From NCBI GenBank assembly GCA_028346125.1, contig JAOMEV010000001.1, positions 1 through 64,000 on the forward strand: DNA of 64,000 nt, written 5' to 3'. Positions 1-64,000 of the stretch are shown one piece after another; the first letter of the stretch is position 1, and each line of letters starts with the position of its first letter. Origin of the DNA: Bacteriovoracales bacterium. Its GTDB lineage: Bacteria > Bdellovibrionota > Bacteriovoracia > Bacteriovoracales > Bacteriovoracaceae. The notes beneath the pieces were generated by a model. The model had not been told where the DNA came from, ran no database searches, and saw nothing but the letters and a program-made list of their open reading frames with translations. The translations under genes were made by a program, and so were the position numbers.

Positions 1-605
1 CCAAGATCTAATTTAGCTTAAACAATTTGGTTAAAAAAATTCAAAGTTCCTTAACTCTCTCCTTTAGAAGTTTCGGAACTCTTAAATTGACCTCAACCTA
101 AAGTTTTGAACAAGTACCAAAAATTTTATATAACTTTTTGTAATCAATTCACAAGAATCTTTAGGGTTAATATGTGGACTTATTTTTTCAAAGTTAGAAT
201 CCTTAATTAATTTTACCAGAAGATTAACCTTAACATTTTTCCTGATATAATCTAATGGTTTCAAAAGGATCATAATAAGGTAATTTATTTGTGTTCCATT
301 TTTTAAGTTCCAGAGATTTTAATACCTGGCTAGTTTAGAACAAGAACAAGAAATTCAGTCGATTCACTCAGACCTAATCAGGTTCCATTCCAGATTTAAT
401 TTTTTAATCGAAAATCTTAAATATGGAAAAACATTCGTAATGAGATAAATCTTGTGTAAATCCTAAATTTTGACAAAAAAATAGGTTTTATTTTAAACTG
501 ATAGCTATAAAGGAAAAAATTTTAAGGAAAGTCTCTCATACTGGAACTTAAAACTGGCAAAAAAAGGATTATTTTTTTAAATTAGTCTTAGTTGAATTCT
601 TAGAT

Positions 606-2393
606 TTGTTAAGCTTTTATTTGACAAACTTTAATGATAAATTACCCAGTAAATATATGAAACCTATAAAGTTATTCAGAACAACCATAGAAAAGTTAAG
701 TCAACTTAGGGAGTTACTTGGTAAAGATATAATTAAACTTCTATTTTTTTCCGTTTTAATAGGCTTTTTTCTTTTTGGAGCTGAATTTCTTTTTGTTTAT
801 GGACTTCAAGGCTTTTTAAGAGAGATTGGGGTATCTTCAGAAAAAAATGTGTCTTTACCAAGTTTTTATCCAAAGGGTTTAATACCATCATTGCTAATTT
901 TTTTTTTACTCGGTATTACAAGAGTAATCACCCAAATTTTAAAGTCATATATAGGTGGTATTGCAAACCAAGCTTTTACAAGAAAACAACGGGATAGGTT
1001 TTTTACCTACTCAATTGAGAACGCAAATAAGGTTTCTTCCCATGAAATTGTTAGTCTTTTTACTGATACCTTGGCCCGAGCCTCTAGTTCAATATTGGAT
1101 TTTACAGGTCTTATAATAACGATTACTTCAGCATGCTTTTTATTTATTTCAGGTTTATTAATAGCTCCTAAAGAGATGGCCTTAGGTATATTCCTCGGTT
1201 TTATTTTCTTAATACCCACAAAAAAATTTAATCCTATTGTAGATGATTCTGGTAAAGGACTTACTAAATCGTGGGAAAACGTCACAAAATTATTGATCGA
1301 AGGGATTAAGCATAATTATTTTTTTAAGGCCCATGGATTAGTTCCTGATTTATTAAAAAAAGGAAAAGATTCAATTGCAGAATATGAAAAATTTTATAAA
1401 AAGTTCTATTTTTATTCTTCTTTGAAAAATGGCTCTCCAAATATTGTAGGAATTATTTTAATATGTATTATTTCTTTTTTTAGTATAAATTACTTCATGA
1501 CAAAAGGAGCAACTTTACTTGCATTTTTGTATTTATTTATTCGATTATCTCAAGGAATTGCTGAAATTTTTGTTACTTCAAGTAGCCTAAGGTTAAATAT
1601 AGTAAGCATAAAAGACTTACTATTATGGAATAAAAAAATAGAACCCTTCTTATTGAATTTCAAAAATAAATCAACGAATATTACCGACACAAAACAATTA
1701 GATAGCATTTTCATTAATCTACAGAATATATCTTTTAGCTTTGGCGATATAGAAATTCTAAAAAATATAAACGTCCAAATAAATAAAGGGGATGTTCTTG
1801 TTATAGAAGGAAAGTCCGGAGTTGGAAAAAGTACCTTAGTTTCAATTATTCTTGGCCTTTTAAAGCCGAATAAGGGAACGATTTCTTTAAATAATAAAGA
1901 CATCTCATCTTTTTCCACAAGGTTTAAAAATTCTATCTCATATGTCGGCCCTGAGCCTTTTTTGTTTGAAGGAACATTAAAAGAAAATTTACTTTACGGT
2001 AATCCAAGAGCACATTTGATTAACGATGAAGAAATTAAACAGGCCATAGAATTAACGAAGCTTACTAGGTATATTAGTAATTTATCAGAAGGTTTAGATT
2101 TTAAGTTCGAAGAACATGCAGAAGCTTCTACAGGACAAAGACAGCGCCTTTCATTGTGTAGGGCATTTTTGAGAAGACCTAAGCTTCTTATATTAGACGA
2201 AGCTACTGCAAATCTTGATAAAACTACTGAAAGGGAAATTATGGATTCAATTACCTCCCAAATGAAAGTGATGACAACCATTATTGTTACCCATAAAGAA
2301 AGTTTAAAAAAATATGGTAATAAATTTTTAAAACTAGAACAAAACTTAATTTATTCTTATGATGAAGGAAATCTTTCTCATAATTTCAATTAG
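606..2393 (+). CDS. ABC transporter, fused permease and ATP-binding domains (MsbA/PglK-like exporter)
   Basis: N-terminal TM segments; Walker A GKSGVGKST; signature/Walker B STGQRQRLSLCRAFLRRPKLLILDEATANLD; H-loop VTHKE. Start may be the TTG at 606 or the ATG at 657. Confidence 0.9.
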   Translation: MLSFYLTNFNDKLPSKYMKPIKLFRTTIEKLSQLRELLGKDIIKLLFFSVLIGFFLFGAEFLFVYGLQGFLREIGVSSEKNVSLPSFYPKGLIPSLLIFFLLGITRVITQILKSYIGGIANQAFTRKQRDRFFTYSIENANKVSSHEIVSLFTDTLARASSSILDFTGLIITITSACFLFISGLLIAPKEMALGIFLGFIFLIPTKKFNPIVDDSGKGLTKSWENVTKLLIEGIKHNYFFKAHGLVPDLLKKGKDSIAEYEKFYKKFYFYSSLKNGSPNIVGIILICIISFFSINYFMTKGATLLAFLYLFIRLSQGIAEIFVTSSSLRLNIVSIKDLLLWNKKIEPFLLNFKNKSTNITDTKQLDSIFINLQNISFSFGDIEILKNINVQINKGDVLVIEGKSGVGKSTLVSIILGLLKPNKGTISLNNKDISSFSTRFKNSISYVGPEPFLFEGTLKENLLYGNPRAHLINDEEIKQAIELTKLTRYISNLSEGLDFKFEEHAEASTGQRQRLSLCRAFLRRPKLLILDEATANLDKTTEREIMDSITSQMKVMTTIIVTHKESLKKYGNKFLKLEQNLIYSYDEGNLSHNFN

Positions 2394-2394
2394 T

Positions 2395-3375
2395 TCATTT
2401 CATAATAAGAGATAAATCCAAGTCATTTTGAAGCATATCTTTAATAATATCATTTAAAGCAAATTTAGCCTCCCAATTTAATTCATTTTTTATTTTTCTT
2501 GGATTGCTAATTAGGGATCCTTTGGGCTTTGACTTATCATTAATAGCTGATTGACAATGGTTGGCAAAGTTTATGTCCCCTATTTTACAGGCACGTTTTG
2601 TAAACTCCAAAACACTATATTGCTTTCCTGAACCAATTATATAATCTTTGGGTGAATCCACTTCTAGCATTTTATAAATTGCCTGAACAACGTCCTCAGC
2701 GTGGGACCAATCCACAAGGGAGTTGGGGTACTTAATTACAATTTCATTACTTTTTCCTTCTTTTATTGATGCGACACTTTTGGTTATATGGCGAGTTATA
2801 AATTTTGATTCCCTACGAGGGGATTCGTGATTAAACAAAACTCCCGTACAGCCCCATAGACCATGGTTTTTACGGTAAAAAGAAACAAGGTTTTGCCCCC
2901 AAATCTTTGTCTGTCCATAAAAAGTAGAAGGTTCTTGTAGGGTCGTTTCATCTATTTTTAAAATTCCATGGTCAATAGCTTTATATTGCTGAAGAGAACC
3001 TGCATAAAACAAGCGACAAGATGGGTTATTTTCCAAAATGGCCCTTGCAATGTTTTCCAAAGATGTAAAATTTGTTTCGATCATTTCTCTTTGGAGTCTT
3101 AAAATATTTTGAGGTTTTTCAGTTGAAGAGATATGGCTAGCGGCTAAATGAAAGAAACGATTCGGTTTAAATTTTTTAACAATATTTTGGATTTCCAATG
3201 AATTAAGATCGCACTCAATAAGACGACACTTATTTTCTAATAAGTTAAAATTTTCTTTTTTTTCCTTTTGAGATCCTTGTCTGATTAGTCCAATAACTTC
3301 ATATCCTAAAGCATAAAGATTCTCGATTAAATAACTACCATCTTGGCCAAGCGCCCCCGTAACTACACATTTCAT
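2395..3375 (-). CDS. NAD-dependent epimerase/dehydratase, GDP-mannose 4,6-dehydratase-like
   Basis: VTGALGQDGSYLIENLYALGYEVIGLIRQGS N-terminus, GMD-like FYGQTK (YxxxK) and LVDWSHAEDVVQAIYKML. Confidence 0.85.
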   Translation of the reverse strand: MKCVVTGALGQDGSYLIENLYALGYEVIGLIRQGSQKEKKENFNLLENKCRLIECDLNSLEIQNIVKKFKPNRFFHLAASHISSTEKPQNILRLQREMIETNFTSLENIARAILENNPSCRLFYAGSLQQYKAIDHGILKIDETTLQEPSTFYGQTKIWGQNLVSFYRKNHGLWGCTGVLFNHESPRRESKFITRHITKSVASIKEGKSNEIVIKYPNSLVDWSHAEDVVQAIYKMLEVDSPKDYIIGSGKQYSVLEFTKRACKIGDINFANHCQSAINDKSKPKGSLISNPRKIKNELNWEAKFALNDIIKDMLQNDLDLSLIMK

Positions 3376-3662
3376 AGAACCTTCTAAGGAGTGATATTTT
3401 TTGTAGATAACTTTTAAAAACTAAATTTTATCTCAAGTATTTTTGTTAATCAAGAAAGCCTTTTACCCTGTAAAGAAAACTATTAATTACTAAATCAAAG
3501 AATCGGAAAGCTCAAAATTTTATTTGTCCAAAAATTGCAAGAAGAAGTAAATTATGGGATATTTAATCTTAGTAAGAGTAGTCTCGTAAAGAGATAAAAA
3601 TAGCCTAACCAATGAAATCTACAGAATTAAATACAGTAAATTTTTAACAATTTGGACTTGTT

Positions 3663-4577
3663 ATGGCGCGCAAAAAAAATGTTCTTATTGTTTCGCATGA
3701 CTCTGGTGGAGCAGAAGTCGTTTCGGCTTGGATAAAAAATAATCATGCTGATTATCAATTTTACTATTGTTTAATGGGTCCTGCACTTCCTATTTTTGAA
3801 AAAAAGATAGGCCCCTTAGATAATATAAAAGAAGACTCCTTAAACGACTTTTTCAAAGAAAAAAAAATTAATACAGTCTTTACTGGAACAAGTTGGGAAG
3901 ACTTTCTTGAACTTAGAGTAATAGAAAAAGCAAAAAATTTCCAAGTTAAAACTGTAACTTTTCTGGATAGCTGGCAAAACCATCGAGAGAGATTTGGCTA
4001 CCCTAATAAAAATTGGGAGAAAAATTTACCAGATGAAATTTGGTGTGGTGACTCATATTGTATCGACGTCTGCCTAAATTTAAATTTCCCAAAAGAAAAA
4101 CTTAAATTTGTAGAAAATGAATACTTCAATGAAATGAAAAAGTTAGGCAGGAATTACAAAATTGAGCCCTCAGCAAATTCGATTCTCTATTTATGTGAGC
4201 CCATTGCCGACCACATGAAAAAGCAACACGGAGATGAACTATATCTAGGGTACAATGAATTCTCAGCTATTAAAAATTTCAAAAAAAATATTCTTAAAAT
4301 AACAGAAAAACCAAATTTTATTACTTTTAGAAGCCATCCATCAGAAGACATAAAAAAGTATAGTTCTTTTATTAAGGAAAAAGACTGGCCTTGTGAAATA
4401 AAAATATCTCAAGACAAGAACTTAGTAAAAGATATATTGTCACACGAGTACATTGTCGGCTGTGAAACAATGGCTTTAGTCATTTCAATTATGGTAGGAA
4501 AAAAAGTAATTTCTGCCATCCCTAAAGAAGGAAGGCCTTGTCAACTACCTTTTAAAGAAATACAACACCTACTTTAA
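3663..4577 (+). CDS. predicted GT-B-like polysaccharide biosynthesis protein (family uncertain)
   Basis: 304 aa intact ORF starting MARKKNVLIVSHDSGGAEVVSAWI; C-terminus IPKEGRPCQLPFKEIQHL resembles cell-surface carbohydrate GT-B-like proteins. Confidence 0.5.
   Translation: MARKKNVLIVSHDSGGAEVVSAWIKNNHADYQFYYCLMGPALPIFEKKIGPLDNIKEDSLNDFFKEKKINTVFTGTSWEDFLELRVIEKAKNFQVKTVTFLDSWQNHRERFGYPNKNWEKNLPDEIWCGDSYCIDVCLNLNFPKEKLKFVENEYFNEMKKLGRNYKIEPSANSILYLCEPIADHMKKQHGDELYLGYNEFSAIKNFKKNILKITEKPNFITFRSHPSEDIKKYSSFIKEKDWPCEIKISQDKNLVKDILSHEYIVGCETMALVISIMVGKKVISAIPKEGRPCQLPFKEIQHLL
3925..4519 (+). repeat. direct repeat copy 1 (inside the intact 3663-4577 gene)
   Basis: Near-identical to 7431-8019: six substitutions and one 6-nt indel by direct reading. 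Confidence 0.95.
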
Positions 4578-4582
4578 TAATC

Positions 4583-4669
4583 TCAATATATATCTTTGAT
4601 TCCTTCCTCAAAAGTAAATTTTGGTGACCAGTCAACTATGGTACCGGTCATACTCTCGACATCACATTT
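4583..4669 (-). pseudogene. C-terminal remnant of an NAD-dependent epimerase/dehydratase
   Basis: Minus-strand reading KCDVESMTGTIVDWSPKFTFEEGIKDIY-stop; WxPKxxFEEGI is the usual C-terminal motif of extended SDR epimerases; an upstream stop truncates it. Confidence 0.45.
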
Positions 4670-4843
4670 CTAGCAGCCACTTGCTTGATTACAGAATTTT
4701 GTCCTAAAATTAAAATGACCCTGTCGAACTCTAAATTTTGATGTAACTGTTTTTCCTAAACTTAGTTGAACTGTCTTTGATGTGGTGTTGCGTCAAGTCT
4801 TAAGGACTAGAACTCTTAAGGTTTGAGACACTCTTTTTAGCAA

Positions 4844-6052
4844 TTAAGTGTTTTGATTGGCTTGCTGAACTTCTTCTTTATATTTTTTACTTGTGACCCG
4901 TGCACTAGATTTTGCTAAAGCTAAACGCCAAAGGTTTTTAGGTTCAAAAACGAGGCTAGCACCAATCGCACACTCAAACGTACAGGCGCAGCCATCACAC
5001 TGAATAAAGTCTCGAACCTTCTTCGCCTTTTTGCTCTCCATCACTGCTCTGAAGCTATAACCATGGTCGCGAATATTCCCCATCCAAGATTTTTTAAAAC
5101 CTGGTTTAAAGGCAACATTCCCTTCTGAGATAAGAGTATCTAGAATTTCACAAGGAAATAGTTCTCCGTATTCACTCATTTCAATCAATCGTTCTCCTGC
5201 TTTACAAGTAAAAGGCATTTTATTACTTTCTTGAACCTTAACGATAACAGATTCAGTGGCCTCCCTCATATAAATAAGTGCTCTAGAAAAAAGTGGGAAT
5301 TTGTATTTCCCAACTTTTCGACGATCAAATGTCTTACTGATTAATTCTTTATATTTAACTTCTGCAGGAAGAATTTTTTCTTTATCTTTAATTGCACCTC
5401 GAGCATACATAATGGCGTGATTTTCAATGTCTAATTTATTTTTTACAAAATCAATAAGATCTTCAATATTATGTTCATTGGCCTGAGAAAGTACACTTGT
5501 CACATCAAGCTTAATATTATCAACCTTTTTAACCAATTGATCCATTAATGTATAAGTTCTCATCATTTTTCGCCAAGTTCCTTCACGACCACGAGCAATA
5601 TCGTGAGTTTCCTCAGTTCCATCGAGTGATAATGGTATTCTAATAATGGCGTTGGGACATGCTTTTGAAATGGCTTCAACTTTGTCTCTTACCCTTTCTG
5701 GAAAAGTACCATTTGTCGTCAAAGTAAATGAACGGGTGTGAGAATATCGATAAAAAAGTTTAACAATTTTGTCTATATCGGTTCTTACAAAAGTTTCGCC
5801 GCCAGTGAAGGTTATATGATGTAGGTTAGGGGATTTGCGAGCAATTTGTTCGATCTCGACTATGGTAAGTTCTTTATCAGCAACAGCGCTTTCTATTTCT
5901 TCTAAGTAAAAACAATGAGGGCACCGTAGGTTACAACGAGCAGTTACAAAAAAGATTAAATAATTTGGGCCATCACTCATAAGAGCTTTGGAGTAATGAA
6001 ACATATGATCAATTAAACGTATAAATTGGCGGGCGCAACGCTTTAAAAACAT
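4844..6052 (-). CDS. radical SAM protein with SPASM-like C-terminal cysteines
   Basis: TARCNLRCPHCFY (CxxxCxxC), GGETFVR, C-terminal CKAGE...FPCE...CDGCACTFEC. Start set at the ATG at 6052 with GGAG upstream rather than the ORF-track start at 6148, which overlaps the next gene. Confidence 0.85.
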   Translation of the reverse strand: MFLKRCARQFIRLIDHMFHYSKALMSDGPNYLIFFVTARCNLRCPHCFYLEEIESAVADKELTIVEIEQIARKSPNLHHITFTGGETFVRTDIDKIVKLFYRYSHTRSFTLTTNGTFPERVRDKVEAISKACPNAIIRIPLSLDGTEETHDIARGREGTWRKMMRTYTLMDQLVKKVDNIKLDVTSVLSQANEHNIEDLIDFVKNKLDIENHAIMYARGAIKDKEKILPAEVKYKELISKTFDRRKVGKYKFPLFSRALIYMREATESVIVKVQESNKMPFTCKAGERLIEMSEYGELFPCEILDTLISEGNVAFKPGFKKSWMGNIRDHGYSFRAVMESKKAKKVRDFIQCDGCACTFECAIGASLVFEPKNLWRLALAKSSARVTSKKYKEEVQQANQNT

Positions 6053-6063
6053 AATTTCTCCTA

Positions 6064-7101
6064 TTACCCCTTTGGTGTGGGATAATACATCAGTTTTAAT
6101 TTCTTCCACACAGGCTTTGTTATTAATGAATGAGCGCCACCAATACAAATGACTAAGGAGAGAAAACTATGACAAAAAATAGCTTTAATTAGAAACCATA
6201 AACCCTCCTCTTTGTAGCACATTTTTAGAAACTTAGCATTCAAAGTTATGGCAGTTATGGATATCAATATTGGAAAGAAACTAGGCCAAAGCCAATTGAG
6301 GCTAATAAAAGTCCATGGAAAAATAGCACTAAAAATTGTAATTAAAGCATCTCGACGCCTGGTGCCCAGGCTATTGTCAAAAGCTCCTTCTGAATTGGGC
6401 TGTAACTCCATCCAAAGGACAACGCGTTTGAAATACAGAACTGCCTGATTATAAAAAGATGGGTAATCATGTTGAACACGCATTTCGGGGAGAAACCAAA
6501 TAGAGTTTCCTTGACTGACTAGGCGTCTACCAAACTCGTAATCTTCGACCTCGGCACTCTTATAAACTGTGTCGAAACCAGCAGAGCTAATCATCAACTG
6601 ACGTTTTATGGCAAAGCACCTACCTGCAACAAAACTGACTTCTTGCCCACAAGTAGGCGCAACAGAAACTTGAAAAATTGCCTTAAATCGAGCGAAAAAA
6701 CCTGAGTTGAGGGGAATCAGGTCATCCCAACCACAAAGAACCTCATATTTAGGGTTCTCTGCAAAAAATGATTTCAAGGCCAAGATAGACCCCTTACATA
6801 AAGTAGTATCAGAATCTAAGAAGAGAATAATATCTGAATTGGCTTTTTGTGCACCTAGGTTACGGCTTCGACCAGGTCCTTGGTTAACACTGCTATGAAT
6901 AAAGAGGGTATTTGGAAATAATTCTTTAACAGAATCAAATATTCTGGGATCTGGTGAGGCATCGTCAACAACAATAACTTCAATACCACCAGTAATTTCA
7001 CTAACAAGTGAGTTTAAAAGTCGCTCAATATCTTGAGCCCTTTTATAAGTTGGTATAACGATTGAGACCGTGGGTAAAATTTTTTCTTGACTATTACTCA
7101 T
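6064..7101 (-). CDS. glycosyltransferase family 2 with C-terminal TM segments
   Basis: VSIVIPTYKRAQDIERLLNSL, VVDDASPD, ILFLDSDT. Confidence 0.9.
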   Translation of the reverse strand: MSNSQEKILPTVSIVIPTYKRAQDIERLLNSLVSEITGGIEVIVVDDASPDPRIFDSVKELFPNTLFIHSSVNQGPGRSRNLGAQKANSDIILFLDSDTTLCKGSILALKSFFAENPKYEVLCGWDDLIPLNSGFFARFKAIFQVSVAPTCGQEVSFVAGRCFAIKRQLMISSAGFDTVYKSAEVEDYEFGRRLVSQGNSIWFLPEMRVQHDYPSFYNQAVLYFKRVVLWMELQPNSEGAFDNSLGTRRRDALITIFSAIFPWTFISLNWLWPSFFPILISITAITLNAKFLKMCYKEEGLWFLIKAIFCHSFLSLVICIGGAHSLITKPVWKKLKLMYYPTPKG

Positions 7102-7430
7102 ATTACCTCAACATCTATAACTATAACCTCTCCATCAGCAGAAGTTAAGTTTAATACCACAAACTTAAGGCTTAAAATTTCTAACATTGAAGATTCGGAC
7201 CATTACGGACATGTATTCAAGAATTAGTATTTTAAAATCTTGATAATCATTATTCTGGAGCTTATTTTTAAACCAATTTCTTAATTGAGAGGTTAAAAAG
7301 CATCTACTTTAAGTAACCTTTATTAAACCCTGTAAAGGTTAGAAAAAGAAAAAGCCTTTAGGTGCATCCCCAATCCGAAACATTTGCGCTAGCCCTCCCC
7401 ATTTTTACTCAAATAAGGTGAACTTCTATT

Positions 7431-8019
7431 AAAAAGCAAAAAATTTCCAAGTTAAAACTGTAACTTTTCTGGATAGCTGGCAAAACCATCGAGAGAGATT
7501 TGGCTACCCTAATAAAAATTGGGAGAAAAATTTACCAGATGAAATTTGGTGTGGTGACTCATATTGTATCGACGTCTGCCTAAATTTCCCAAAAGAAAAA
7601 CTTAAATTTGTAGAAAATGAATACTTCAATGAAATGAAAAAGTTAGGCAGGAATTACAAAATTGAGCCCTCAGCAAATTCGATTCTTTATTTATGTGAGC
7701 CCATTGCCGACCACATGAAAAAGCAACACGGAGATGAACTATATCTAGGATACAATGAATTTTCAGCTATTAAAAATTTCAAAAAAAATATTCTTAAAAT
7801 AACAGAAAAACCAAATTTTATTACTTTTAGAGGCCATCCATCAGAAGACATAAAAAAGTATAGATCTTTTATTAAGGAAAAAGACTGGCCTTGTGAAATA
7901 AAAATATCTCAAGACAAGAACTTAGTAAAAGATATATTGTCACACGAGTACATTGTCGGCTGTGAAACAATGGCTTTAGTCATTTCAATTATGGTAGGAA
8001 AAAAAGTAATTTCTGTCAT
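7431..8019 (+). pseudogene. truncated duplicate of the 3663-4577 gene (direct repeat copy 2)
   Basis: Matches 3925-4519; lacks the first ~88 codons and the native C-terminus; reading runs on into sequence antisense to the next gene. Confidence 0.92.
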
Positions 8020-8088
8020 AGATATTTCGGATTCACTTTTTTCTACTTTTTCACTTCAATTAAATTACGACCTAGAAGTAAGAAACTT

Positions 8089-8607
8089 TCAATCTCGAAA
8101 TAATTCTCTCATTTCTTGTACGAGCGGCTTATATTTTTTTACAATTATTTTTATGTTACCCTGAGTTTTAGCAATTCTTTCATCTGCAATATTTTTTTGA
8201 GCAACCTTTTCAATAGTTCTCTCAATTTTCATGCCTATCTTTTGATTTTTTAAAGTATTCCGCAAACTATTCTTTATATAATTCAATCCCAAAGCACCTA
8301 TAACAAAGCAAAAAACTGCGAGAACTCCATATTTCACAAAAAAAGAAGTATTATTGTCATTCGGAACAGCAGTTCTTAGGTTTGAATTATTTTTCAAATT
8401 GAGAACAGACTCTAATTCATCTTCCTCTCTAAATTGTTCAATAATTTCATCTTTTTTTAATATTGCTTTTTCATAAGCGGTATTAAGGTTAACATTTTTT
8501 TCGATTATACCTAGCTCAACGATCCTGCATAAGAAATTTCCATTTTTTTTTATAATAACAACAGGAAACTCAATTTCCTCTTCTTTTTTATCCTTACTTT
8601 GATTCAT
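8089..8607 (-). CDS. hypothetical protein: N-terminal small domain (possibly HicB-like), one TM segment, C-terminal tail
   Basis: 172 aa ORF; IEFPVVIIKKNGNFLCRIVELGIIEKNVNLNTAYEKAILKKDEIIEQF then hydrophobic YGVLAVFCFVIGALGLNYI. Confidence 0.6.
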   Translation of the reverse strand: MNQSKDKKEEEIEFPVVIIKKNGNFLCRIVELGIIEKNVNLNTAYEKAILKKDEIIEQFREEDELESVLNLKNNSNLRTAVPNDNNTSFFVKYGVLAVFCFVIGALGLNYIKNSLRNTLKNQKIGMKIERTIEKVAQKNIADERIAKTQGNIKIIVKKYKPLVQEMRELFRD

Positions 8608-9010
8608 TTAGGGAACTCCACATAATTCGAATTAATTACCCATCAACGACAGGTCGCTTTTTAGATTTTAATCTAAAATGAATTGTTTTTCAAAATATAA
8701 AATTTAGAAAAGAGAGCTATATTGGGCCTCTTATGTAAAAGAAGTCTTAAAGAGAAGCCAATGTGAATTCAAAATTTTAAAATGTAAGTGACTATATTTG
8801 ATATATTTGGCCGTAAAAATACCCAAAAATTTATATTAATTTCAATGGGGACGACAGAGTTTTTAATGATAGCCTGCACTGTCTGTGAATAAAGTTTGAG
8901 CTTATAGAAGTTATTTCTCTTATTACGGGTAAATACTCATGTCTAAAAAAATTACTATCATTCTGCAAAAGGGTGGTCATTTTTTGCTTAATAAAAAGTA
9001 GAAAGTAAAA

Positions 9011-9326
9011 CTAACTTTTTAAAATCAGTTCACTTTTTCTTAATTCTACTTTTTTTGAAACGAGAAGGTTACCTGTTTTCATGATTTGGTAATCTCTTTT
9101 TGTATTGAGTATTCTTTTTCCTGCAATTTTTTAGTGCTGAAATTCTTTTATAACCAGAAGTTGGACGGAGCTTAATGATTCTTCCTATTTGGTCAAACAC
9201 CTCTTTATCATATTTTTTTATCAAAATAGTTCCTGGTCCAAAAACTCTGGACTTTTGCAAATGGACTTTGGAAATCCTGATTTTTAAATACTTAGCTTCT
9301 TTCTCTAAAGCACCCTTATCGTTCAA
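9011..9326 (-). pseudogene. decayed IS3-family (IS2-like) transposase OrfB fragment with a frameshift
   Basis: Frame 1: IGRIIKLRPTSGYKRISAL (cf. RPTYGYRRI motif); the next frame continues KRILNTKRDYQIMKTGNLLVSKK (cf. NHKRVYRIMKxxGLLL). Confidence 0.7.
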
Positions 9327-9375
9327 TTGATTATTCCAGTAACTTTTTTAAGGAAATCATCTAGGCCCTTCAGGG

Positions 9376-9473
9376 TTCCTTTTCATGAGGAAAGCTTTCC
9401 AAAGGTTTTTTTTTACTTAAAATTTTTTATTTCCTCCCCCTATTTTATGGGGTACCTTTGGAATTGGGGTCAT
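9376..9473 (-). repeat. dispersed repeat copy A (possible IS end), minus orientation
   Basis: Reverse complement ATGACCCCAATTCCAAAGGTACCCCATAAAATAGGGGGAGGAAATAAAAA...CTTTGGAAAGC aligns with 19003-19096. Confidence 0.75.
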
Positions 9474-9578
9474 GAGTAATAGTTAACGTATGTTTATACA
9501 GTGAGTTATGAACCAAATAGAAATGTCCATAAAATATAAGAAGGCATTTTAAAAGCATTCATAAAGGACTATTTAAGA

Positions 9579-10529
9579 TTGTTACCACTAGCTACACCTA
9601 TTCTTTTTATTGTTTTTAACAGACCAGAAGAGACAAAAAAAGTTTTTGAAGAGATTCGAAAGGTTCGACCTAAGTACCTTTTTGTTGCGGCAGATGCTCC
9701 GCGCGGCGATGTGAGAAGCGATGTTTCCACTTGCCGTGAAGTTAGGCATATTTTTGATCAGATCGATTGGGATTGCGAAATAAAAACACGGTTTCTGGAG
9801 AAAAACCTTGGGTGTAAACTTGCCGTAAGCAGTGCTATCGATTGGTTTTTTAATCAGGTTGAATCAGGAATTATTTTGGAAGATGACTGCTTACCTTCAT
9901 TATCATTTTTTTATTTTTGCAAAGAAATGCTTGATAGGTTTAAAAATGATAACCGGATCATGCAAATTTCAGGTTCTTGTTTTATAGATACTAAAAAAGC
10001 ATTCGACTGTAGCTATTATTTTTCACGAATAAACGATATATGGGGCTGGGCAACCTGGAGACGTGCTTGGAAATGCTTTGATTTGGAAATGAGAGGCTAT
10101 GATGCTTTTAAAAAAGAAAGAAGAATTTATCACTATATTCCTAGTGTTGAGACTGCGCAGTGGCTAGAAACCTATTTTGACGAGTCTTTTTTTCTAAATT
10201 CTAGGGTTTGGTCCTCTCAATGGAGTTATGCTATTGCTAAGGAGAATGGTTTGACTATTGTTCCAACTGTTAACCTTGTTGAAAACATTGGAATGAAAGG
10301 TTTAGGTGTTAACTCTAATATAAAATCTTTTGAACCCTATGGGCATTTTACTTCGAAGGAAATGAATGGGGCGATAATACACCCTCAATTTGTGCTCCCA
10401 AATAATTGTGCTGACGAGAAAAGATTTGGGCTAATAAAAAAGACAGACCCTCGTTTATTTTTTTCTCACAAACTTATTCAGGCGATCAGAAAAATCAAAA
10501 ACGGCTTTAGCTTTTTGAACAGAACATGA
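9579..10529 (+). CDS. nucleotide-diphospho-sugar transferase / glycosyltransferase
   Basis: TPILFIVFNRPEETKKVFEEIRKVRPKYLFVAADAPR, ILEDDCLPS, WGWATWRRAW; TTG start. Confidence 0.75.
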   Translation: MLPLATPILFIVFNRPEETKKVFEEIRKVRPKYLFVAADAPRGDVRSDVSTCREVRHIFDQIDWDCEIKTRFLEKNLGCKLAVSSAIDWFFNQVESGIILEDDCLPSLSFFYFCKEMLDRFKNDNRIMQISGSCFIDTKKAFDCSYYFSRINDIWGWATWRRAWKCFDLEMRGYDAFKKERRIYHYIPSVETAQWLETYFDESFFLNSRVWSSQWSYAIAKENGLTIVPTVNLVENIGMKGLGVNSNIKSFEPYGHFTSKEMNGAIIHPQFVLPNNCADEKRFGLIKKTDPRLFFSHKLIQAIRKIKNGFSFLNRT

Positions 10530-10538
10530 AAAATTAAA

Positions 10539-10558
10539 GGCATTGATTATCGAATGCC
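10539..10558 (+). terminator. possible weak hairpin terminator downstream of 9579-10529
   Basis: GGCATT-GATTATCG-AATGCC followed by a T-containing stretch (gactttcgtttt). Confidence 0.3.
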
Positions 10559-10850
10559 GACTTTCGTTTTGACTCACTTATTTTTCGGGAATCAAAGGCC
10601 ATTTGGAGTTTTCAGGCGAGTTGAAATTTTGAGGCCCGTGAAAAATTTTTTCTCAAATAAAGGAGTAATGAAAATGGAAAGGTAGTCCCTTTTATATTAT
10701 TGATTTCGATGTTGCTTTTTCTAAGAGAGCTATCCGAAATTTCTCAAACTCTGTTCCAAAATACCTCATTTTCAACAAAATACGGTAAATTTTTATTAAG
10801 TTGTTGATCTATAGAAAGAAGGTATGACTTGAACATAAGTTTTAAGAAAG

Positions 10851-11621
10851 TCAAAGGGTATACATTGTAGTTCGTATTATTGCGTCTATCCCTCCACTAG
10901 TTTCATGTACTTCTAATACATTCTTTTTTGAACTATATTTCAAAAAAAATGGAGAATCTTCCAATACAACACCACTACCACCACGACTTAGAGTAACTCT
11001 AATATTTGGACCAGAAGGTTTATCTTTATTAGGCGTAAAGCCTTTTTTTGCAGGTAAGTGCTCAGTCACGAAAAGATGCTTATAAGGCCTGTGTTCATTG
11101 AGCTTCCTTACGAAGGATTTAATGTCATCATTTTTCAAGTGCTGAAGAACTTGTCTTACGAAAGCGACGTCTCCTTCTGGTAAACGGTCTTCAACTATGT
11201 TTATATTTCGAAAACTTAAGTTGTTGAATTGAAATTTCCCCCTATTGCGGTTTAGGATAACTCTTGATACATCGCACGCAATGTAGGAATTAGATTTCTC
11301 AACAAAGTTCTTTCCGATATTAAAATCACCACAACCGAGATCAACGATCGTTGCGGGGGCCAATTCATTTAAAATTCCCTTAATCACGTCGATGTAGGGT
11401 TGAATAACTTCTACAGCATGGGACCCAGAGCCAGAGGTAGATTCACCGCTTTCATTTTTCCCCCAAACACCTTCTTTATATATTCTATCGAAAATCTCAT
11501 CAGTCTTAAGTCCTTTGTATGACGATTCTAAACCCAATATTCGACATTGAATCAGATGAATTTTTTGGCGAACTTTAAGAGGTAAAATCTTTTTAAGTAG
11601 TGATTTAATAATGCTTTTCAT
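10851..11621 (-). CDS. class I SAM-dependent methyltransferase
   Basis: ATIVDLGCGDFNIGKNF motif I, YIACDVSRVIL, VAFVRQVLQHLKND; ATG at 11621 preceded by GGAAG. Confidence 0.75.
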   Translation of the reverse strand: MKSIIKSLLKKILPLKVRQKIHLIQCRILGLESSYKGLKTDEIFDRIYKEGVWGKNESGESTSGSGSHAVEVIQPYIDVIKGILNELAPATIVDLGCGDFNIGKNFVEKSNSYIACDVSRVILNRNRGKFQFNNLSFRNINIVEDRLPEGDVAFVRQVLQHLKNDDIKSFVRKLNEHRPYKHLFVTEHLPAKKGFTPNKDKPSGPNIRVTLSRGGSGVVLEDSPFFLKYSSKKNVLEVHETSGGIDAIIRTTMYTL

Positions 11622-11802
11622 TTTTTCTTCCTTCAATAATAACACCATCCAGCATCCTATCTGTCAAGTTTAATAGAAGATCACTTTATTTAAGCCAAAA
11701 TAAGATATTTTGGCAGGGTATTTCTTGTTGGCCAGATAAGTTTCTATCAAAAAGTGAGACTATATTTTGTGTTTAATTGTAAAAAAATTAATCATAAAGT
11801 AT

Positions 11803-11832
11803 TTGACAGGAATTGATATGGCCAAATAGTAT
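11803..11832 (+). promoter_or_regulatory. putative sigma70-type promoter
   Basis: TTGACA, 18 nt, TAGTAT, about 40 nt upstream of the TTG start at 11875. Confidence 0.35.
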
Positions 11833-11874
11833 ATCAATTGATTGCTTTTTATTTCAAAAAGGATGGAGTAGGTA

Positions 11875-12639
11875 TTGGGACAAGATTATAAGAACCAACT
11901 AGACGAATTAGATACAAAATTTTCTTCACTCAAAGGGAAAGATTCAAAAACGTTGGACTTTCGGAATTTTAATCCTATGGGACTCCATATAGTTGCAGGC
12001 CTTCCTCTTTTTAGAGGAAGATTTCAAGACTTCTATAATGATGCGGTTAATGAGATAAAAAAGATTAACCCCTCTTGTGTATTCTACAGCGATTTAGAAT
12101 TATCCAATTCCACACATATTACTTTTAATTCACTTATAAGAACAGATTGCAAACAATGTAAAGTTAGACCCGAAGAGGATTTAGGGTTATATAAAAAAGA
12201 GCTTAATCAACTTACTTTCAAAAAGTTTAAAATTAAACCTCTTAAATTCTATCCAAATGGAATTGTCCTTTGGAGCACAGAAAATGGGGGTCAAGAAGTT
12301 TTCGAATTAAGAAACAAAGTTTCAAAAATTCTCATGGGAAAAGATTTAAAATTTTCGAAAACGCCTTCTGGAAGACCTCTTGCTATCGATATCATTCATA
12401 CTGCATATATGAAAAATATTCAAGGTGTTTCATACTGGAATGAAGAAGCTGAAAGTAAACTTTTATTAAAGTTAAACGAAATTAATTCGGACTTAAATAG
12501 AATGGCGATCTATAAAGAGGGAATCGTAATAGATTCAATCAAGCTAATTGTTGAATATATTAAAGTTAATGAGAATAATTTAGATAAAATAAATAAGGGT
12601 TACCAACTCGAAGACAACTTTGAAATTAAGGGACACTGA
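11875..12639 (+). CDS. hypothetical protein, possibly 2H-phosphoesterase-like
   Basis: 254 aa ORF; STHITFNSL (HxT) plus a second His site IDIIHTAY, with a mixed region between; GGAG upstream of the TTG start. Confidence 0.55.
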   Translation: MGQDYKNQLDELDTKFSSLKGKDSKTLDFRNFNPMGLHIVAGLPLFRGRFQDFYNDAVNEIKKINPSCVFYSDLELSNSTHITFNSLIRTDCKQCKVRPEEDLGLYKKELNQLTFKKFKIKPLKFYPNGIVLWSTENGGQEVFELRNKVSKILMGKDLKFSKTPSGRPLAIDIIHTAYMKNIQGVSYWNEEAESKLLLKLNEINSDLNRMAIYKEGIVIDSIKLIVEYIKVNENNLDKINKGYQLEDNFEIKGH

Positions 12640-13128
12640 AAGTGAGAACCATTATTTTCGTAATATCGATTGGTGTTGAAACATTTATAGAGAAGAAATT
12701 TTTTTTTCTTTAAGGCCTGCCTTCTGTGCGAGGATAAACAAGATACTAAGTTGAATAATTAAATGGTGAGTTCACTTTTACAGTATCGCCAAATAAAGAT
12801 TTTGATTATGAAATTAACCTGAAATTGTTTTCAAAGATGGTGGCAGTGCTTTAAACTTTAAGCTCCCAGTTAAAGCAGTATTATGCCAATCACCTATTTT
12901 TTGGATTGGGAAAGAGAGGCTCTTCTTTTACAAGTTACTGTTATTCAGGTGGCCATATATAAATAGGATGTCAGGGGTGTAAATTGCTTCAAATTACCTT
13001 AAATCATAAAAATGATGCTTTTGTTTAGAAAAAAGTAGAGAAGGAATTAATTAATCCAAGTGAATCAAAGTATAAGGGGAGTGGGAGTCGGTTAAGTCAT
13101 AAAGGTTAGGCGACACAGATACCTTTTT

Positions 13129-14061
13129 TTAATTAATCATGGCGAGTAACTTCTCTAATTCTTTTATAATGTTGTTTTCTCCAATTTTATAAAAATCAAT
13201 CAAAAGGTTTTGAGAACCATACTTTTCAGGAAAAACGTCAGGCAAGGCCATCTTTTTGAAGACGACTTTGTGGTGATAACACTTTTCTGCAATCAGATCA
13301 CTTACGATACTACCTAGCCCTCCAATAACTGAGTGTTCCTCAAGGGTCATAACAATTTTAGATGAGAGTATAGAGTTTAAAATAAAATCTTCATCCAAAG
13401 GCTTAAGAGTGTGACAGTTTAAAACTCCCACATTAACACCAAGCTTTTCAAAATGTGCTGAAACTTTTAAAGCGCGGTCTACCATAACACCACAGGAGAT
13501 AAGCGTTACCTCTGCAGGGTTTTTAAAAATAATAGGTTTTCCAATTTTAAAACCAAGTTCTTCTTTTGAAACTATAGGATCTCCACCTTTTGCTATTCTA
13601 AAATAAATTGGTCCAGGGTAATCAATGGAAGCCTTAATGGCCCTTTCCATTTCATCTGCATCAGAACAAACTATGATGGTCATATTCGGAATAGTCCTCA
13701 TAATGGCTATATCTTCAAATGCAAGATGAGTTGGACCCAAAGGTGCGTAAACGAGGCCGCCACCATTGCCAATAAGCCTTACTTTGGCCTTGGTCATTCC
13801 TAGGTCGATAATGTTTTGTTCAAAGCACCTTCTTGTAATGAAGGTTGCAATTGTATTGACAAAGACTTCTTTGCCTTCCATCGCAAGCCCTGTGGCCATA
13901 CTTATTATATGCTGTTCTGAAATACCCTCCATAAAAAACCGGCCGGGCATCTCATTTTTGAACTCATCAAGAGTTCCTTGTCCTAGATCAGAGCCAATAA
14001 AGACGATATTTTCGTTTAACTTGGCCATTTCGTAGATTGTTTTAAGACACCTTTTTCGCAT
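13129..14061 (-). CDS. transketolase C-terminal subunit
   Basis: FIGSDLGQGTLDEFKNEMPGRFFMEGISEQHIISMATGLAMEGK; pyrimidine-binding transketolase motifs. Confidence 0.92.
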   Translation of the reverse strand: MRKRCLKTIYEMAKLNENIVFIGSDLGQGTLDEFKNEMPGRFFMEGISEQHIISMATGLAMEGKEVFVNTIATFITRRCFEQNIIDLGMTKAKVRLIGNGGGLVYAPLGPTHLAFEDIAIMRTIPNMTIIVCSDADEMERAIKASIDYPGPIYFRIAKGGDPIVSKEELGFKIGKPIIFKNPAEVTLISCGVMVDRALKVSAHFEKLGVNVGVLNCHTLKPLDEDFILNSILSSKIVMTLEEHSVIGGLGSIVSDLIAEKCYHHKVVFKKMALPDVFPEKYGSQNLLIDFYKIGENNIIKELEKLLAMIN

Positions 14062-14068
14062 AGCCTTC

Positions 14069-14896
14069 CTATTGTTCTTTATCGATGGCCTCTTTCAACC
14101 TTTGTACTTCTTCTGGCCTTAATCGTGCTTTATGATGCCATTCTAAATTGTTTTCTACAAATGAAATTCCCTTCCCTTTAATTGTATGGCAGATAACTGC
14201 GTGGGGCTTATTACATTTGTAATTGATTTTATTTTGTAGAATATCTTCCAATATAAGTGGGTCATTCATGTCGGCTTCGTAAACATTAAAACCAAAGGCC
14301 TTCCATTTGTCACTGTAGGGCTCCAAATTTAGAACCTCTGAGACAGGGCCATATGACTGGTACTTATTATAGTCAATGATAACAATGAGGTTTCCAAGGT
14401 TATGCTTTGAGGCACTAAGGGCGGCTTCCCAAGTGCTGCCCTCATTACTTTCACCATCGCCAATCGCTACAAAAACTCTAAAGTTTTTTTTATCTATTTT
14501 AGCCCTAAGGGCCATACCCATACCAATAGAAAAACCATGGCCTAGTGCTCCCGTAGAAGCTTCAACTCCAGGTATTTTTTCATGCTCCGGGTGACCTCCT
14601 AAAATGCCATCGAAGGCACAAAATTTATAAAGCTCCGTTTTAGGAAAAAATCCTTTCTTGGCCAAAATGGGATAGAGAGCAAGACAGCCATGTCCTTTAC
14701 TCAGTATAAATCTGTCTCGGTCGTCCCATTCAGGGTCGTGAGGTCGGTAATTTAAAACTGATTCATAAAGAACGTTAAGGATTTCAACCAAAGAAAAGGC
14801 GGAGCCAATGTGACCTCTCCCTGCCTTATCGACAATATCAATAATACTCTTCCGAATCACTTTCCCTAGACCATTATAATCTACATAATTTGGCAT
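14069..14896 (-). CDS. transketolase N-terminal subunit
   Basis: GRGHIGSAFSLVEIL, SKGHGCLALYPIL, ThDP motif IGDGESNEGSTWEAALSASKHNLGNLIVIIDYN. Confidence 0.93.
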   Translation of the reverse strand: MPNYVDYNGLGKVIRKSIIDIVDKAGRGHIGSAFSLVEILNVLYESVLNYRPHDPEWDDRDRFILSKGHGCLALYPILAKKGFFPKTELYKFCAFDGILGGHPEHEKIPGVEASTGALGHGFSIGMGMALRAKIDKKNFRVFVAIGDGESNEGSTWEAALSASKHNLGNLIVIIDYNKYQSYGPVSEVLNLEPYSDKWKAFGFNVYEADMNDPLILEDILQNKINYKCNKPHAVICHTIKGKGISFVENNLEWHHKARLRPEEVQRLKEAIDKEQ

Positions 14897-16565
14897 ATGA
14901 AGGCTCCGGTATTGTTAAAAAAATATTATCCTTTTTAACAAATTGTTCATACCTTTCTACCATTTGCTCAGCTTTTTGCAAACGAGTCGTAATTAAAGTT
15001 TTTACATCAAGATTTGGATTTGCGAAGACTCTTCTTTCAAGCGAACCTGGGGAGGCAATGTTAAGTACGATAAGAACCCACTCGAGACCAATCAAATCAA
15101 TTGCTAAGGAAAAGCGCTCTTGGAAAAAACGGTCTTCAGGAGAATTTTGAACATAGTCATCGTAAATCATCCACTTTTGGGCCTTTGACAATTGAAAACC
15201 TGCATGATGAAAAATATCCGAAATAAGTTTGGCAGCGTCATCTTGCCCAAAGTACTCAAAATCGAGGAATTGATAAGTTCCTTTTTTATCAATAAGCATA
15301 TTGTGGGGTCCAAAGTCTGATGGACTTAAGGTTCTTTCATTTTTCGAAAATTTCACCTCAAGGGAATAGGAGCTTTTGCTTAATTTACAGAGAAAATTTT
15401 TGAAGATGATTTCTTTGAGCGGTAAAACCTTTTTTTGCAAGAAGTTTGTAACATGGGAAAAAAGAGAGTTTTGCGATGAGCCATTTATGATTGAATTAAA
15501 ACGGCTATCAATTATATCAGTGTAATCACGAAAAGATTGTCGCGAGTCGGCAGCTTCAAAGTAATTCTCAAGGTTATTAGTTCTATAAATTGATTTAGAC
15601 TGTTCAATAAAAGTAGACATGGCCTTTACGAGGTCATTCGATGGAATGTTGTGTGCCTCAATTTGATCACCTTCAATATAATCATAGAGCGCAACATTTA
15701 ATTTTGGATTAAACTTTATAGGCCTCGGGATATTTTTAATATTATTTTCCCACAAAATTTTACAAGCCGAAAACTCTAGAAGTCCTCGTTCTTTCTTTTC
15801 TCCTTTAGTTATAAAATAACTTTTTATAATTTCCGTTTTGTCACCAAAAGAAAGTTTTGTAATCCTATTATTACCATCTCTTTTTATAGGTTCGATTTCT
15901 TGTAGCTTTCCTAATTTATCATTTTGCAGGATAGGAAGCATGTGGTCCCAAGACAATAGGTGCATTTTGTGATCAGATTCTCCTTTTGGTAGAAAGTGGA
16001 TGCCCTGTGTATGTTCTGGCCAATTGTTGTGCTGAAGGACTTTCAAGAGGTCATCAAAAAAGAAATCAAGTCTTAATTGTGATACTTTATCTATTTTTTT
16101 TTCGATAGTTTCGCAAAAAAAGACGTTTTCTTCTTTAATATCGACTTGATTTAATTTAATCCAGTTTCGTGCTACTTTTCTTAGGTTAACCCCTTTTTGA
16201 TAATTGGAATATTCAGTTTTATGGCTAACAATAAAAAGGTCGTGTTCTTGTTTCTTTAATTCTGAAATTACAGAAATAGCATTGGGAAAAGGCTGGGCCT
16301 TTGTGATTTCTTTTCCGTAAGCGAGAGATTGAAGCTCTCGCCATCTTAGATCATGGCCATCCTGGTTTATAAGGAGCTCTTTAACAACCGATTTTATTTT
16401 AGGTACATTATGTTCTTTTTGAAAATACTCTTTCTCTATCGCCAGATCATAGAATAGGCTCTCGTAGGAAACGATAGTGTTGTCAAAGTCAAAGCCTATC
16501 CTCAATTTATTCAATTCCTTTTTCAGAGTTGAGAATTTAGAATTCTTCCAGCCATTTTCCTTCAA
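14874..16565 (-). CDS. bifunctional HAD-like hydrolase / APH-type sugar kinase fusion
   Basis: N-terminal FDFDNTIV (DxD) with VSHKTEY; C-terminal LSPSDFGPHNMLIDKKGTYQFLDFEYFGQDDAAKLISDIFHH (APH catalytic/Mg site). Confidence 0.8.
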   Translation of the reverse strand: MKENGWKNSKFSTLKKELNKLRIGFDFDNTIVSYESLFYDLAIEKEYFQKEHNVPKIKSVVKELLINQDGHDLRWRELQSLAYGKEITKAQPFPNAISVISELKKQEHDLFIVSHKTEYSNYQKGVNLRKVARNWIKLNQVDIKEENVFFCETIEKKIDKVSQLRLDFFFDDLLKVLQHNNWPEHTQGIHFLPKGESDHKMHLLSWDHMLPILQNDKLGKLQEIEPIKRDGNNRITKLSFGDKTEIIKSYFITKGEKKERGLLEFSACKILWENNIKNIPRPIKFNPKLNVALYDYIEGDQIEAHNIPSNDLVKAMSTFIEQSKSIYRTNNLENYFEAADSRQSFRDYTDIIDSRFNSIINGSSQNSLFSHVTNFLQKKVLPLKEIIFKNFLCKLSKSSYSLEVKFSKNERTLSPSDFGPHNMLIDKKGTYQFLDFEYFGQDDAAKLISDIFHHAGFQLSKAQKWMIYDDYVQNSPEDRFFQERFSLAIDLIGLEWVLIVLNIASPGSLERRVFANPNLDVKTLITTRLQKAEQMVERYEQFVKKDNIFLTIPEPSYAKLCRL

Positions 16566-16829
16566 AGTCTAATTGAGTTTAAAGTGATCTGCAAGTGCCA
16601 AAAGAAGATGCTTGTTAGCAAGTATTCCAGTTTTCATTATTGTAATAAATGAACCCTGCCATAAGATTAGGAAGAACAAATGTCTTTTGCTCTAGTTTGA
16701 TCCAGTCACTTATCGGGTATTTTTATAAGGCCTTCCCGTAGATTTTTTATTTAAGAATGTGCTTCACATATTTAATAAATTGACTACTCTGGAGGTTATG
16801 TCCAAAATATAGCAAAAAGGCTTAAGATT

Positions 16830-17621
16830 ATGTTTAAACAATTATTTTCTTTAAATAGCAAAACCTTCGTTGTAACTGGTGGAACAGGGTACTTAGGAGC
16901 TGAGATCTCAAAGGGCCTGGCATTAAGTGGGGCCAAAGTTTATGCCCTTGGAAGAAAGAAAGATCCAATAGATGAACTTAATAACTTTAATAAAGAACTT
17001 CAAGGGGAAGGCTCTATAGAGGCGATATCTTTAGATGTATTTAATCCCCAATTATTTGAAAATTTTATTACCGATATTGTTGAAAAAAATGGAAAAATTG
17101 ATGGGCTTGTAAATAATGCTATAAGTGCGAAAAGAGAGCCACTCGATGAACTTGATAAAGAACTACTTTTTAAAGGAATTCATGGTACTTTTACTCATTA
17201 CTATGAAAACTCTGTAATCGTTGCAGATAAAATGAAAAAGTCTGGTGGTGGAGTTATTGTAAATAACGGTTCTCTATTTGGTTTTTTGGTACCAAAACCT
17301 TCAATGCATCTCGATTTAAATAATAAAGCTTCTCTTCATACCGCAGTTTCAAAAGCTGGGGTTATACAAATGACAAAATATATGGCCGTTGAGTACGCAA
17401 AATTTGACATTAGGGTTAATTGCTTTAGCCCTGGTTGGTTTCCAAAAAAGAAAGGGCCTGAAAGACCTGATTATATGGAGCAACTAAAATCCCATATTCC
17501 GATGAATAGGGTTGGGAAGCCCCATGAAATTGCAGGCGTTGTTATTTTTCTAACATCACAGGCATCAAGCTACGTTAATGGCCAAAATCTAATTGTTGAT
17601 GGTGGGTATACCCTTTGGTAG
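16830..17621 (+). CDS. short-chain dehydrogenase/reductase (SDR) with atypical active site
   Basis: VVTGGTGYLGAEISKGLA, VNNAIS, VNGQNLIVDGGYTLW; the usual YxxxK is TAVSK. Confidence 0.9.
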   Translation: MFKQLFSLNSKTFVVTGGTGYLGAEISKGLALSGAKVYALGRKKDPIDELNNFNKELQGEGSIEAISLDVFNPQLFENFITDIVEKNGKIDGLVNNAISAKREPLDELDKELLFKGIHGTFTHYYENSVIVADKMKKSGGGVIVNNGSLFGFLVPKPSMHLDLNNKASLHTAVSKAGVIQMTKYMAVEYAKFDIRVNCFSPGWFPKKKGPERPDYMEQLKSHIPMNRVGKPHEIAGVVIFLTSQASSYVNGQNLIVDGGYTLW

Positions 17622-17629
17622 TGCTGAGG

Positions 17630-18100
17630 TCATTCCCAAACTATGCTAGATGTCATGTGTTTTGCCACATCCATTGGTAGCTTTTTCAAACACAAAGATT
17701 TAGCTAAAATAAAATTTTCAATGTAGGCCAAATCTTCTTTTGAACAGATTTTCTTTTCTTCCAAGGCAAAATGCAATTCTTTTCCTTGGTCTAAAATAGA
17801 AATGATTAATTCTTTAGCTAACGTTAGAGAATTTGGTAACTGGTGCACTGAGTAAAAAACCATCCCATCCAATTTTGATAAATTTTTTATTTCACCATTA
17901 AGCTGCATAAAGCATTCTTTCATGTAGTATTCAGCAGTACTCAAAAAGTATTCCAGGTTGTTCAAAGAAGCATAGTTTCTTATAACCAAGTTTTGAACTC
18001 TTTGGGGAATGATATTCCCGTTAATAAAAGTAGATGATACATATCCTCTGAGTTTCTTGCTCATTTTATCAAACCTCTGGAGTAAAATAATCAAACCCAA
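17630..18100 (-). CDS. sporadic carbohydrate cluster protein, LIC12192-like family
   Basis: KLRGYVSSTFINGNIIPQRVQNLVIRNYASLNNLEYFLSTAEYYM...LDGMVFYSVHQLP...GKELHFALE matches the recalled family pattern; overlaps 18069-18875. Confidence 0.7.
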   Translation of the reverse strand: MGLIILLQRFDKMSKKLRGYVSSTFINGNIIPQRVQNLVIRNYASLNNLEYFLSTAEYYMKECFMQLNGEIKNLSKLDGMVFYSVHQLPNSLTLAKELIISILDQGKELHFALEEKKICSKEDLAYIENFILAKSLCLKKLPMDVAKHMTSSIVWE

Positions 18101-18875
18101 GACGAGTTAATGGCCTTATGGTTATAGGCTCAAATGTCTCTCCCAGTTCTTTAGCGCGGTAGGGGCTGAGAAGGCTCTTAAAGCGAACATTTATGCTCCA
18201 CCTTGTATGAGGTTCGTCGTTTAAGCGGTTTCCATGCATAAGGGTATGAGAAAAAATAACATAAGACCCTAAGCGGGTATTTAGAAAAATAAAATCCTTT
18301 TCAAACTCCTTAAATAAATTTTCGGAATCTAAGTAACTATATTGTTTGAAGTTTCTCATAATCTGGTCATTTTTTTTTCTTGGAATAAGATACATGGATC
18401 TAGTTTTGTAGCAATCTGTTAGAGGAACCCAAAGAACAACTTCGTATGGAGAGTTTCCATTCCATACGTCAGAATGTAGCGGTAATAGAGAAGATTTATC
18501 GTGGGGGTATTGAATGCTAAAGTTTACGTTCCTTTGCATTGAAAGTTCGTTCCCCACGATAGAATTAATGTAACTTTTTGTATTTTGGTATAATTTTGGT
18601 CGTAAAAAACTTCTGGAGTTCATTTTTTTGATAACCTCTAATCGAAATTTATTAAGCTCATCCTGAGGTATAAAAAGGTGAGTATTGTCAAAAAAATAGT
18701 CAATATCTTTGGGTCTATTAGTAGAGCTTAAGTAATTCTCCTCAAAAATTTTATAAATTTCGTATCTTATTTTTAAAACAAAGGAATAGTTTTTTAGGGG
18801 AGATTCAATATAGCCATCTTCTAAAAAATTATCTTCAATAATCTTTTCATGATCATTAAAAAAATTACTTTTCAC
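18069..18875 (-). CDS. 2OG-Fe(II) oxygenase of sporadic carbohydrate clusters
   Basis: LPLHSDVWNGNSPYEVVLWVPLTDC (HxD) ... LMHGNRLNDEPHTRWSINVRFKSL (distal His and Arg); GTG start with GGGGGGAG. Confidence 0.75.
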   Translation of the reverse strand: MKSNFFNDHEKIIEDNFLEDGYIESPLKNYSFVLKIRYEIYKIFEENYLSSTNRPKDIDYFFDNTHLFIPQDELNKFRLEVIKKMNSRSFLRPKLYQNTKSYINSIVGNELSMQRNVNFSIQYPHDKSSLLPLHSDVWNGNSPYEVVLWVPLTDCYKTRSMYLIPRKKNDQIMRNFKQYSYLDSENLFKEFEKDFIFLNTRLGSYVIFSHTLMHGNRLNDEPHTRWSINVRFKSLLSPYRAKELGETFEPITIRPLTRLGFDYFTPEV

Positions 18876-19002
18876 TCCCCCCCCTTTTTTTTAAAATGAG
18901 AATTTTAACTCCCTTTTTAACAAATGGTGTATGTTATCGTAACTAAACTTTAAAAAAACTTTCGCCTTTGATCTTTTATTTAGTCTATAATCCTGCTTGC
19001 TT

Positions 19003-19096
19003 ATGACTCCAATTTCAAGATTACCCCATAAAAAAGGGGGAGAAAATAAAAAGTTTCAAACAGTAAAACTTTTGGAAAGCGTTTCCATTGAAAAGA
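19003..19096 (+). repeat. dispersed repeat copy B (possible IS end), plus orientation
   Basis: ATGACTCCAATTTCAAGATTACCCCATAAAAAAGGGGGAGAAAATAAAAAG...TTTTGGAAAGC aligns with the reverse complement of 9376-9473. Confidence 0.75.
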
Positions 19097-19370
19097 ATTT
19101 CTCGTAGGGTAAATCAATGAAAAAAGGTTTAATAAATTCTCATATGCTTCTTAAAAAAGAAAAATAAGTTAACACCGACAGGTAATATTGTTACTTTTCT
19201 TTGAATACTTATGTCAAAGAGGCAATTAGTTGAATCGTAAAAAAACCTGTCCCATTGACTATAATTCGGTCAACGAAGTCTATATCAATTTTAAGAGTTT
19301 GGGTACTGGGAACAAAATTGCAATGATTACCAAAATAAAATTTTCAATTCATGAAAATTAGATGAAATAA

Positions 19371-19805
19371 TCAACTACATAAAAAATTTTCATAATTTCT
19401 TTGAAATTTTTTTAAAATTGGTATGTTAGACTGAAGTTGTTTTTGGTACATGTAAAGCTGTGGCCAAAAAATTTCTAAATCTTCGATCCCGTGCATTGAA
19501 ACATCTTCCCGTGCGAAATGAACCTCATAGCCATTATTTAAAATTTGTTTAAGCAAATTAATATTAAATTGTGATCCATAACAAAATTGATGTACCCTAA
19601 AAAAAATAAAGCCATTAACGCTCGGGCTCAATTTTATCCTTGTCTTGGCACAGCTTTGTGACTCCAGAGTAGAGAGGTGCTCAACAGTATAAAAGACAAT
19701 CGAACCATCTAACTTTTTCGCTTTTTCACTGTTGATTAAGTGTTGGGAAGGTTGTGGTAGACTTTTTAAAAATCCTAAATCCAAAAATGAATAATAACTT
19801 TTCAT
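19371..19805 (-). CDS. divergent LIC12192-like paralog
   Basis: VNGFIFFRVHQF...LKQILNNGYEVHFAREDVSMHGIEDL aligns with the 17630-18100 product; start overlaps the stop of 19802-20560 (ATGA). Confidence 0.6.
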   Translation of the reverse strand: MKSYYSFLDLGFLKSLPQPSQHLINSEKAKKLDGSIVFYTVEHLSTLESQSCAKTRIKLSPSVNGFIFFRVHQFCYGSQFNINLLKQILNNGYEVHFAREDVSMHGIEDLEIFWPQLYMYQKQLQSNIPILKKFQRNYENFLCS

Positions 19806-20560
19806 ATTAAATCTACCTCTTGTGACTTCAATGCGATCTGAGATAGAGGGGACATTTTTAAAACCCTAAAAAACTCAAGGGGATCTTTATGGCCACAAGG
19901 AGAGTAAAGTGATTTGAATCTAATATTTAAAGTCCATCTAGTCTCATCTTCTTTGTTCATTAAACAGCCATGTATAAGGCCCGTCCAAAAAACTAGACTT
20001 GATCCATAGTTTATATTAGAGAATTCAGCATTTTTTTCTGAGTAATCTTGAAAATAAGAATGTTCTTTTTTTTCTTTCAATATATCATTCGCTATCCTAG
20101 ATTTTTTTGAATCCAGAATATACATTCCCTTTGTATTAAAAATATTTACTAAAGGCACCCACAAAACAATTTCAAAGGGAGAATTAACCGGGGCATCTTG
20201 ATGGGTTAGGACATAGTCTTTGTCATTCGGTTGTTGAATGACCAAATTACAAGACTTTTGAACAAGAATATCTGGTCCTATTAAACCTAGTATCGTTTCC
20301 TCATATGCCTCGAAAATTAATTTTAGGGTATCTTTTTCTTTAAGAGTTTTAATAATATCCATTCTAAAATTATTGAGAGCATGGCCTTTTAAATTTAATT
20401 TATGAAAATTATTAAAAAAATCATCAGGGCTTTTTAAGTTATTTTTTTTTAATGTTTCTATGGACTTGGAAAAAATTATGTTTTTTATTTCATTTAGCTT
20501 CTCAATATTGGAAGCTTTAACAACTTCAAAACCATTTTTAGCAAAGCTTTCATACTTCAT
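19802..20560 (-). CDS. 2OG-Fe(II) oxygenase, paralog of 18069-18875
   Basis: LTHQDAPVNSPFEIVLWVPLVN (HxD) ... LIHGCLMNKEDETRWTLNIRFKSLYSPC. Confidence 0.75.
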   Translation of the reverse strand: MKYESFAKNGFEVVKASNIEKLNEIKNIIFSKSIETLKKNNLKSPDDFFNNFHKLNLKGHALNNFRMDIIKTLKEKDTLKLIFEAYEETILGLIGPDILVQKSCNLVIQQPNDKDYVLTHQDAPVNSPFEIVLWVPLVNIFNTKGMYILDSKKSRIANDILKEKKEHSYFQDYSEKNAEFSNINYGSSLVFWTGLIHGCLMNKEDETRWTLNIRFKSLYSPCGHKDPLEFFRVLKMSPLSQIALKSQEVDLI

Positions 20561-20611
20561 GAAAATAGCCCTCCAATGAACTTCAAAATAACAAAACTTT
20601 TTGGAGAAACT

Positions 20612-21343
20612 TCAATACCTTAAAACCCTTTCAGGTTCCTTAGAAAAAGTTTCTTTATTGGTCACTTTTATATCCCAATAAACCTTGATTAAGTAATAAA
20701 ATGTTTTAACTAGGTTTGTGAATTTTAGTGCGACGCTTTTATCATGGTTTGGCTGAAAAAAACAGGGGACTTCAAAAAACTTTGTACCTGAAAGTAGTGT
20801 TTTGGCACTAAGCTCTAAAGTAAACGTATATCCTTCTGACTTGATGTCCATTTTTCTTAAAGCTTCAGTCGAATAAATTCCCCCACCATTAATATATTTA
20901 AGATGAATATTAAAAAGAAGTCTGCACATTTGAGTAAATGTTTCTGATAGTAAAATTCTCAACCTCGGCCGTATTTCGGTATTTACAAAATAGTAACAGA
21001 CAAAGCAATCTTCGTTGCAGTATTTAAAAAAACTTTCAAACATTGAGACTCCGACAACGTTGTCTCCTGGGAAAAAACCAACTTTAGGATATTGAGCATG
21101 TGTTACGATGGTTTTGACACTTTTACCAATACCGTAATTTTTTTCATGCTTAATTGTACGTATGAATGAATGATTGGACTCCCAGCCTTTCATAATTTCG
21201 TAGGTACTATCTGAACTGCCATCATCAACAACGATAATTTCAAAAGGAATATTTGGAAAATTTTTCGAGGCCTTGATAATAACTTCGATGGTATTTGAAA
21301 TATTTTTTTCTTCATTTAAAGCAAAAATTCCAAAAGTAATCAT
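20612..21343 (-). CDS. glycosyltransferase family 2 (DPM1-like)
   Basis: ITFGIFALNEEKNISNTIEVIIKA, IIVVDDGSSDSTYEIMKGW. Confidence 0.88.
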   Translation of the reverse strand: MITFGIFALNEEKNISNTIEVIIKASKNFPNIPFEIIVVDDGSSDSTYEIMKGWESNHSFIRTIKHEKNYGIGKSVKTIVTHAQYPKVGFFPGDNVVGVSMFESFFKYCNEDCFVCYYFVNTEIRPRLRILLSETFTQMCRLLFNIHLKYINGGGIYSTEALRKMDIKSEGYTFTLELSAKTLLSGTKFFEVPCFFQPNHDKSVALKFTNLVKTFYYLIKVYWDIKVTNKETFSKEPERVLRY

Positions 21344-21393
21344 TTATTTTTCCCTATATTTTTTTAATTTTGTAATCACAACTTCTTTCCAAA

Positions 21394-23934
21394 TCATATC
21401 TTATAAAAATGACTTTTTATAATAAGAATTCTTGAATAATTCCAAATTTTATTAAAACCTATCGCAAAAGAAAGAACGACGAAATTACTTTGAAAAAACC
21501 AATAACGATCATGAACGTTATGCATAAAACAGAAGAAGCAAAAATAACCAAAACTAGTTAACAATAGGCTCGCTACGATAAACTTGTTTTGCGACTTAAA
21601 GGCATAATAGACACCTAAAAGTACAACTAATATCCATAAAAATTTGACAATACCTTTAAGGCTGGATGCTTTAAAAAAAATTGAATAGTTTTTTAATACA
21701 TTTTTCAAACCAGAAAAGAAAATCAAACTTAAATTATTCTTAGTCAATCTCAAGATTATACTACTGGCCTCTTTTTTAGTATAGTGGACGTATTCTTTGG
21801 TCTCTGGATCGACTAGTGTTAAGCGATCAACTTCTCTAAAAATTGGCATGAAATGGTTATTGCCGTTATAGTGTATTCTGTTGCCCAAGCGTTCAAATTT
21901 GTTAGATATTTTATTAAATTTTTTAAATTTTAATATTTCTGCATCATTTTGGTTCGGTGGTAGAAGAGTTGCCTTTTGGGCCAAAAGGTTTTCAGATTTA
22001 AACTTAGAAGACTCTGGGTACAGAGATTTTGTAAAAAAAACCAGCGGTAATATAGAAAAAAGCAAAATTAGTGCTTTATAAAAACTTTTATGTCCGTAAA
22101 CAAAATTCTCTTTTCTTACTAGTAAGGAAAGGGCCAGAGAGATTATAAATAGTATAATAAGGTAAACTCCAGTCAAAAGATTTATTTGCATTGATAAAAA
22201 CGTTGATGCTAAAAAAAAATATAAATAATTTGAATTTAAAGAAGGTGATTTTAAATATTTGAAATATATTGTTATAATACATGTCAAAAAAATTGTTAAG
22301 AAAAGTTCGGTTATATCAGCTCTAGCAAAATAATAGAAAGGGTTATCCTTAAAGCAGAGCTGGGACATGAATAATAGAGACGTTATAGAGTTAAAGTATT
22401 TCTTAATTTGTACATAAAAAATTAAGAAAAAGAAGACCATAAACCAAGATTGAACAATTCGAACAGAACAGGCACTATACATATCTAGCATTTTCATGAA
22501 AATGGATTCTAGAAACGGATAACCAGCTTGACGGTAAGTATGACTTATTCCAAGCAAACCTTTGGTCAAAGAATCTACTCCCTTAATCACCTTATAGTCT
22601 AAAATTGTTTTAAGGCTGGTCAGAGAAAAAATCTTAAAACTTCCATCGATACTTGCAGTAAAAAGATATTTCCCACTACTATCTAGAGACAATGTACTAA
22701 TGGCTGACTTGTGAAAATAGTGTTTTCCTATCTCGTGATCAAAGTTATTATTATAAAGATATAAATGACCAAGTTTATCACCTAAAATTATATGAGGATA
22801 TATATTTTTTTTATCATATGGAATCGGAACCCTTATTTTCGGTCGTAAAAATTTATTTCTTGAATAGCCTTTCCAATGAACTTTTTTACATTGCCAATTT
22901 TTAAATAAACAACTAAATATGAAACCACTTCTAGTCGAAATGTAAATGTCATTACCTTCTTTACCAACCTTTATATCATAAATTTCTTCATGTCCTTTCA
23001 ATAGGAATTTTTTCTTCCATGTATTTATATCCCAAGCGTAAGCATAAGTGTCATAGCTTCCACTGAACAATTTCTTCTGATTAGGAGAGAACTCAAGAGA
23101 TGTAATACTTGAGTAATGACCATAAAGAATTTTCACAACCTTCAGACTATCTATTTCTAAAATAGTGATTTTTCCATCCTCACCACCTACCGCCAAAAGG
23201 TCCATTGAGGGTTCATAGGCCAGACTTAAAATAGCTCCTTTGTGTAATGGAATTTTATTTAAAATTATTAAATCTTTTGAACTCCATACAAAGATGTCTC
23301 CATTTTGATTCCCCGTTACAAATAAACCTTGGTTTTCAATTCTTTTAATTGATGTAATTTTATTCTCTTTCGGGTTATTGATTTTTATTGGTTTCTCTTC
23401 TTTCAAATTTTGAAGAAAGAAATCTCCATTACCGTAAGCAAAAGCAAACCCATTGACATCCCTTAGAAAAGTTGATGATGCCCTAAATTTCAAATAGTTA
23501 TAACTATTATCATCCCTTAAAGAGAGGGGTTCCTCTATTGAAGAAGGTTTTCCACAATACCATTTTGCGAGGTTTGTATAATTATCGTTATCTTGCCAGT
23601 AACAACCTTCCGTTCTGAGGTGATTTTTTGTTGATAGTTTTGTTTCAAAAAATGCAAAAGAAAAAAGATTAATTACAATGAGTGAACCCAAAGTAATTTC
23701 TAGCAAAGTGGATAACTTAACCCTAGATTTTTTTTTATTGATGAGATAACTCATTGTGATGACAGTTAGAAATGAAATGAATAGGAACAAAACATTATGC
23801 TGTTTCAATAAGTCTGCGGCATAGTTTAAAAAATAATTTCCGATAAGAGCTTTAAAACAAAACAACAAAAATATAAAGAATAATGGTAGCAAAATTACAA
23901 CTGTAATATGGTAGTTTTTTTTAAAATAAGTCAT
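21394..23934 (-). CDS. GT-C-like multi-TM membrane protein with inserted WD40-like beta-propeller
   Basis: N-terminal TM segments; WD-like repeats at aa ~140-450 (GHYSSITSLEFSPNQKKLFSGSYDTYAYAWDI, DSSGKYLFTASIDGSFKIF); C-terminal TM half with YRQAGYPFLESIF and HDRYWFF. Confidence 0.75.
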   Translation of the reverse strand: MTYFKKNYHITVVILLPLFFIFLLFCFKALIGNYFLNYAADLLKQHNVLFLFISFLTVITMSYLINKKKSRVKLSTLLEITLGSLIVINLFSFAFFETKLSTKNHLRTEGCYWQDNDNYTNLAKWYCGKPSSIEEPLSLRDDNSYNYLKFRASSTFLRDVNGFAFAYGNGDFFLQNLKEEKPIKINNPKENKITSIKRIENQGLFVTGNQNGDIFVWSSKDLIILNKIPLHKGAILSLAYEPSMDLLAVGGEDGKITILEIDSLKVVKILYGHYSSITSLEFSPNQKKLFSGSYDTYAYAWDINTWKKKFLLKGHEEIYDIKVGKEGNDIYISTRSGFIFSCLFKNWQCKKVHWKGYSRNKFLRPKIRVPIPYDKKNIYPHIILGDKLGHLYLYNNNFDHEIGKHYFHKSAISTLSLDSSGKYLFTASIDGSFKIFSLTSLKTILDYKVIKGVDSLTKGLLGISHTYRQAGYPFLESIFMKMLDMYSACSVRIVQSWFMVFFFLIFYVQIKKYFNSITSLLFMSQLCFKDNPFYYFARADITELFLTIFLTCIITIYFKYLKSPSLNSNYLYFFLASTFLSMQINLLTGVYLIILFIISLALSLLVRKENFVYGHKSFYKALILLFSILPLVFFTKSLYPESSKFKSENLLAQKATLLPPNQNDAEILKFKKFNKISNKFERLGNRIHYNGNNHFMPIFREVDRLTLVDPETKEYVHYTKKEASSIILRLTKNNLSLIFFSGLKNVLKNYSIFFKASSLKGIVKFLWILVVLLGVYYAFKSQNKFIVASLLLTSFGYFCFFCFMHNVHDRYWFFQSNFVVLSFAIGFNKIWNYSRILIIKSHFYKI

Positions 23935-24179
23935 TATAATACCTAATGAATTTTCCCCAGGCAGTTAAGATGAGTCTAAAAATTCCAATTTTAAAAGTCA
24001 AGGTCATTGAAGTTTATAAATTTTTGTAAAAAATTAAGTTAAAAGACATTTTTAAACAAAAACGGAGTCCCTTAAAAAATTCTTCCCAAATGAGATATCT
24101 GTGAAAGAAAAAAGGGATTGTTTCATGTTATCGATATCAAGACTAATTTTTATAAAGAAAGGCAGAGTGAAATCTGGAT

Positions 24180-26051
24180 CTATTTCAGCTCGTATATTTT
24201 GATAAATCTGTGGTTCTTATCCCACCGCGTTTTATCATTAAATTCAAGGGGGGTGTCTGATACAATAGAAAGAGATTTAACTAGCTTGTAATCCTTAAAA
24301 GTAGTCAAAAAAGTGTCTCTTGTTACCTCTTCACCATTAGACAAGTTTTTAAACCTTAGGAAGTCATCTTTTGTGGGGATTGATTGGTTAGAAATCATAG
24401 CAAATTTAGTAAAATATTTTGGTTTCGGTTTTGAACTCCACTTTTGTCTAAATTTTTCATAACTTTTTGGTACCTGCATTTCCGTTAATACAGGAAACTC
24501 CTTATTTAATTTATTCATAAAGGAAAGCTGCATGGTGCTGCGAAATTCAAACACTGATTTTATATTATTAGCTCTAAAGATTTTTATGAGGTCCTTCTCA
24601 ACAAAGGGATCTTGACGTTCTTTAGAATGGTCATGATAACTAAGAAAGAATACCCCTACAATTGCAATGATTAAGCTGAATAGAAAAGTTGTTTTTATAA
24701 AATGTAAAATTGGAGATAATCTCAATCTATAAAAAGAAACCGCCCCTTCTGCCATCAGTAAGGTGAAAAATGGGAGAAGGATTAAACTATGTCTAGTAGG
24801 GCTGAATGCTATTTTTTGAAAAATAACTAGGGCAATCCAGGTTATCGAAGCAAAAATAAAAAAAAGCAAAAAATAACGCTTTCGCAAGTCCTCGCTTCTA
24901 TACAAAGAAAAGCAACCTAGTACAAAAAAAAGAAAGAAAATGACTGAAAAAATGTTGCTAATGTTAGGATAATTATTAGAAAAATACAGGTTATAATTAA
25001 AAACATCAATAAAGTTAAAAAAGAAAAATTTTATAGGATACAAGGACTTTAAAGATTGAAGCGAGTTGTCAAATAGGTATTCGTTATTCCGTCCTGTATT
25101 ACTATTAAGCCCATATTCACTCAGTCGGATGAGGTTATATTTTAAGGGATAGATCAATATTAAGTATAATATTCCTCCGCGAAAAACCTTCAAACTAAAT
25201 GATAGAGCTTCTCTTCGATTAAATGTGTATTGCTTAAGAGCAAAAAAATAATAAGCTAGATGGTACTTTAGGGTCAGGTTGAACTTTCCTCTACGAAGGA
25301 CTTTTAAACTAAACCGTGGTGTGTCCTTTCGGTTAGATATATATTGCCTGGCGACAAAAAGGTAATAAGTTAAATAAATTGAAGGTAAAAGAAAAAGGAC
25401 TTGATAATGGGCATGGCTAAGAAGGGCAAGCAATATGGCCATAGTAACGTGAAGATTATTGTTTTTCCAGTTTTCTCCTTCTGTTAGTTGACGCCATAAA
25501 AGGATGAGAATAAGAATGCTGGATAAGACTCCAAACGCATAATTTAACGCTTGGACAGAGAAAATTATATTTGACCATGAAAATGTAATAATGGTGGTTC
25601 CATAAAGGGACAAAATAAATTTTTCTTTGAAGCTACCTGAATTAAAATGAAATAAGAACAAAGGAAAAATAAAAAGGCCAAGACATCCGAGCAAAAAAGA
25701 AGGTAACCTTCCCCAGAACAATGTCTCTCTATAATTGTGTGGTTTTATTAATAATAATGAAGTCAAATAGTACTGCAAGGGCGCCATAGACCAATAATCT
25801 GGAACTGTAGAAAAAAACTGGATGTAATTTTTTACAGAAGCGCTTGCTTTACGCGTAATCTCCCATTGCTTTTGGCCGATTTCACTCTTTTGATAATCAA
25901 ACCTTTTTTTTCCATATTTTATGTGGAATGCAACACCTAAATCGTCATTATTTGGAAAATGGTTATCGAGTAAACTTAATCGAGCAAAAATTCCTGAGAA
26001 GATTATAAAACATAAAATAAAAAGGGGAAATTTATGTTTAAGAGTAAACAT
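24180..26051 (-). CDS. GT-C/ArnT-PMT-like membrane glycosyltransferase
   Basis: Multi-TM; NNDDLGV and DYWSMAPLQYYLTSLLL loop motifs; PTRHSLILLPFFTLLMAEG. Confidence 0.65.
   Translation of the reverse strand: MFTLKHKFPLFILCFIIFSGIFARLSLLDNHFPNNDDLGVAFHIKYGKKRFDYQKSEIGQKQWEITRKASASVKNYIQFFSTVPDYWSMAPLQYYLTSLLLIKPHNYRETLFWGRLPSFLLGCLGLFIFPLFLFHFNSGSFKEKFILSLYGTTIITFSWSNIIFSVQALNYAFGVLSSILILILLWRQLTEGENWKNNNLHVTMAILLALLSHAHYQVLFLLPSIYLTYYLFVARQYISNRKDTPRFSLKVLRRGKFNLTLKYHLAYYFFALKQYTFNRREALSFSLKVFRGGILYLILIYPLKYNLIRLSEYGLNSNTGRNNEYLFDNSLQSLKSLYPIKFFFFNFIDVFNYNLYFSNNYPNISNIFSVIFFLFFVLGCFSLYRSEDLRKRYFLLFFIFASITWIALVIFQKIAFSPTRHSLILLPFFTLLMAEGAVSFYRLRLSPILHFIKTTFLFSLIIAIVGVFFLSYHDHSKERQDPFVEKDLIKIFRANNIKSVFEFRSTMQLSFMNKLNKEFPVLTEMQVPKSYEKFRQKWSSKPKPKYFTKFAMISNQSIPTKDDFLRFKNLSNGEEVTRDTFLTTFKDYKLVKSLSIVSDTPLEFNDKTRWDKNHRFIKIYELK
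25140..25367 (-). repeat. internal tandem duplication, two 38-aa units
   Basis: YYLFVARQYISNRKDTPRFSLKVLRRGKFNLTLKYHLA / YYFFALKQYTFNRREALSFSLKVFRGGILYLILIYPLK. Confidence 0.8.
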
Positions 26052-26189
26052 CTCTAGTACTTCCTACGGGGTTCCGATAAAAATAACTCCAATTAACGCA
26101 TTTAAGCAATAAACTTGTCAAGATTTTAGAAATATCTGATGGTAGCTTATACTCTAATTGCACTATTTAAAAAAAAGGAATCCCCCCTA

Positions 26190-26897
26190 ATGAAAAACCA
26201 AACTAATGAATTTTCAGGTGAGTCATGTAGATATGTCAGCGCATATTTGGACTCACCTCATGTTGATTTTTTGGAAAATGAAAAGATTTTTGATGATTAC
26301 AAACCAAAAAATATACTTGATGTTGGATGTGGAAATGGTAAGGGACTTTATTCATTAACAGAAAAGTTTAATTGCTCTGGCGTAGGTGTTGAGCCTTCAG
26401 ACGAAGCCGTGAAACTACTCATAAATAAATATAAAAATAAAAAAAATTTGAACTATATTAGTGCGAGTGCGCACCACCTCCCATTTGTTACAGATTCCTT
26501 TGACTTAGTTACTGTTTGGTCTGTTCTACACTGGGTTGGAAGAAATGAATATCTTCAGGCATTAGGAGAATTAATAAGGGTTACAAATAAATACCTTATA
26601 GTAATGGACTTTGTTAGCTCTGAAAATTATCGTACTGCCTATCATCATAAACCTGGTTTTTACACTTATAAAATGGATTTTGAACAATTGATACTAGGCT
26701 CTGGGATAATGAAAAAAACTTATTCTAAGCAATGGTTAGATACTAACCAAATTAACGATAAATATGTTCCAATATCATATAAAGATTTAACTCCATTTCT
26801 AAAAAATAAAAATAATTACTCCTCAAGAAAAATGGTTATCTTTGAAAAGAATTATGAAGCTTTACCGGTTTATTCTGAGAAAGATTTTAATCCATAA
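26190..26897 (+). CDS. class I SAM-dependent methyltransferase
   Basis: NILDVGCGNGKGLYSL motif I, DSFDLVTVWSVLHWV; ATG at 26190 preceded by AAGGAA. Confidence 0.85.
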   Translation: MKNQTNEFSGESCRYVSAYLDSPHVDFLENEKIFDDYKPKNILDVGCGNGKGLYSLTEKFNCSGVGVEPSDEAVKLLINKYKNKKNLNYISASAHHLPFVTDSFDLVTVWSVLHWVGRNEYLQALGELIRVTNKYLIVMDFVSSENYRTAYHHKPGFYTYKMDFEQLILGSGIMKKTYSKQWLDTNQINDKYVPISYKDLTPFLKNKNNYSSRKMVIFEKNYEALPVYSEKDFNP

Positions 26898-27067
26898 ATA
26901 AAAATAACTAGTGGATTCATAAAAACTGGCAATCCGGAACTTTAAGCTTCAAAAAGTTATTGATAGATTTATAAATAATTGTCCTGACAAAAAGTTTTTT
27001 TTGCATTAGCCTATTATTTGTAAAATTATGAGTATCTTATCAATACCCAATGGAATAACCTCTTCTT

Positions 27068-28099
27068 ATGAAAAGCAGAAATGCTAATACAGACAAAAAA
27101 AAATATATTGTAACCGGAGGAAACGGTTTTATTGGTTCTCATATGTGTAGAGAGCTGGTCGAACAAGGTCATCAGGTACTGGTCATAGACAACTTTTCGA
27201 CAAGTAAGGAAGAGGACTGGCACGGTTTTGGAGAGCTTGTTAATGTAGATATAGGGGATTTTAATAAAGTTAAAAAAGTTTTAAAGCTTTTTAGGCCGGA
27301 TGGAGTTTATCACTTTGCAGGCAGGGCAATCATTAGCGAAAGTGAAAACAATCCATTGCTTTATTATTCGGAAAATGTCTCCAATGGAATTTCTCTGATT
27401 AAGTCGTGCGTAGAGTCAGGTGTTAGAAAAATGATTTTTAGTAGTACATGCGCAACTTTTGGCCAACAAGCTACTCCAGTCCTAGAGTCTAATGAGCAGA
27501 ATCCTATAAATACATATGGTCGGTCTAAGCTAATTTTAGAAAAAGTGTTGTATGACCTATCAGTAAAAGGGCTAATGGATACTTTTGTTTTTAGATACTT
27601 TAATGCGGCAGGTTGCTCTGAGGATGGGCTCCTTGGAGAGTATAGGGAGGTGGAAACACGATTAATCCCCAATATTTTTTTTTCCATTTATGGGAAAAAA
27701 AATCTCTTTATCTATGGGGATAATTTTGAAACCCTCGATGGTACTGCTGTTAGAGACTATATACATGTCTTAGATCTTGTAAAGGCACATAGTCTAGGTA
27801 TGCAAAAGTTGCATACCTTTAAGGGGTGGCAATCTTTTAATTTAGGAACGGGGACCGGTTACAGTATTCTTGAAGTGATTTCTATGGTTGAAAAAATAAC
27901 AGGGAAAGAGGTAAAATACTCTTTGCGGGACAGAAGAGTCGGGGACCCTTCATTTTTAGTCTCATCATGTAGCGCATCGTTGCGGGCTTTTGGTTTTTCT
28001 TCAAAAAGAAGTCTTAAAGAAATAGTTATCGACGTTAATAATTTTTTTATCAAGAGATTAAAAAATGAAAGAGTTAGATATAGTCATTCCAGTTTTTAA
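27068..28099 (+). CDS. galE: UDP-glucose 4-epimerase-like
   Basis: YIVTGGNGFIGSHMCRELVEQGHQVLVIDNFST, NTYGRSKLILE, FRYFNAAGC, TAVRDYIHVLDLVKAH. Confidence 0.85.
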   Translation: MKSRNANTDKKKYIVTGGNGFIGSHMCRELVEQGHQVLVIDNFSTSKEEDWHGFGELVNVDIGDFNKVKKVLKLFRPDGVYHFAGRAIISESENNPLLYYSENVSNGISLIKSCVESGVRKMIFSSTCATFGQQATPVLESNEQNPINTYGRSKLILEKVLYDLSVKGLMDTFVFRYFNAAGCSEDGLLGEYREVETRLIPNIFFSIYGKKNLFIYGDNFETLDGTAVRDYIHVLDLVKAHSLGMQKLHTFKGWQSFNLGTGTGYSILEVISMVEKITGKEVKYSLRDRRVGDPSFLVSSCSASLRAFGFSSKRSLKEIVIDVNNFFIKRLKNERVRYSHSSF

Positions 28100-29015
28100 T
28101 GAAGAGTCGGTCTTAAGTATTTTATTTGCAGAATTGGAGGCTACATTTAGCAAAAAAAACCTTTTAAAGGCCGGTTTAAAAAGAGTTAACTACTTATTTG
28201 TTGATGACGGGAGTAAGGATGCTAGCTCAATTCTTATTAAAAAATTTTTGGAGGAATCTCAATCAGGTAAGTTAATTAGATTATCTAGAAATTTTGGCCA
28301 TCAAAATGCTCTAACTGCAGGTTTAGATTTGTCAGAAGGTGATTTTGTTTCAGTTATCGATGCGGACCTTCAAGACCCACCAAAAGTTATCTTAGAAATG
28401 CTCCAGCTATTAATAAAATCCCAATCTGAAGTTGTTTTTGGAATAAGGAAAAAGCGTAAGGAAAATAAACTCAAAGTCTTTTGTTACTGGTTATACTATA
28501 GGGGTCTAGCTTATCTGACTGATCTTGACATGCCTTTAGATAGCGGTGATTTCTTTGTAATGACTAAAAAAGTTAGGACATCTTTATGTAAACTTCCAGA
28601 AAAGCTAAGATATCCTAGGGGACTAAAAACGTGGGTAGGGTTCAAGCAGGTCGGTTATGAATATGAGAGGCATTCGAGGGCCGCGGGTTCCTCCAAATAT
28701 TCTTTTAAAAAGCTTTATGACCTTGCGACTAATGGGATAACTTCTTTAACAACTAAACCTCTAAGAGTTACGCAATTTTTTACAGTTAGTTATTCCTTTT
28801 TATCTATCATTATGTTCATTTTTGTACTGATCAAAACTATCAGGGGAAATAAAGAAAATATTAATTTTGATTTAATTATTTTACTCATTTTATTTAGCTT
28901 CAGTGTATTGTCTTTTTGTTTGTATATCATGAGCGCTTATGTGGGAAGAACCTACCTTGAAGTTAAAGGACGACCTTCTTATTTGGTCGGGGAAGTTATT
29001 GAGCATGAAAATTGA
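28065..29015 (+). CDS. polyprenyl-phosphate glycosyltransferase (GT2, ArnC/GtrB-like) with C-terminal TM
   Basis: ELDIVIPVFNEESVLSILF, VDDGSKDAS, SRNFGHQNALTAGLDLSEGDFVSVIDADLQDPP. Confidence 0.93.
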   Translation: MKELDIVIPVFNEESVLSILFAELEATFSKKNLLKAGLKRVNYLFVDDGSKDASSILIKKFLEESQSGKLIRLSRNFGHQNALTAGLDLSEGDFVSVIDADLQDPPKVILEMLQLLIKSQSEVVFGIRKKRKENKLKVFCYWLYYRGLAYLTDLDMPLDSGDFFVMTKKVRTSLCKLPEKLRYPRGLKTWVGFKQVGYEYERHSRAAGSSKYSFKKLYDLATNGITSLTTKPLRVTQFFTVSYSFLSIIMFIFVLIKTIRGNKENINFDLIILLILFSFSVLSFCLYIMSAYVGRTYLEVKGRPSYLVGEVIEHEN

Positions 29016-29784
29016 ATTTATTAGTGATCCACAGTCTTTAAGTATGAATGAGCACTGGTTTGAAATCTCAAATGAGGATCATTTTTGGTTTCGTTGGAGG
29101 TTTGATGCTTTTAAGAAGTTTTTAAAAGAACAGAAAATTTCTTTTAAAGATAACCTTAAAGCTCTAGATATCGGTGGAGGAACTGGAATACTTTCTTCTC
29201 AAATTGAAGCTGAAAGTAATTGGGATACCGATATTGCAGACTTGGATATTAATGCTTTAAAAAATGTGAATTTAAAGAGAGGAAGAAAGCTTTTTTATAA
29301 TATCCACGACAACGATCAAGGATTACAAGAGCAATATGATTTAATTTTGTTGTTTGATGTTATTGAACATATAAAAAACCCATCTATGTTTATTCAAGAT
29401 GCAGTAAAGCATTTAAAACCTGGTGGCAAAATTGTAATAAATGTTCCGGCCTTAAATTGCTTTTTCAGCCCCTACGATAAGGTTATGGGGCATTATAGGA
29501 GATATTCGAAAAACTCCTTATCAAAGGAAATTAGAGAACTGAGTTTTAAAAATCCCAAATATCATTATTGGGGACTTTTTTTGTTACCATTTCTCATTGT
29601 TAGAAAAATAGTTTTGAGCTTTTCTAAAAAAAGTGAACACGAAATTATTAACACAGGCTTTCAACCACCCAATTCATTCGTAAATAGAGTTTTTAAGCTA
29701 CTTGGAAAAATAGAGTACTTTTTGTTTAGGTATCAAATTATAGGAACTTCTTTACTTATGATAGCAGAAAAAAAACAAAAGTGA
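29005..29784 (+). CDS. class I SAM-dependent methyltransferase
   Basis: KALDIGGGTGILSSQIE, YDLILLFDVIEHIKNPSMFI; ATG at 29005 overlapping the upstream gene. Confidence 0.85.
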   Translation: MKIEFISDPQSLSMNEHWFEISNEDHFWFRWRFDAFKKFLKEQKISFKDNLKALDIGGGTGILSSQIEAESNWDTDIADLDINALKNVNLKRGRKLFYNIHDNDQGLQEQYDLILLFDVIEHIKNPSMFIQDAVKHLKPGGKIVINVPALNCFFSPYDKVMGHYRRYSKNSLSKEIRELSFKNPKYHYWGLFLLPFLIVRKIVLSFSKKSEHEIINTGFQPPNSFVNRVFKLLGKIEYFLFRYQIIGTSLLMIAEKKQK

Positions 29785-29812
29785 TTGATTATGCTAATAC
29801 ATAAAAGGAATA

Positions 29813-31012
29813 TTGGGGATGTCATTTTTTACAGGCCAACAAAAGATTAATTTAGCAAGAAGCCTTTTTCTTAAATCAAGTCCTTCTTATGTTCAATTTT
29901 ATATAACAGCTCGTTGTAATCTTACTTGTGAACAATGCAATATTATATATGCTGACTCAAGCGGAATGGAAATGACCATTGAACAAATTCGTTTAATGGC
30001 CAAAAATTTTAAAAAAATTGGTGTTAGCATAGTACTTCTTATCGGTGGCGAACCATTTATGAGAAAGGACCTTCCGGAGATAATTAAGGTTTTTAATGAA
30101 AATGGAATTCATACAAGAATGCAGACTAACGGAATGGCCAGCGAGCAGGCTTTGAAAGATTGTGTCGATGCGGGAGGACATGACATAAGCATTTCATTGG
30201 ATTCTCTAAATTTTAAAAAACAGGAAACGATTAATGGCGGTTATTCTCGCTCTTGGGAGCGTGCTATTAGAGCAGCTAGCTTGATTAACAATCTTTTTCC
30301 AGAAAATGGTACAGGCTTTTTTGGTACAGTTTTGATGCCTAGAAATTTTTTGGAAATTAGAGATGTTGTTGAATTTGCAACAAAGATAGGTTGGGGTGTT
30401 TCACTTGTTCCTGGACATGTTACAACTCCAGACAAACCATTAGGTTTCCGAACTTTTGATGACACTAATGTTTGTAAGTTTGATAGGAAACAATATCCAA
30501 TTTTAAAAGAAGTAATATCAGACCTAAAAAAAGCTAAAAAGGAAGGGATGAACCTTTATGACTCTGATGAGTACCTTGATGATATATATAGATTTATAGT
30601 GGGAGAACCTCTGAAATGGAGAAAAAGAAATTATGGTGTTTGTGATTCACCTTCTTTATATTTTGCTGTGGAGCCGAATGGTAATCTTAAACCTTGTTGC
30701 GATTTTAAAATGAAGAAGAATTTTCCTGTTTATCATGATGATTTTCCAGAATGGTACTTTAATAAAATGGTTCACAAAGAGGTTGAAAAATATACTTTAA
30801 ATTGTGACGGCTGCATGTATGGGAGTTATCCAGAGATATCAATAACTGCCAGGTATTTTAAACCATTTTGGGAAAGATTTTTCTTTTTTAACAAAAAAGC
30901 TAAAAGCTTATTAAAGCCGTTAAGTGTCGGTCAAATGGTAAATATTGCTACAGAAATTTATGAGAAAAATAACGAAGAACGAATTAAAAAATATGGGAAC
31001 GATTTTAGATGA
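29813..31012 (+). CDS. radical SAM protein with SPASM-like C-terminal region
   Basis: ITARCNLTCEQCN (CxxxCxxC), IGGEPFMRKDLPEI, LKPCCDFKM...NCDGCMYGSYPE. Confidence 0.9.
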   Translation: MGMSFFTGQQKINLARSLFLKSSPSYVQFYITARCNLTCEQCNIIYADSSGMEMTIEQIRLMAKNFKKIGVSIVLLIGGEPFMRKDLPEIIKVFNENGIHTRMQTNGMASEQALKDCVDAGGHDISISLDSLNFKKQETINGGYSRSWERAIRAASLINNLFPENGTGFFGTVLMPRNFLEIRDVVEFATKIGWGVSLVPGHVTTPDKPLGFRTFDDTNVCKFDRKQYPILKEVISDLKKAKKEGMNLYDSDEYLDDIYRFIVGEPLKWRKRNYGVCDSPSLYFAVEPNGNLKPCCDFKMKKNFPVYHDDFPEWYFNKMVHKEVEKYTLNCDGCMYGSYPEISITARYFKPFWERFFFFNKKAKSLLKPLSVGQMVNIATEIYEKNNEERIKKYGNDFR

Positions 31013-31896
31013 GAAATGAGCATGCTTTAAGATATTTTTTGTTGTTAGCAATAAAAACGGAAAGAGATTCTTTTGATCAAAAAGAGGTTGATGAAGTTAC
31101 AAGCTCTCTCAATGTAACCTACGGACCCGAAGGCTACTTGGTTAGTTTCTCTAAAAGTAGCTTGATTCATGAAGAGAGGCTGCCTAAAAACTTTATTTCA
31201 ATTTGGAAAAGAGGGGATCTTTCTTCAAATGATCAAGCTGTCATAGACAAAGGGGATCTGGAGAATCAGAAAAAACTAAAAAAATGGGTTTATACAGTTT
31301 TTGATAAAAAAAACAATCAAGATAAGAAAAAAAATAAATTCAATCTTAGAGATTTATTTATTTTAGAAAGGATAATTTTAATTATACTTATTTTGATTTT
31401 ATCAAATGAAACCTTGGTGAAGACATCTCTTTTAGGCTTATTTTTTTTGGGCGATCTTATAAAAGTACGGGAACAATATATCCATCCAATAATTTGTATA
31501 TTTATTTCTTTTTTGTTCCCTTTTACTTCCTTTATATCAGCAATCCTATTAATGGTTACATCTTATCTAAACCCTGATTTTAAAATTAGATACAAAAGAA
31601 CCCTTTTATATTTTTTAAGTCTAATTTTTTCTTTGAAGTTTATTGATTTATCTACGCTAAAAATTAATTTCGAACTAATACTATTACTAATTATAAGTTT
31701 CATGCAGGTTTTTATTTCATATTTCAGGGGGATTCACCAAAAACCTTTATGCCTTTTTTATTGCCCTGTTGTTTTTGGTCTATATTTGGATAAAGCAATA
31801 GTCTTTCCAGTCATTTTGGTCGGGTACTGCCTGTTAGTTTCTTTAAAGTCCGATTTCTTTTATTTTTATAGAAAAAAATTCTCATCTCTGATTTAA
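31009..31896 (+). CDS. hypothetical membrane protein translationally coupled to the radical SAM gene
   Basis: 295 aa ORF; soluble N-terminus ~110 aa then several TM segments; ATGA overlap with 29813-31012. Confidence 0.75.
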   Translation: MRNEHALRYFLLLAIKTERDSFDQKEVDEVTSSLNVTYGPEGYLVSFSKSSLIHEERLPKNFISIWKRGDLSSNDQAVIDKGDLENQKKLKKWVYTVFDKKNNQDKKKNKFNLRDLFILERIILIILILILSNETLVKTSLLGLFFLGDLIKVREQYIHPIICIFISFLFPFTSFISAILLMVTSYLNPDFKIRYKRTLLYFLSLIFSLKFIDLSTLKINFELILLLIISFMQVFISYFRGIHQKPLCLFYCPVVFGLYLDKAIVFPVILVGYCLLVSLKSDFFYFYRKKFSSLI

Positions 31897-31915
31897 GATA
31901 AATTGAAAATATCTT
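31895..31915 (+). terminator. possible weak terminator
   Basis: AAGATA-aattgaaaa-TATCTT followed by TTT at the end of the 31009-31896 gene. Confidence 0.3.
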
Positions 31916-32147
31916 TTTAAATAAAAATTAAAACAGAATAATTGGTCCAAAAAAACGTTCTTTTACTTCATCAAAAACTATTGGTGAGGTCGTCTTAAGC
32001 ATCAGACCTAAAAATAACATTTAAAATAGTAGTTCTATGGCATAGTTTAAAAAATGGTTTACAAGCGGTTTCTATTTAATAAGAATAATTTTAGGAGTGT
32101 TTTGTGCCATCTCTTTAATATGTCATTTCAAAACAGGATTAATCGAA

Positions 32148-33863
32148 ATGTATTTTTTTAAAGCTTCTATAGAAAATAATAGATATTTGAAATACTTTTT
32201 ATTTTTTTTGCTTGGAGGGATTTATCTCTTCATTACAAAGTTTAAAGGCTTTTATACTATTTACAGTAATCAGGAGACTTATTTTTTACATGGACTTTCA
32301 ATGGCCAATAAAGGCTTTCTAGTTAATGACTGGTATGTTCATAAAGTCTTCCATCATCATTTTGCATTTGGCTATATTGTTTTATTAATGGAAAAACTAG
32401 GTGGAGTAAAAACTTGGGTTCACATTTTCCAGTTCTTGTGTATGGGAATGGTAAGTTATGGGATTTATTTAATTGCAAATTCTTTTTCAAAACTACCTTC
32501 TCTTGTGTGGCTCATAACATTGTCGTGGATAGGGTTTGTAGGTCCAGGTGACTTTGGTCTAGGGTGGCAACAAGTTTTTGTGGGCTATTTAATGCCCTCA
32601 GAAGTTTCTGGCGGATTTTTAGTTTTTGGTTTCGGGCTTCTTTTTTCAAGAAGTTATTTTTTAGCAGGGCTTTCTTTAGGTCTTGGGGGGCTCTTCCATG
32701 GAGCCCATCTTGCAAGTTTTGCACTACCAATTCTTGGCGCATCTTTTGAATGTGGTGTCTGGAAGAATAAAAAAAACTTTTTTAAGTTTTGCGGCCCATT
32801 TACTTTTTTATGGGGCATTTTTAGTATTATTGTTATTTATAAGATGCTTACCATTTCTGGTGGTAATGATGAAACTATGGCCACGATGGTTAATTTCCGG
32901 AATAAGGGTGACCTTCAAATAGAAAAGTGGGGATTGTGGGACACTTTAGCTTGGCATATGTGGATATTACCGGCCCTTTTTATTTCAAAATTAAATTCAC
33001 AAAAGATCTTTTTTCGAAATACCCTTGTTATTACTTTTGTTTTCTGCTTGATTAATATCCTCCAAATAAGCTTTTTAAAAATTGATACAATTACTGCAAT
33101 GATGCTTTGGAGATCAGCTTCTCTGGCCAGTTTACTTTCTATCATAATCATTTCGGATAAATTACTAGAATCAATTTTCAATAAAGAGGCACTGTCGACC
33201 TCTTTATTGATAATCTTGTCTTTATCCGCAGCATTTCTTGTATGGTATGCTCCAAGCAATATAAGAATATGGTGGCTCTTATCATTTCCTTTACTCTATA
33301 CAGTTGGCCATGTTCGCTTAAAATATAATTGGTTAAAGCTTCCTTCCATCACATCCTTAACTCTCATTTTTTTCTCCTTGGTTATTTTAAGAACCTTCTC
33401 AATAGGACTAAAAAAAACAAAAATAACACAGCAGTACCCTGAAGATTCAGTGGAAGTTTCAGAGCTTTATAAGTGGATAAATAATAATTCCGAAAAAGAT
33501 TCTATGTTTATTATTCCTTTGGATCTTAAGTACTTTAGATATAGGGCCAATCGTTCTATAGTAATTGATTGGAAATCTGTTGCTCAATTAAAGGGCGATA
33601 TATCAAATTGGTACGAAAGAGTTAGAGATGTTTTGGGTTTAACTCATGAACGTGTTGTTCAAGAAGTTAAAAAAGTAGAGTATCCAAATGATATACTTGT
33701 TAAGAAAAGTTACAATATGTTTAATTGGAATAGGGCGGAATATATTGGAAAAAAATATGGTGCCAACTTCCTGGTAGTTTATTCTAAAGATCATCAAGGA
33801 AATTTACCATTAGAAAGGAAAGTATTTGAGAATAGGGGGTATCGAGTCTATAAAATCAACTAA
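32148..33863 (+). CDS. multi-TM membrane protein (GT-C-like or Wzy-like)
   Basis: Long hydrophobic ORF; conserved-looking DWYVHKVFHHHFAFGYI loop; ATG at 32148 (ORF track also allows GTG at 32097). Confidence 0.7.
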   Translation: MYFFKASIENNRYLKYFLFFLLGGIYLFITKFKGFYTIYSNQETYFLHGLSMANKGFLVNDWYVHKVFHHHFAFGYIVLLMEKLGGVKTWVHIFQFLCMGMVSYGIYLIANSFSKLPSLVWLITLSWIGFVGPGDFGLGWQQVFVGYLMPSEVSGGFLVFGFGLLFSRSYFLAGLSLGLGGLFHGAHLASFALPILGASFECGVWKNKKNFFKFCGPFTFLWGIFSIIVIYKMLTISGGNDETMATMVNFRNKGDLQIEKWGLWDTLAWHMWILPALFISKLNSQKIFFRNTLVITFVFCLINILQISFLKIDTITAMMLWRSASLASLLSIIIISDKLLESIFNKEALSTSLLIILSLSAAFLVWYAPSNIRIWWLLSFPLLYTVGHVRLKYNWLKLPSITSLTLIFFSLVILRTFSIGLKKTKITQQYPEDSVEVSELYKWINNNSEKDSMFIIPLDLKYFRYRANRSIVIDWKSVAQLKGDISNWYERVRDVLGLTHERVVQEVKKVEYPNDILVKKSYNMFNWNRAEYIGKKYGANFLVVYSKDHQGNLPLERKVFENRGYRVYKIN

Positions 33864-34018
33864 AGTAACCTTTAATATTTTTTTCAAATTTGAAATGGAG
33901 TCTCAACAACATTAGTTACTCAATCAGTAATATTGCAATTTTAAATGGCGTGAAAGACAGCATTTTAAACACAATACGGTAACTAATTTAAAAAAAGGAT
34001 TAAAACCTTCTGATTCAT

Positions 34019-35647
34019 TTAAAATGGGCCAAAACTTAAAAGGCGTCTCTTTTTGCTATTAATAAAGTTATCAATCGATTCAACTTTTTTCTCATGTTGA
34101 GCATCTGAAAACTGATTTAAAAAATATTCATACAGTTCTTCTGACATCAGTTCTTTACCATTTAATTGAGATAAAAGGTCTTTGTAAGAATCAAAAATAA
34201 TATCATCAACCCAGTTCAAATAGTGATTTACAAAATAAAACTCGTAAATACTTTTTTTATTATATTCTTTTTTAAGCTGAGGAATTTTTAAAATAAGATT
34301 TCTATAGTCCTCTTTATTCTTAGCATGATAATTGAAATCGTAGGCGATTCTTGGGTTGTACCCCGCGTTAATTACAGGAACATCGAAGTAGGGATACTCT
34401 TCTCCAATAGTCCCATGAACGGTTAGAACACAATCAATTCCTTCTTCTATAATCTGATGATGTGAAACAGAATAATTAATTAATTTCCAATGAGGGAATT
34501 TTTTTATTAAGTCCTCTATAATTTCTTCTGTTCCAGGTAAAGGATCAGGGTGAACCTTTATATACCATTCGTAGTCAGTTTCTTTAGAGACATTACCTAC
34601 AAAAATTAACCATTCATAAAAATCTAGAAATGGAATCCTTTGATAGGCATGAGGGTTATCATAGAAACAATGAGTAGCAATTAGTACCTTAACTTTTTGA
34701 CTTTCTTTGAGGACTCTTATCTTTGATTTCTCACCAAACGATGAAGCCGTGGAGTGATAATTATTTACTCCTAAAGCACCTGAAAAACGTTTCTGAAGGT
34801 TGGATTCAGCTATTTTAAGTCCTTTTTCTTGATCTTCAACGGAAATAGCTTTGAAAATTATAGGATAATCATGGAAGTGAGAATAAACACTAAATGGCTT
34901 GGTGGCATATACGACACCTCTCGAATTTGGGTAATAAACAGGAATATTATATTTATAGGCAACCCTACAAACGATATTAATCCAGATGTACTGCTCATGG
35001 CTGGCAAGGTATGCAGCTATTTTTTTGCTTTTAAAATAATCGTTCCAAAAAACGAAAAGCGTTATTGCAGATTTTATAATATAATCTAGGTTAGAATCAA
35101 AATTTAGGGTATATTTATTAAAATCTCTCAAATAAGATTCATAGATATCTAAACCGATATGACATCCTTCTATTTCAATATCAAAAACATCTTGCTTAGT
35201 TTTCAGGCCACTTTTGATTTTCTTATAGTAATTTTTAATAACCTTTTTTTGAGACCTATTGGGTCGAACCATGATTGTCTTTTTAACATTAAAAGATTTG
35301 TAGAAAAGGTCAAACTTTGGGGGAATAAAAGTGTTGTTGCAAAGAAAACTTTTAATTGTAGCATTATTTTTTTTAGCTAGAACATTGGCAAAGTAACTGT
35401 ATGAAATTAAAGCATCGGGAACCATGAAAGTATCAATAATAACCTCAGAGGTCGGTTCATTGTTTATATAAGGTTTCCAAATCTTTTTATTGTGTTCCAC
35501 AAACTTTTTTTCTATTGGAGATAAACGTAACTTTCCAATATGCAAGGTGAGTTTTTTGACTGGTGGAAGAGCAAGTATTTGTTTTCCCAATCTTTTTACT
35601 GGCCCAGGAGTATTTTTCACTATTAGTTGATAAATCATTTGCAACAA
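34019..35647 (-). CDS. surface carbohydrate biosynthesis / capsule GT-B-like protein
   Basis: EWYIKVHPDPLPGTEEIIEDL, DCVLTVHGTIGEEYPYFDVPVINAG (KpsC/CDP-glycerol-transferase-like C-terminal pattern). Confidence 0.6.
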   Translation of the reverse strand: MLQMIYQLIVKNTPGPVKRLGKQILALPPVKKLTLHIGKLRLSPIEKKFVEHNKKIWKPYINNEPTSEVIIDTFMVPDALISYSYFANVLAKKNNATIKSFLCNNTFIPPKFDLFYKSFNVKKTIMVRPNRSQKKVIKNYYKKIKSGLKTKQDVFDIEIEGCHIGLDIYESYLRDFNKYTLNFDSNLDYIIKSAITLFVFWNDYFKSKKIAAYLASHEQYIWINIVCRVAYKYNIPVYYPNSRGVVYATKPFSVYSHFHDYPIIFKAISVEDQEKGLKIAESNLQKRFSGALGVNNYHSTASSFGEKSKIRVLKESQKVKVLIATHCFYDNPHAYQRIPFLDFYEWLIFVGNVSKETDYEWYIKVHPDPLPGTEEIIEDLIKKFPHWKLINYSVSHHQIIEEGIDCVLTVHGTIGEEYPYFDVPVINAGYNPRIAYDFNYHAKNKEDYRNLILKIPQLKKEYNKKSIYEFYFVNHYLNWVDDIIFDSYKDLLSQLNGKELMSEELYEYFLNQFSDAQHEKKVESIDNFINSKKRRLLSFGPF

Positions 35648-35693
35648 CTTTTATAAACGGCAATATTTTTGTAAAAGCTTCGGGGGTATTACC

Positions 35694-36479
35694 TTAAGAT
35701 AAATCTTCTTTAATAAAATAATATGGATTTTTATTTAGCTTTTCACCTAAAAAGTTACAAAAATCCTTTGCTTTTATCCCAGATACAAGATACTTCTTGT
35801 CTGGCTGTATATAGAGGTTATTATCCTCCAAATCTTTTTGAGCTTTATCTAATACTGAATTGCTATTTTGATCTAGATGTCTTACGAAATAAGAGTGGGT
35901 ATGATAGGTGGTTTTGTCTCCAATTTTGATATTTCCTTTAAAGTTTTTAAAAAATCGGTAAGGGACATTAGTTGTCTGCTCTACGTAATGGGCCATTGTA
36001 CATGGTTGCATAGTTGTTCCTAAAAAAACAAGCCAGGCATTATTTTTGTAGAGTCTATCAAAAATGGAATCTTTACCAAAACAGCAATTTGAAACTTCTG
36101 AAACGTAGCTTTTGGAATTTCCTCCAAGAGAGCATACAGAATGTATAGGCTCAACAGAGCGGAAAGAACCTTCTTTTTTCCGAATATATTCTGTAAATAG
36201 ACCAATCTGTGAAGGTGAATTTTCTAAATCAAATATTTTATTTTCACAAAAGCTATAAGAGTAAGTTGGCACCATCAGTGTGCCCTCCTCCTCAATCACT
36301 TCTTGAATATCAGAAAAAATATTCCTCATCATACAGTCAAGACGATCAGATAAACTTAATCTTTTCTTAGGCCTAGGCAAATTTTTGGCAGGCACTCTTG
36401 CTATATCTGAATGAATGAAAATTTCATCCCCTTTTTTAATTCCAATTTTTTTCAATAGGGATGGTAAGATTGTTTCCAT
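35694..36479 (-). CDS. AAC(3)-family N-acyl/acetyltransferase
   Basis: LLKKIGIKKGDEIFIHSDIARV, GTLMVPTYSYSFC, RSVEPIHSVCSLGGNS. Confidence 0.85.
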   Translation of the reverse strand: METILPSLLKKIGIKKGDEIFIHSDIARVPAKNLPRPKKRLSLSDRLDCMMRNIFSDIQEVIEEEGTLMVPTYSYSFCENKIFDLENSPSQIGLFTEYIRKKEGSFRSVEPIHSVCSLGGNSKSYVSEVSNCCFGKDSIFDRLYKNNAWLVFLGTTMQPCTMAHYVEQTTNVPYRFFKNFKGNIKIGDKTTYHTHSYFVRHLDQNSNSVLDKAQKDLEDNNLYIQPDKKYLVSGIKAKDFCNFLGEKLNKNPYYFIKEDLS

Positions 36480-36480
36480 T

Positions 36481-37221
36481 TTAAATTACCATACCTCCAT
36501 CTACCCCGATGACCTGCCCAGTAACGTAACTGGAAAGATCCGAACTTAAAAATAAAGCAGTATTCGCAACATCTTGTGGCGTGCCAACTCTTTTCATTTT
36601 TATTGAGGACAAACGTTCTTCATAAAAGGATTTACCTAAACTTCTTGTCATTTCTGTATCGATAAACCCTGGCGCGATAACATTGACTCGTATGCCAAAT
36701 TGGCCTAGCTCTTTTGCCGCAGACTTTGAAGCACCTATTAAGCCTGCTTTACTACCAGAATAGACTACCTGGCCTTCATTGCCGAATCTACCAATAATGG
36801 AGCTGATATTTATAATTGTGCCGCAGTTACGCTTTTTCATTAACTTGGCACAATACTGCATAGTAAAAATAGCACTATTTAGGTTTACAGACATAACATC
36901 GTGAACATTTGCTTTAGAGATCATTCCGATAAGGGCATCATCAAGAATTCCTGCATTATTAACCATAATATCTAAATTTTTTGTATGCTTATAAATTTTT
37001 TTGAAACCTTCTTTAATTTGGTCATAATCTCTTAAGTCAAATGCAATAGGTAAAACATTAATACCGAAATTTTTTTCCAAACTGGCCGCTTGCTTTGATA
37101 GCTGTTCTTCATTTCTACCTGTTATGATTAAATTGGCTTTATTTTGAGCAAAGGTTTCTGATATCGCTTTACCAATGCCTCTATTTCCACCTGTTATTAC
37201 AGCTAATTTTCCCTTTAAAAT
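36481..37221 (-). CDS. SDR oxidoreductase, FabG-like, with apparent ATT start codon
   Basis: Extending upstream of the ORF-track start gives ILKGKLAVITGGNRGIGKAISETFAQNKANLIITGRNEEQLSKQAASLEKNFGINV; YSGSKAGLIGASKSAAKEL; no ATG/GTG/TTG in frame upstream; AGAGAGG before ATT. Confidence 0.85.
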   Translation of the reverse strand: MLKGKLAVITGGNRGIGKAISETFAQNKANLIITGRNEEQLSKQAASLEKNFGINVLPIAFDLRDYDQIKEGFKKIYKHTKNLDIMVNNAGILDDALIGMISKANVHDVMSVNLNSAIFTMQYCAKLMKKRNCGTIINISSIIGRFGNEGQVVYSGSKAGLIGASKSAAKELGQFGIRVNVIAPGFIDTEMTRSLGKSFYEERLSSIKMKRVGTPQDVANTALFLSSDLSSYVTGQVIGVDGGMVI

Positions 37222-37239
37222 AACAACCTCTCTGGCTAT

Positions 37240-38469
37240 TTAAATAAAATAAGTACGCTTAGAAAATTCTTCTAGTAAATTCATACCATCCCAATTTACG
37301 TCAAACTGTAGCGCCTGTCCAATTGGTACGATGCGATCAATGCCTCTTCCATTTAAACAAGTAACCAAATTTTCTATTTCATTTTTTGTAAAGCCAAAAT
37401 AAGAAAGAGTCTGGTCCTTTTTCACAACTATATTCTCTAACTCATTAATTCGCTTTAAGTTTATGACATAAAAGATTCCACTACCGATATTCTCTCTATC
37501 AAAGTTAGTTAAATCCTCAACCTCTGAAACGATTAGTTCATTACTTAAAAAGTTTATGTCTTTAATAAAGCCCTGTGCGGATTTTTTGTAGAGAAAAGTT
37601 AACTTTTTCATCAGTAGGCTTGTAGAAATCTTAAATTTTCTCTGAATTATTTCGTTCTTTAATAACTGGAAGAAATCAACCTTTGCTTTTTTATTATTGT
37701 TTTCCTCGCCTACAAAAATGGCAAGTCTTGGGGAGGAGCAGGCAAGCTGATCAAATAAATATGCGTCTGAAAAAAACCTACTTGTTAAATTTTTTCTATC
37801 CTCAAGCTCTAGTGCCAAAAACTCTTTTGAATTTATTGCTGCCATTGAAAACCTATCGTAAAACTTTAGGTCTTTTCCTTGTGGTCGCAGCTGAAAACGC
37901 TGAATGTTTTGTATTGTTTGATCTCCTCCCCAAATCGCTCTAACATCAGCTAACTTACTAAAAAACGAGTTAAATTTATCATTATGTCCGTAGTTCACAA
38001 CAAGATTAGATTCAGAAATATTTGCATATACCTTTACTCGAAATAGTTTTTTTATTATTTCCAGCAGAATTTCTAAGTTTTTTGATTGTTGCTGTGAGAC
38101 ACGAACAATATTTTTGTTACCGACAAGAAAAGAACAAATCCAGGAGTAAATAAAAATAGTCTCAACATTTTTAGGTGCTATATGAAAACACAAACCACGA
38201 CTTGTTCTAGTGCCTTCTGATGATTTAAAAAAATCTTTTTTTAAATTCATCAGATTGGATCTTCTTAGCCAGTAAGCGAGGGCCTGTATGTCGTGAAACT
38301 TTTTTATTCTATTATCTTTAAAAATGGCCTTTGAAAAATCATTACAAAAATCAATCAGATGGTCTTCGAAAGGTTTAAAAAGAGAGGGTGAGGAAAAGTT
38401 ATAATGTTCTAATAAATCACTTTCGTCGACTTCCTTTTCGCTTTCCAGCGTTAAAATTTCAAGTGTCAT
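37240..38469 (-). CDS. LuxC-like acyl-CoA/acyl-thioester reductase
   Basis: GLCFHIAPKNVETIFIYSWICSFLVGNKNIVRVS, ADVRAIWGGDQTI, LFDQLACSSPRLAIFVG. Confidence 0.85.
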   Translation of the reverse strand: MTLEILTLESEKEVDESDLLEHYNFSSPSLFKPFEDHLIDFCNDFSKAIFKDNRIKKFHDIQALAYWLRRSNLMNLKKDFFKSSEGTRTSRGLCFHIAPKNVETIFIYSWICSFLVGNKNIVRVSQQQSKNLEILLEIIKKLFRVKVYANISESNLVVNYGHNDKFNSFFSKLADVRAIWGGDQTIQNIQRFQLRPQGKDLKFYDRFSMAAINSKEFLALELEDRKNLTSRFFSDAYLFDQLACSSPRLAIFVGEENNNKKAKVDFFQLLKNEIIQRKFKISTSLLMKKLTFLYKKSAQGFIKDINFLSNELIVSEVEDLTNFDRENIGSGIFYVINLKRINELENIVVKKDQTLSYFGFTKNEIENLVTCLNGRGIDRIVPIGQALQFDVNWDGMNLLEEFSKRTYFI

Positions 38470-38475
38470 TTTTAA

Positions 38476-40998
38476 TTAAACTCCATATGAGTCACTACAT
38501 CCACGAATTTGGACATTAGGAATACGACCCTCGACTTTAAAATATTTCCCTTTTCTTTCACATGAGCAATCATCCTCACCATATAATGTCCCAATGTCTT
38601 CAGTTAAAATACTATGACCCGGGTAACTTTGAGGAAGTAAACTTAAAACCTGAATAATACCAGATTTATTTTTTGTTAAAGGCTTTAAGGTATTCTTATC
38701 ACGTATGATGATGTCTGAGAAGTTTGGTGTATGGAGGAAGCCTTTTTCACATTCGACAAAGACACTTCCAACTTGTTCTACCATACCATAAAAATTGTAT
38801 ATTTTTGAAAGGTGAAATCGTTTATTAAGATGATTTTTAAAAACATCATTTGTAACAGAAATATTCGATAGGTTTTTCCACCCACCACTATGAATTAAAA
38901 AAGAATTCTTTAAATTAACTTTCAAGTGGTGGTAGTTTTCCAAAAAGTATTTCCAAACCATATAAGTGAATCCGAAAATTAGAATAGGTTTTGTCTGGTA
39001 CCTTGAAAGCCATTTCAAAACTTTGTCCGCTTGAAGATTCATTTGATCATCTAATAAATACATATGGTCTCTTCCAAAATTGGACATTCCCAAAATTCCA
39101 GCGCCACGGGCATTGAAAGATGATTTGTTCTTGAAAACACTTTGGCTATCTATAATAAGCATTGGCAATCTTTTTTTGCCTAGGATATAGCTCATTATAT
39201 TAACTAAACCTTTTGTCTGATTCATTGAGGTGGTTTTATCTAGATAAATACGACTGAGTTCACCAGAAGTCGTACCACTAGAAGTAAGTGTTTTATAGAT
39301 TTTGCTCTCAGAAACACTAGTAAGTTCCAATTGTTTAAAAAGCTGTACTGGTAAGTATGGTACATCCTCAATAGTATCGAAACGATCCAAATTATTATAA
39401 AAAGTATGGATTATATTTTTATAATAATTGCTATTTTTGTAATGAAATTCATTTAAGTTATTCAAGCTCTCTAAAAAAAATTTAGATTTTTTATTCTTCT
39501 TGTAAGAAAAAGGTTCAGAATTAAAATGGCCTTGAATATCTTTAGAATAGGCCAAATATTTGAGCTCTTTGTAATCTATTTTTCCATTACCTAAAGTTGG
39601 AATTTGATCAATATAATAAAACTCAAAGAAATTTTTGTTAATCTTGCAAAAGTCTGAAAGAAGTTGTTGAAAATAACTATAATCGTCTATCTTCGTTTGT
39701 GTAAATATTCTTATTTTATTGTCATCACCACTAATCGCATATGTCCCTAACTCTACCAATTGGTTTTCGAGATCGTCCAGATTAATTCGAATTCCAGATA
39801 TTTTAGAAAACCTTTTTAAGCGACCAGTTATATATAAAAAGCCTTTGTTATCCAAATAACCTATATCGCCAGTTCTTAAGCTTTCTCCCTGAGTATCACA
39901 TTTTGATAGGTCTTCTCTTGAGTTCGAATACCCCATCATCACATTATCACCTTGATAGAAAATTTCTCCCTCAATACCTGGCTTTTGAATAACTCCGTTT
40001 TCATTCTTGATAAAAATTTTCCCACCAGGGATGGCCTTACCAACAGAGCCTATATTCGCAGACAATGCTTCAGCTGCTAAAATAGTAATTCTGGCAGTGG
40101 CCTCCGTTTGTCCATACATAACATACAAAAAACCGTTCTTTTTTTCTATTTGATCTAGAAATAATCTAATTTCCCGGTTTCCTAATTTTCCACCAGCTTG
40201 AGAAAATTTTTTCAAACTAATCGGAAACCTGTTATATAATTTTAGCTTGTTTATCATGTTGTAGGTGGAAGGCACTCCTGCAAATGAGCTGACTTTATAT
40301 TTAGAAATAATTTCCCAAAACTCTTTTTGGATGATTCCGGTTTTAGTAAAAACTACGGAGGCTCCAACGTTAAGATGAGTTTGAAGAACGGAAAGTCCAT
40401 ATGAATAATATAAAGGTAGGTTGATTATTGCTCTATCTATAGATTCAATTTTTAGGGCCTCAATAATAGACAAAGTATTTTTTTTAACGGCTTTTTTAGA
40501 TAGCCGTATAAGCTTTGGGTTTCCTGTCGTTCCAGATGTTGAAAGCAAAAGTTTTAGGGAGGTGTTAATTTTCGAATATTTATGACTTCCTTCAATCTTG
40601 ATCAGCTTCATTAAAATAAGCTTTTCTTCATTGATTTTGTTAGAAAAAAAACCCTTTTCCTCTAATGCTTTTTTTAAAGAAGACCCTTCGTCACTATCAG
40701 GTATCAAACAGAATTCTGGGGAATATAGGGAAACTAGATTTAAAGAACTACTCAACGTGGTATTCATGTCTAACAAAAAAACCGCATGACTCGAAAAAAA
40801 TGAGGACAAGTAACCAATAGTAGAGGCTACATCACTTTTACAAAAACAAAATATTAACTTTTTTTTTACCTTTGGGAGGTATGATTTAACAGAGTTGATT
40901 CTTCCTAATAAATCCCTATAAGTGACGAATTCCCCTGTATCACTATCTATGAGTGCCACTTTCTTATTGAATTTTCTAACAAAAGATTTCATCTTCAT
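38476..40998 (-). CDS. fusion of AMP-forming acyl ligase (N-terminal) and LuxE-like acyl-protein synthetase (C-terminal)
   Basis: N-terminal LLLSTSGTTGNPKLIRLS, YGQTEATARI, RTGDIGYLD; C-terminal LTSSGTTSGELSRIYLD, YNFYGMVEQVGSVFVECE, IRGCSDSYGV. Confidence 0.88.
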   Translation of the reverse strand: MKMKSFVRKFNKKVALIDSDTGEFVTYRDLLGRINSVKSYLPKVKKKLIFCFCKSDVASTIGYLSSFFSSHAVFLLDMNTTLSSSLNLVSLYSPEFCLIPDSDEGSSLKKALEEKGFFSNKINEEKLILMKLIKIEGSHKYSKINTSLKLLLSTSGTTGNPKLIRLSKKAVKKNTLSIIEALKIESIDRAIINLPLYYSYGLSVLQTHLNVGASVVFTKTGIIQKEFWEIISKYKVSSFAGVPSTYNMINKLKLYNRFPISLKKFSQAGGKLGNREIRLFLDQIEKKNGFLYVMYGQTEATARITILAAEALSANIGSVGKAIPGGKIFIKNENGVIQKPGIEGEIFYQGDNVMMGYSNSREDLSKCDTQGESLRTGDIGYLDNKGFLYITGRLKRFSKISGIRINLDDLENQLVELGTYAISGDDNKIRIFTQTKIDDYSYFQQLLSDFCKINKNFFEFYYIDQIPTLGNGKIDYKELKYLAYSKDIQGHFNSEPFSYKKNKKSKFFLESLNNLNEFHYKNSNYYKNIIHTFYNNLDRFDTIEDVPYLPVQLFKQLELTSVSESKIYKTLTSSGTTSGELSRIYLDKTTSMNQTKGLVNIMSYILGKKRLPMLIIDSQSVFKNKSSFNARGAGILGMSNFGRDHMYLLDDQMNLQADKVLKWLSRYQTKPILIFGFTYMVWKYFLENYHHLKVNLKNSFLIHSGGWKNLSNISVTNDVFKNHLNKRFHLSKIYNFYGMVEQVGSVFVECEKGFLHTPNFSDIIIRDKNTLKPLTKNKSGIIQVLSLLPQSYPGHSILTEDIGTLYGEDDCSCERKGKYFKVEGRIPNVQIRGCSDSYGV

Positions 40999-41012
40999 AA
41001 TAGGAAGTTAAC

Positions 41013-41249
41013 TCAAGATCTTTCATCATATTTTGAAATAATTTCAATTGATTTATGAAAACTGCTCATATCTATAATGTCTTCTGTATCAATCATAATA
41101 TCAAAATGGTCTTCAATTTTTGCTACTAAGGCCATATGTGCTACTGAATCCCATTTATCGTTTTCAGCATATAAGAGATCTTCAACATTTGTATTTTTAT
41201 CAATACCTAAAACATCAGTAAAAATTTTTTTCAACTCTTCTCGTTCCAT
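41013..41249 (-). CDS. acyl carrier protein
   Basis: 78 aa acidic; phosphopantetheine site WDSVAHMALVAKIEDHF. Confidence 0.9.
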   Translation of the reverse strand: MEREELKKIFTDVLGIDKNTNVEDLLYAENDKWDSVAHMALVAKIEDHFDIMIDTEDIIDMSSFHKSIEIISKYDERS

Positions 41250-41265
41250 AAAGTTTACTCACTAT

Positions 41266-42588
41266 TTATTGCTTAATACCTAAAAGGTCGTTCTTAGAAA
41301 GTTCATCTATTATCTGAAATAACTCTACTGCAGAAACGTTAAGTATATCCGCAATATCAACAAGGTCATTCTGCCCGTCAGCATAAGAAATGAAGTTTAT
41401 GAGGTTTTTAACTTCACACCAAATATCTTTGCCTCCAGTGCTAGTAGATGGATATAGGCCCCTTTTCCCGAGTTGAGGTTCACACAAAGTGTTAATTTTA
41501 TAGTTTTCATTTTTTTCTAAAACTCTAATTATTTTTGAGTAAATACTAAAGGCCCCTTGAAGACCCTCCTTCGTAACAACTGTTAAATCATCTAAAGACG
41601 TATGATATTCAGGGTAATCTCCATACCGCGTTCTCAAAACTGAAGAGACAGGAAGATCTACACCAGGGCTGCAATATCTTCTTTCATCACTTCCACTTTC
41701 TAAAAATGGATAGGAAACAAATGAGTCGACATGATTATTAAGAACATGGAGAGCAATTTTATCAGAAAGTTCCTTTCCGTTTCTCGATGGAATAAAAGAA
41801 AACTGCCGATTATCGCCAACACAACTTAAATTATAACCCGCAACCATTTGATTTTTTAAGTGATTCAAGTTTTTGCTCAAATAAGTAATCGAGCCTATCG
41901 TCTCGGGAATGAAAATTAAACGATAAGTATATTTTTGATTCTTTAAACTTTTTACATATTTTGCTAAAAAGGAAGTGACAGTCGGACCCGAGATCTCATT
42001 ATTTCCCATCGAAGGATGACATACATATGTTGAGAAGAAAATTTCTTTTTTAGAAGCCCCTGGAAGAATTACTTCCCCGTAAGTCAGACTTCCTGGGGCA
42101 AGCTCAGAGTCTATAACGACCTTATACTTTCCTTCTTTTAGGCTACGCCTTTGTACTTCAGAAATGCAGAATCCCCAAGCTTTTTTATAAAAAGAGGTCA
42201 CATAAGGTATGGCCTCAGGAAGATCTGGTCGACTGTAGAGATGCTTGTTTAGCTCTTCCAAATCCATTTCTGTATTTATGGGTGTGGAATAACTCATGAC
42301 ATGTAGATTATTTTTCTTAAAATCTACAATTTTTTTACCATTACTATTTAGGATGTAGGCGTCTCTTATATTCCATTCATTGGGCACTTCCCAATCAAAG
42401 ACTTTAGTTCCTGTGGGGACTTCATGTATTTTTAATTCAGGAATAAGTCCTTTTATAATTTTTAAGGTTTCTCTTACACCATTGCCTGTCAGACTTCTAC
42501 ATATGGGGAACATTTTACTGGCAAAAAGATGCATTTGACTTCCCCAATCCGGAGAAATCATGTCATTTAAGCTGTTATTTTCTTCCAT
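41266..42588 (-). CDS. DUF4910/M28-like aminopeptidase-fold protein
   Basis: FPICRSLTGNGVRETLKII, STYVCHPSMGNNEISGPTVTSFLA, YPEYHTSLDDL; likely start ATG at 42588. Confidence 0.75.
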   Translation of the reverse strand: MEENNSLNDMISPDWGSQMHLFASKMFPICRSLTGNGVRETLKIIKGLIPELKIHEVPTGTKVFDWEVPNEWNIRDAYILNSNGKKIVDFKKNNLHVMSYSTPINTEMDLEELNKHLYSRPDLPEAIPYVTSFYKKAWGFCISEVQRRSLKEGKYKVVIDSELAPGSLTYGEVILPGASKKEIFFSTYVCHPSMGNNEISGPTVTSFLAKYVKSLKNQKYTYRLIFIPETIGSITYLSKNLNHLKNQMVAGYNLSCVGDNRQFSFIPSRNGKELSDKIALHVLNNHVDSFVSYPFLESGSDERRYCSPGVDLPVSSVLRTRYGDYPEYHTSLDDLTVVTKEGLQGAFSIYSKIIRVLEKNENYKINTLCEPQLGKRGLYPSTSTGGKDIWCEVKNLINFISYADGQNDLVDIADILNVSAVELFQIIDELSKNDLLGIKQ

Positions 42589-42680
42589 ATTTTTTCCATT
42601 TAACCTCAGTCGCACAAATGATATCCTAGCAAATCTCCTTTATCAACAAAGAGTTTTTTTATGAAATATCCTTTGAAAAA

Positions 42681-43751
42681 TTGAATGGCGATAGGTTATA
42701 CTCCTTCCTGAAAAGAACTTATAACGACTCAAACGATAAAACAGCTTTGGAACAACAAAAATTCCTTAATAAAAAATTACCCCAATCGTATGAAGTTCAA
42801 AGAAACTTTGACCTACATAATATTAATAAAATTAGATTACAAAACTTTCCTTCTATTTATGATGAGCACATATACTTACCTCATATTTTAGAAGATCATA
42901 TAAATGATTCCTATCAAAACCCCTTAAACCATTCATTCCTTATATCTCAAGGAGATAAGGAGATACTACTTTGTCCTGTTTACACAGAGAGTCACCGAAT
43001 AACTCATATGGATTTCCCTGTAAAATTTTTTCAAAGCGAAGAGTTTTTATTGGATAAAAATTTGTCGCGAATTATTTCACTTGAACTCAAAAATATTCAA
43101 GTTAAGTCTGAGACGAAATTTATTCCGGTAATTCTAACACCGTCATTAACAAAGGCTTTTTTTTATAAAATAATAGGCCATGATTTATACTATCGTGCTC
43201 AAGTAGACCTCAACCTTTCATCAGAGTTATTATTTAAAAACTTAAGAAAAAGTTTCAAATCTCTAGTTAACTGGGGAAAAAGAAATATAGATATAAAAAT
43301 AATTTCATCAGAGAATATAAATCATAATTCGTTTGTTGAATTTAAAGATTTTTATGAAGGAGTCTCTGGAAAAAAAAAGGCCCAGTCAGAATGGAGTTCC
43401 ATAAAATCCCAAATTTTAAATGGAACTGCCTTTAGCGTGAATGGATATATAAAAAACAAGCTTTGTTCGGTAAGTCTTTTCTTTGTTGGAGAAAAAGAGG
43501 GATATTATGGTCTTGGTGCTTACGACAAAAAACTTACTGAAAAAAAAGTTCCCATTTCCCAATGGCCAATGTTTGCAGGAATAATTCATTTAAAAAAAAA
43601 GATGAAAAATATAGTCACTCTTGGAGTCATATATAATTCTTGTCAGGACAAAAAAGAATTGGATATTTTCCATTTTAAACTAGGATTTTGTACAGATGTT
43701 CGTCAAGAAACTGTGTCTTTGCTCAATTTTTTGGATGGCAAATTAAATTGA
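42681..43751 (+). CDS. FemAB/GNAT-like acyltransferase
   Basis: LFKNLRKSFKSLVNWGKRNIDIKII, EGYYGLGAYDKK, HLKKKMKNIVTLGVI; TTG start. Confidence 0.55.
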   Translation: MNGDRLYSFLKRTYNDSNDKTALEQQKFLNKKLPQSYEVQRNFDLHNINKIRLQNFPSIYDEHIYLPHILEDHINDSYQNPLNHSFLISQGDKEILLCPVYTESHRITHMDFPVKFFQSEEFLLDKNLSRIISLELKNIQVKSETKFIPVILTPSLTKAFFYKIIGHDLYYRAQVDLNLSSELLFKNLRKSFKSLVNWGKRNIDIKIISSENINHNSFVEFKDFYEGVSGKKKAQSEWSSIKSQILNGTAFSVNGYIKNKLCSVSLFFVGEKEGYYGLGAYDKKLTEKKVPISQWPMFAGIIHLKKKMKNIVTLGVIYNSCQDKKELDIFHFKLGFCTDVRQETVSLLNFLDGKLN

Positions 43752-44073
43752 AAAGCTTTTATTAAAATTCCAGGCATAATATTAATCGTTCTATCTGAGT
43801 AAAAAACTAACAATCCACTCTATTATTTAAACCCATAAAATGACTATTTTCAATTTTTGCTTCTTAGTGAGAAAAACAACATAATTGTTGCATTTCCATA
43901 TTGAACTGTATTTCAAAAATTGGTAATTATTGTATCCAAGTACGTTTTAAAAACACTTCTGGAAACATTAAACTCGTTTGAGTGGGCTTGAAGCTAAAAT
44001 TAGACAATTGTATTTCCCCTCGTTATAATATTTTACTGAACTTCTCGCTAAAGTTTCTTCCAAAGGAAATTAA

Positions 44074-45321
44074 ATGAAACGGAATAATTGTCGTATATCA
44101 GGTGAACCTCTAACTCTTGTTGCGGACTTTGGAAAGCTTTACTTGTCAGATTTCTATAAAGAAAAAAATATTGATCTTCCTAAAGAGCCGTTAAGACTTG
44201 GTTTGGGAAAAAAATCTGGCCTAGCGCAACTAATGGATACTGCAGATAGAGATATTCTTTACCGTCAATATTGGTACCTCTCTGGAACAAATTTGACTAT
44301 GACAAGACAATTAAAAAATATTGTAGATACTGTTCCAGACTGGATAAAACTTAAAGATGGTGACTATGTTCTTGATATAGGGGCCAATGATGGTACGCTT
44401 TTAAACCAGTATCCGAATGATATTAAATTGGTTAAAGTTGGTATTGATCCCGCCAAAAATATTGCAGAGAAAGGAAGAGAAGCTTCTGACCTACATGCCT
44501 GTGACTATTTTACCCAAGAAACTTATGATGGGCTTGCAGGGAAGAAAAAGGCCAAGGTCATTACCTCTATTGCAATGTTTTACGATCTTGACGACCCAAG
44601 TAGCTTTGTCAAAGATATTTATAACTGCTTAGATGATGATGGTATTTGGATTTCACAACTCAGCTACACACCTTTAATGCTTAAACAAAACGCTTTTGAT
44701 AATATTATTCATGAACATCTCGAATATTATACTCTTATTTCTGTAGACAAGCTTCTAAAAGAGCATGATCTAAAAATACTTAATGTTGAGCTAAATGACA
44801 CTAATGCAGGAAGTGTTCGTCTAACTGTGGCCAAAAACAATAACCCTGTTAAAGATGCTATGATTTTCAACAAAGATATAGGCCAGTTTAATTATAATTC
44901 TTTTTACAATTACGAAAAGAAATTGGGTGTAGATACAGAGGAAGCCTGGCATGGATTCCATGAGCGAATTGTGAAACTTAAAGATAAGACTATTAAACTT
45001 TTAAATGATTTAAGGGCCCAAGGAAAAAAAGTATACGGCTATGGAGCAAGTACAAAAGGGAATACGCTTCTTCAGTACTATGGAATTGATTCAAGCCTAA
45101 TCACGGCCATCGCAGAAAGACAGCCGCAAAAATATGGAACTCTCGCTCCAGGGAGTTGGATCCCTGTAATAAGCGAAAAAGAAATGAGAGAAGCAAAGCC
45201 AGATTATCTTTTTGTTCTTCCCTGGCACTTTTTCAATGAATTTTACAAAAGAGAGTCCGACTTTTTAAAAAATGGTGGTAAGTTTATTGTACCGCTTCCA
45301 GAGTTACAAATCTTTGAGTAA
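44074..45321 (+). CDS. sugar C-methyltransferase (TylC3/NovU-like, zinc-binding N-terminal domain)
   Basis: NNCRISGEPLTLVADFGK, YVLDIGANDGTLLNQYP, HEHLEYYTLISVDKLLK, YGYGASTKGNTLLQYYGID. Confidence 0.88.
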   Translation: MKRNNCRISGEPLTLVADFGKLYLSDFYKEKNIDLPKEPLRLGLGKKSGLAQLMDTADRDILYRQYWYLSGTNLTMTRQLKNIVDTVPDWIKLKDGDYVLDIGANDGTLLNQYPNDIKLVKVGIDPAKNIAEKGREASDLHACDYFTQETYDGLAGKKKAKVITSIAMFYDLDDPSSFVKDIYNCLDDDGIWISQLSYTPLMLKQNAFDNIIHEHLEYYTLISVDKLLKEHDLKILNVELNDTNAGSVRLTVAKNNNPVKDAMIFNKDIGQFNYNSFYNYEKKLGVDTEEAWHGFHERIVKLKDKTIKLLNDLRAQGKKVYGYGASTKGNTLLQYYGIDSSLITAIAERQPQKYGTLAPGSWIPVISEKEMREAKPDYLFVLPWHFFNEFYKRESDFLKNGGKFIVPLPELQIFE

Positions 45322-45342
45322 TGCATAAAAGATAGCTTTAAG

Positions 45343-46173
45343 CTAAACTTTTTTGAAGAGAAAGAGGTATTTCACTGCCCCTAAAAGGCGGGTAATGCCT
45401 TGAAAAATGTAATAGGGTATTACTTTAAACTTAAAGTTAATAAAGGCCTGAAAGGAGTAAACCAAAGGGTAGCGTACGGTTAAATGATAAAGCATGTGGA
45501 AAGATCTATTCGGATGTTTGCGGACAAACTCACCATCTCCTCGCCCATACCATAAAAATTTCTGGAAATAGGATTTAAAATTACCAAAGTGAAGTTGCTT
45601 AACAGGAGTCTTACCAACACCTACTACAAAATCGGTATTTTTTTTCAACCTATAAATAAAGTCAGTATCATCCATTTTTTCTGTTATATGACCATCAAAT
45701 CTTACTTTTTCAAAAACGTGTTTTTTGTAAATTGCAGGTGCAGTTCCAAGCATCGATCTAGACCCTGGTATATTATGAACAAGCATCCAGTACTGCTCCT
45801 CAGCAGCATTCCAATAGTTATTGTTTTTATAGGACAACAATTGAGATTGAATGATATCAAATTTATATTCTTCCATTTCTTCAATCATTTTTGGAATGTC
45901 TTTTGGTGTTATCCTATGATCTGCATCGATCATAGCAATATAGTAATTCTTTGCAGCGTCGATTCCTATTTGCCTATCTTTAGTTAAACTATTTGATGAC
46001 GATACAATTATTTTGTTTGTGTACTCTTTTGCGATCTCTACCGTTTTGTCATTTGAATTTCCATCAACGACTATAACTTCGTCTGGATTTGTCGTTAAAA
46101 TATTTTCAAGACACTCTCTAATCCTCAATTCTTCATTTTTTACACAAACAATAACTGAAAAAGTTGGAAGCAT
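45343..46173 (-). CDS. glycosyltransferase family 2
   Basis: FSVIVCVKNEELRIRECLENIL, VIVVDGNSNDKTVEIAKE, AMIDADHRI. Confidence 0.9.
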   Translation of the reverse strand: MLPTFSVIVCVKNEELRIRECLENILTTNPDEVIVVDGNSNDKTVEIAKEYTNKIIVSSSNSLTKDRQIGIDAAKNYYIAMIDADHRITPKDIPKMIEEMEEYKFDIIQSQLLSYKNNNYWNAAEEQYWMLVHNIPGSRSMLGTAPAIYKKHVFEKVRFDGHITEKMDDTDFIYRLKKNTDFVVGVGKTPVKQLHFGNFKSYFQKFLWYGRGDGEFVRKHPNRSFHMLYHLTVRYPLVYSFQAFINFKFKVIPYYIFQGITRLLGAVKYLFLFKKV

Positions 46174-47174
46174 TAAAAATCCCTTGCTTGCAAATTTTCT
46201 GATTGATAATAATCCATATACCAGTTGACGGTTTTTTCAAGACCTTCGACTAATGGTACAGATGATACAAAGCCGATCTCTTTCAACTTCGATGTATCCG
46301 GGCACCTCCTAGAGGGGCTTCCGACAACAACTTTGCTTTTTTTTATATTAAGTTCGAGTTTACATATTTTGCCAATTTCTTTAACGAGGTTGTAAATTGA
46401 AATTTCCTCTTGAGTACCAATATTAATAATTTTTGGGGAATCAGATTCAATCGTGGTGTGAATAAGTGCCTTTATAAATTCATCGATAAAGATAAAGGAT
46501 CTTGTTTCAGAACCTTCCCCTTGGATCTCTAAATTAATATTCTCACTTTCTTTTGGTCCTATCTTTTTCATTTGGAGAAAAATTTTTTTTACGATTTGAG
46601 GTATAACATGTTCAAATCCCATTTGAGGCCCATACACATTATGTGGTCTAAAAATGGTAAATTTAGCATCAGTGTTTCTAAAATAATTGATAACGATTAG
46701 CTCTCCTGCAAGTTTTCCACCACCATAGGAAAACCTTGGATTAAAAACATCAGGAACCTTCAAAGTTATCGTCTCGGGGGTAGGTACAATATCTGGTATA
46801 TTATAAGTCTCTGAGGATGAAGCAAAGGCAAACTTTTTTATTTTATTTTTTAGACACGCCTTTACTACGTTATGAGTTCCAATAACGCCAACTTCAAGAA
46901 CTTTTTCAGGTATTTTGTAGAAATTTTCTGTGCCGTTAATAGCAGCTAAATGAAAAACTATGTCTGTCCCATTTAAAGCATCCCTAACTTGTTTTGGATC
47001 CAGTATATCGCACTCAATATTCTCAATGTTTTTATGCTCAGAAACACTATCCAAAGAGCCTCTAAAGTTATTATCAAGAGCTCGAACAAAGTATCCTCGG
47101 TTGGCAAGTTCTAACGCCAGTGAGCGCCCGATAAAACCTCCGGCTCCAGTCACAGCTATGTTTTTTAAAATCAC
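46173..47174 (-). CDS. NAD-dependent epimerase/dehydratase
   Basis: IAVTGAGGFIGRSLALELANRGYFVRALDN, FSYGGGKLAGELIVINYF. Confidence 0.9.
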   Translation of the reverse strand: MILKNIAVTGAGGFIGRSLALELANRGYFVRALDNNFRGSLDSVSEHKNIENIECDILDPKQVRDALNGTDIVFHLAAINGTENFYKIPEKVLEVGVIGTHNVVKACLKNKIKKFAFASSSETYNIPDIVPTPETITLKVPDVFNPRFSYGGGKLAGELIVINYFRNTDAKFTIFRPHNVYGPQMGFEHVIPQIVKKIFLQMKKIGPKESENINLEIQGEGSETRSFIFIDEFIKALIHTTIESDSPKIINIGTQEEISIYNLVKEIGKICKLELNIKKSKVVVGSPSRRCPDTSKLKEIGFVSSVPLVEGLEKTVNWYMDYYQSENLQARDF

Positions 47175-47186
47175 CTCAAAATATCC

Positions 47187-48407
47187 TTATGTTTTAAAAA
47201 CTAGTTTATCTTTACCCGTACAATTCCATAGATCTACAAACCATACTCCTGGCATAGCTTTTTTGACAACATCTTCACCCCTAAAGCAAGAATGATTATT
47301 CGCTAGAAAGACAATTTGGGCCCCATCTAAAGAGGCCTCCAAAGACATATTTTCGTATTCTCCAATTTTATCATCTTGTAAAAAGGGGTCACAAATAGTG
47401 ATTTTAGAGGGCAACTCTCTTTCGATGTAGCGAATTAATTTAGGAACCAAACTATCGCGAGTATCATCGGTATCTGCTTTAAAAGTATAACCCAAAACAG
47501 CAATATTTTTTCTATTAAGGACAGTATGCTTTTTGAGATTTTTAACTAGATGATAAGGCATATATTCATTAACTTTCCAAGCTGAGAGCAAGAGATCTGG
47601 AGAGGAAGAATGTTCATTAATAAAGCCAAAGTCTTTTCTTAAGCAGGTTCCGGCCGTGAATCCTGGATTCGCAATTTTTTCTCTTGGGTATTGGTAGTTA
47701 CACATCTTTATAATATCAAAAATATTTTCTTCAAATTGATCTGCAATAACAGCAAAGTGGTTGGCAATAGAGAAGTGGACGTACCTAGAAGCATTGTTAA
47801 AAAGCTTCACAAGTTCGGCTCCATTATAGGAAGTATATAATAACTCCACTCTAAATTTTTTGAAGAATTCAGTACACTTTTCCTTGCTATATTCGTCATT
47901 GCTACCAATTATTTGAGGTAATCTTTTTAGCTCGTCTAAGGCATGATTTTCAGCGAGCCTTTCTGGACAAAAAGCTAAAGCTATATCTTTCCCGACGACC
48001 AAATTTGAATGAAGCTCTATATAATTTTTCAAATATAACGTTGTGCCAGGGCCGACAGTTGATCTTAAAATAATAGATTGGTCTTTTTTTAAAAATGGCA
48101 CAAGGTTTTTCAGCACATCTCGGATGGCGGAAAGGTCGGTTTCGATATGTGGAACTAAGGGAGTCCCCACTGTTATTATAATATAATCAACCTCTCTTAC
48201 TGAACTTATATTTTCTGATAATTTAATTTTTGAATTGGTAAGGAGGTCCTGACAACCAGACTCTAAAAATGGCATCTTCCCTTTTTTGAGAGATTCTAAT
48301 AATTCTAAATTATTATCTATCCCAACAACCTGGATTCCACAATCCTCCAAAAATAAAGAGAGTGGGAGACCAACTCTACCTAAACCAATAATAGCAGCTC
48401 GGAGCAT
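47187..48407 (-). CDS. UDP-glucose/GDP-mannose dehydrogenase family protein
   Basis: AAIIGLGRVGLPLSLFLED, STVGPGTT, FCPERLAENHA, TAGTCLRKDFGF, LGYTFKADTDDTRDS. Confidence 0.88.
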   Translation of the reverse strand: MLRAAIIGLGRVGLPLSLFLEDCGIQVVGIDNNLELLESLKKGKMPFLESGCQDLLTNSKIKLSENISSVREVDYIIITVGTPLVPHIETDLSAIRDVLKNLVPFLKKDQSIILRSTVGPGTTLYLKNYIELHSNLVVGKDIALAFCPERLAENHALDELKRLPQIIGSNDEYSKEKCTEFFKKFRVELLYTSYNGAELVKLFNNASRYVHFSIANHFAVIADQFEENIFDIIKMCNYQYPREKIANPGFTAGTCLRKDFGFINEHSSSPDLLLSAWKVNEYMPYHLVKNLKKHTVLNRKNIAVLGYTFKADTDDTRDSLVPKLIRYIERELPSKITICDPFLQDDKIGEYENMSLEASLDGAQIVFLANNHSCFRGEDVVKKAMPGVWFVDLWNCTGKDKLVFKT

Positions 48408-48701
48408 TTATTATTCCTCATTTATGGGATTAAATGTATGAATCAATACAAAATTCTATCTTAAATAAAAATATTTTGACAAGAAGAAGCTCCAGTTATT
48501 AAGCTATTGGACTGTATCCTAGGAAGTTTTTAAATAGAATATAGTCTTTTAGCATAATAAGCTCGTAAAAATTTTAACTCGAGTAGGCGCATAATCTTGA
48601 TTTTATTTGCTTGGAAAATATTCAATCTCTAAACTAAATTTTAAGGCCCTATGCGGATAGTATTTCTTTAGTATTAGATGAACATTTAAATAAAAACCTG
48701 T

Positions 48702-49832
48702 TTAGCTATCGCAGCTATACATTGCTTCGAAAAAGTTTGACGGTACATAGCAATCTCTTTTAAACACTTCTTTCCAATTTTTAAGGGGGATGTACTTATC
48801 TTCAGTTAGCGTGATATTATCAAATGGGACATCGGTACTTTTCCATGCCTTGAAATAGAAGTACTTTCCAAGTCGATTTGCGACTTTAAAATAATCCGCT
48901 ATTTTCTCCTTTTTCATCTCATGTAGACAGTCTATTGCCATAAATGTGTCAAAATGCTTACTTGGAAGCAAATCTAACTGATGAGGCATTATAAAAGCAA
49001 TACTAGAGTTTTCGAAGTCGTCTTTTATGGCCGAGTAATTTTCAAATTCACGAAATTTAAATATCTGCTTATCTTTAAAGGTTTTTGTTAAATAAAATTG
49101 TGATACATATAGAGCTGGTACAATATCACAAATAACATATTTAATGTCTTCATGCTTTTTAAGAAAAAATTCTGCGGTTCGACCTGATCCCGCACCAATT
49201 TCCAGGATTCTTTTTGGGAGATCTTTCTGAGCTTTTATAATTGATGAATATTCTATCGCTGAACTTAATATATCTTGAGATACTTTTTTGCCATTAATTT
49301 TTATAGTGGGAGGATTGCCAACATCACCTTCATCACAATCCTCGATTACTTCTGGGCATTGACTATTAACATAGTCATATAACAACACAGTCATAGCATT
49401 AAATAAAATAGACTCATCAATTTTTAAATAATCGTGCTTTTTTACAATTTCATTGATTGGAACTGAAAGATTATAATTCTCGATATCTTTAAAAAAATTG
49501 GCCCCAAGAACTCCTTTGATTCCATTTATCCAAGTATAATAATTGGTAGCTACTGTTTGCCTAAAGTTATCAACTCCACTTTCACTAATTTGTTCTAAGT
49601 TTTTTTTGTTAAGGTAATTCCAGTATTTTGATATACCCTCAAAGGCATCAGTTTCTAGAAATGTATCGACCATATTTATCAGGTCACTTTCTAAGTTAGA
49701 TGTTTCTTTGAAATTATTCCACCAAGCTTTAAATTTTTTATTGGAGTATAAGTTTCTCTCTGCGTGCTGCTTATATCTTCTATGAACGTCCAATATTAAT
49801 TGAGGTAGGCAGCTTTTAATTATCTGTTTCAT
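48702..49832 (-). CDS. putative sugar O-methyltransferase
   Basis: PKRILEIGAGSGRTAEFFLKKH, YVICDIVPALYVSQFYL, MAIDCLHEMKK. Confidence 0.7.
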   Translation of the reverse strand: MKQIIKSCLPQLILDVHRRYKQHAERNLYSNKKFKAWWNNFKETSNLESDLINMVDTFLETDAFEGISKYWNYLNKKNLEQISESGVDNFRQTVATNYYTWINGIKGVLGANFFKDIENYNLSVPINEIVKKHDYLKIDESILFNAMTVLLYDYVNSQCPEVIEDCDEGDVGNPPTIKINGKKVSQDILSSAIEYSSIIKAQKDLPKRILEIGAGSGRTAEFFLKKHEDIKYVICDIVPALYVSQFYLTKTFKDKQIFKFREFENYSAIKDDFENSSIAFIMPHQLDLLPSKHFDTFMAIDCLHEMKKEKIADYFKVANRLGKYFYFKAWKSTDVPFDNITLTEDKYIPLKNWKEVFKRDCYVPSNFFEAMYSCDS

Positions 49833-50293
49833 GAACCTTCCTTCGCATGTTTAAATAAACTCTTTTAGCTAGGTATTTTTAAAATATTGGCTTATGAGTT
49901 GTTTTATGCTTTGTTTCACTATCTTCGAGCATTTAATTAATTTTTACAACTAATAAAAGTAATAATTTTAGGTAAGCTCAATATGCAATTAAATGGAGGA
50001 AAATGTATCAAATTACAAAATAGGCTTTGAAGTAAATTTTTCTAAGGAGGTTTAAGAAATGGCCTATATTTTTGTCAAAGTTTTGAACTTGCACAAGGTT
50101 TTATACTAGGAATAAATTTTAATTTAATAAAGGTTTTTTCATTTCAATCATGTAAGTTATAGTTAAAACTTTCATCGAATATATTATACGACTTAAATTT
50201 GTGTAATAATACAGGGGTGTTAATCCAGATTTTGTTTTGGTCTATTTTTTAAGCAACTAATTTTTTAAATAACTTTTGAATAAAGAGAAAATT

Positions 50294-51475
50294 ATGAAAA
50301 TTTTGTGTGCAGTTCAATTTTATCACCCTGCCGTTGGAGGAATGGAAGAGGTTGTAAATCAACTTTCTGAAAATTGGGTTGGGCAAGGACATGAGGTAAC
50401 TGTTCTTACCTCGTTTCACCCAAATCGATTAGAGCAATCTTTAAATGGGGTAAAAATACAGTCATTTAAAATTAAGGGTAATTTTGTTGTTGGTTTAAGT
50501 GGAGAGGTTGAAAAGTGTAAATCTTTTTTGTTAAATAATAATTTTGATGTTGTTGTTTGCTTTGCTGCTCAGCAGTGGGCGGTCGATATTTTTTTGCAAG
50601 ATGGGTTTATAAAAAAGCTTAATTCGGTAAAAATTTTCGTTCCAACGGGTTTTTCAGGCCTTTATAACCCAATTTACAAAGAATACTTTGGCCGTATGGA
50701 GGAATGGTTTCATAATTTTAACCATAGTGTTTTTCTTTCCTACAACTACAGAGACATCGAATTTGCAAAAAAAGCCGGAGTTAAAAACTATTCCGTGATT
50801 CCTAATGGTGCGAGTAATATTGAGTTTAATAAGGAAAGACATAGCTATTCCATAGGAAGTAAATTTAAAATTCTACATGTGGGTAACCACACAGGACAAA
50901 AGGGTCATAAAGAGTTAATCCAAATATATAAGTTAGCAAAAATTAATAATTCGGAACTTATTATAATTGGTTCGAAAAATTGGAAGGGAAGATGTTACTT
51001 TTCCTGCAGATTAAAGGCAGGTTTGATCAACCTATATTTCCGTATACGTAGAGAGAATAAGTCAATAAAATTAAAAACCTTAGATCGTAAAGAAACTATT
51101 AAAACTTTTTATGACGCAAACCTTTTTCTTTTCCCATCGAATATCGAATGCTCTCCAATTGTTTTGTTTGAGGCAATGGCGTCTAAAACACCTTTTTTAG
51201 CAAGCTCTGCAGGAAATGCTGAAGAAATTGCTGAGTGGTCTAAAAGTGGAGAAATTTTAGACTCGATAAAAGATAAATATGGAAATACAAAAGTTGATGT
51301 TCAAAAATCAGCAGAAAGGTTATCAAGACTCTCTAATGATAAAAAGAGTTTAAATGATATGGCCGTACGTGGGTACGAGGCATGGAAAGAGCAGTTTACT
51401 TGGGGTCAATTAGCTCAACAATATACATCTCTTTTTTCAAGTGAGATGAACAAAAAAAATAAAGAGAGTTTATAA
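50294..51475 (+). CDS. glycosyltransferase family 4
   Basis: YHPAVGGMEEVVNQLSENWVGQGHEVTVLT, LFPSNIECSPIVLFEAMASKTPFLAS. Confidence 0.92.
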   Translation: MKILCAVQFYHPAVGGMEEVVNQLSENWVGQGHEVTVLTSFHPNRLEQSLNGVKIQSFKIKGNFVVGLSGEVEKCKSFLLNNNFDVVVCFAAQQWAVDIFLQDGFIKKLNSVKIFVPTGFSGLYNPIYKEYFGRMEEWFHNFNHSVFLSYNYRDIEFAKKAGVKNYSVIPNGASNIEFNKERHSYSIGSKFKILHVGNHTGQKGHKELIQIYKLAKINNSELIIIGSKNWKGRCYFSCRLKAGLINLYFRIRRENKSIKLKTLDRKETIKTFYDANLFLFPSNIECSPIVLFEAMASKTPFLASSAGNAEEIAEWSKSGEILDSIKDKYGNTKVDVQKSAERLSRLSNDKKSLNDMAVRGYEAWKEQFTWGQLAQQYTSLFSSEMNKKNKESL

Positions 51476-51534
51476 GCTGTGTTTATTGAAAGTGTGGAAT
51501 AATTCAGTTTTGCTTTTAGGTTTGAAGACCTTCT

Positions 51535-52815
51535 TTATAGGCTCCATATCCTTTTTATATTTTTAAATTTATAAGGGGGGGTTGACATGCTTTTAACGTC
51601 AATGAGCACAGCTTTATTATTACATAACTGGTCAAATGCTAGGTTGTCTAATTCTTTATATTGTTTATGGGGCACGGCCAATACTAACGCATCGACCTTT
51701 TTTATGTCCTGCCATGGAGAAAGTTTGATTCCATATTTTTTTAGAACTTCCGTTTGGTTTGCAAGAGGATCATGGATAATAACATCGACCCCAAAGGTTT
51801 TAAGTTCTTCATAAATATCAAAAACTTTACTATTTCTAATATCAGAACAATTTTCTTTAAAAGTTGCACCTAATATGGCCACTTTTGATTGACTCACATG
51901 AATACCGGCTTTAACCATTTCTTTTACTGTTTTTTCTGCTAAGTATTTGCCCATAGAATCGTTGATCTTCCTTCCAGAAAGTATAACTTGAGGAATATGC
52001 CCAAGTCGCTCAGCTTGGTAGGTTAAATAGTAAGGGTCGACTCCTATACAATGTCCACCGACGAGCCCTGGCTTAAAAGGAAGGAAATTCCATTTCGTGG
52101 ATGCTGCATCAATCACTTGACTTGTGCTTATACCCATTTTATCGAAAATAATAGAGAGTTCGTTCATGAGGGAGATATTCAAGTCTCTCTGCGTATTCTC
52201 AATCACTTTAGCTGCTTCAGCTATTTTTATGCTAGAAGCTTTATAAATTCCTGCATCAACCACTGAACTATAGACCTGCGAGATAATTTCTAAAGCTTCT
52301 GAATCACTTCCTGAAACGACTTTGGTTATTTTAGAAAAAGTGTGCTCTTTATCCCCTGGATTAATTCTTTCAGGTGAGTAACCCACTTTAAACTCACCCA
52401 ATTTTAACCCAGAAACTTCTTCTAATACTGGAATACAATGTTCTTCAGTTGCACCGGGATAAACTGTTGATTCAAAAACAACAACATCGCCTTTTTTTAG
52501 AGCATGGGCAACTGTTTCACTGGCGGCCTTTAGCAATGACAAATCAGGCCTTTTGGCACTATCAATAGGAGTTGGAACGGCCACGATAAAAAATCGAGAA
52601 TTTTTTAAGTCTAGAGGGTCAGATGTAAAGGTGATCTTGGAGTTTTTTAGGTCTTCTTTTTGAATCTCACCCGTATGATCAAAGCCTTGAATGAGGTCAT
52701 TAACCCTTTTTTTGTCGATATCAAATCCTACAACAGGCATTTTTTGTGCGAAGGAAATGGCGACAGGGAGGCCTACGTAGCCAAGGCCAACCACAGCAAT
52801 ATCTCGTTCATGCAT
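51535..52815 (-). CDS. nucleotide sugar dehydrogenase (WbpA/TviB-like)
   Basis: IAVVGLGYVGLPVAISFAQK, ESTVYPGATEEHCIPVLE, GYSPERINPGDKEHTF, VGGHCIGVDPYYLTYQAE; ATG at 52815. Confidence 0.93.
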   Translation of the reverse strand: MHERDIAVVGLGYVGLPVAISFAQKMPVVGFDIDKKRVNDLIQGFDHTGEIQKEDLKNSKITFTSDPLDLKNSRFFIVAVPTPIDSAKRPDLSLLKAASETVAHALKKGDVVVFESTVYPGATEEHCIPVLEEVSGLKLGEFKVGYSPERINPGDKEHTFSKITKVVSGSDSEALEIISQVYSSVVDAGIYKASSIKIAEAAKVIENTQRDLNISLMNELSIIFDKMGISTSQVIDAASTKWNFLPFKPGLVGGHCIGVDPYYLTYQAERLGHIPQVILSGRKINDSMGKYLAEKTVKEMVKAGIHVSQSKVAILGATFKENCSDIRNSKVFDIYEELKTFGVDVIIHDPLANQTEVLKKYGIKLSPWQDIKKVDALVLAVPHKQYKELDNLAFDQLCNNKAVLIDVKSMSTPPYKFKNIKRIWSL

Positions 52816-53046
52816 CTTTAAGTCCTTCTGAAGTATAAAAAGCTCCAAAAATATTAACACAAGAAGAAAAGTTAAAACAAATTTAATGAAAAGAATTCTT
52901 AATTTTAAAGGAGGTGAATTAGCATATTTTAAACGTTATTCTATGGAAGTAGGAGAACTCACCTAAAGAGTTATTAAAATAACCCTGGTAATAATGGTAA
53001 AACTAAATAAAATTTAGAAAAATTTAAAAGAATAAAGGATTCAAAG

Positions 53047-54945
53047 GTGTGTGGAATCTTAGGGACCTATTCACTAGTTCGTGGAGGGCATTTGCCCGAA
53101 AAAAAGTGTTTTGAAGCTTCACTTCAGCTACTCAATAGGAGAGGACCCAATGCGTCGGATCTATTTCAAAACCATCGGGTCCAGTTAGGACATACAAGAC
53201 TTTCAATTCAAGACCTCTCATCTTTGGGAAATCAACCCCTTTGGGATAAAGCTAAAAGGTATTGTCTAATTTATAATGGGGAGATTTATAATTTTAATCA
53301 GTTAAGGGCCGAACTTTTAAGTAAGGGGTATTCTTTTGTTTCACAAGGTGACAGCGAAGTCCTTCTAAACCTCTATATTGAATATGGTAGTAAATGTCTT
53401 CAGAGACTCGACGGCTTCTTTTCTTTTGCTGTTTATGATAGCAAAAAAGACTCTCTATTTTTGGCAAGGGACCGTTTTGGAATAAAGCCACTTGTTTACT
53501 CCATAGAAAATGGAAAATTATTTTTTTCTTCTGAAATGAAGGCCCTATTTCCCCTTCTTCAGAAAAAGGAGTTGGATCCTTCCTCACTTTACCAATATCT
53601 TCAATTTACTTATATCCCAGCACCTCATTCTATTTTTAAAGGAGTTAAAAAACTCTTACCAGGCCATTTTCTTAAAGTAGAAAATGGGAAAGTAGAAATC
53701 GAAAAATACTTTGAATTAAAATGGAGGCCAGGTGAATATGCAGATATTCCATATCAAAAACAAAAAAATATTCTTGTAGACCTTCTAGATAAATCTGTTA
53801 AAGACCGCCTGATTTCAGATGCGCCATTAGGTGCATTTTTAAGTGGAGGTATTGATTCTTCCGCAGTTGTTGCTTTGGCCTCTAGACATGTTCCTCATTT
53901 AAAAACATTTTCTATAGGGTTTAAAAATAATAAAGTTCATGATGAAACGCGCTATGCCAAGTTTGTCGCTGATAAATTTATGACAGACCACACGGTTATT
54001 AAAATTGACGAGCAAGATTACCTAAACAATCTTAATGATGTTTTGGACTATTTGGATGAACCTTTTGCTGACTCTTCTGCACTTGCCGTTTATATATTAT
54101 CAAAATATGTGAGAGGCGATGTCAAAGTCGCTCTTTCAGGCGACGGTGCAGATGAGGTTTTTGCAGGTTACAATAAGTATAAGGCGGAGTACTTGTTGAG
54201 ATCCCGACCAGGTATGAAAGGTGCTCTAAAAATTCTAGCCCCAGCGTTAAACTTCCTTCCTAAATCGAGGGATTTTAAGTTTGCAAATTTTGGAAGACAA
54301 ATTAACCGACTAGCAAAGGGTGCCCAACTATCCGAGTCAGAAAGGTATTTTCATTGGTGTCGATTCATTGAAAAGAAGCGCGTTTTAGAGTCCTTTTCTC
54401 CTTCATTTAGAGAAATGGTTGATGAGGAGACCTTTAAAGATCGATGTCATGAAAGCATATTGGACTCCGAAAAGAGTGATTTTAATCAAATACTATATAA
54501 TGATGTTCACTACGTTCTTCCTAATGACATGCTTGCAAAAGTGGATATGATGAGTATGGCAAACTCTTTGGAGGTAAGGGTTCCTTTCTTAGGCCACAAA
54601 GTGGTTGAGTTTGCTTTTTCATTAGGGCCTGATTCTAAAATAGACTCCAAAATGAAAAAGAAGATTTTACAAGATTCTTTTAAAGAAATTTTGCCCAAAG
54701 AGCTTTATAATCGCCCGAAGCAAGGTTTTAGTATCCCTCTTTACCAATGGTATCGAAATGAATTATGGGAAAAAATTGATAGAGACCTTTTATCAAGGGA
54801 AAGGATCGAAGCACAAAACATTTTTAGCTATGCTTACATTAATGATCTAAAGCAGCGAGTTAAGTTGGGTAAAAAGGATGATGTAGAGGCCCATATGTGG
54901 TCTTTGATTGTTTTTCAAAGTTGGTATCAAAAATATATGGAGTAA
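53047..54945 (+). CDS. asnB: asparagine synthetase, glutamine-hydrolysing
   Basis: MCGILGTYS (GTG start, Cys2), YNGEIYNFNQLRAEL, SGGIDSSAVVALAS. Confidence 0.95.
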   Translation: MCGILGTYSLVRGGHLPEKKCFEASLQLLNRRGPNASDLFQNHRVQLGHTRLSIQDLSSLGNQPLWDKAKRYCLIYNGEIYNFNQLRAELLSKGYSFVSQGDSEVLLNLYIEYGSKCLQRLDGFFSFAVYDSKKDSLFLARDRFGIKPLVYSIENGKLFFSSEMKALFPLLQKKELDPSSLYQYLQFTYIPAPHSIFKGVKKLLPGHFLKVENGKVEIEKYFELKWRPGEYADIPYQKQKNILVDLLDKSVKDRLISDAPLGAFLSGGIDSSAVVALASRHVPHLKTFSIGFKNNKVHDETRYAKFVADKFMTDHTVIKIDEQDYLNNLNDVLDYLDEPFADSSALAVYILSKYVRGDVKVALSGDGADEVFAGYNKYKAEYLLRSRPGMKGALKILAPALNFLPKSRDFKFANFGRQINRLAKGAQLSESERYFHWCRFIEKKRVLESFSPSFREMVDEETFKDRCHESILDSEKSDFNQILYNDVHYVLPNDMLAKVDMMSMANSLEVRVPFLGHKVVEFAFSLGPDSKIDSKMKKKILQDSFKEILPKELYNRPKQGFSIPLYQWYRNELWEKIDRDLLSRERIEAQNIFSYAYINDLKQRVKLGKKDDVEAHMWSLIVFQSWYQKYME

Positions 54946-55041
54946 GTTCAAGAGTCAGAGCTTACATGTTCACTAATTGTTCCTAAGAGAAAACTTATTT
55001 GATATAAAGATACGGAATATGGGCCTATATTTAACCGTGGT

Positions 55042-55932
55042 TTGGTTGCTTTGGAAAAAAACCTTAATGATAAAGATCATACTCTACCCTTAATAAGTGT
55101 TGTTATGTGTGTCTATAATGGGCAAGATTGTGTTGGGGATGCGATTGATTCCATCATTGCCCAAACTTTTAATAATTATGAGCTTATTATTTGTGACGAC
55201 GCTTCTACAGATAAGACTGTCTCAATTCTAGAGAGATATGAAAAAAACCCTAAAATAAAAGTTTTAAAAAATGATGTTAATAAGGGGTCAGGCTTTTCAA
55301 GGAATCGATGTATAAGTGAATCTAGGGGAGATTATATTGTTATTCAAGATGCTGACGATAAGTCTGCCAATCGGCGATTACAGGTTCTTTATGACTCGAT
55401 TAAAGAATTAAAAGCTTCAGTTGTTGGTAGTAGTGCTATACTTGTTGACGGAGACTTTTGTTGGGGAGTTATGACTTATCAGCAGAGGCCCAAAAAGTAT
55501 GAGTGGATTCGTTCCATGCAGATTGTCCACGCTTCAATTATTGTAAAAAAGGCCGACGTTCTTGAGGTCGGAGGCTACAGCGCTTTTAAAAAAGATAGAA
55601 GTGAAGATTATGATTTGTTGTGCCGCATAGCTGCTAGAGGAAAGGTAATACGTAGTATTAAGGACCCTCTTTATATAATTAATTATAGTGAGAATGACTA
55701 TAAAAGAAGAACCTTTGTAAGTCGTCTCTATGAAGTGAGAGCAAAATATAAGGCCTGTTTCTATATTTCGCCGCCATTATTGTATTACCTTTATTGTTTG
55801 AAGCCTCTTGTCTTGGCGTTTATGCCCAAAAAGATTCAATTTTTAATACACAAAATGATTTTTAGTGGAAATAAATCTAGACACTTCAGTCCTAGCGATA
55901 TCGATACCAATCCCAGTGGCCCAAAAGCTTAG
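55042..55932 (+). CDS. glycosyltransferase family 2
   Basis: ISVVMCVYNGQDCVGDAIDSIIAQTFNNYELIICDDASTDKT, IQDADD. Confidence 0.93.
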   Translation: MVALEKNLNDKDHTLPLISVVMCVYNGQDCVGDAIDSIIAQTFNNYELIICDDASTDKTVSILERYEKNPKIKVLKNDVNKGSGFSRNRCISESRGDYIVIQDADDKSANRRLQVLYDSIKELKASVVGSSAILVDGDFCWGVMTYQQRPKKYEWIRSMQIVHASIIVKKADVLEVGGYSAFKKDRSEDYDLLCRIAARGKVIRSIKDPLYIINYSENDYKRRTFVSRLYEVRAKYKACFYISPPLLYYLYCLKPLVLAFMPKKIQFLIHKMIFSGNKSRHFSPSDIDTNPSGPKA

Positions 55933-56647
55933 AGCGAAAGCTCTTTAGGTTATCCCACTTATTCACTTCGCACCTGTTAAGAAGCAAGGGGTTGGTAGAA
56001 GGTCGGTTTGTGTCGAAACGAGAGGTACCAATTCTTTTGTAACCGGCCAGTTTTCCAATTTCCATCACTTTTTTATTTGTATGACCAAAAGGGTAGCTCA
56101 TGGTCAAGACCTCTTTTCCAAGAAGGTCTTCAAGGTATTTTTTTGACCCTTCCATTTCTTGAACCATTTTTTCTTCGGGAAGGTTTGCTAAGGAACAGTG
56201 TTTAGCTCCATGTGCACCAATCGTCACACCGGGGTAAGATGCCAACTCCTTCAGTTCCGAGGGGGTAAGAAAATCTGGGTGCTTTTCTTTAACAAAGTTT
56301 GTTGAAATAAAGACGGTAAAGGGAAGGTTTTTTTCTATTAGAAGTGGGGCGGCAAGAGTTAAATTGTTTTTATAACCGTCGTCAAAGGTAATAGATAAAA
56401 GGCCTTTTTCCTCTGTTGTACAATCTGAAAAATGCTGAACATTCCATTTTTCATTTTGATCAATTTCATTGAGGTGATCTTTAAAATATTTAAGAGGTAC
56501 TGTAAAGAGTCCTGTGGGATCCATGTCAACTGACTTCTCAATGGAATGATACATTAAAACTCTTCCGCCAGGTCTTAAGGGACGGAGGTGCCCTATAGAA
56601 TAGGCAAAACTAATTGTCTTCCTGATTTGATGTTTTAGTTTCATCAT
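55892..56647 (-). CDS. polysaccharide deacetylase (NodB homology)
   Basis: VLMYHSIE, LLSITFDDGYKNNLTLAAPLL, TIGAHGAKHCSL, MSYPFGHTNKKV. Confidence 0.9.
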   Translation of the reverse strand: MMKLKHQIRKTISFAYSIGHLRPLRPGGRVLMYHSIEKSVDMDPTGLFTVPLKYFKDHLNEIDQNEKWNVQHFSDCTTEEKGLLSITFDDGYKNNLTLAAPLLIEKNLPFTVFISTNFVKEKHPDFLTPSELKELASYPGVTIGAHGAKHCSLANLPEEKMVQEMEGSKKYLEDLLGKEVLTMSYPFGHTNKKVMEIGKLAGYKRIGTSRFDTNRPSTNPLLLNRCEVNKWDNLKSFRSKLLGHWDWYRYR

Positions 56648-56793
56648 ATTTTTTTTGGCCCCTGATACTTATTAAAGATAAATCTTGCAAGTGGAAAAGA
56701 ACAATGACTCCTTTCTTCTGTTGCCCCTTCTCGGTTAAGAAGTTTTGCATCCCACTGGTGATTTGTGCCACTTAAAATTTCGCCGACTACCAT
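56644..56793 (-). CDS. 49-aa small ORF coupled to both neighbours (or remnant)
   Basis: MVVGEILSGTNHQWDAKLLNREGATEERSHCSFPLARFIFNKYQGPKKI; start overlaps the upstream stop (ATGGTAG), stop overlaps the deacetylase ATG. Confidence 0.4.
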   Translation of the reverse strand: MVVGEILSGTNHQWDAKLLNREGATEERSHCSFPLARFIFNKYQGPKKI

Positions 56794-57836
56794 AGGAATC
56801 TCACAAAGCGCACTTTATGATAAAATTCAGGGCAACTATTTTTCACATTGTTTGGCAAGGAGGGCCAAGTAAAGGCCTCGAGGCCAAATTTTCTTAAGAA
56901 AATTTTAACTTTTTCAAAGACAGCGTCCTCACAAGTAAAAGGGTAGGAGTATGGAGAAGTATAGGCGCCTAGAGATTGAGACAATGGTCTAATCTCAAAG
57001 TGAGCAAGAAGCTCCTCCACTCTTTGAAATAAATACCTTCTCCTTCTAATTTCATTTTTTTGATCAAGAAAAGAGAGTAAATTTTCAGGGTAACAGGGAG
57101 AAAATGTACCAGGAATTTTGAATTCACTTTCCTCATCATCGGGAGGTATTTCATGGCCTTTTAAGAGCTTTTTTACCCTTCTTAGGAGGGAGGTCATGAG
57201 CTGTATATTTTTTCCATTTATCATGGGCCCCAATGAGGCCATATTTCTTTTTATGGAGTAAAACGAATTTGATGGAGATTCCTGAAAAGAAGTTTGGGTG
57301 TGTATGCTCTTTTTAAGAGAGGGATGATTTAAAGAAAGGGCCGCTCCATTATAAATTGGGATGGTTTTTCTAAGACTAAAAATACCGATGTCTCCTCGTT
57401 TACCCAAAAACTGTCCTGATTCATCTCTGGAAAGAAACCCATGAGCATTATCTTCGATGAGCCATGCCTTATTTTTGTTACAGTATTGTCTAAAAGGAGA
57501 AAGGTCTTGAGGAAGACCAAAATAATTAACACAAACAATTGCTTTGGCCTCGGATAGTGTTTCAGGAACCAACTTTAGGTTTTCGTCAATATCATAAAAT
57601 TTAACTTGGATGCCCTTAATGTAGAAGGGGGCCAGAAAGTCTCGACAGATAAAAGAAGGAATTAAAATCGAATCACCTTCATAAAGGTTTAATGCCTCTA
57701 TCCCTTTCACCATAGCGTATCTTGCAAGAGAAAAATATTGGGTTCTTTTGGGGTCGAAGAAAAATTGGCCACTTTTTTTTTGAAATGACTTGGGAAAATA
57801 AATTTGGTCTACCGAGTCAATAAACTGTTGATCCAT
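56787..57836 (-). CDS. DegT/DnrJ-like PLP-dependent aminotransferase
   Basis: DSILIPSFICRDFLAPFYIKGIQVKFYDIDENL, WLIEDNAHGFLS, GIFSLRKTIPIYNGAALS (PLP Lys region). Confidence 0.8.
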   Translation of the reverse strand: MDQQFIDSVDQIYFPKSFQKKSGQFFFDPKRTQYFSLARYAMVKGIEALNLYEGDSILIPSFICRDFLAPFYIKGIQVKFYDIDENLKLVPETLSEAKAIVCVNYFGLPQDLSPFRQYCNKNKAWLIEDNAHGFLSRDESGQFLGKRGDIGIFSLRKTIPIYNGAALSLNHPSLKKSIHTQTSFQESPSNSFYSIKRNMASLGPMINGKNIQLMTSLLRRVKKLLKGHEIPPDDEESEFKIPGTFSPCYPENLLSFLDQKNEIRRRRYLFQRVEELLAHFEIRPLSQSLGAYTSPYSYPFTCEDAVFEKVKIFLRKFGLEAFTWPSLPNNVKNSCPEFYHKVRFVRFLW

Positions 57837-57885
57837 GCTTTTTTAACCTTAAGAGTTAGCTAATCACCTATCATATAATTATTAA

Positions 57886-57917
57886 GATGATTAAGAAAAC
57901 ACCTTTTCCTAATCATC
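57886..57917. promoter_or_regulatory. 14-bp inverted repeat in divergent intergenic region
   Basis: GATGATTAAGAAAA-CACC-TTTTCCTAATCATC, one non-Watson-Crick position. Confidence 0.5.
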
Positions 57918-58002
57918 TCAGTTTTGGTTTAGGTATGGCCGATCTTAAACATAAAATGATATTGTGCTCAAGGATGATGTTGAAAACTTTGGCGGTATTA
58001 AA

Positions 58003-59028
58003 ATGAATTTTAAATCCTACTGTGATTTGAAGATAATGTTACAGAATAAGCCCCAAAAATGGCTTTTGACAGGGGCGGCGGGCTTTATAGGGAGCAACCT
58101 TTTACAAGAACTTCTTGAGCTTGATCAAAAAGTAGTTGCTATTGATAACTTTAGCAATGGACTTCAGTCGAACTTAGATGAGGTGAAGAAGAGTGTAGGA
58201 GAAAGGTGGCGCAACCTTCAATTTATTGAAGGAGACTTTTGCCAAAAAGATATTATGCTAGACCTTTGCGATGAGGTCGATTACGTGCTTCATCAGGGGG
58301 CCCTGGGTTCAGTACCCCGATCAATCAATGATCCCTTGACTTCAAACCGTCATAATGTGGAAGGGCAGTTAACAATTTTAACAGCGGCCAAAGAAAAAGG
58401 CGTTAAAAAAGTAGTTTTCGCAAGTAGTAGTTCTGTTTATGGAGATCATCCTGACCTCCCCAAAATGGAAGAAAAAATTGGAGAGCAGCTTTCTCCTTAT
58501 GCTGTTTCAAAATATGTTAACGAACTTTATGCCTCTGTTTTTTATAAAAACTTTGGGCTCTCTAGTGCAGGGCTTCGCTATTTTAATGTTTTTGGAAGAA
58601 GGCAGTCACCAAAAGGACCTTATGCTGCGGTGATTCCAATTTGGATTCAGTCTATGATACGCGGAGAAGATGTCTGTATTTTTGGAGATGGTAAAACAAG
58701 CAGAGACTTTTGTTATGTTAGGAATGTTATCGAGGCAAATATTCAGGCGGCCTGTGCAAAGGTCGAGGGGGCCTATGCTTATAATATTGCTTTGAGTGAT
58801 CAGACGAGTCTCAATGATCTATTTTCTTATCTTAAAGAGTTTCTATCTTCCGAATGTGGGATTAACTATAATAAAGATCCCGTCTACAAAGACTTTAGAA
58901 AAGGCGATGTGAGGCATTCGAGAGCGAATATTGAAAAGGCCCAAAAAGATTTTAAATATAATCCAGAAGTTAGGGTCGAGGATGGTCTTCGTAAAGCAAT
59001 TAAATGGTATGTGGAGACGTTGAGGTGA
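58003..59028 (+). CDS. UDP-N-acetylglucosamine 4-epimerase-like (WbpP-like)
   Basis: KWLLTGAAGFIGSNLLQELLELDQKVVAIDNFS, HQGALGSVPRSINDP, SPYAVSKYVNELY, TSRDFCYVRNVIEANIQA; start choice uncertain (57964 or 58003). Confidence 0.88.
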   Translation: MNFKSYCDLKIMLQNKPQKWLLTGAAGFIGSNLLQELLELDQKVVAIDNFSNGLQSNLDEVKKSVGERWRNLQFIEGDFCQKDIMLDLCDEVDYVLHQGALGSVPRSINDPLTSNRHNVEGQLTILTAAKEKGVKKVVFASSSSVYGDHPDLPKMEEKIGEQLSPYAVSKYVNELYASVFYKNFGLSSAGLRYFNVFGRRQSPKGPYAAVIPIWIQSMIRGEDVCIFGDGKTSRDFCYVRNVIEANIQAACAKVEGAYAYNIALSDQTSLNDLFSYLKEFLSSECGINYNKDPVYKDFRKGDVRHSRANIEKAQKDFKYNPEVRVEDGLRKAIKWYVETLR

Positions 59029-60140
59029 AAGTTCTTTTTATTTCAGCTGACACCCGTTCTCTTATTCAGTTTAGGCGAGATCTTATGCTAGATCTTAAAA
59101 AGAGGGGCCATGAAGTTCATGCGATATCACCTAACAAGGATCAAAGGGGAGATCCGAAAATTTTAGAGAATGATGGGATTAAAATTCATGAAATTTCTTT
59201 TAATAGGACAGGGATGAATCCTTTTAAGGATTTTACTACTTTTTTAAAAATGGCAAAAGTCATAAGAGAAGTTAGGCCGGAGCTTGTGTTTTCTTTTATG
59301 ATAAAGCCGGTTATTTATGGTTCTTTGGCCGCTTATCTTAGTAAAGTTGAAAAAATTTACTCTTTGATCCCAGGAGTTGGACACGTTTTTTTAAATGGTA
59401 GCTTCAAGGGAAAAATTCTTCGCTTCGTTGTGGCCAGAATGTATCAATGTGCTCTTTTTTTTAATGAAAAAGTATTTTTCCAGAATAACGATGATAGGAA
59501 GCTCTTCATATCCCACAGCATTTTGAACGAAAAGAAGGCCTTCAAGGTCAATGGCTCTGGTGTTAATATGGATCTATTTTGTAGAGAGAAAAAGGTTCTA
59601 GAAAGGCCCGTTTTTTTACTTGCTGGAAGGATTATTGCAGAAAAAGGGATAAAGGAATATATCGAGGCAGCAAGAAAGGTTAAAAAGAAAAAAGGTGATG
59701 GAGTAAAGTTTCTATTGGCAGGAGGATTTGATAAAAATCCGACGTCTTATAATCAAAAGACTCTTAATGACCTTAATTTTGATGATACTGTCGAATATCT
59801 CGGTGACCAGAAAGATATGAAAAAGCTTTATGAAGAGGCCTCTGTTTATGTATTACCTTCTTACCGAGAAGGAACGCCAAGGTCTACTCTTGAGGCGATG
59901 AGCATGAAAATGCCTGTTATAACGACTGATGTTCCAGGTTGTCGTGAAACAGTTAGGGAAAATATCAATGGGCATCTTGTTTCTTTACATTCTGTGGATG
60001 AACTCTCAGAAAAAATGGAAAGGTTTGTTGAAGATTGTTCCTTGATCGAAAAAATGGGGCAGGCAAGTTATAAGATAGTAGAAGAAAAATTTGATGTAAA
60101 AAAAGTAAACCAAACTTATATAAGAGAGATGAGGCTTTAA
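59025..60140 (+). CDS. glycosyltransferase family 4
   Basis: VKVLFISADTRSLIQFRRDLMLDLKKRGHEVHAISP, VLPSYREGTPRSTLEAMSMKMPVITTDVPGC; GTG at 59025 overlaps the upstream stop. Confidence 0.9.
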   Translation: MKVLFISADTRSLIQFRRDLMLDLKKRGHEVHAISPNKDQRGDPKILENDGIKIHEISFNRTGMNPFKDFTTFLKMAKVIREVRPELVFSFMIKPVIYGSLAAYLSKVEKIYSLIPGVGHVFLNGSFKGKILRFVVARMYQCALFFNEKVFFQNNDDRKLFISHSILNEKKAFKVNGSGVNMDLFCREKKVLERPVFLLAGRIIAEKGIKEYIEAARKVKKKKGDGVKFLLAGGFDKNPTSYNQKTLNDLNFDDTVEYLGDQKDMKKLYEEASVYVLPSYREGTPRSTLEAMSMKMPVITTDVPGCRETVRENINGHLVSLHSVDELSEKMERFVEDCSLIEKMGQASYKIVEEKFDVKKVNQTYIREMRL

Positions 60141-60141
60141 A

Positions 60142-60702
60142 ATGAAACGAGCGTTTGATTTCTCAATGGCGCTAATTTTTTCCTTCATTCTTGGGTTTCC
60201 TTTTTTTATTATTTTTATTTTAATAAAGCTTACCAGTCCTGGTCCGACCCTTTATTGGTCCAAGCGAGTAGGAAAAGATAACTCTTTTTTTCAAATGCCA
60301 AAGTTTAGGACAATGTCTACCTCTACTCCACAAGTGGCGACTCATTTGTTAGGTAATAGTGAAAATTATTTAACCCCTTTAGGAAAGGTTTTGAGAAAGA
60401 CAAGTTTGGATGAAATTCCTCAGCTGTGGTCAATTTTAAAAGGGGATATGAGTTTTGTGGGACCTCGGCCTGCACTTTATAATCAAGGTGATCTCGTAAA
60501 ACTTAGAACAAGCTCTAACGTTGAGAAGTTACTTCCAGGATTAACTGGTTGGGCACAAATTAATGGAAGAGATGAAATTTCTATTCCGGAAAAGGTTAAG
60601 TTGGATGTTTTTTATTATCAAAATAAGAGTTTTTGGTTTGATCTTAAAATTTTGTTCTTAACCGTTTTAAGGGTCATTTTTCAACGGGATATTAGCCACT
60701 AA
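60142..60702 (+). CDS. undecaprenyl-phosphate sugar-1-phosphate transferase (PglC-like)
   Basis: MKRAFDFSMALIFSFILGFPFFI, SPGPTLYWSKRVGKDNSFFQMPKFRTM, LGKVLRKTSLDEIPQLWSILKGDMSFVGPRPAL. Confidence 0.93.
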   Translation: MKRAFDFSMALIFSFILGFPFFIIFILIKLTSPGPTLYWSKRVGKDNSFFQMPKFRTMSTSTPQVATHLLGNSENYLTPLGKVLRKTSLDEIPQLWSILKGDMSFVGPRPALYNQGDLVKLRTSSNVEKLLPGLTGWAQINGRDEISIPEKVKLDVFYYQNKSFWFDLKILFLTVLRVIFQRDISH

Positions 60703-62600
60703 AGTGTCTGGCTATGCTCCCCTTTTAGGGACATTTCCATGTGCATTTGAGGGCTCATGTATTCAGGAAGGATTTTCTTTATCACTTCTTTGTATTGAGT
60801 AATATTATCACTAGATTCTAATTGGATGAGATCAGAAAGACCCTCTTTTAAAAGATTTAAATTTGCATCACCTTTGGCAACTCTGACTTTCGGATGCTGT
60901 GTAGGCAAAGTAGATTCATCATCTGTGAGAAGCTCTTCAAAGAGTTTTTCTCCAGGTCTCAGGTTTGTTATTTTTATTGGAATATCCACTTCAGGAATGA
61001 GGCCAGATAGGGTAATCATTTGTTTTGCCAAATCATATATTTTAATGGGTTTACCCATTTCAAGAACGAAAATTTCTCCACCCTCTCCAAGAGTACTCGC
61101 CTCTAAAACAAGCTGAGAGGCTTCAGGGATGGACATAAAATAGCGTTTAATTTTTTTATGGGTAACAGTTATTGGCCCACCATTTTCAATTTGACTTTTA
61201 AAAAGGGGAATGACGCTTCCAGAGCTTCCTAGGACATTTCCAAATCTAACAATAGTGAATTTTGTTTTTTTAGACTTTCTTTGTTCTTTTTGGCAAATAA
61301 GTTCACCAATTCTTTTGGAAGAACCCATAATATTTGTAGGGTTTACTGCCTTGTCTGTTGAAATAAGTACAAATTTTTCAACATTGTATTGCGAGGAAAG
61401 CTCCGCCAAAATTTTCGTCCCTTTTACATTAGTTTGAATTGCTTCGTAAGGGTTTCTTTCCATAATAGGCACATGTTTATAAGCTGCAGCATGTATAACA
61501 ACTTGAGGGCGGTGCTCTTTTATAATAGATTCTACTTTGTCTTTATTTCTGACATCACCAATAATGGAAATGAGTTCTATATTTTTAAATTTTTCAGCAA
61601 TAATACTTTCGACTTTGTAGAGGTTAAATTCTGATTGTTCAAAAAGAATGAGTTTCTTTGGTTTAAAATTAACTACTTGGAGACATAGCTCTGACCCAAT
61701 AGACCCTCCTGCACCAGAAATAAAAATAGATTTTCCTTTAAGCATGGAAAAGATATTAGAGGTTTTGAGTTTAATTGAATCTCTTCCCAGGAGGTCCTCA
61801 ATATTTAAGTTTCTAAGCTGAGAGAGTTGAACTTTACTGTTAATGATATCAGCAATTTTAGGGAGTATCTTAAAAGCGATTTTTCCTTTCACTTTTTCCA
61901 CAATTTTGGTGACTTGTTCTCCTGTTGCTGATGGGATGGCAATAAAAACTTTGTTAGGATTAGTTTTTTCCAAGATGGCGCTAAGTTCGTTCGTCGTCCC
62001 TAAAATGGGGACATTGTAAAGAATCTTTCCTTTAAGGTTTCTGTCGTCATCAATCAGTCCAAGGACCTTTATCCCGAGTCCAGGGTTATTTCGGATTTCT
62101 CTAAGAAGTTGGGCGCCGGCCGTACCTGCACCTATTATAAGGACTTTTTCCAGATTTTCATCCAGATTTCTCCAGGATATGTTATCTGCCCATATACGGT
62201 AACCTAAGCGTCCTCCTCCAAGGCAGAGCACAAGAAGGGTCCAATCAATAAAAAAAGAGCTCCTTGGAATGTAGGCGGTTCTATTATAAAGGAAGTGAGT
62301 CAAGAGGCCAACAAGTGTTCCCACGGTGGCACCCTTTATAACTCTCAAAAGATCGGGAGTGCTTGAAAACCTCCAAATGCCTCTATAGAGACCTAAAAAA
62401 TAAAAACAAACGAGTTGAATAATAGGGACAATAAAGAGATAGAGGAAAAGTGTTTGTTTGTGGGGTATTTCCTGGATATTGAATGAGTCAAACCTGATGG
62501 CCAAAGAAAGATAACAGCAGAGCCCTGCAGTTAAAAAGTCGTAAAAGGCAGCAATCGTTGTTTTTTTCCAAGATTCGAGTTCTTTAAGATACTTAACCAT
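60699..62600 (-). CDS. membrane nucleotide-sugar 4,6-dehydratase (FlaA1/CapD/WbpM/PglF family)
   Basis: N-terminal TM segments; VLIIGAGTAGAQLLREI, GKSIFISGAGGSIGSELCLQV, KFVLISTDKAVNPTNIMGSSKRIGE. Confidence 0.93.
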   Translation of the reverse strand: MVKYLKELESWKKTTIAAFYDFLTAGLCCYLSLAIRFDSFNIQEIPHKQTLFLYLFIVPIIQLVCFYFLGLYRGIWRFSSTPDLLRVIKGATVGTLVGLLTHFLYNRTAYIPRSSFFIDWTLLVLCLGGGRLGYRIWADNISWRNLDENLEKVLIIGAGTAGAQLLREIRNNPGLGIKVLGLIDDDRNLKGKILYNVPILGTTNELSAILEKTNPNKVFIAIPSATGEQVTKIVEKVKGKIAFKILPKIADIINSKVQLSQLRNLNIEDLLGRDSIKLKTSNIFSMLKGKSIFISGAGGSIGSELCLQVVNFKPKKLILFEQSEFNLYKVESIIAEKFKNIELISIIGDVRNKDKVESIIKEHRPQVVIHAAAYKHVPIMERNPYEAIQTNVKGTKILAELSSQYNVEKFVLISTDKAVNPTNIMGSSKRIGELICQKEQRKSKKTKFTIVRFGNVLGSSGSVIPLFKSQIENGGPITVTHKKIKRYFMSIPEASQLVLEASTLGEGGEIFVLEMGKPIKIYDLAKQMITLSGLIPEVDIPIKITNLRPGEKLFEELLTDDESTLPTQHPKVRVAKGDANLNLLKEGLSDLIQLESSDNITQYKEVIKKILPEYMSPQMHMEMSLKGEHSQTL

Positions 62601-62694
62601 AGGCCTTCCAAAAAATAAGGATGACTAAAGTTTAATCTATAAATTCAAAATTGACAGTTTTTAAATGAGTAAATTAGGCCAATGTCTTTTTCTT

Positions 62695-63720
62695 TTATGA
62701 TAATGGAGTTTTTAAAAAGTTGGTGATTTGTTCGTCTTTTACATAATCTTTAGTAGCTTTTTTATTAATAAGGTTTTCCCAAGACATGGGACTGATACCG
62801 TTACCAGGTCTCTTTATAGTAAGATTTTTTTCAGTAAAGACTTCACCCTTTTTAATATTTTTTGAAGCAACGATAGACTTTCTTGCAATGAGTAGGTTTT
62901 TTAGTTCAGTTTTTGAGGGCTTTTTTAAGGGGCCTCCCAATACTTTTTGAGTTTTCCTTAAAGCATTGACCATATTTTTTAACTCCACAGGGGAAAGGCT
63001 TGCTTTATGATCTGGCCCTTGCATATTTTTATCCAAGGTGAAGTGTTTTTCTATAACACGGGCACCAAGGGCCACAGCTGCGATGGGAACTTCAATTCCT
63101 TCTGTGTGGTCAGAGTATCCAACATTGAGCTTAAAGTTATCTTTAATTGTTTTCATAGCGTTTAAATGGACGTTTTCAAATGGGGTAGGATATTCTGTGC
63201 TGCAATGAAGCATTGTTATCCTTGCTTTATCGACACCCGATTGCAAAAGTACCTGGAGAGCATCCTCGATTTCTTCTAGAGTAGACATACCTGTAGACAA
63301 AATGATTTCTTTTTTAAAACTGGCGATCCTTTTTAAATAAGGAAGGTTCGTAATTTCTCCAGATGGTATCTTAAAAATTTCCAAACCCAATTTGTTCAAA
63401 AAGTCAGCACTTTCCAAATCAAAAGGGCTTGAAAGAAACATAATTCCTTTTTCTTTGGTGTAATTAAAAAGTTCTTCCTGTTCAGAAAAAGTAAGCTCTA
63501 ATTTTTTTATCATTTCAAACTGAGATTCGGTGCTATCAGTTGTTTCTTTTTGGTACTCGGCCTTCTCTGCTGTTTTTGTAACGAGACTTTCCGCTTTAAA
63601 GCTTTGAAATTTTACAGCGTCGGCCTTTGCTTCTACGGCCTTATCGACAAGTTTTTTGGCCAAGTGAAGAGATCCATTGTGATTAACACCTGCCTCGGCA
63701 ATGATAAAAACGTCTTTCAT
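62695..63720 (-). CDS. N-acetylneuraminate synthase family protein (NeuB/LegI-like)
   Basis: FIIAEAGVNHNGSLHLAKKLVDKAVEAKADAVKFQSF, STGMSTLEEIEDAL, LHCSTEYPTPFENVHL, EKHFTLDKNMQGPDHKAS. Confidence 0.93.
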   Translation of the reverse strand: MKDVFIIAEAGVNHNGSLHLAKKLVDKAVEAKADAVKFQSFKAESLVTKTAEKAEYQKETTDSTESQFEMIKKLELTFSEQEELFNYTKEKGIMFLSSPFDLESADFLNKLGLEIFKIPSGEITNLPYLKRIASFKKEIILSTGMSTLEEIEDALQVLLQSGVDKARITMLHCSTEYPTPFENVHLNAMKTIKDNFKLNVGYSDHTEGIEVPIAAVALGARVIEKHFTLDKNMQGPDHKASLSPVELKNMVNALRKTQKVLGGPLKKPSKTELKNLLIARKSIVASKNIKKGEVFTEKNLTIKRPGNGISPMSWENLINKKATKDYVKDEQITNFLKTPLS

Positions 63721-64000
63721 AATTCCTCCTGTAAGCTATTCATCATTCTTTCACCAGCGGGAATGACTCTCTTTTTACCAATTGTTATTCCTTGCTTTAA
63801 AACAGCATTGCTCCCTACAAAACTACCTTCAAAGACTTTAGCATCGCCATTAACGATGGCCCCAGTAGCTATATGACAGTGGCTTCCGACGAAAGCATCA
63901 TGCTCAATGAGTGCTTTTGTATTAATAATAGAATTATCCATGACCTTGGCATTAGCATTAATAATTGCGTCGTGCATAACTATTGTACCTTCACCAATCT
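63717..64000 (-). CDS. left-handed beta-helix acetyltransferase (NeuD-like), truncated by window edge
   Basis: Hexapeptide repeats IGEGTIVMHDAIINANAKVMDNSIINTKALIEHDAFVGSHCHIATGAIVNGDAKV; frame stays open to position 64000. Confidence 0.82.
   Translation of the reverse strand, partial: IGEGTIVMHDAIINANAKVMDNSIINTKALIEHDAFVGSHCHIATGAIVNGDAKVFEGSFVGSNAVLKQGITIGKKRVIPAGERMMNSLQEEL

Follow-up and report, generated by a model that had tools for sequence, protein, structure and literature searches.

A gene in the 64,000-nucleotide stretch of Bacteriovoracales DNA that was analysed (the window) encodes an 846-aa protein that is likely to be a GT-C membrane glycosyltransferase with a WD40 propeller in its first extracytoplasmic loop (EL1). 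The propeller would lie in the periplasm, most likely positioning an acceptor or docking a partner. In GT-C enzymes, EL1 bears a catalytic acid and helps to form both substrate sites. A preliminary description, made from the DNA letters, had placed the open reading frame at 21394-23934 and proposed a membrane enzyme of GT-C-like type with the propeller in its EL1. The coordinates proved exact, with an ATG start and a frame uninterrupted by internal stops. The assignment of the propeller is borne out by comparison with PMT_2 profiles, by homologues in two other genomes, by charge topology and by the glycan loci in which the genes are found. The features of the gene and its nearest neighbor are given in Table 1.

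Table 1. Coordinates of the gene for the 846-aa protein, its parts and the adjoining GT2 gene in the window.
Feature	Position	Strand	Evidence or remark
Gene, GT-C-like protein with inserted WD40 propeller	21394..23934	minus	ORF, Pfam, homologues
Two extra N-terminal TM helices, aa 13-65	23740..23898	minus	hydropathy, alignment
TM helix equivalent to GT-C TM1, aa 77-99	23638..23706	minus	hydropathy, alignment
DNDNYTNLAKWYCGKP, aa 115-130, first half of EL1	23545..23592	minus	alignment with PMT_2 DExxY acidic motif
Seven-bladed WD40 propeller, aa 152-449	22588..23481	minus	Pfam, AlphaFold, Foldseek
Cys pair C342/C349 inside propeller	22888..22911	minus	aligned with C345/C356 of G318 homologue
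SHTYRQAGYPFL, aa 464-475, second half of EL1	22510..22545	minus	aligned with PMT_2 HPPL motif
PMT_2-like region, aa 463-634, TM helices after EL1	22033..22548	minus	hhalign, AlphaFold
Large second extramembrane stretch, aa 640-757	21664..22017	minus	hydropathy; would be where GT-C enzymes have their long EL4 loop
HDRYW ahead of the last helix, aa 808-812; R810 invariant	21499..21513	minus	three-homologue alignment
GT2 glycosyltransferase downstream, co-oriented	20612..21343	minus	PF00535 E 1e-16; 50 bases past gene

Hydropathy places transmembrane (TM) helices at aa ~13-31, 47-65 and 77-95, after which the protein is non-membrane up to aa 487. Later helices follow at aa 488-506, 540-558, 588-606, 621-639, 761-779 and 785-803, and one more is likely near the C terminus, as judged by hydropathy and the AlphaFold model. 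By alignment, the extra N-terminal pair is present in one of the homologues described below (G318) and absent from the other (G035), which has a single TM helix ahead of the propeller, like canonical GT-C enzymes. The earlier assignment to the first extracytoplasmic loop therefore holds by homology to EL1 but not by count, since two extra helices precede the core and the loop comes after TM3. The propeller is flanked by DxDxY (aa 115-119) and RQxxYPFL (aa 468-475). The loop had been read as split by an inserted block, and it is, with DNDNYTNLAKWYCGKP at aa 115-130 and SHTYRQAGYPFLESIF at aa 464-479.

The inserted block is a true WD40 propeller. PF00400 matched the 846-aa protein with an E-value of 3.7e-20 (71.9 bits, against a cut-off of 27), three repeats lying within the E-value limit, and many Pfam families for whole WD40 propellers matched the same block, the lowest E being 2.6e-25. 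Its PDB sequence matches were designed and natural WD40 propellers. AlphaFold predicted ~26 strands at aa 153-448 in a seven-blade pattern, with pLDDT mostly 60-88; this run on the full protein used three sequences and gave a good propeller and a membrane half with pLDDT < 50. In Foldseek the propeller model matched WD40 structures with E 5e-19 and TMt up to 0.84 (7bie). The preliminary description had proposed a WD40-like propeller of at least five blades; its WD40 nature stands on Pfam, AlphaFold and Foldseek, and the number of blades is now seven. No conserved ligand-binding surface was identified on the propeller. Because its N and C ends meet, its insertion can spare the core fold.

The membrane half had no Pfam match, PF13231 giving none up to E 10, and the three-member family formed with the two homologues did not reach a score over the curated cut-off of PF13231. 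The Pfam domains anticipated earlier were found in part: PF00400 is there, and the GT-C half is recognized by no curated family. The assignment of this half to the GT-C type is supported by profile similarity to the PMT_2 family. The comparison set consisted of PMT_2 proteins from 39 relatives, 30 proteins being included in the profile, and the propeller was cut out of the family for the analysis only. When the propeller-less family (n = 3) was aligned with the 30 PMT_2 proteins by hhalign, an E-value of 3.8e-7 and a probability of 92.8 were obtained, and the alignment ran unbroken across the junction, starting at the DNDNY motif and reaching aa ~634. With reversed controls, E was 0.17 and 0.24; among 30 local column shuffles, the best value was 7.9e-4. 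The signal comes mostly from the part after the propeller, which gave 8.4e-7 alone (aa 463-634); the part before the propeller alone was not significant against PMT_2 (E 0.042). In MAFFT alignments of the untouched proteins, DNDNY fell on DExxY and RQAGYP on HPPL, and the columns of aa 150-450 held 4-28 residues in PMT_2 proteins compared to ~300 in the family. The family profile also matched L036, a propeller-less PMT_2 protein of 527 aa on which the homology is anchored, with E 2.5e-4 (3.4e-5 by hhalign), in an alignment that begins at the segment directly after the propeller. L036 itself matches PF13231 with E 8.9e-19. The other weak profile matches that were examined are unrelated proteins.

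An AlphaFold model of aa 463-846, built with PMT_2 rows, had a mean pLDDT of 64.5; the first 130 residues were mostly above 75, and values of 60-90 extended over most of the first 180. A Foldseek search with this core model returned 32 PDB matches, all with E >= 0.8, with Pmt4 in first place (prob 0.92) and Stt3/OST, Pmt1-Pmt2 and ArnT also among the top ones, a test that is partly circular because PMT_2 rows were in the alignment behind the model. One PMT_2 match among the relatives, L070 (G005:C39), lies in a 1346-aa open frame, far above the size of the other relatives' PMT_2 proteins, and is possibly a fused or doubled GT-C.

Two motifs mark EL1 in GT-C enzymes: an acidic one and, close to where the second EL1 helix starts, another that reads SHKSYRP in TMTCs; an arginine ahead of a late helix (EL5, ERxxY) contacts the lipid phosphate (PMC7801869). 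Matched by eye, SHTYRQ and HDRYW of the window protein stand where SHKSYRP and ERxxY do. D117 is invariant in all three homologues and D115 is kept in two of them; the G318 homologue has Ser at the canonical first Asp of EL1 and retains the Asp two residues on. R468, R810 and the YP motif are likewise invariant, R810 being likened to the late-helix arginine of GT-C enzymes by position only, as the PMT_2 alignment is unreliable there.

The part after the propeller, used as the query, revealed a 785-aa homologue in G035, a genome of the same family as the window (contig JAUHVL010000003.1, 'bacterium isolate 1_bin.12'), and an 845-aa homologue in G318, from another family of the same phylum. Both have, in order, a TM helix or helices, a DAD or SAD motif, the propeller, RQPGYPFL or RQAAYPFL, and TM helices. 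The search for the same architecture elsewhere, proposed in the preliminary description, thus met it again in two independent genomes, and its conservation in three genomes can be read directly from the sequences. The full-length homologues are 21-25% identical to the window protein. Pairwise identity among the three members is 20-23% in the propeller and 22-26% in the core, a similarity expected of one old fusion, and the two parts seem from these sequences to have diverged together. In G318 the propeller is of textbook WD40 type (PF00400 E 1.3e-52); in G035 it is degenerate (E 1.1e-5).

The family is rare: profile searches of 369 genomes of the phylum found it in three, with no further members. 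A PF00400 scan found strong WD40 in 20 of the 369, and no ORF examined, except the known members, had TM helices on both sides; the scan listed strong repeats only and G035 fell below the cut, so members with weak propellers could escape it. One genome of this otherwise WD40-poor phylum, G208, has several clustered WD40 proteins (C2 and C26; 17 repeat matches). A scan of GTDB contigs gave no match with the window protein alone and only the G035 contig with a two-sequence alignment; it relies on short exact peptide stretches and misses divergent relatives, so absence outside the phylum cannot be read from it. No relatives of the 846-aa protein were found in plasmid, phage and viral collections.

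All three genes are housed in surface-glycan loci. In the window, the adjoining GT2 is a candidate donor-lipid or backbone transferase, and NDP-sugar epimerase-like genes, further GT2s, methyltransferases, radical SAM proteins and a UDP-sugar dehydrogenase are also encoded. The G035 gene has as neighbors a GT2 with C-terminal helices, epimerases, an Asn-synthase-like protein and a methyltransferase, and the G318 gene adjoins an ABC exporter, an epimerase, and GT2 and GT4 genes. Several other genes of the window were recorded. The membrane protein encoded at 24180-26051 (623 aa, polytopic) has a TMEM260-like match that is weak (E 0.0023); it is possibly a second GT-C enzyme of the locus and is not recognizable as a paralogue of the 846-aa protein (hhalign E 0.27). 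A tandem duplicated gene pair lies at 17630-20560 (18069-18875 and 19802-20560; identity 35%, E 3e-38), and an overlapping small ORF follows each duplicate (17630-18100 and 19371-19805, mutually similar with E 6e-8); the pair has no Pfam match, and its HxD...H...R is, by eye only, reminiscent of 2OG-Fe(II) oxygenases. Transketolase is encoded inside the sugar locus as two adjacent genes, for the N and C halves (13129-14896). In the glycan locus, a LuxC acyl-CoA reductase is encoded next to an 840-aa fusion of AMP-binding and LuxE acyl-protein synthetase (37240-40998). A 588-aa protein encoded at 32097-33863 has DUF6798 in its C-terminal part (E 3.4e-15).

With respect to the side of the membrane, the window protein has two positive charges at the N terminus and five in NKKKSRVKLST on the predicted inside, compared to one in the outside loop. 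The corresponding counts in the G318 homologue are 3, 5 and 2, and in the G035 homologue MKNK precedes the single helix. The predicted cytoplasmic segments bear 2-5 positive charges, the strongest being KKKSRVK / RNFKPAKRWK before TM3. By the positive-inside rule, the propeller is outside in each of the three homologues, in agreement with the topology proposed earlier, the charge rule being the sole basis. The Cys pair of the propeller is a possible disulfide, which would fit the periplasm.

In extracytoplasmic glycosylation, a synthase loads a sugar on polyprenyl phosphate, a flippase follows, and a GT-C enzyme then acts (PMC11127046). For the 846-aa protein we infer catalysis of this kind, in which a polyprenyl-phosphate carrier would supply the sugar at the outer face of the inner membrane. 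The propeller, inserted in EL1 after the acidic motif and ahead of the juxtamembrane segment preceding the next helix, would sit over the presumed active-site mouth, in the periplasm by the charge rule. There it would most likely bind and position the acceptor, which may be a surface polysaccharide under extension, a glycolipid or a secreted protein; alternatively, the propeller would dock a partner that does so.

The membrane half could instead be a GT-C-like scaffold that no longer catalyzes transfer, the protein being a subunit that uses its propeller in the periplasm to dock or regulate other glycan enzymes of the locus. The loss of the first Asp of EL1 in one of the three homologues, the identity of only 20-25% between members and the presence next door of a second large GT-C-like membrane protein (24180-26051) would suit such a role. 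Against it are the invariant D117, R468, R810 and YP motif and the D retained at the canonical position in two of three homologues, and we regard it as unlikely. It is more doubtful still that the membrane half is some other polytopic envelope enzyme, such as a Wzy- or WaaL-type polymerase or ligase, with a chance likeness to GT-C. Such an enzyme would be consistent with the lack of a Pfam match for this half and the weak E-values of the structure search, but the hhalign E of 3.8e-7 compares with 8e-4 or worse in controls, motifs align at both ends of EL1, and GT-C enzymes are among the best structure matches.

Bacterial WD40 domains are known in the cytoplasm as well, and a propeller on that side could sense a cytoplasmic ligand or partner. 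This is very improbable, as the charges in all three homologues fit an outside location, the Cys pair is aligned in two of them, and EL1 is extracytoplasmic in GT-C enzymes (PMC7801869; PMC11127046). A misassembly fusing two genes might be suspected in a draft genome of 178 contigs that is 68% complete. The frame is single and unbroken, however, and the same order of parts in the independent G035 and G318 genomes, at low identity, rules out an assembly chimera with near certainty. Cytoplasmic topology (judged by the charge rule only), a missing propeller and an assembly join were the outcomes that would have spoken against the preliminary description, and none was found.

Among known systems, PMT_2 (PF13231)/ArnT-like enzymes (GT83, GT39) share with the window family the EL1 acidic motif, though its first Asp is Ser in the G318 homologue, an HPP-type segment and the TM helices that follow, as well as profile similarity. 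With the propeller set aside, the window family is of normal PMT_2/ArnT-like size, ~475-540 aa; in contrast, PMT_2/ArnT-like members have ~4-28 residues at the propeller site, and the window family lacks a PF13231 score. PMT O-mannosyltransferases have a MIR domain and no propeller. DNDNY, SHTYRQ and HDRYW of the window protein are in places that by eye match the EL1 acidic, SHKSYRP and EL5 ERxxY motifs of TMTC/PMT O-mannosyltransferases, whereas TMTCs have a C-terminal TPR domain and no propeller (PMC7801869). GT136 (Citrobacter ORF12) and AftD also combine a GT-C core with an extracytoplasmic domain thought to bind acceptor glycan, but their added domains are CBMs rather than a WD40 propeller inserted in EL1 (PMC11127046; PMC12802301).

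The nearest counterpart, by description, is a mycobacterial complex of the GT-C enzyme AftB, FecB and the WD40 lipoprotein MMAR_1667/Rv3035, for which a CBM-like role has been proposed and the loss of which leads to growth defects resembling those from loss of its partners (PMC12802301). Like the window protein as read here, it unites a GT-C lipid-sugar transferase with an extracytoplasmic WD40 propeller. However, the mycobacterial propeller is a separate lipoprotein, predicted to be eight-bladed, in a trimer with the enzyme and the SBP-like FecB, whereas that of the window protein is in cis, in EL1. A literature search for GT-C enzymes with a propeller or WD40 domain found only this trans complex, in keeping with the earlier statement that no described example of the architecture was known, although few subscription papers were covered and an earlier description is possible. 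The preliminary description had suggested that the propeller could bind acceptor glycan or protein, which is plausible, and it probably holds an acceptor glycan or partner protein at the outer face of the enzyme. More tentatively, with somewhat less than even confidence, the proteins may form a distinct GT-C family in which the EL1 propeller is part of the acceptor site, its face selecting the glycan or protein, as a single-chain version of AftB-FecB-WD40 lipoprotein.

That EL1 tolerates a propeller of 300 residues, and that three distant genomes retain it, would offer a simple handle on acceptor choice by GT-C enzymes. The position of the propeller supports the idea that the WD40 protein of the mycobacterial AftB complex works right at the outer face of the enzyme, and in the window protein nature provides a WD40-GT-C pair on a single chain for structural studies.
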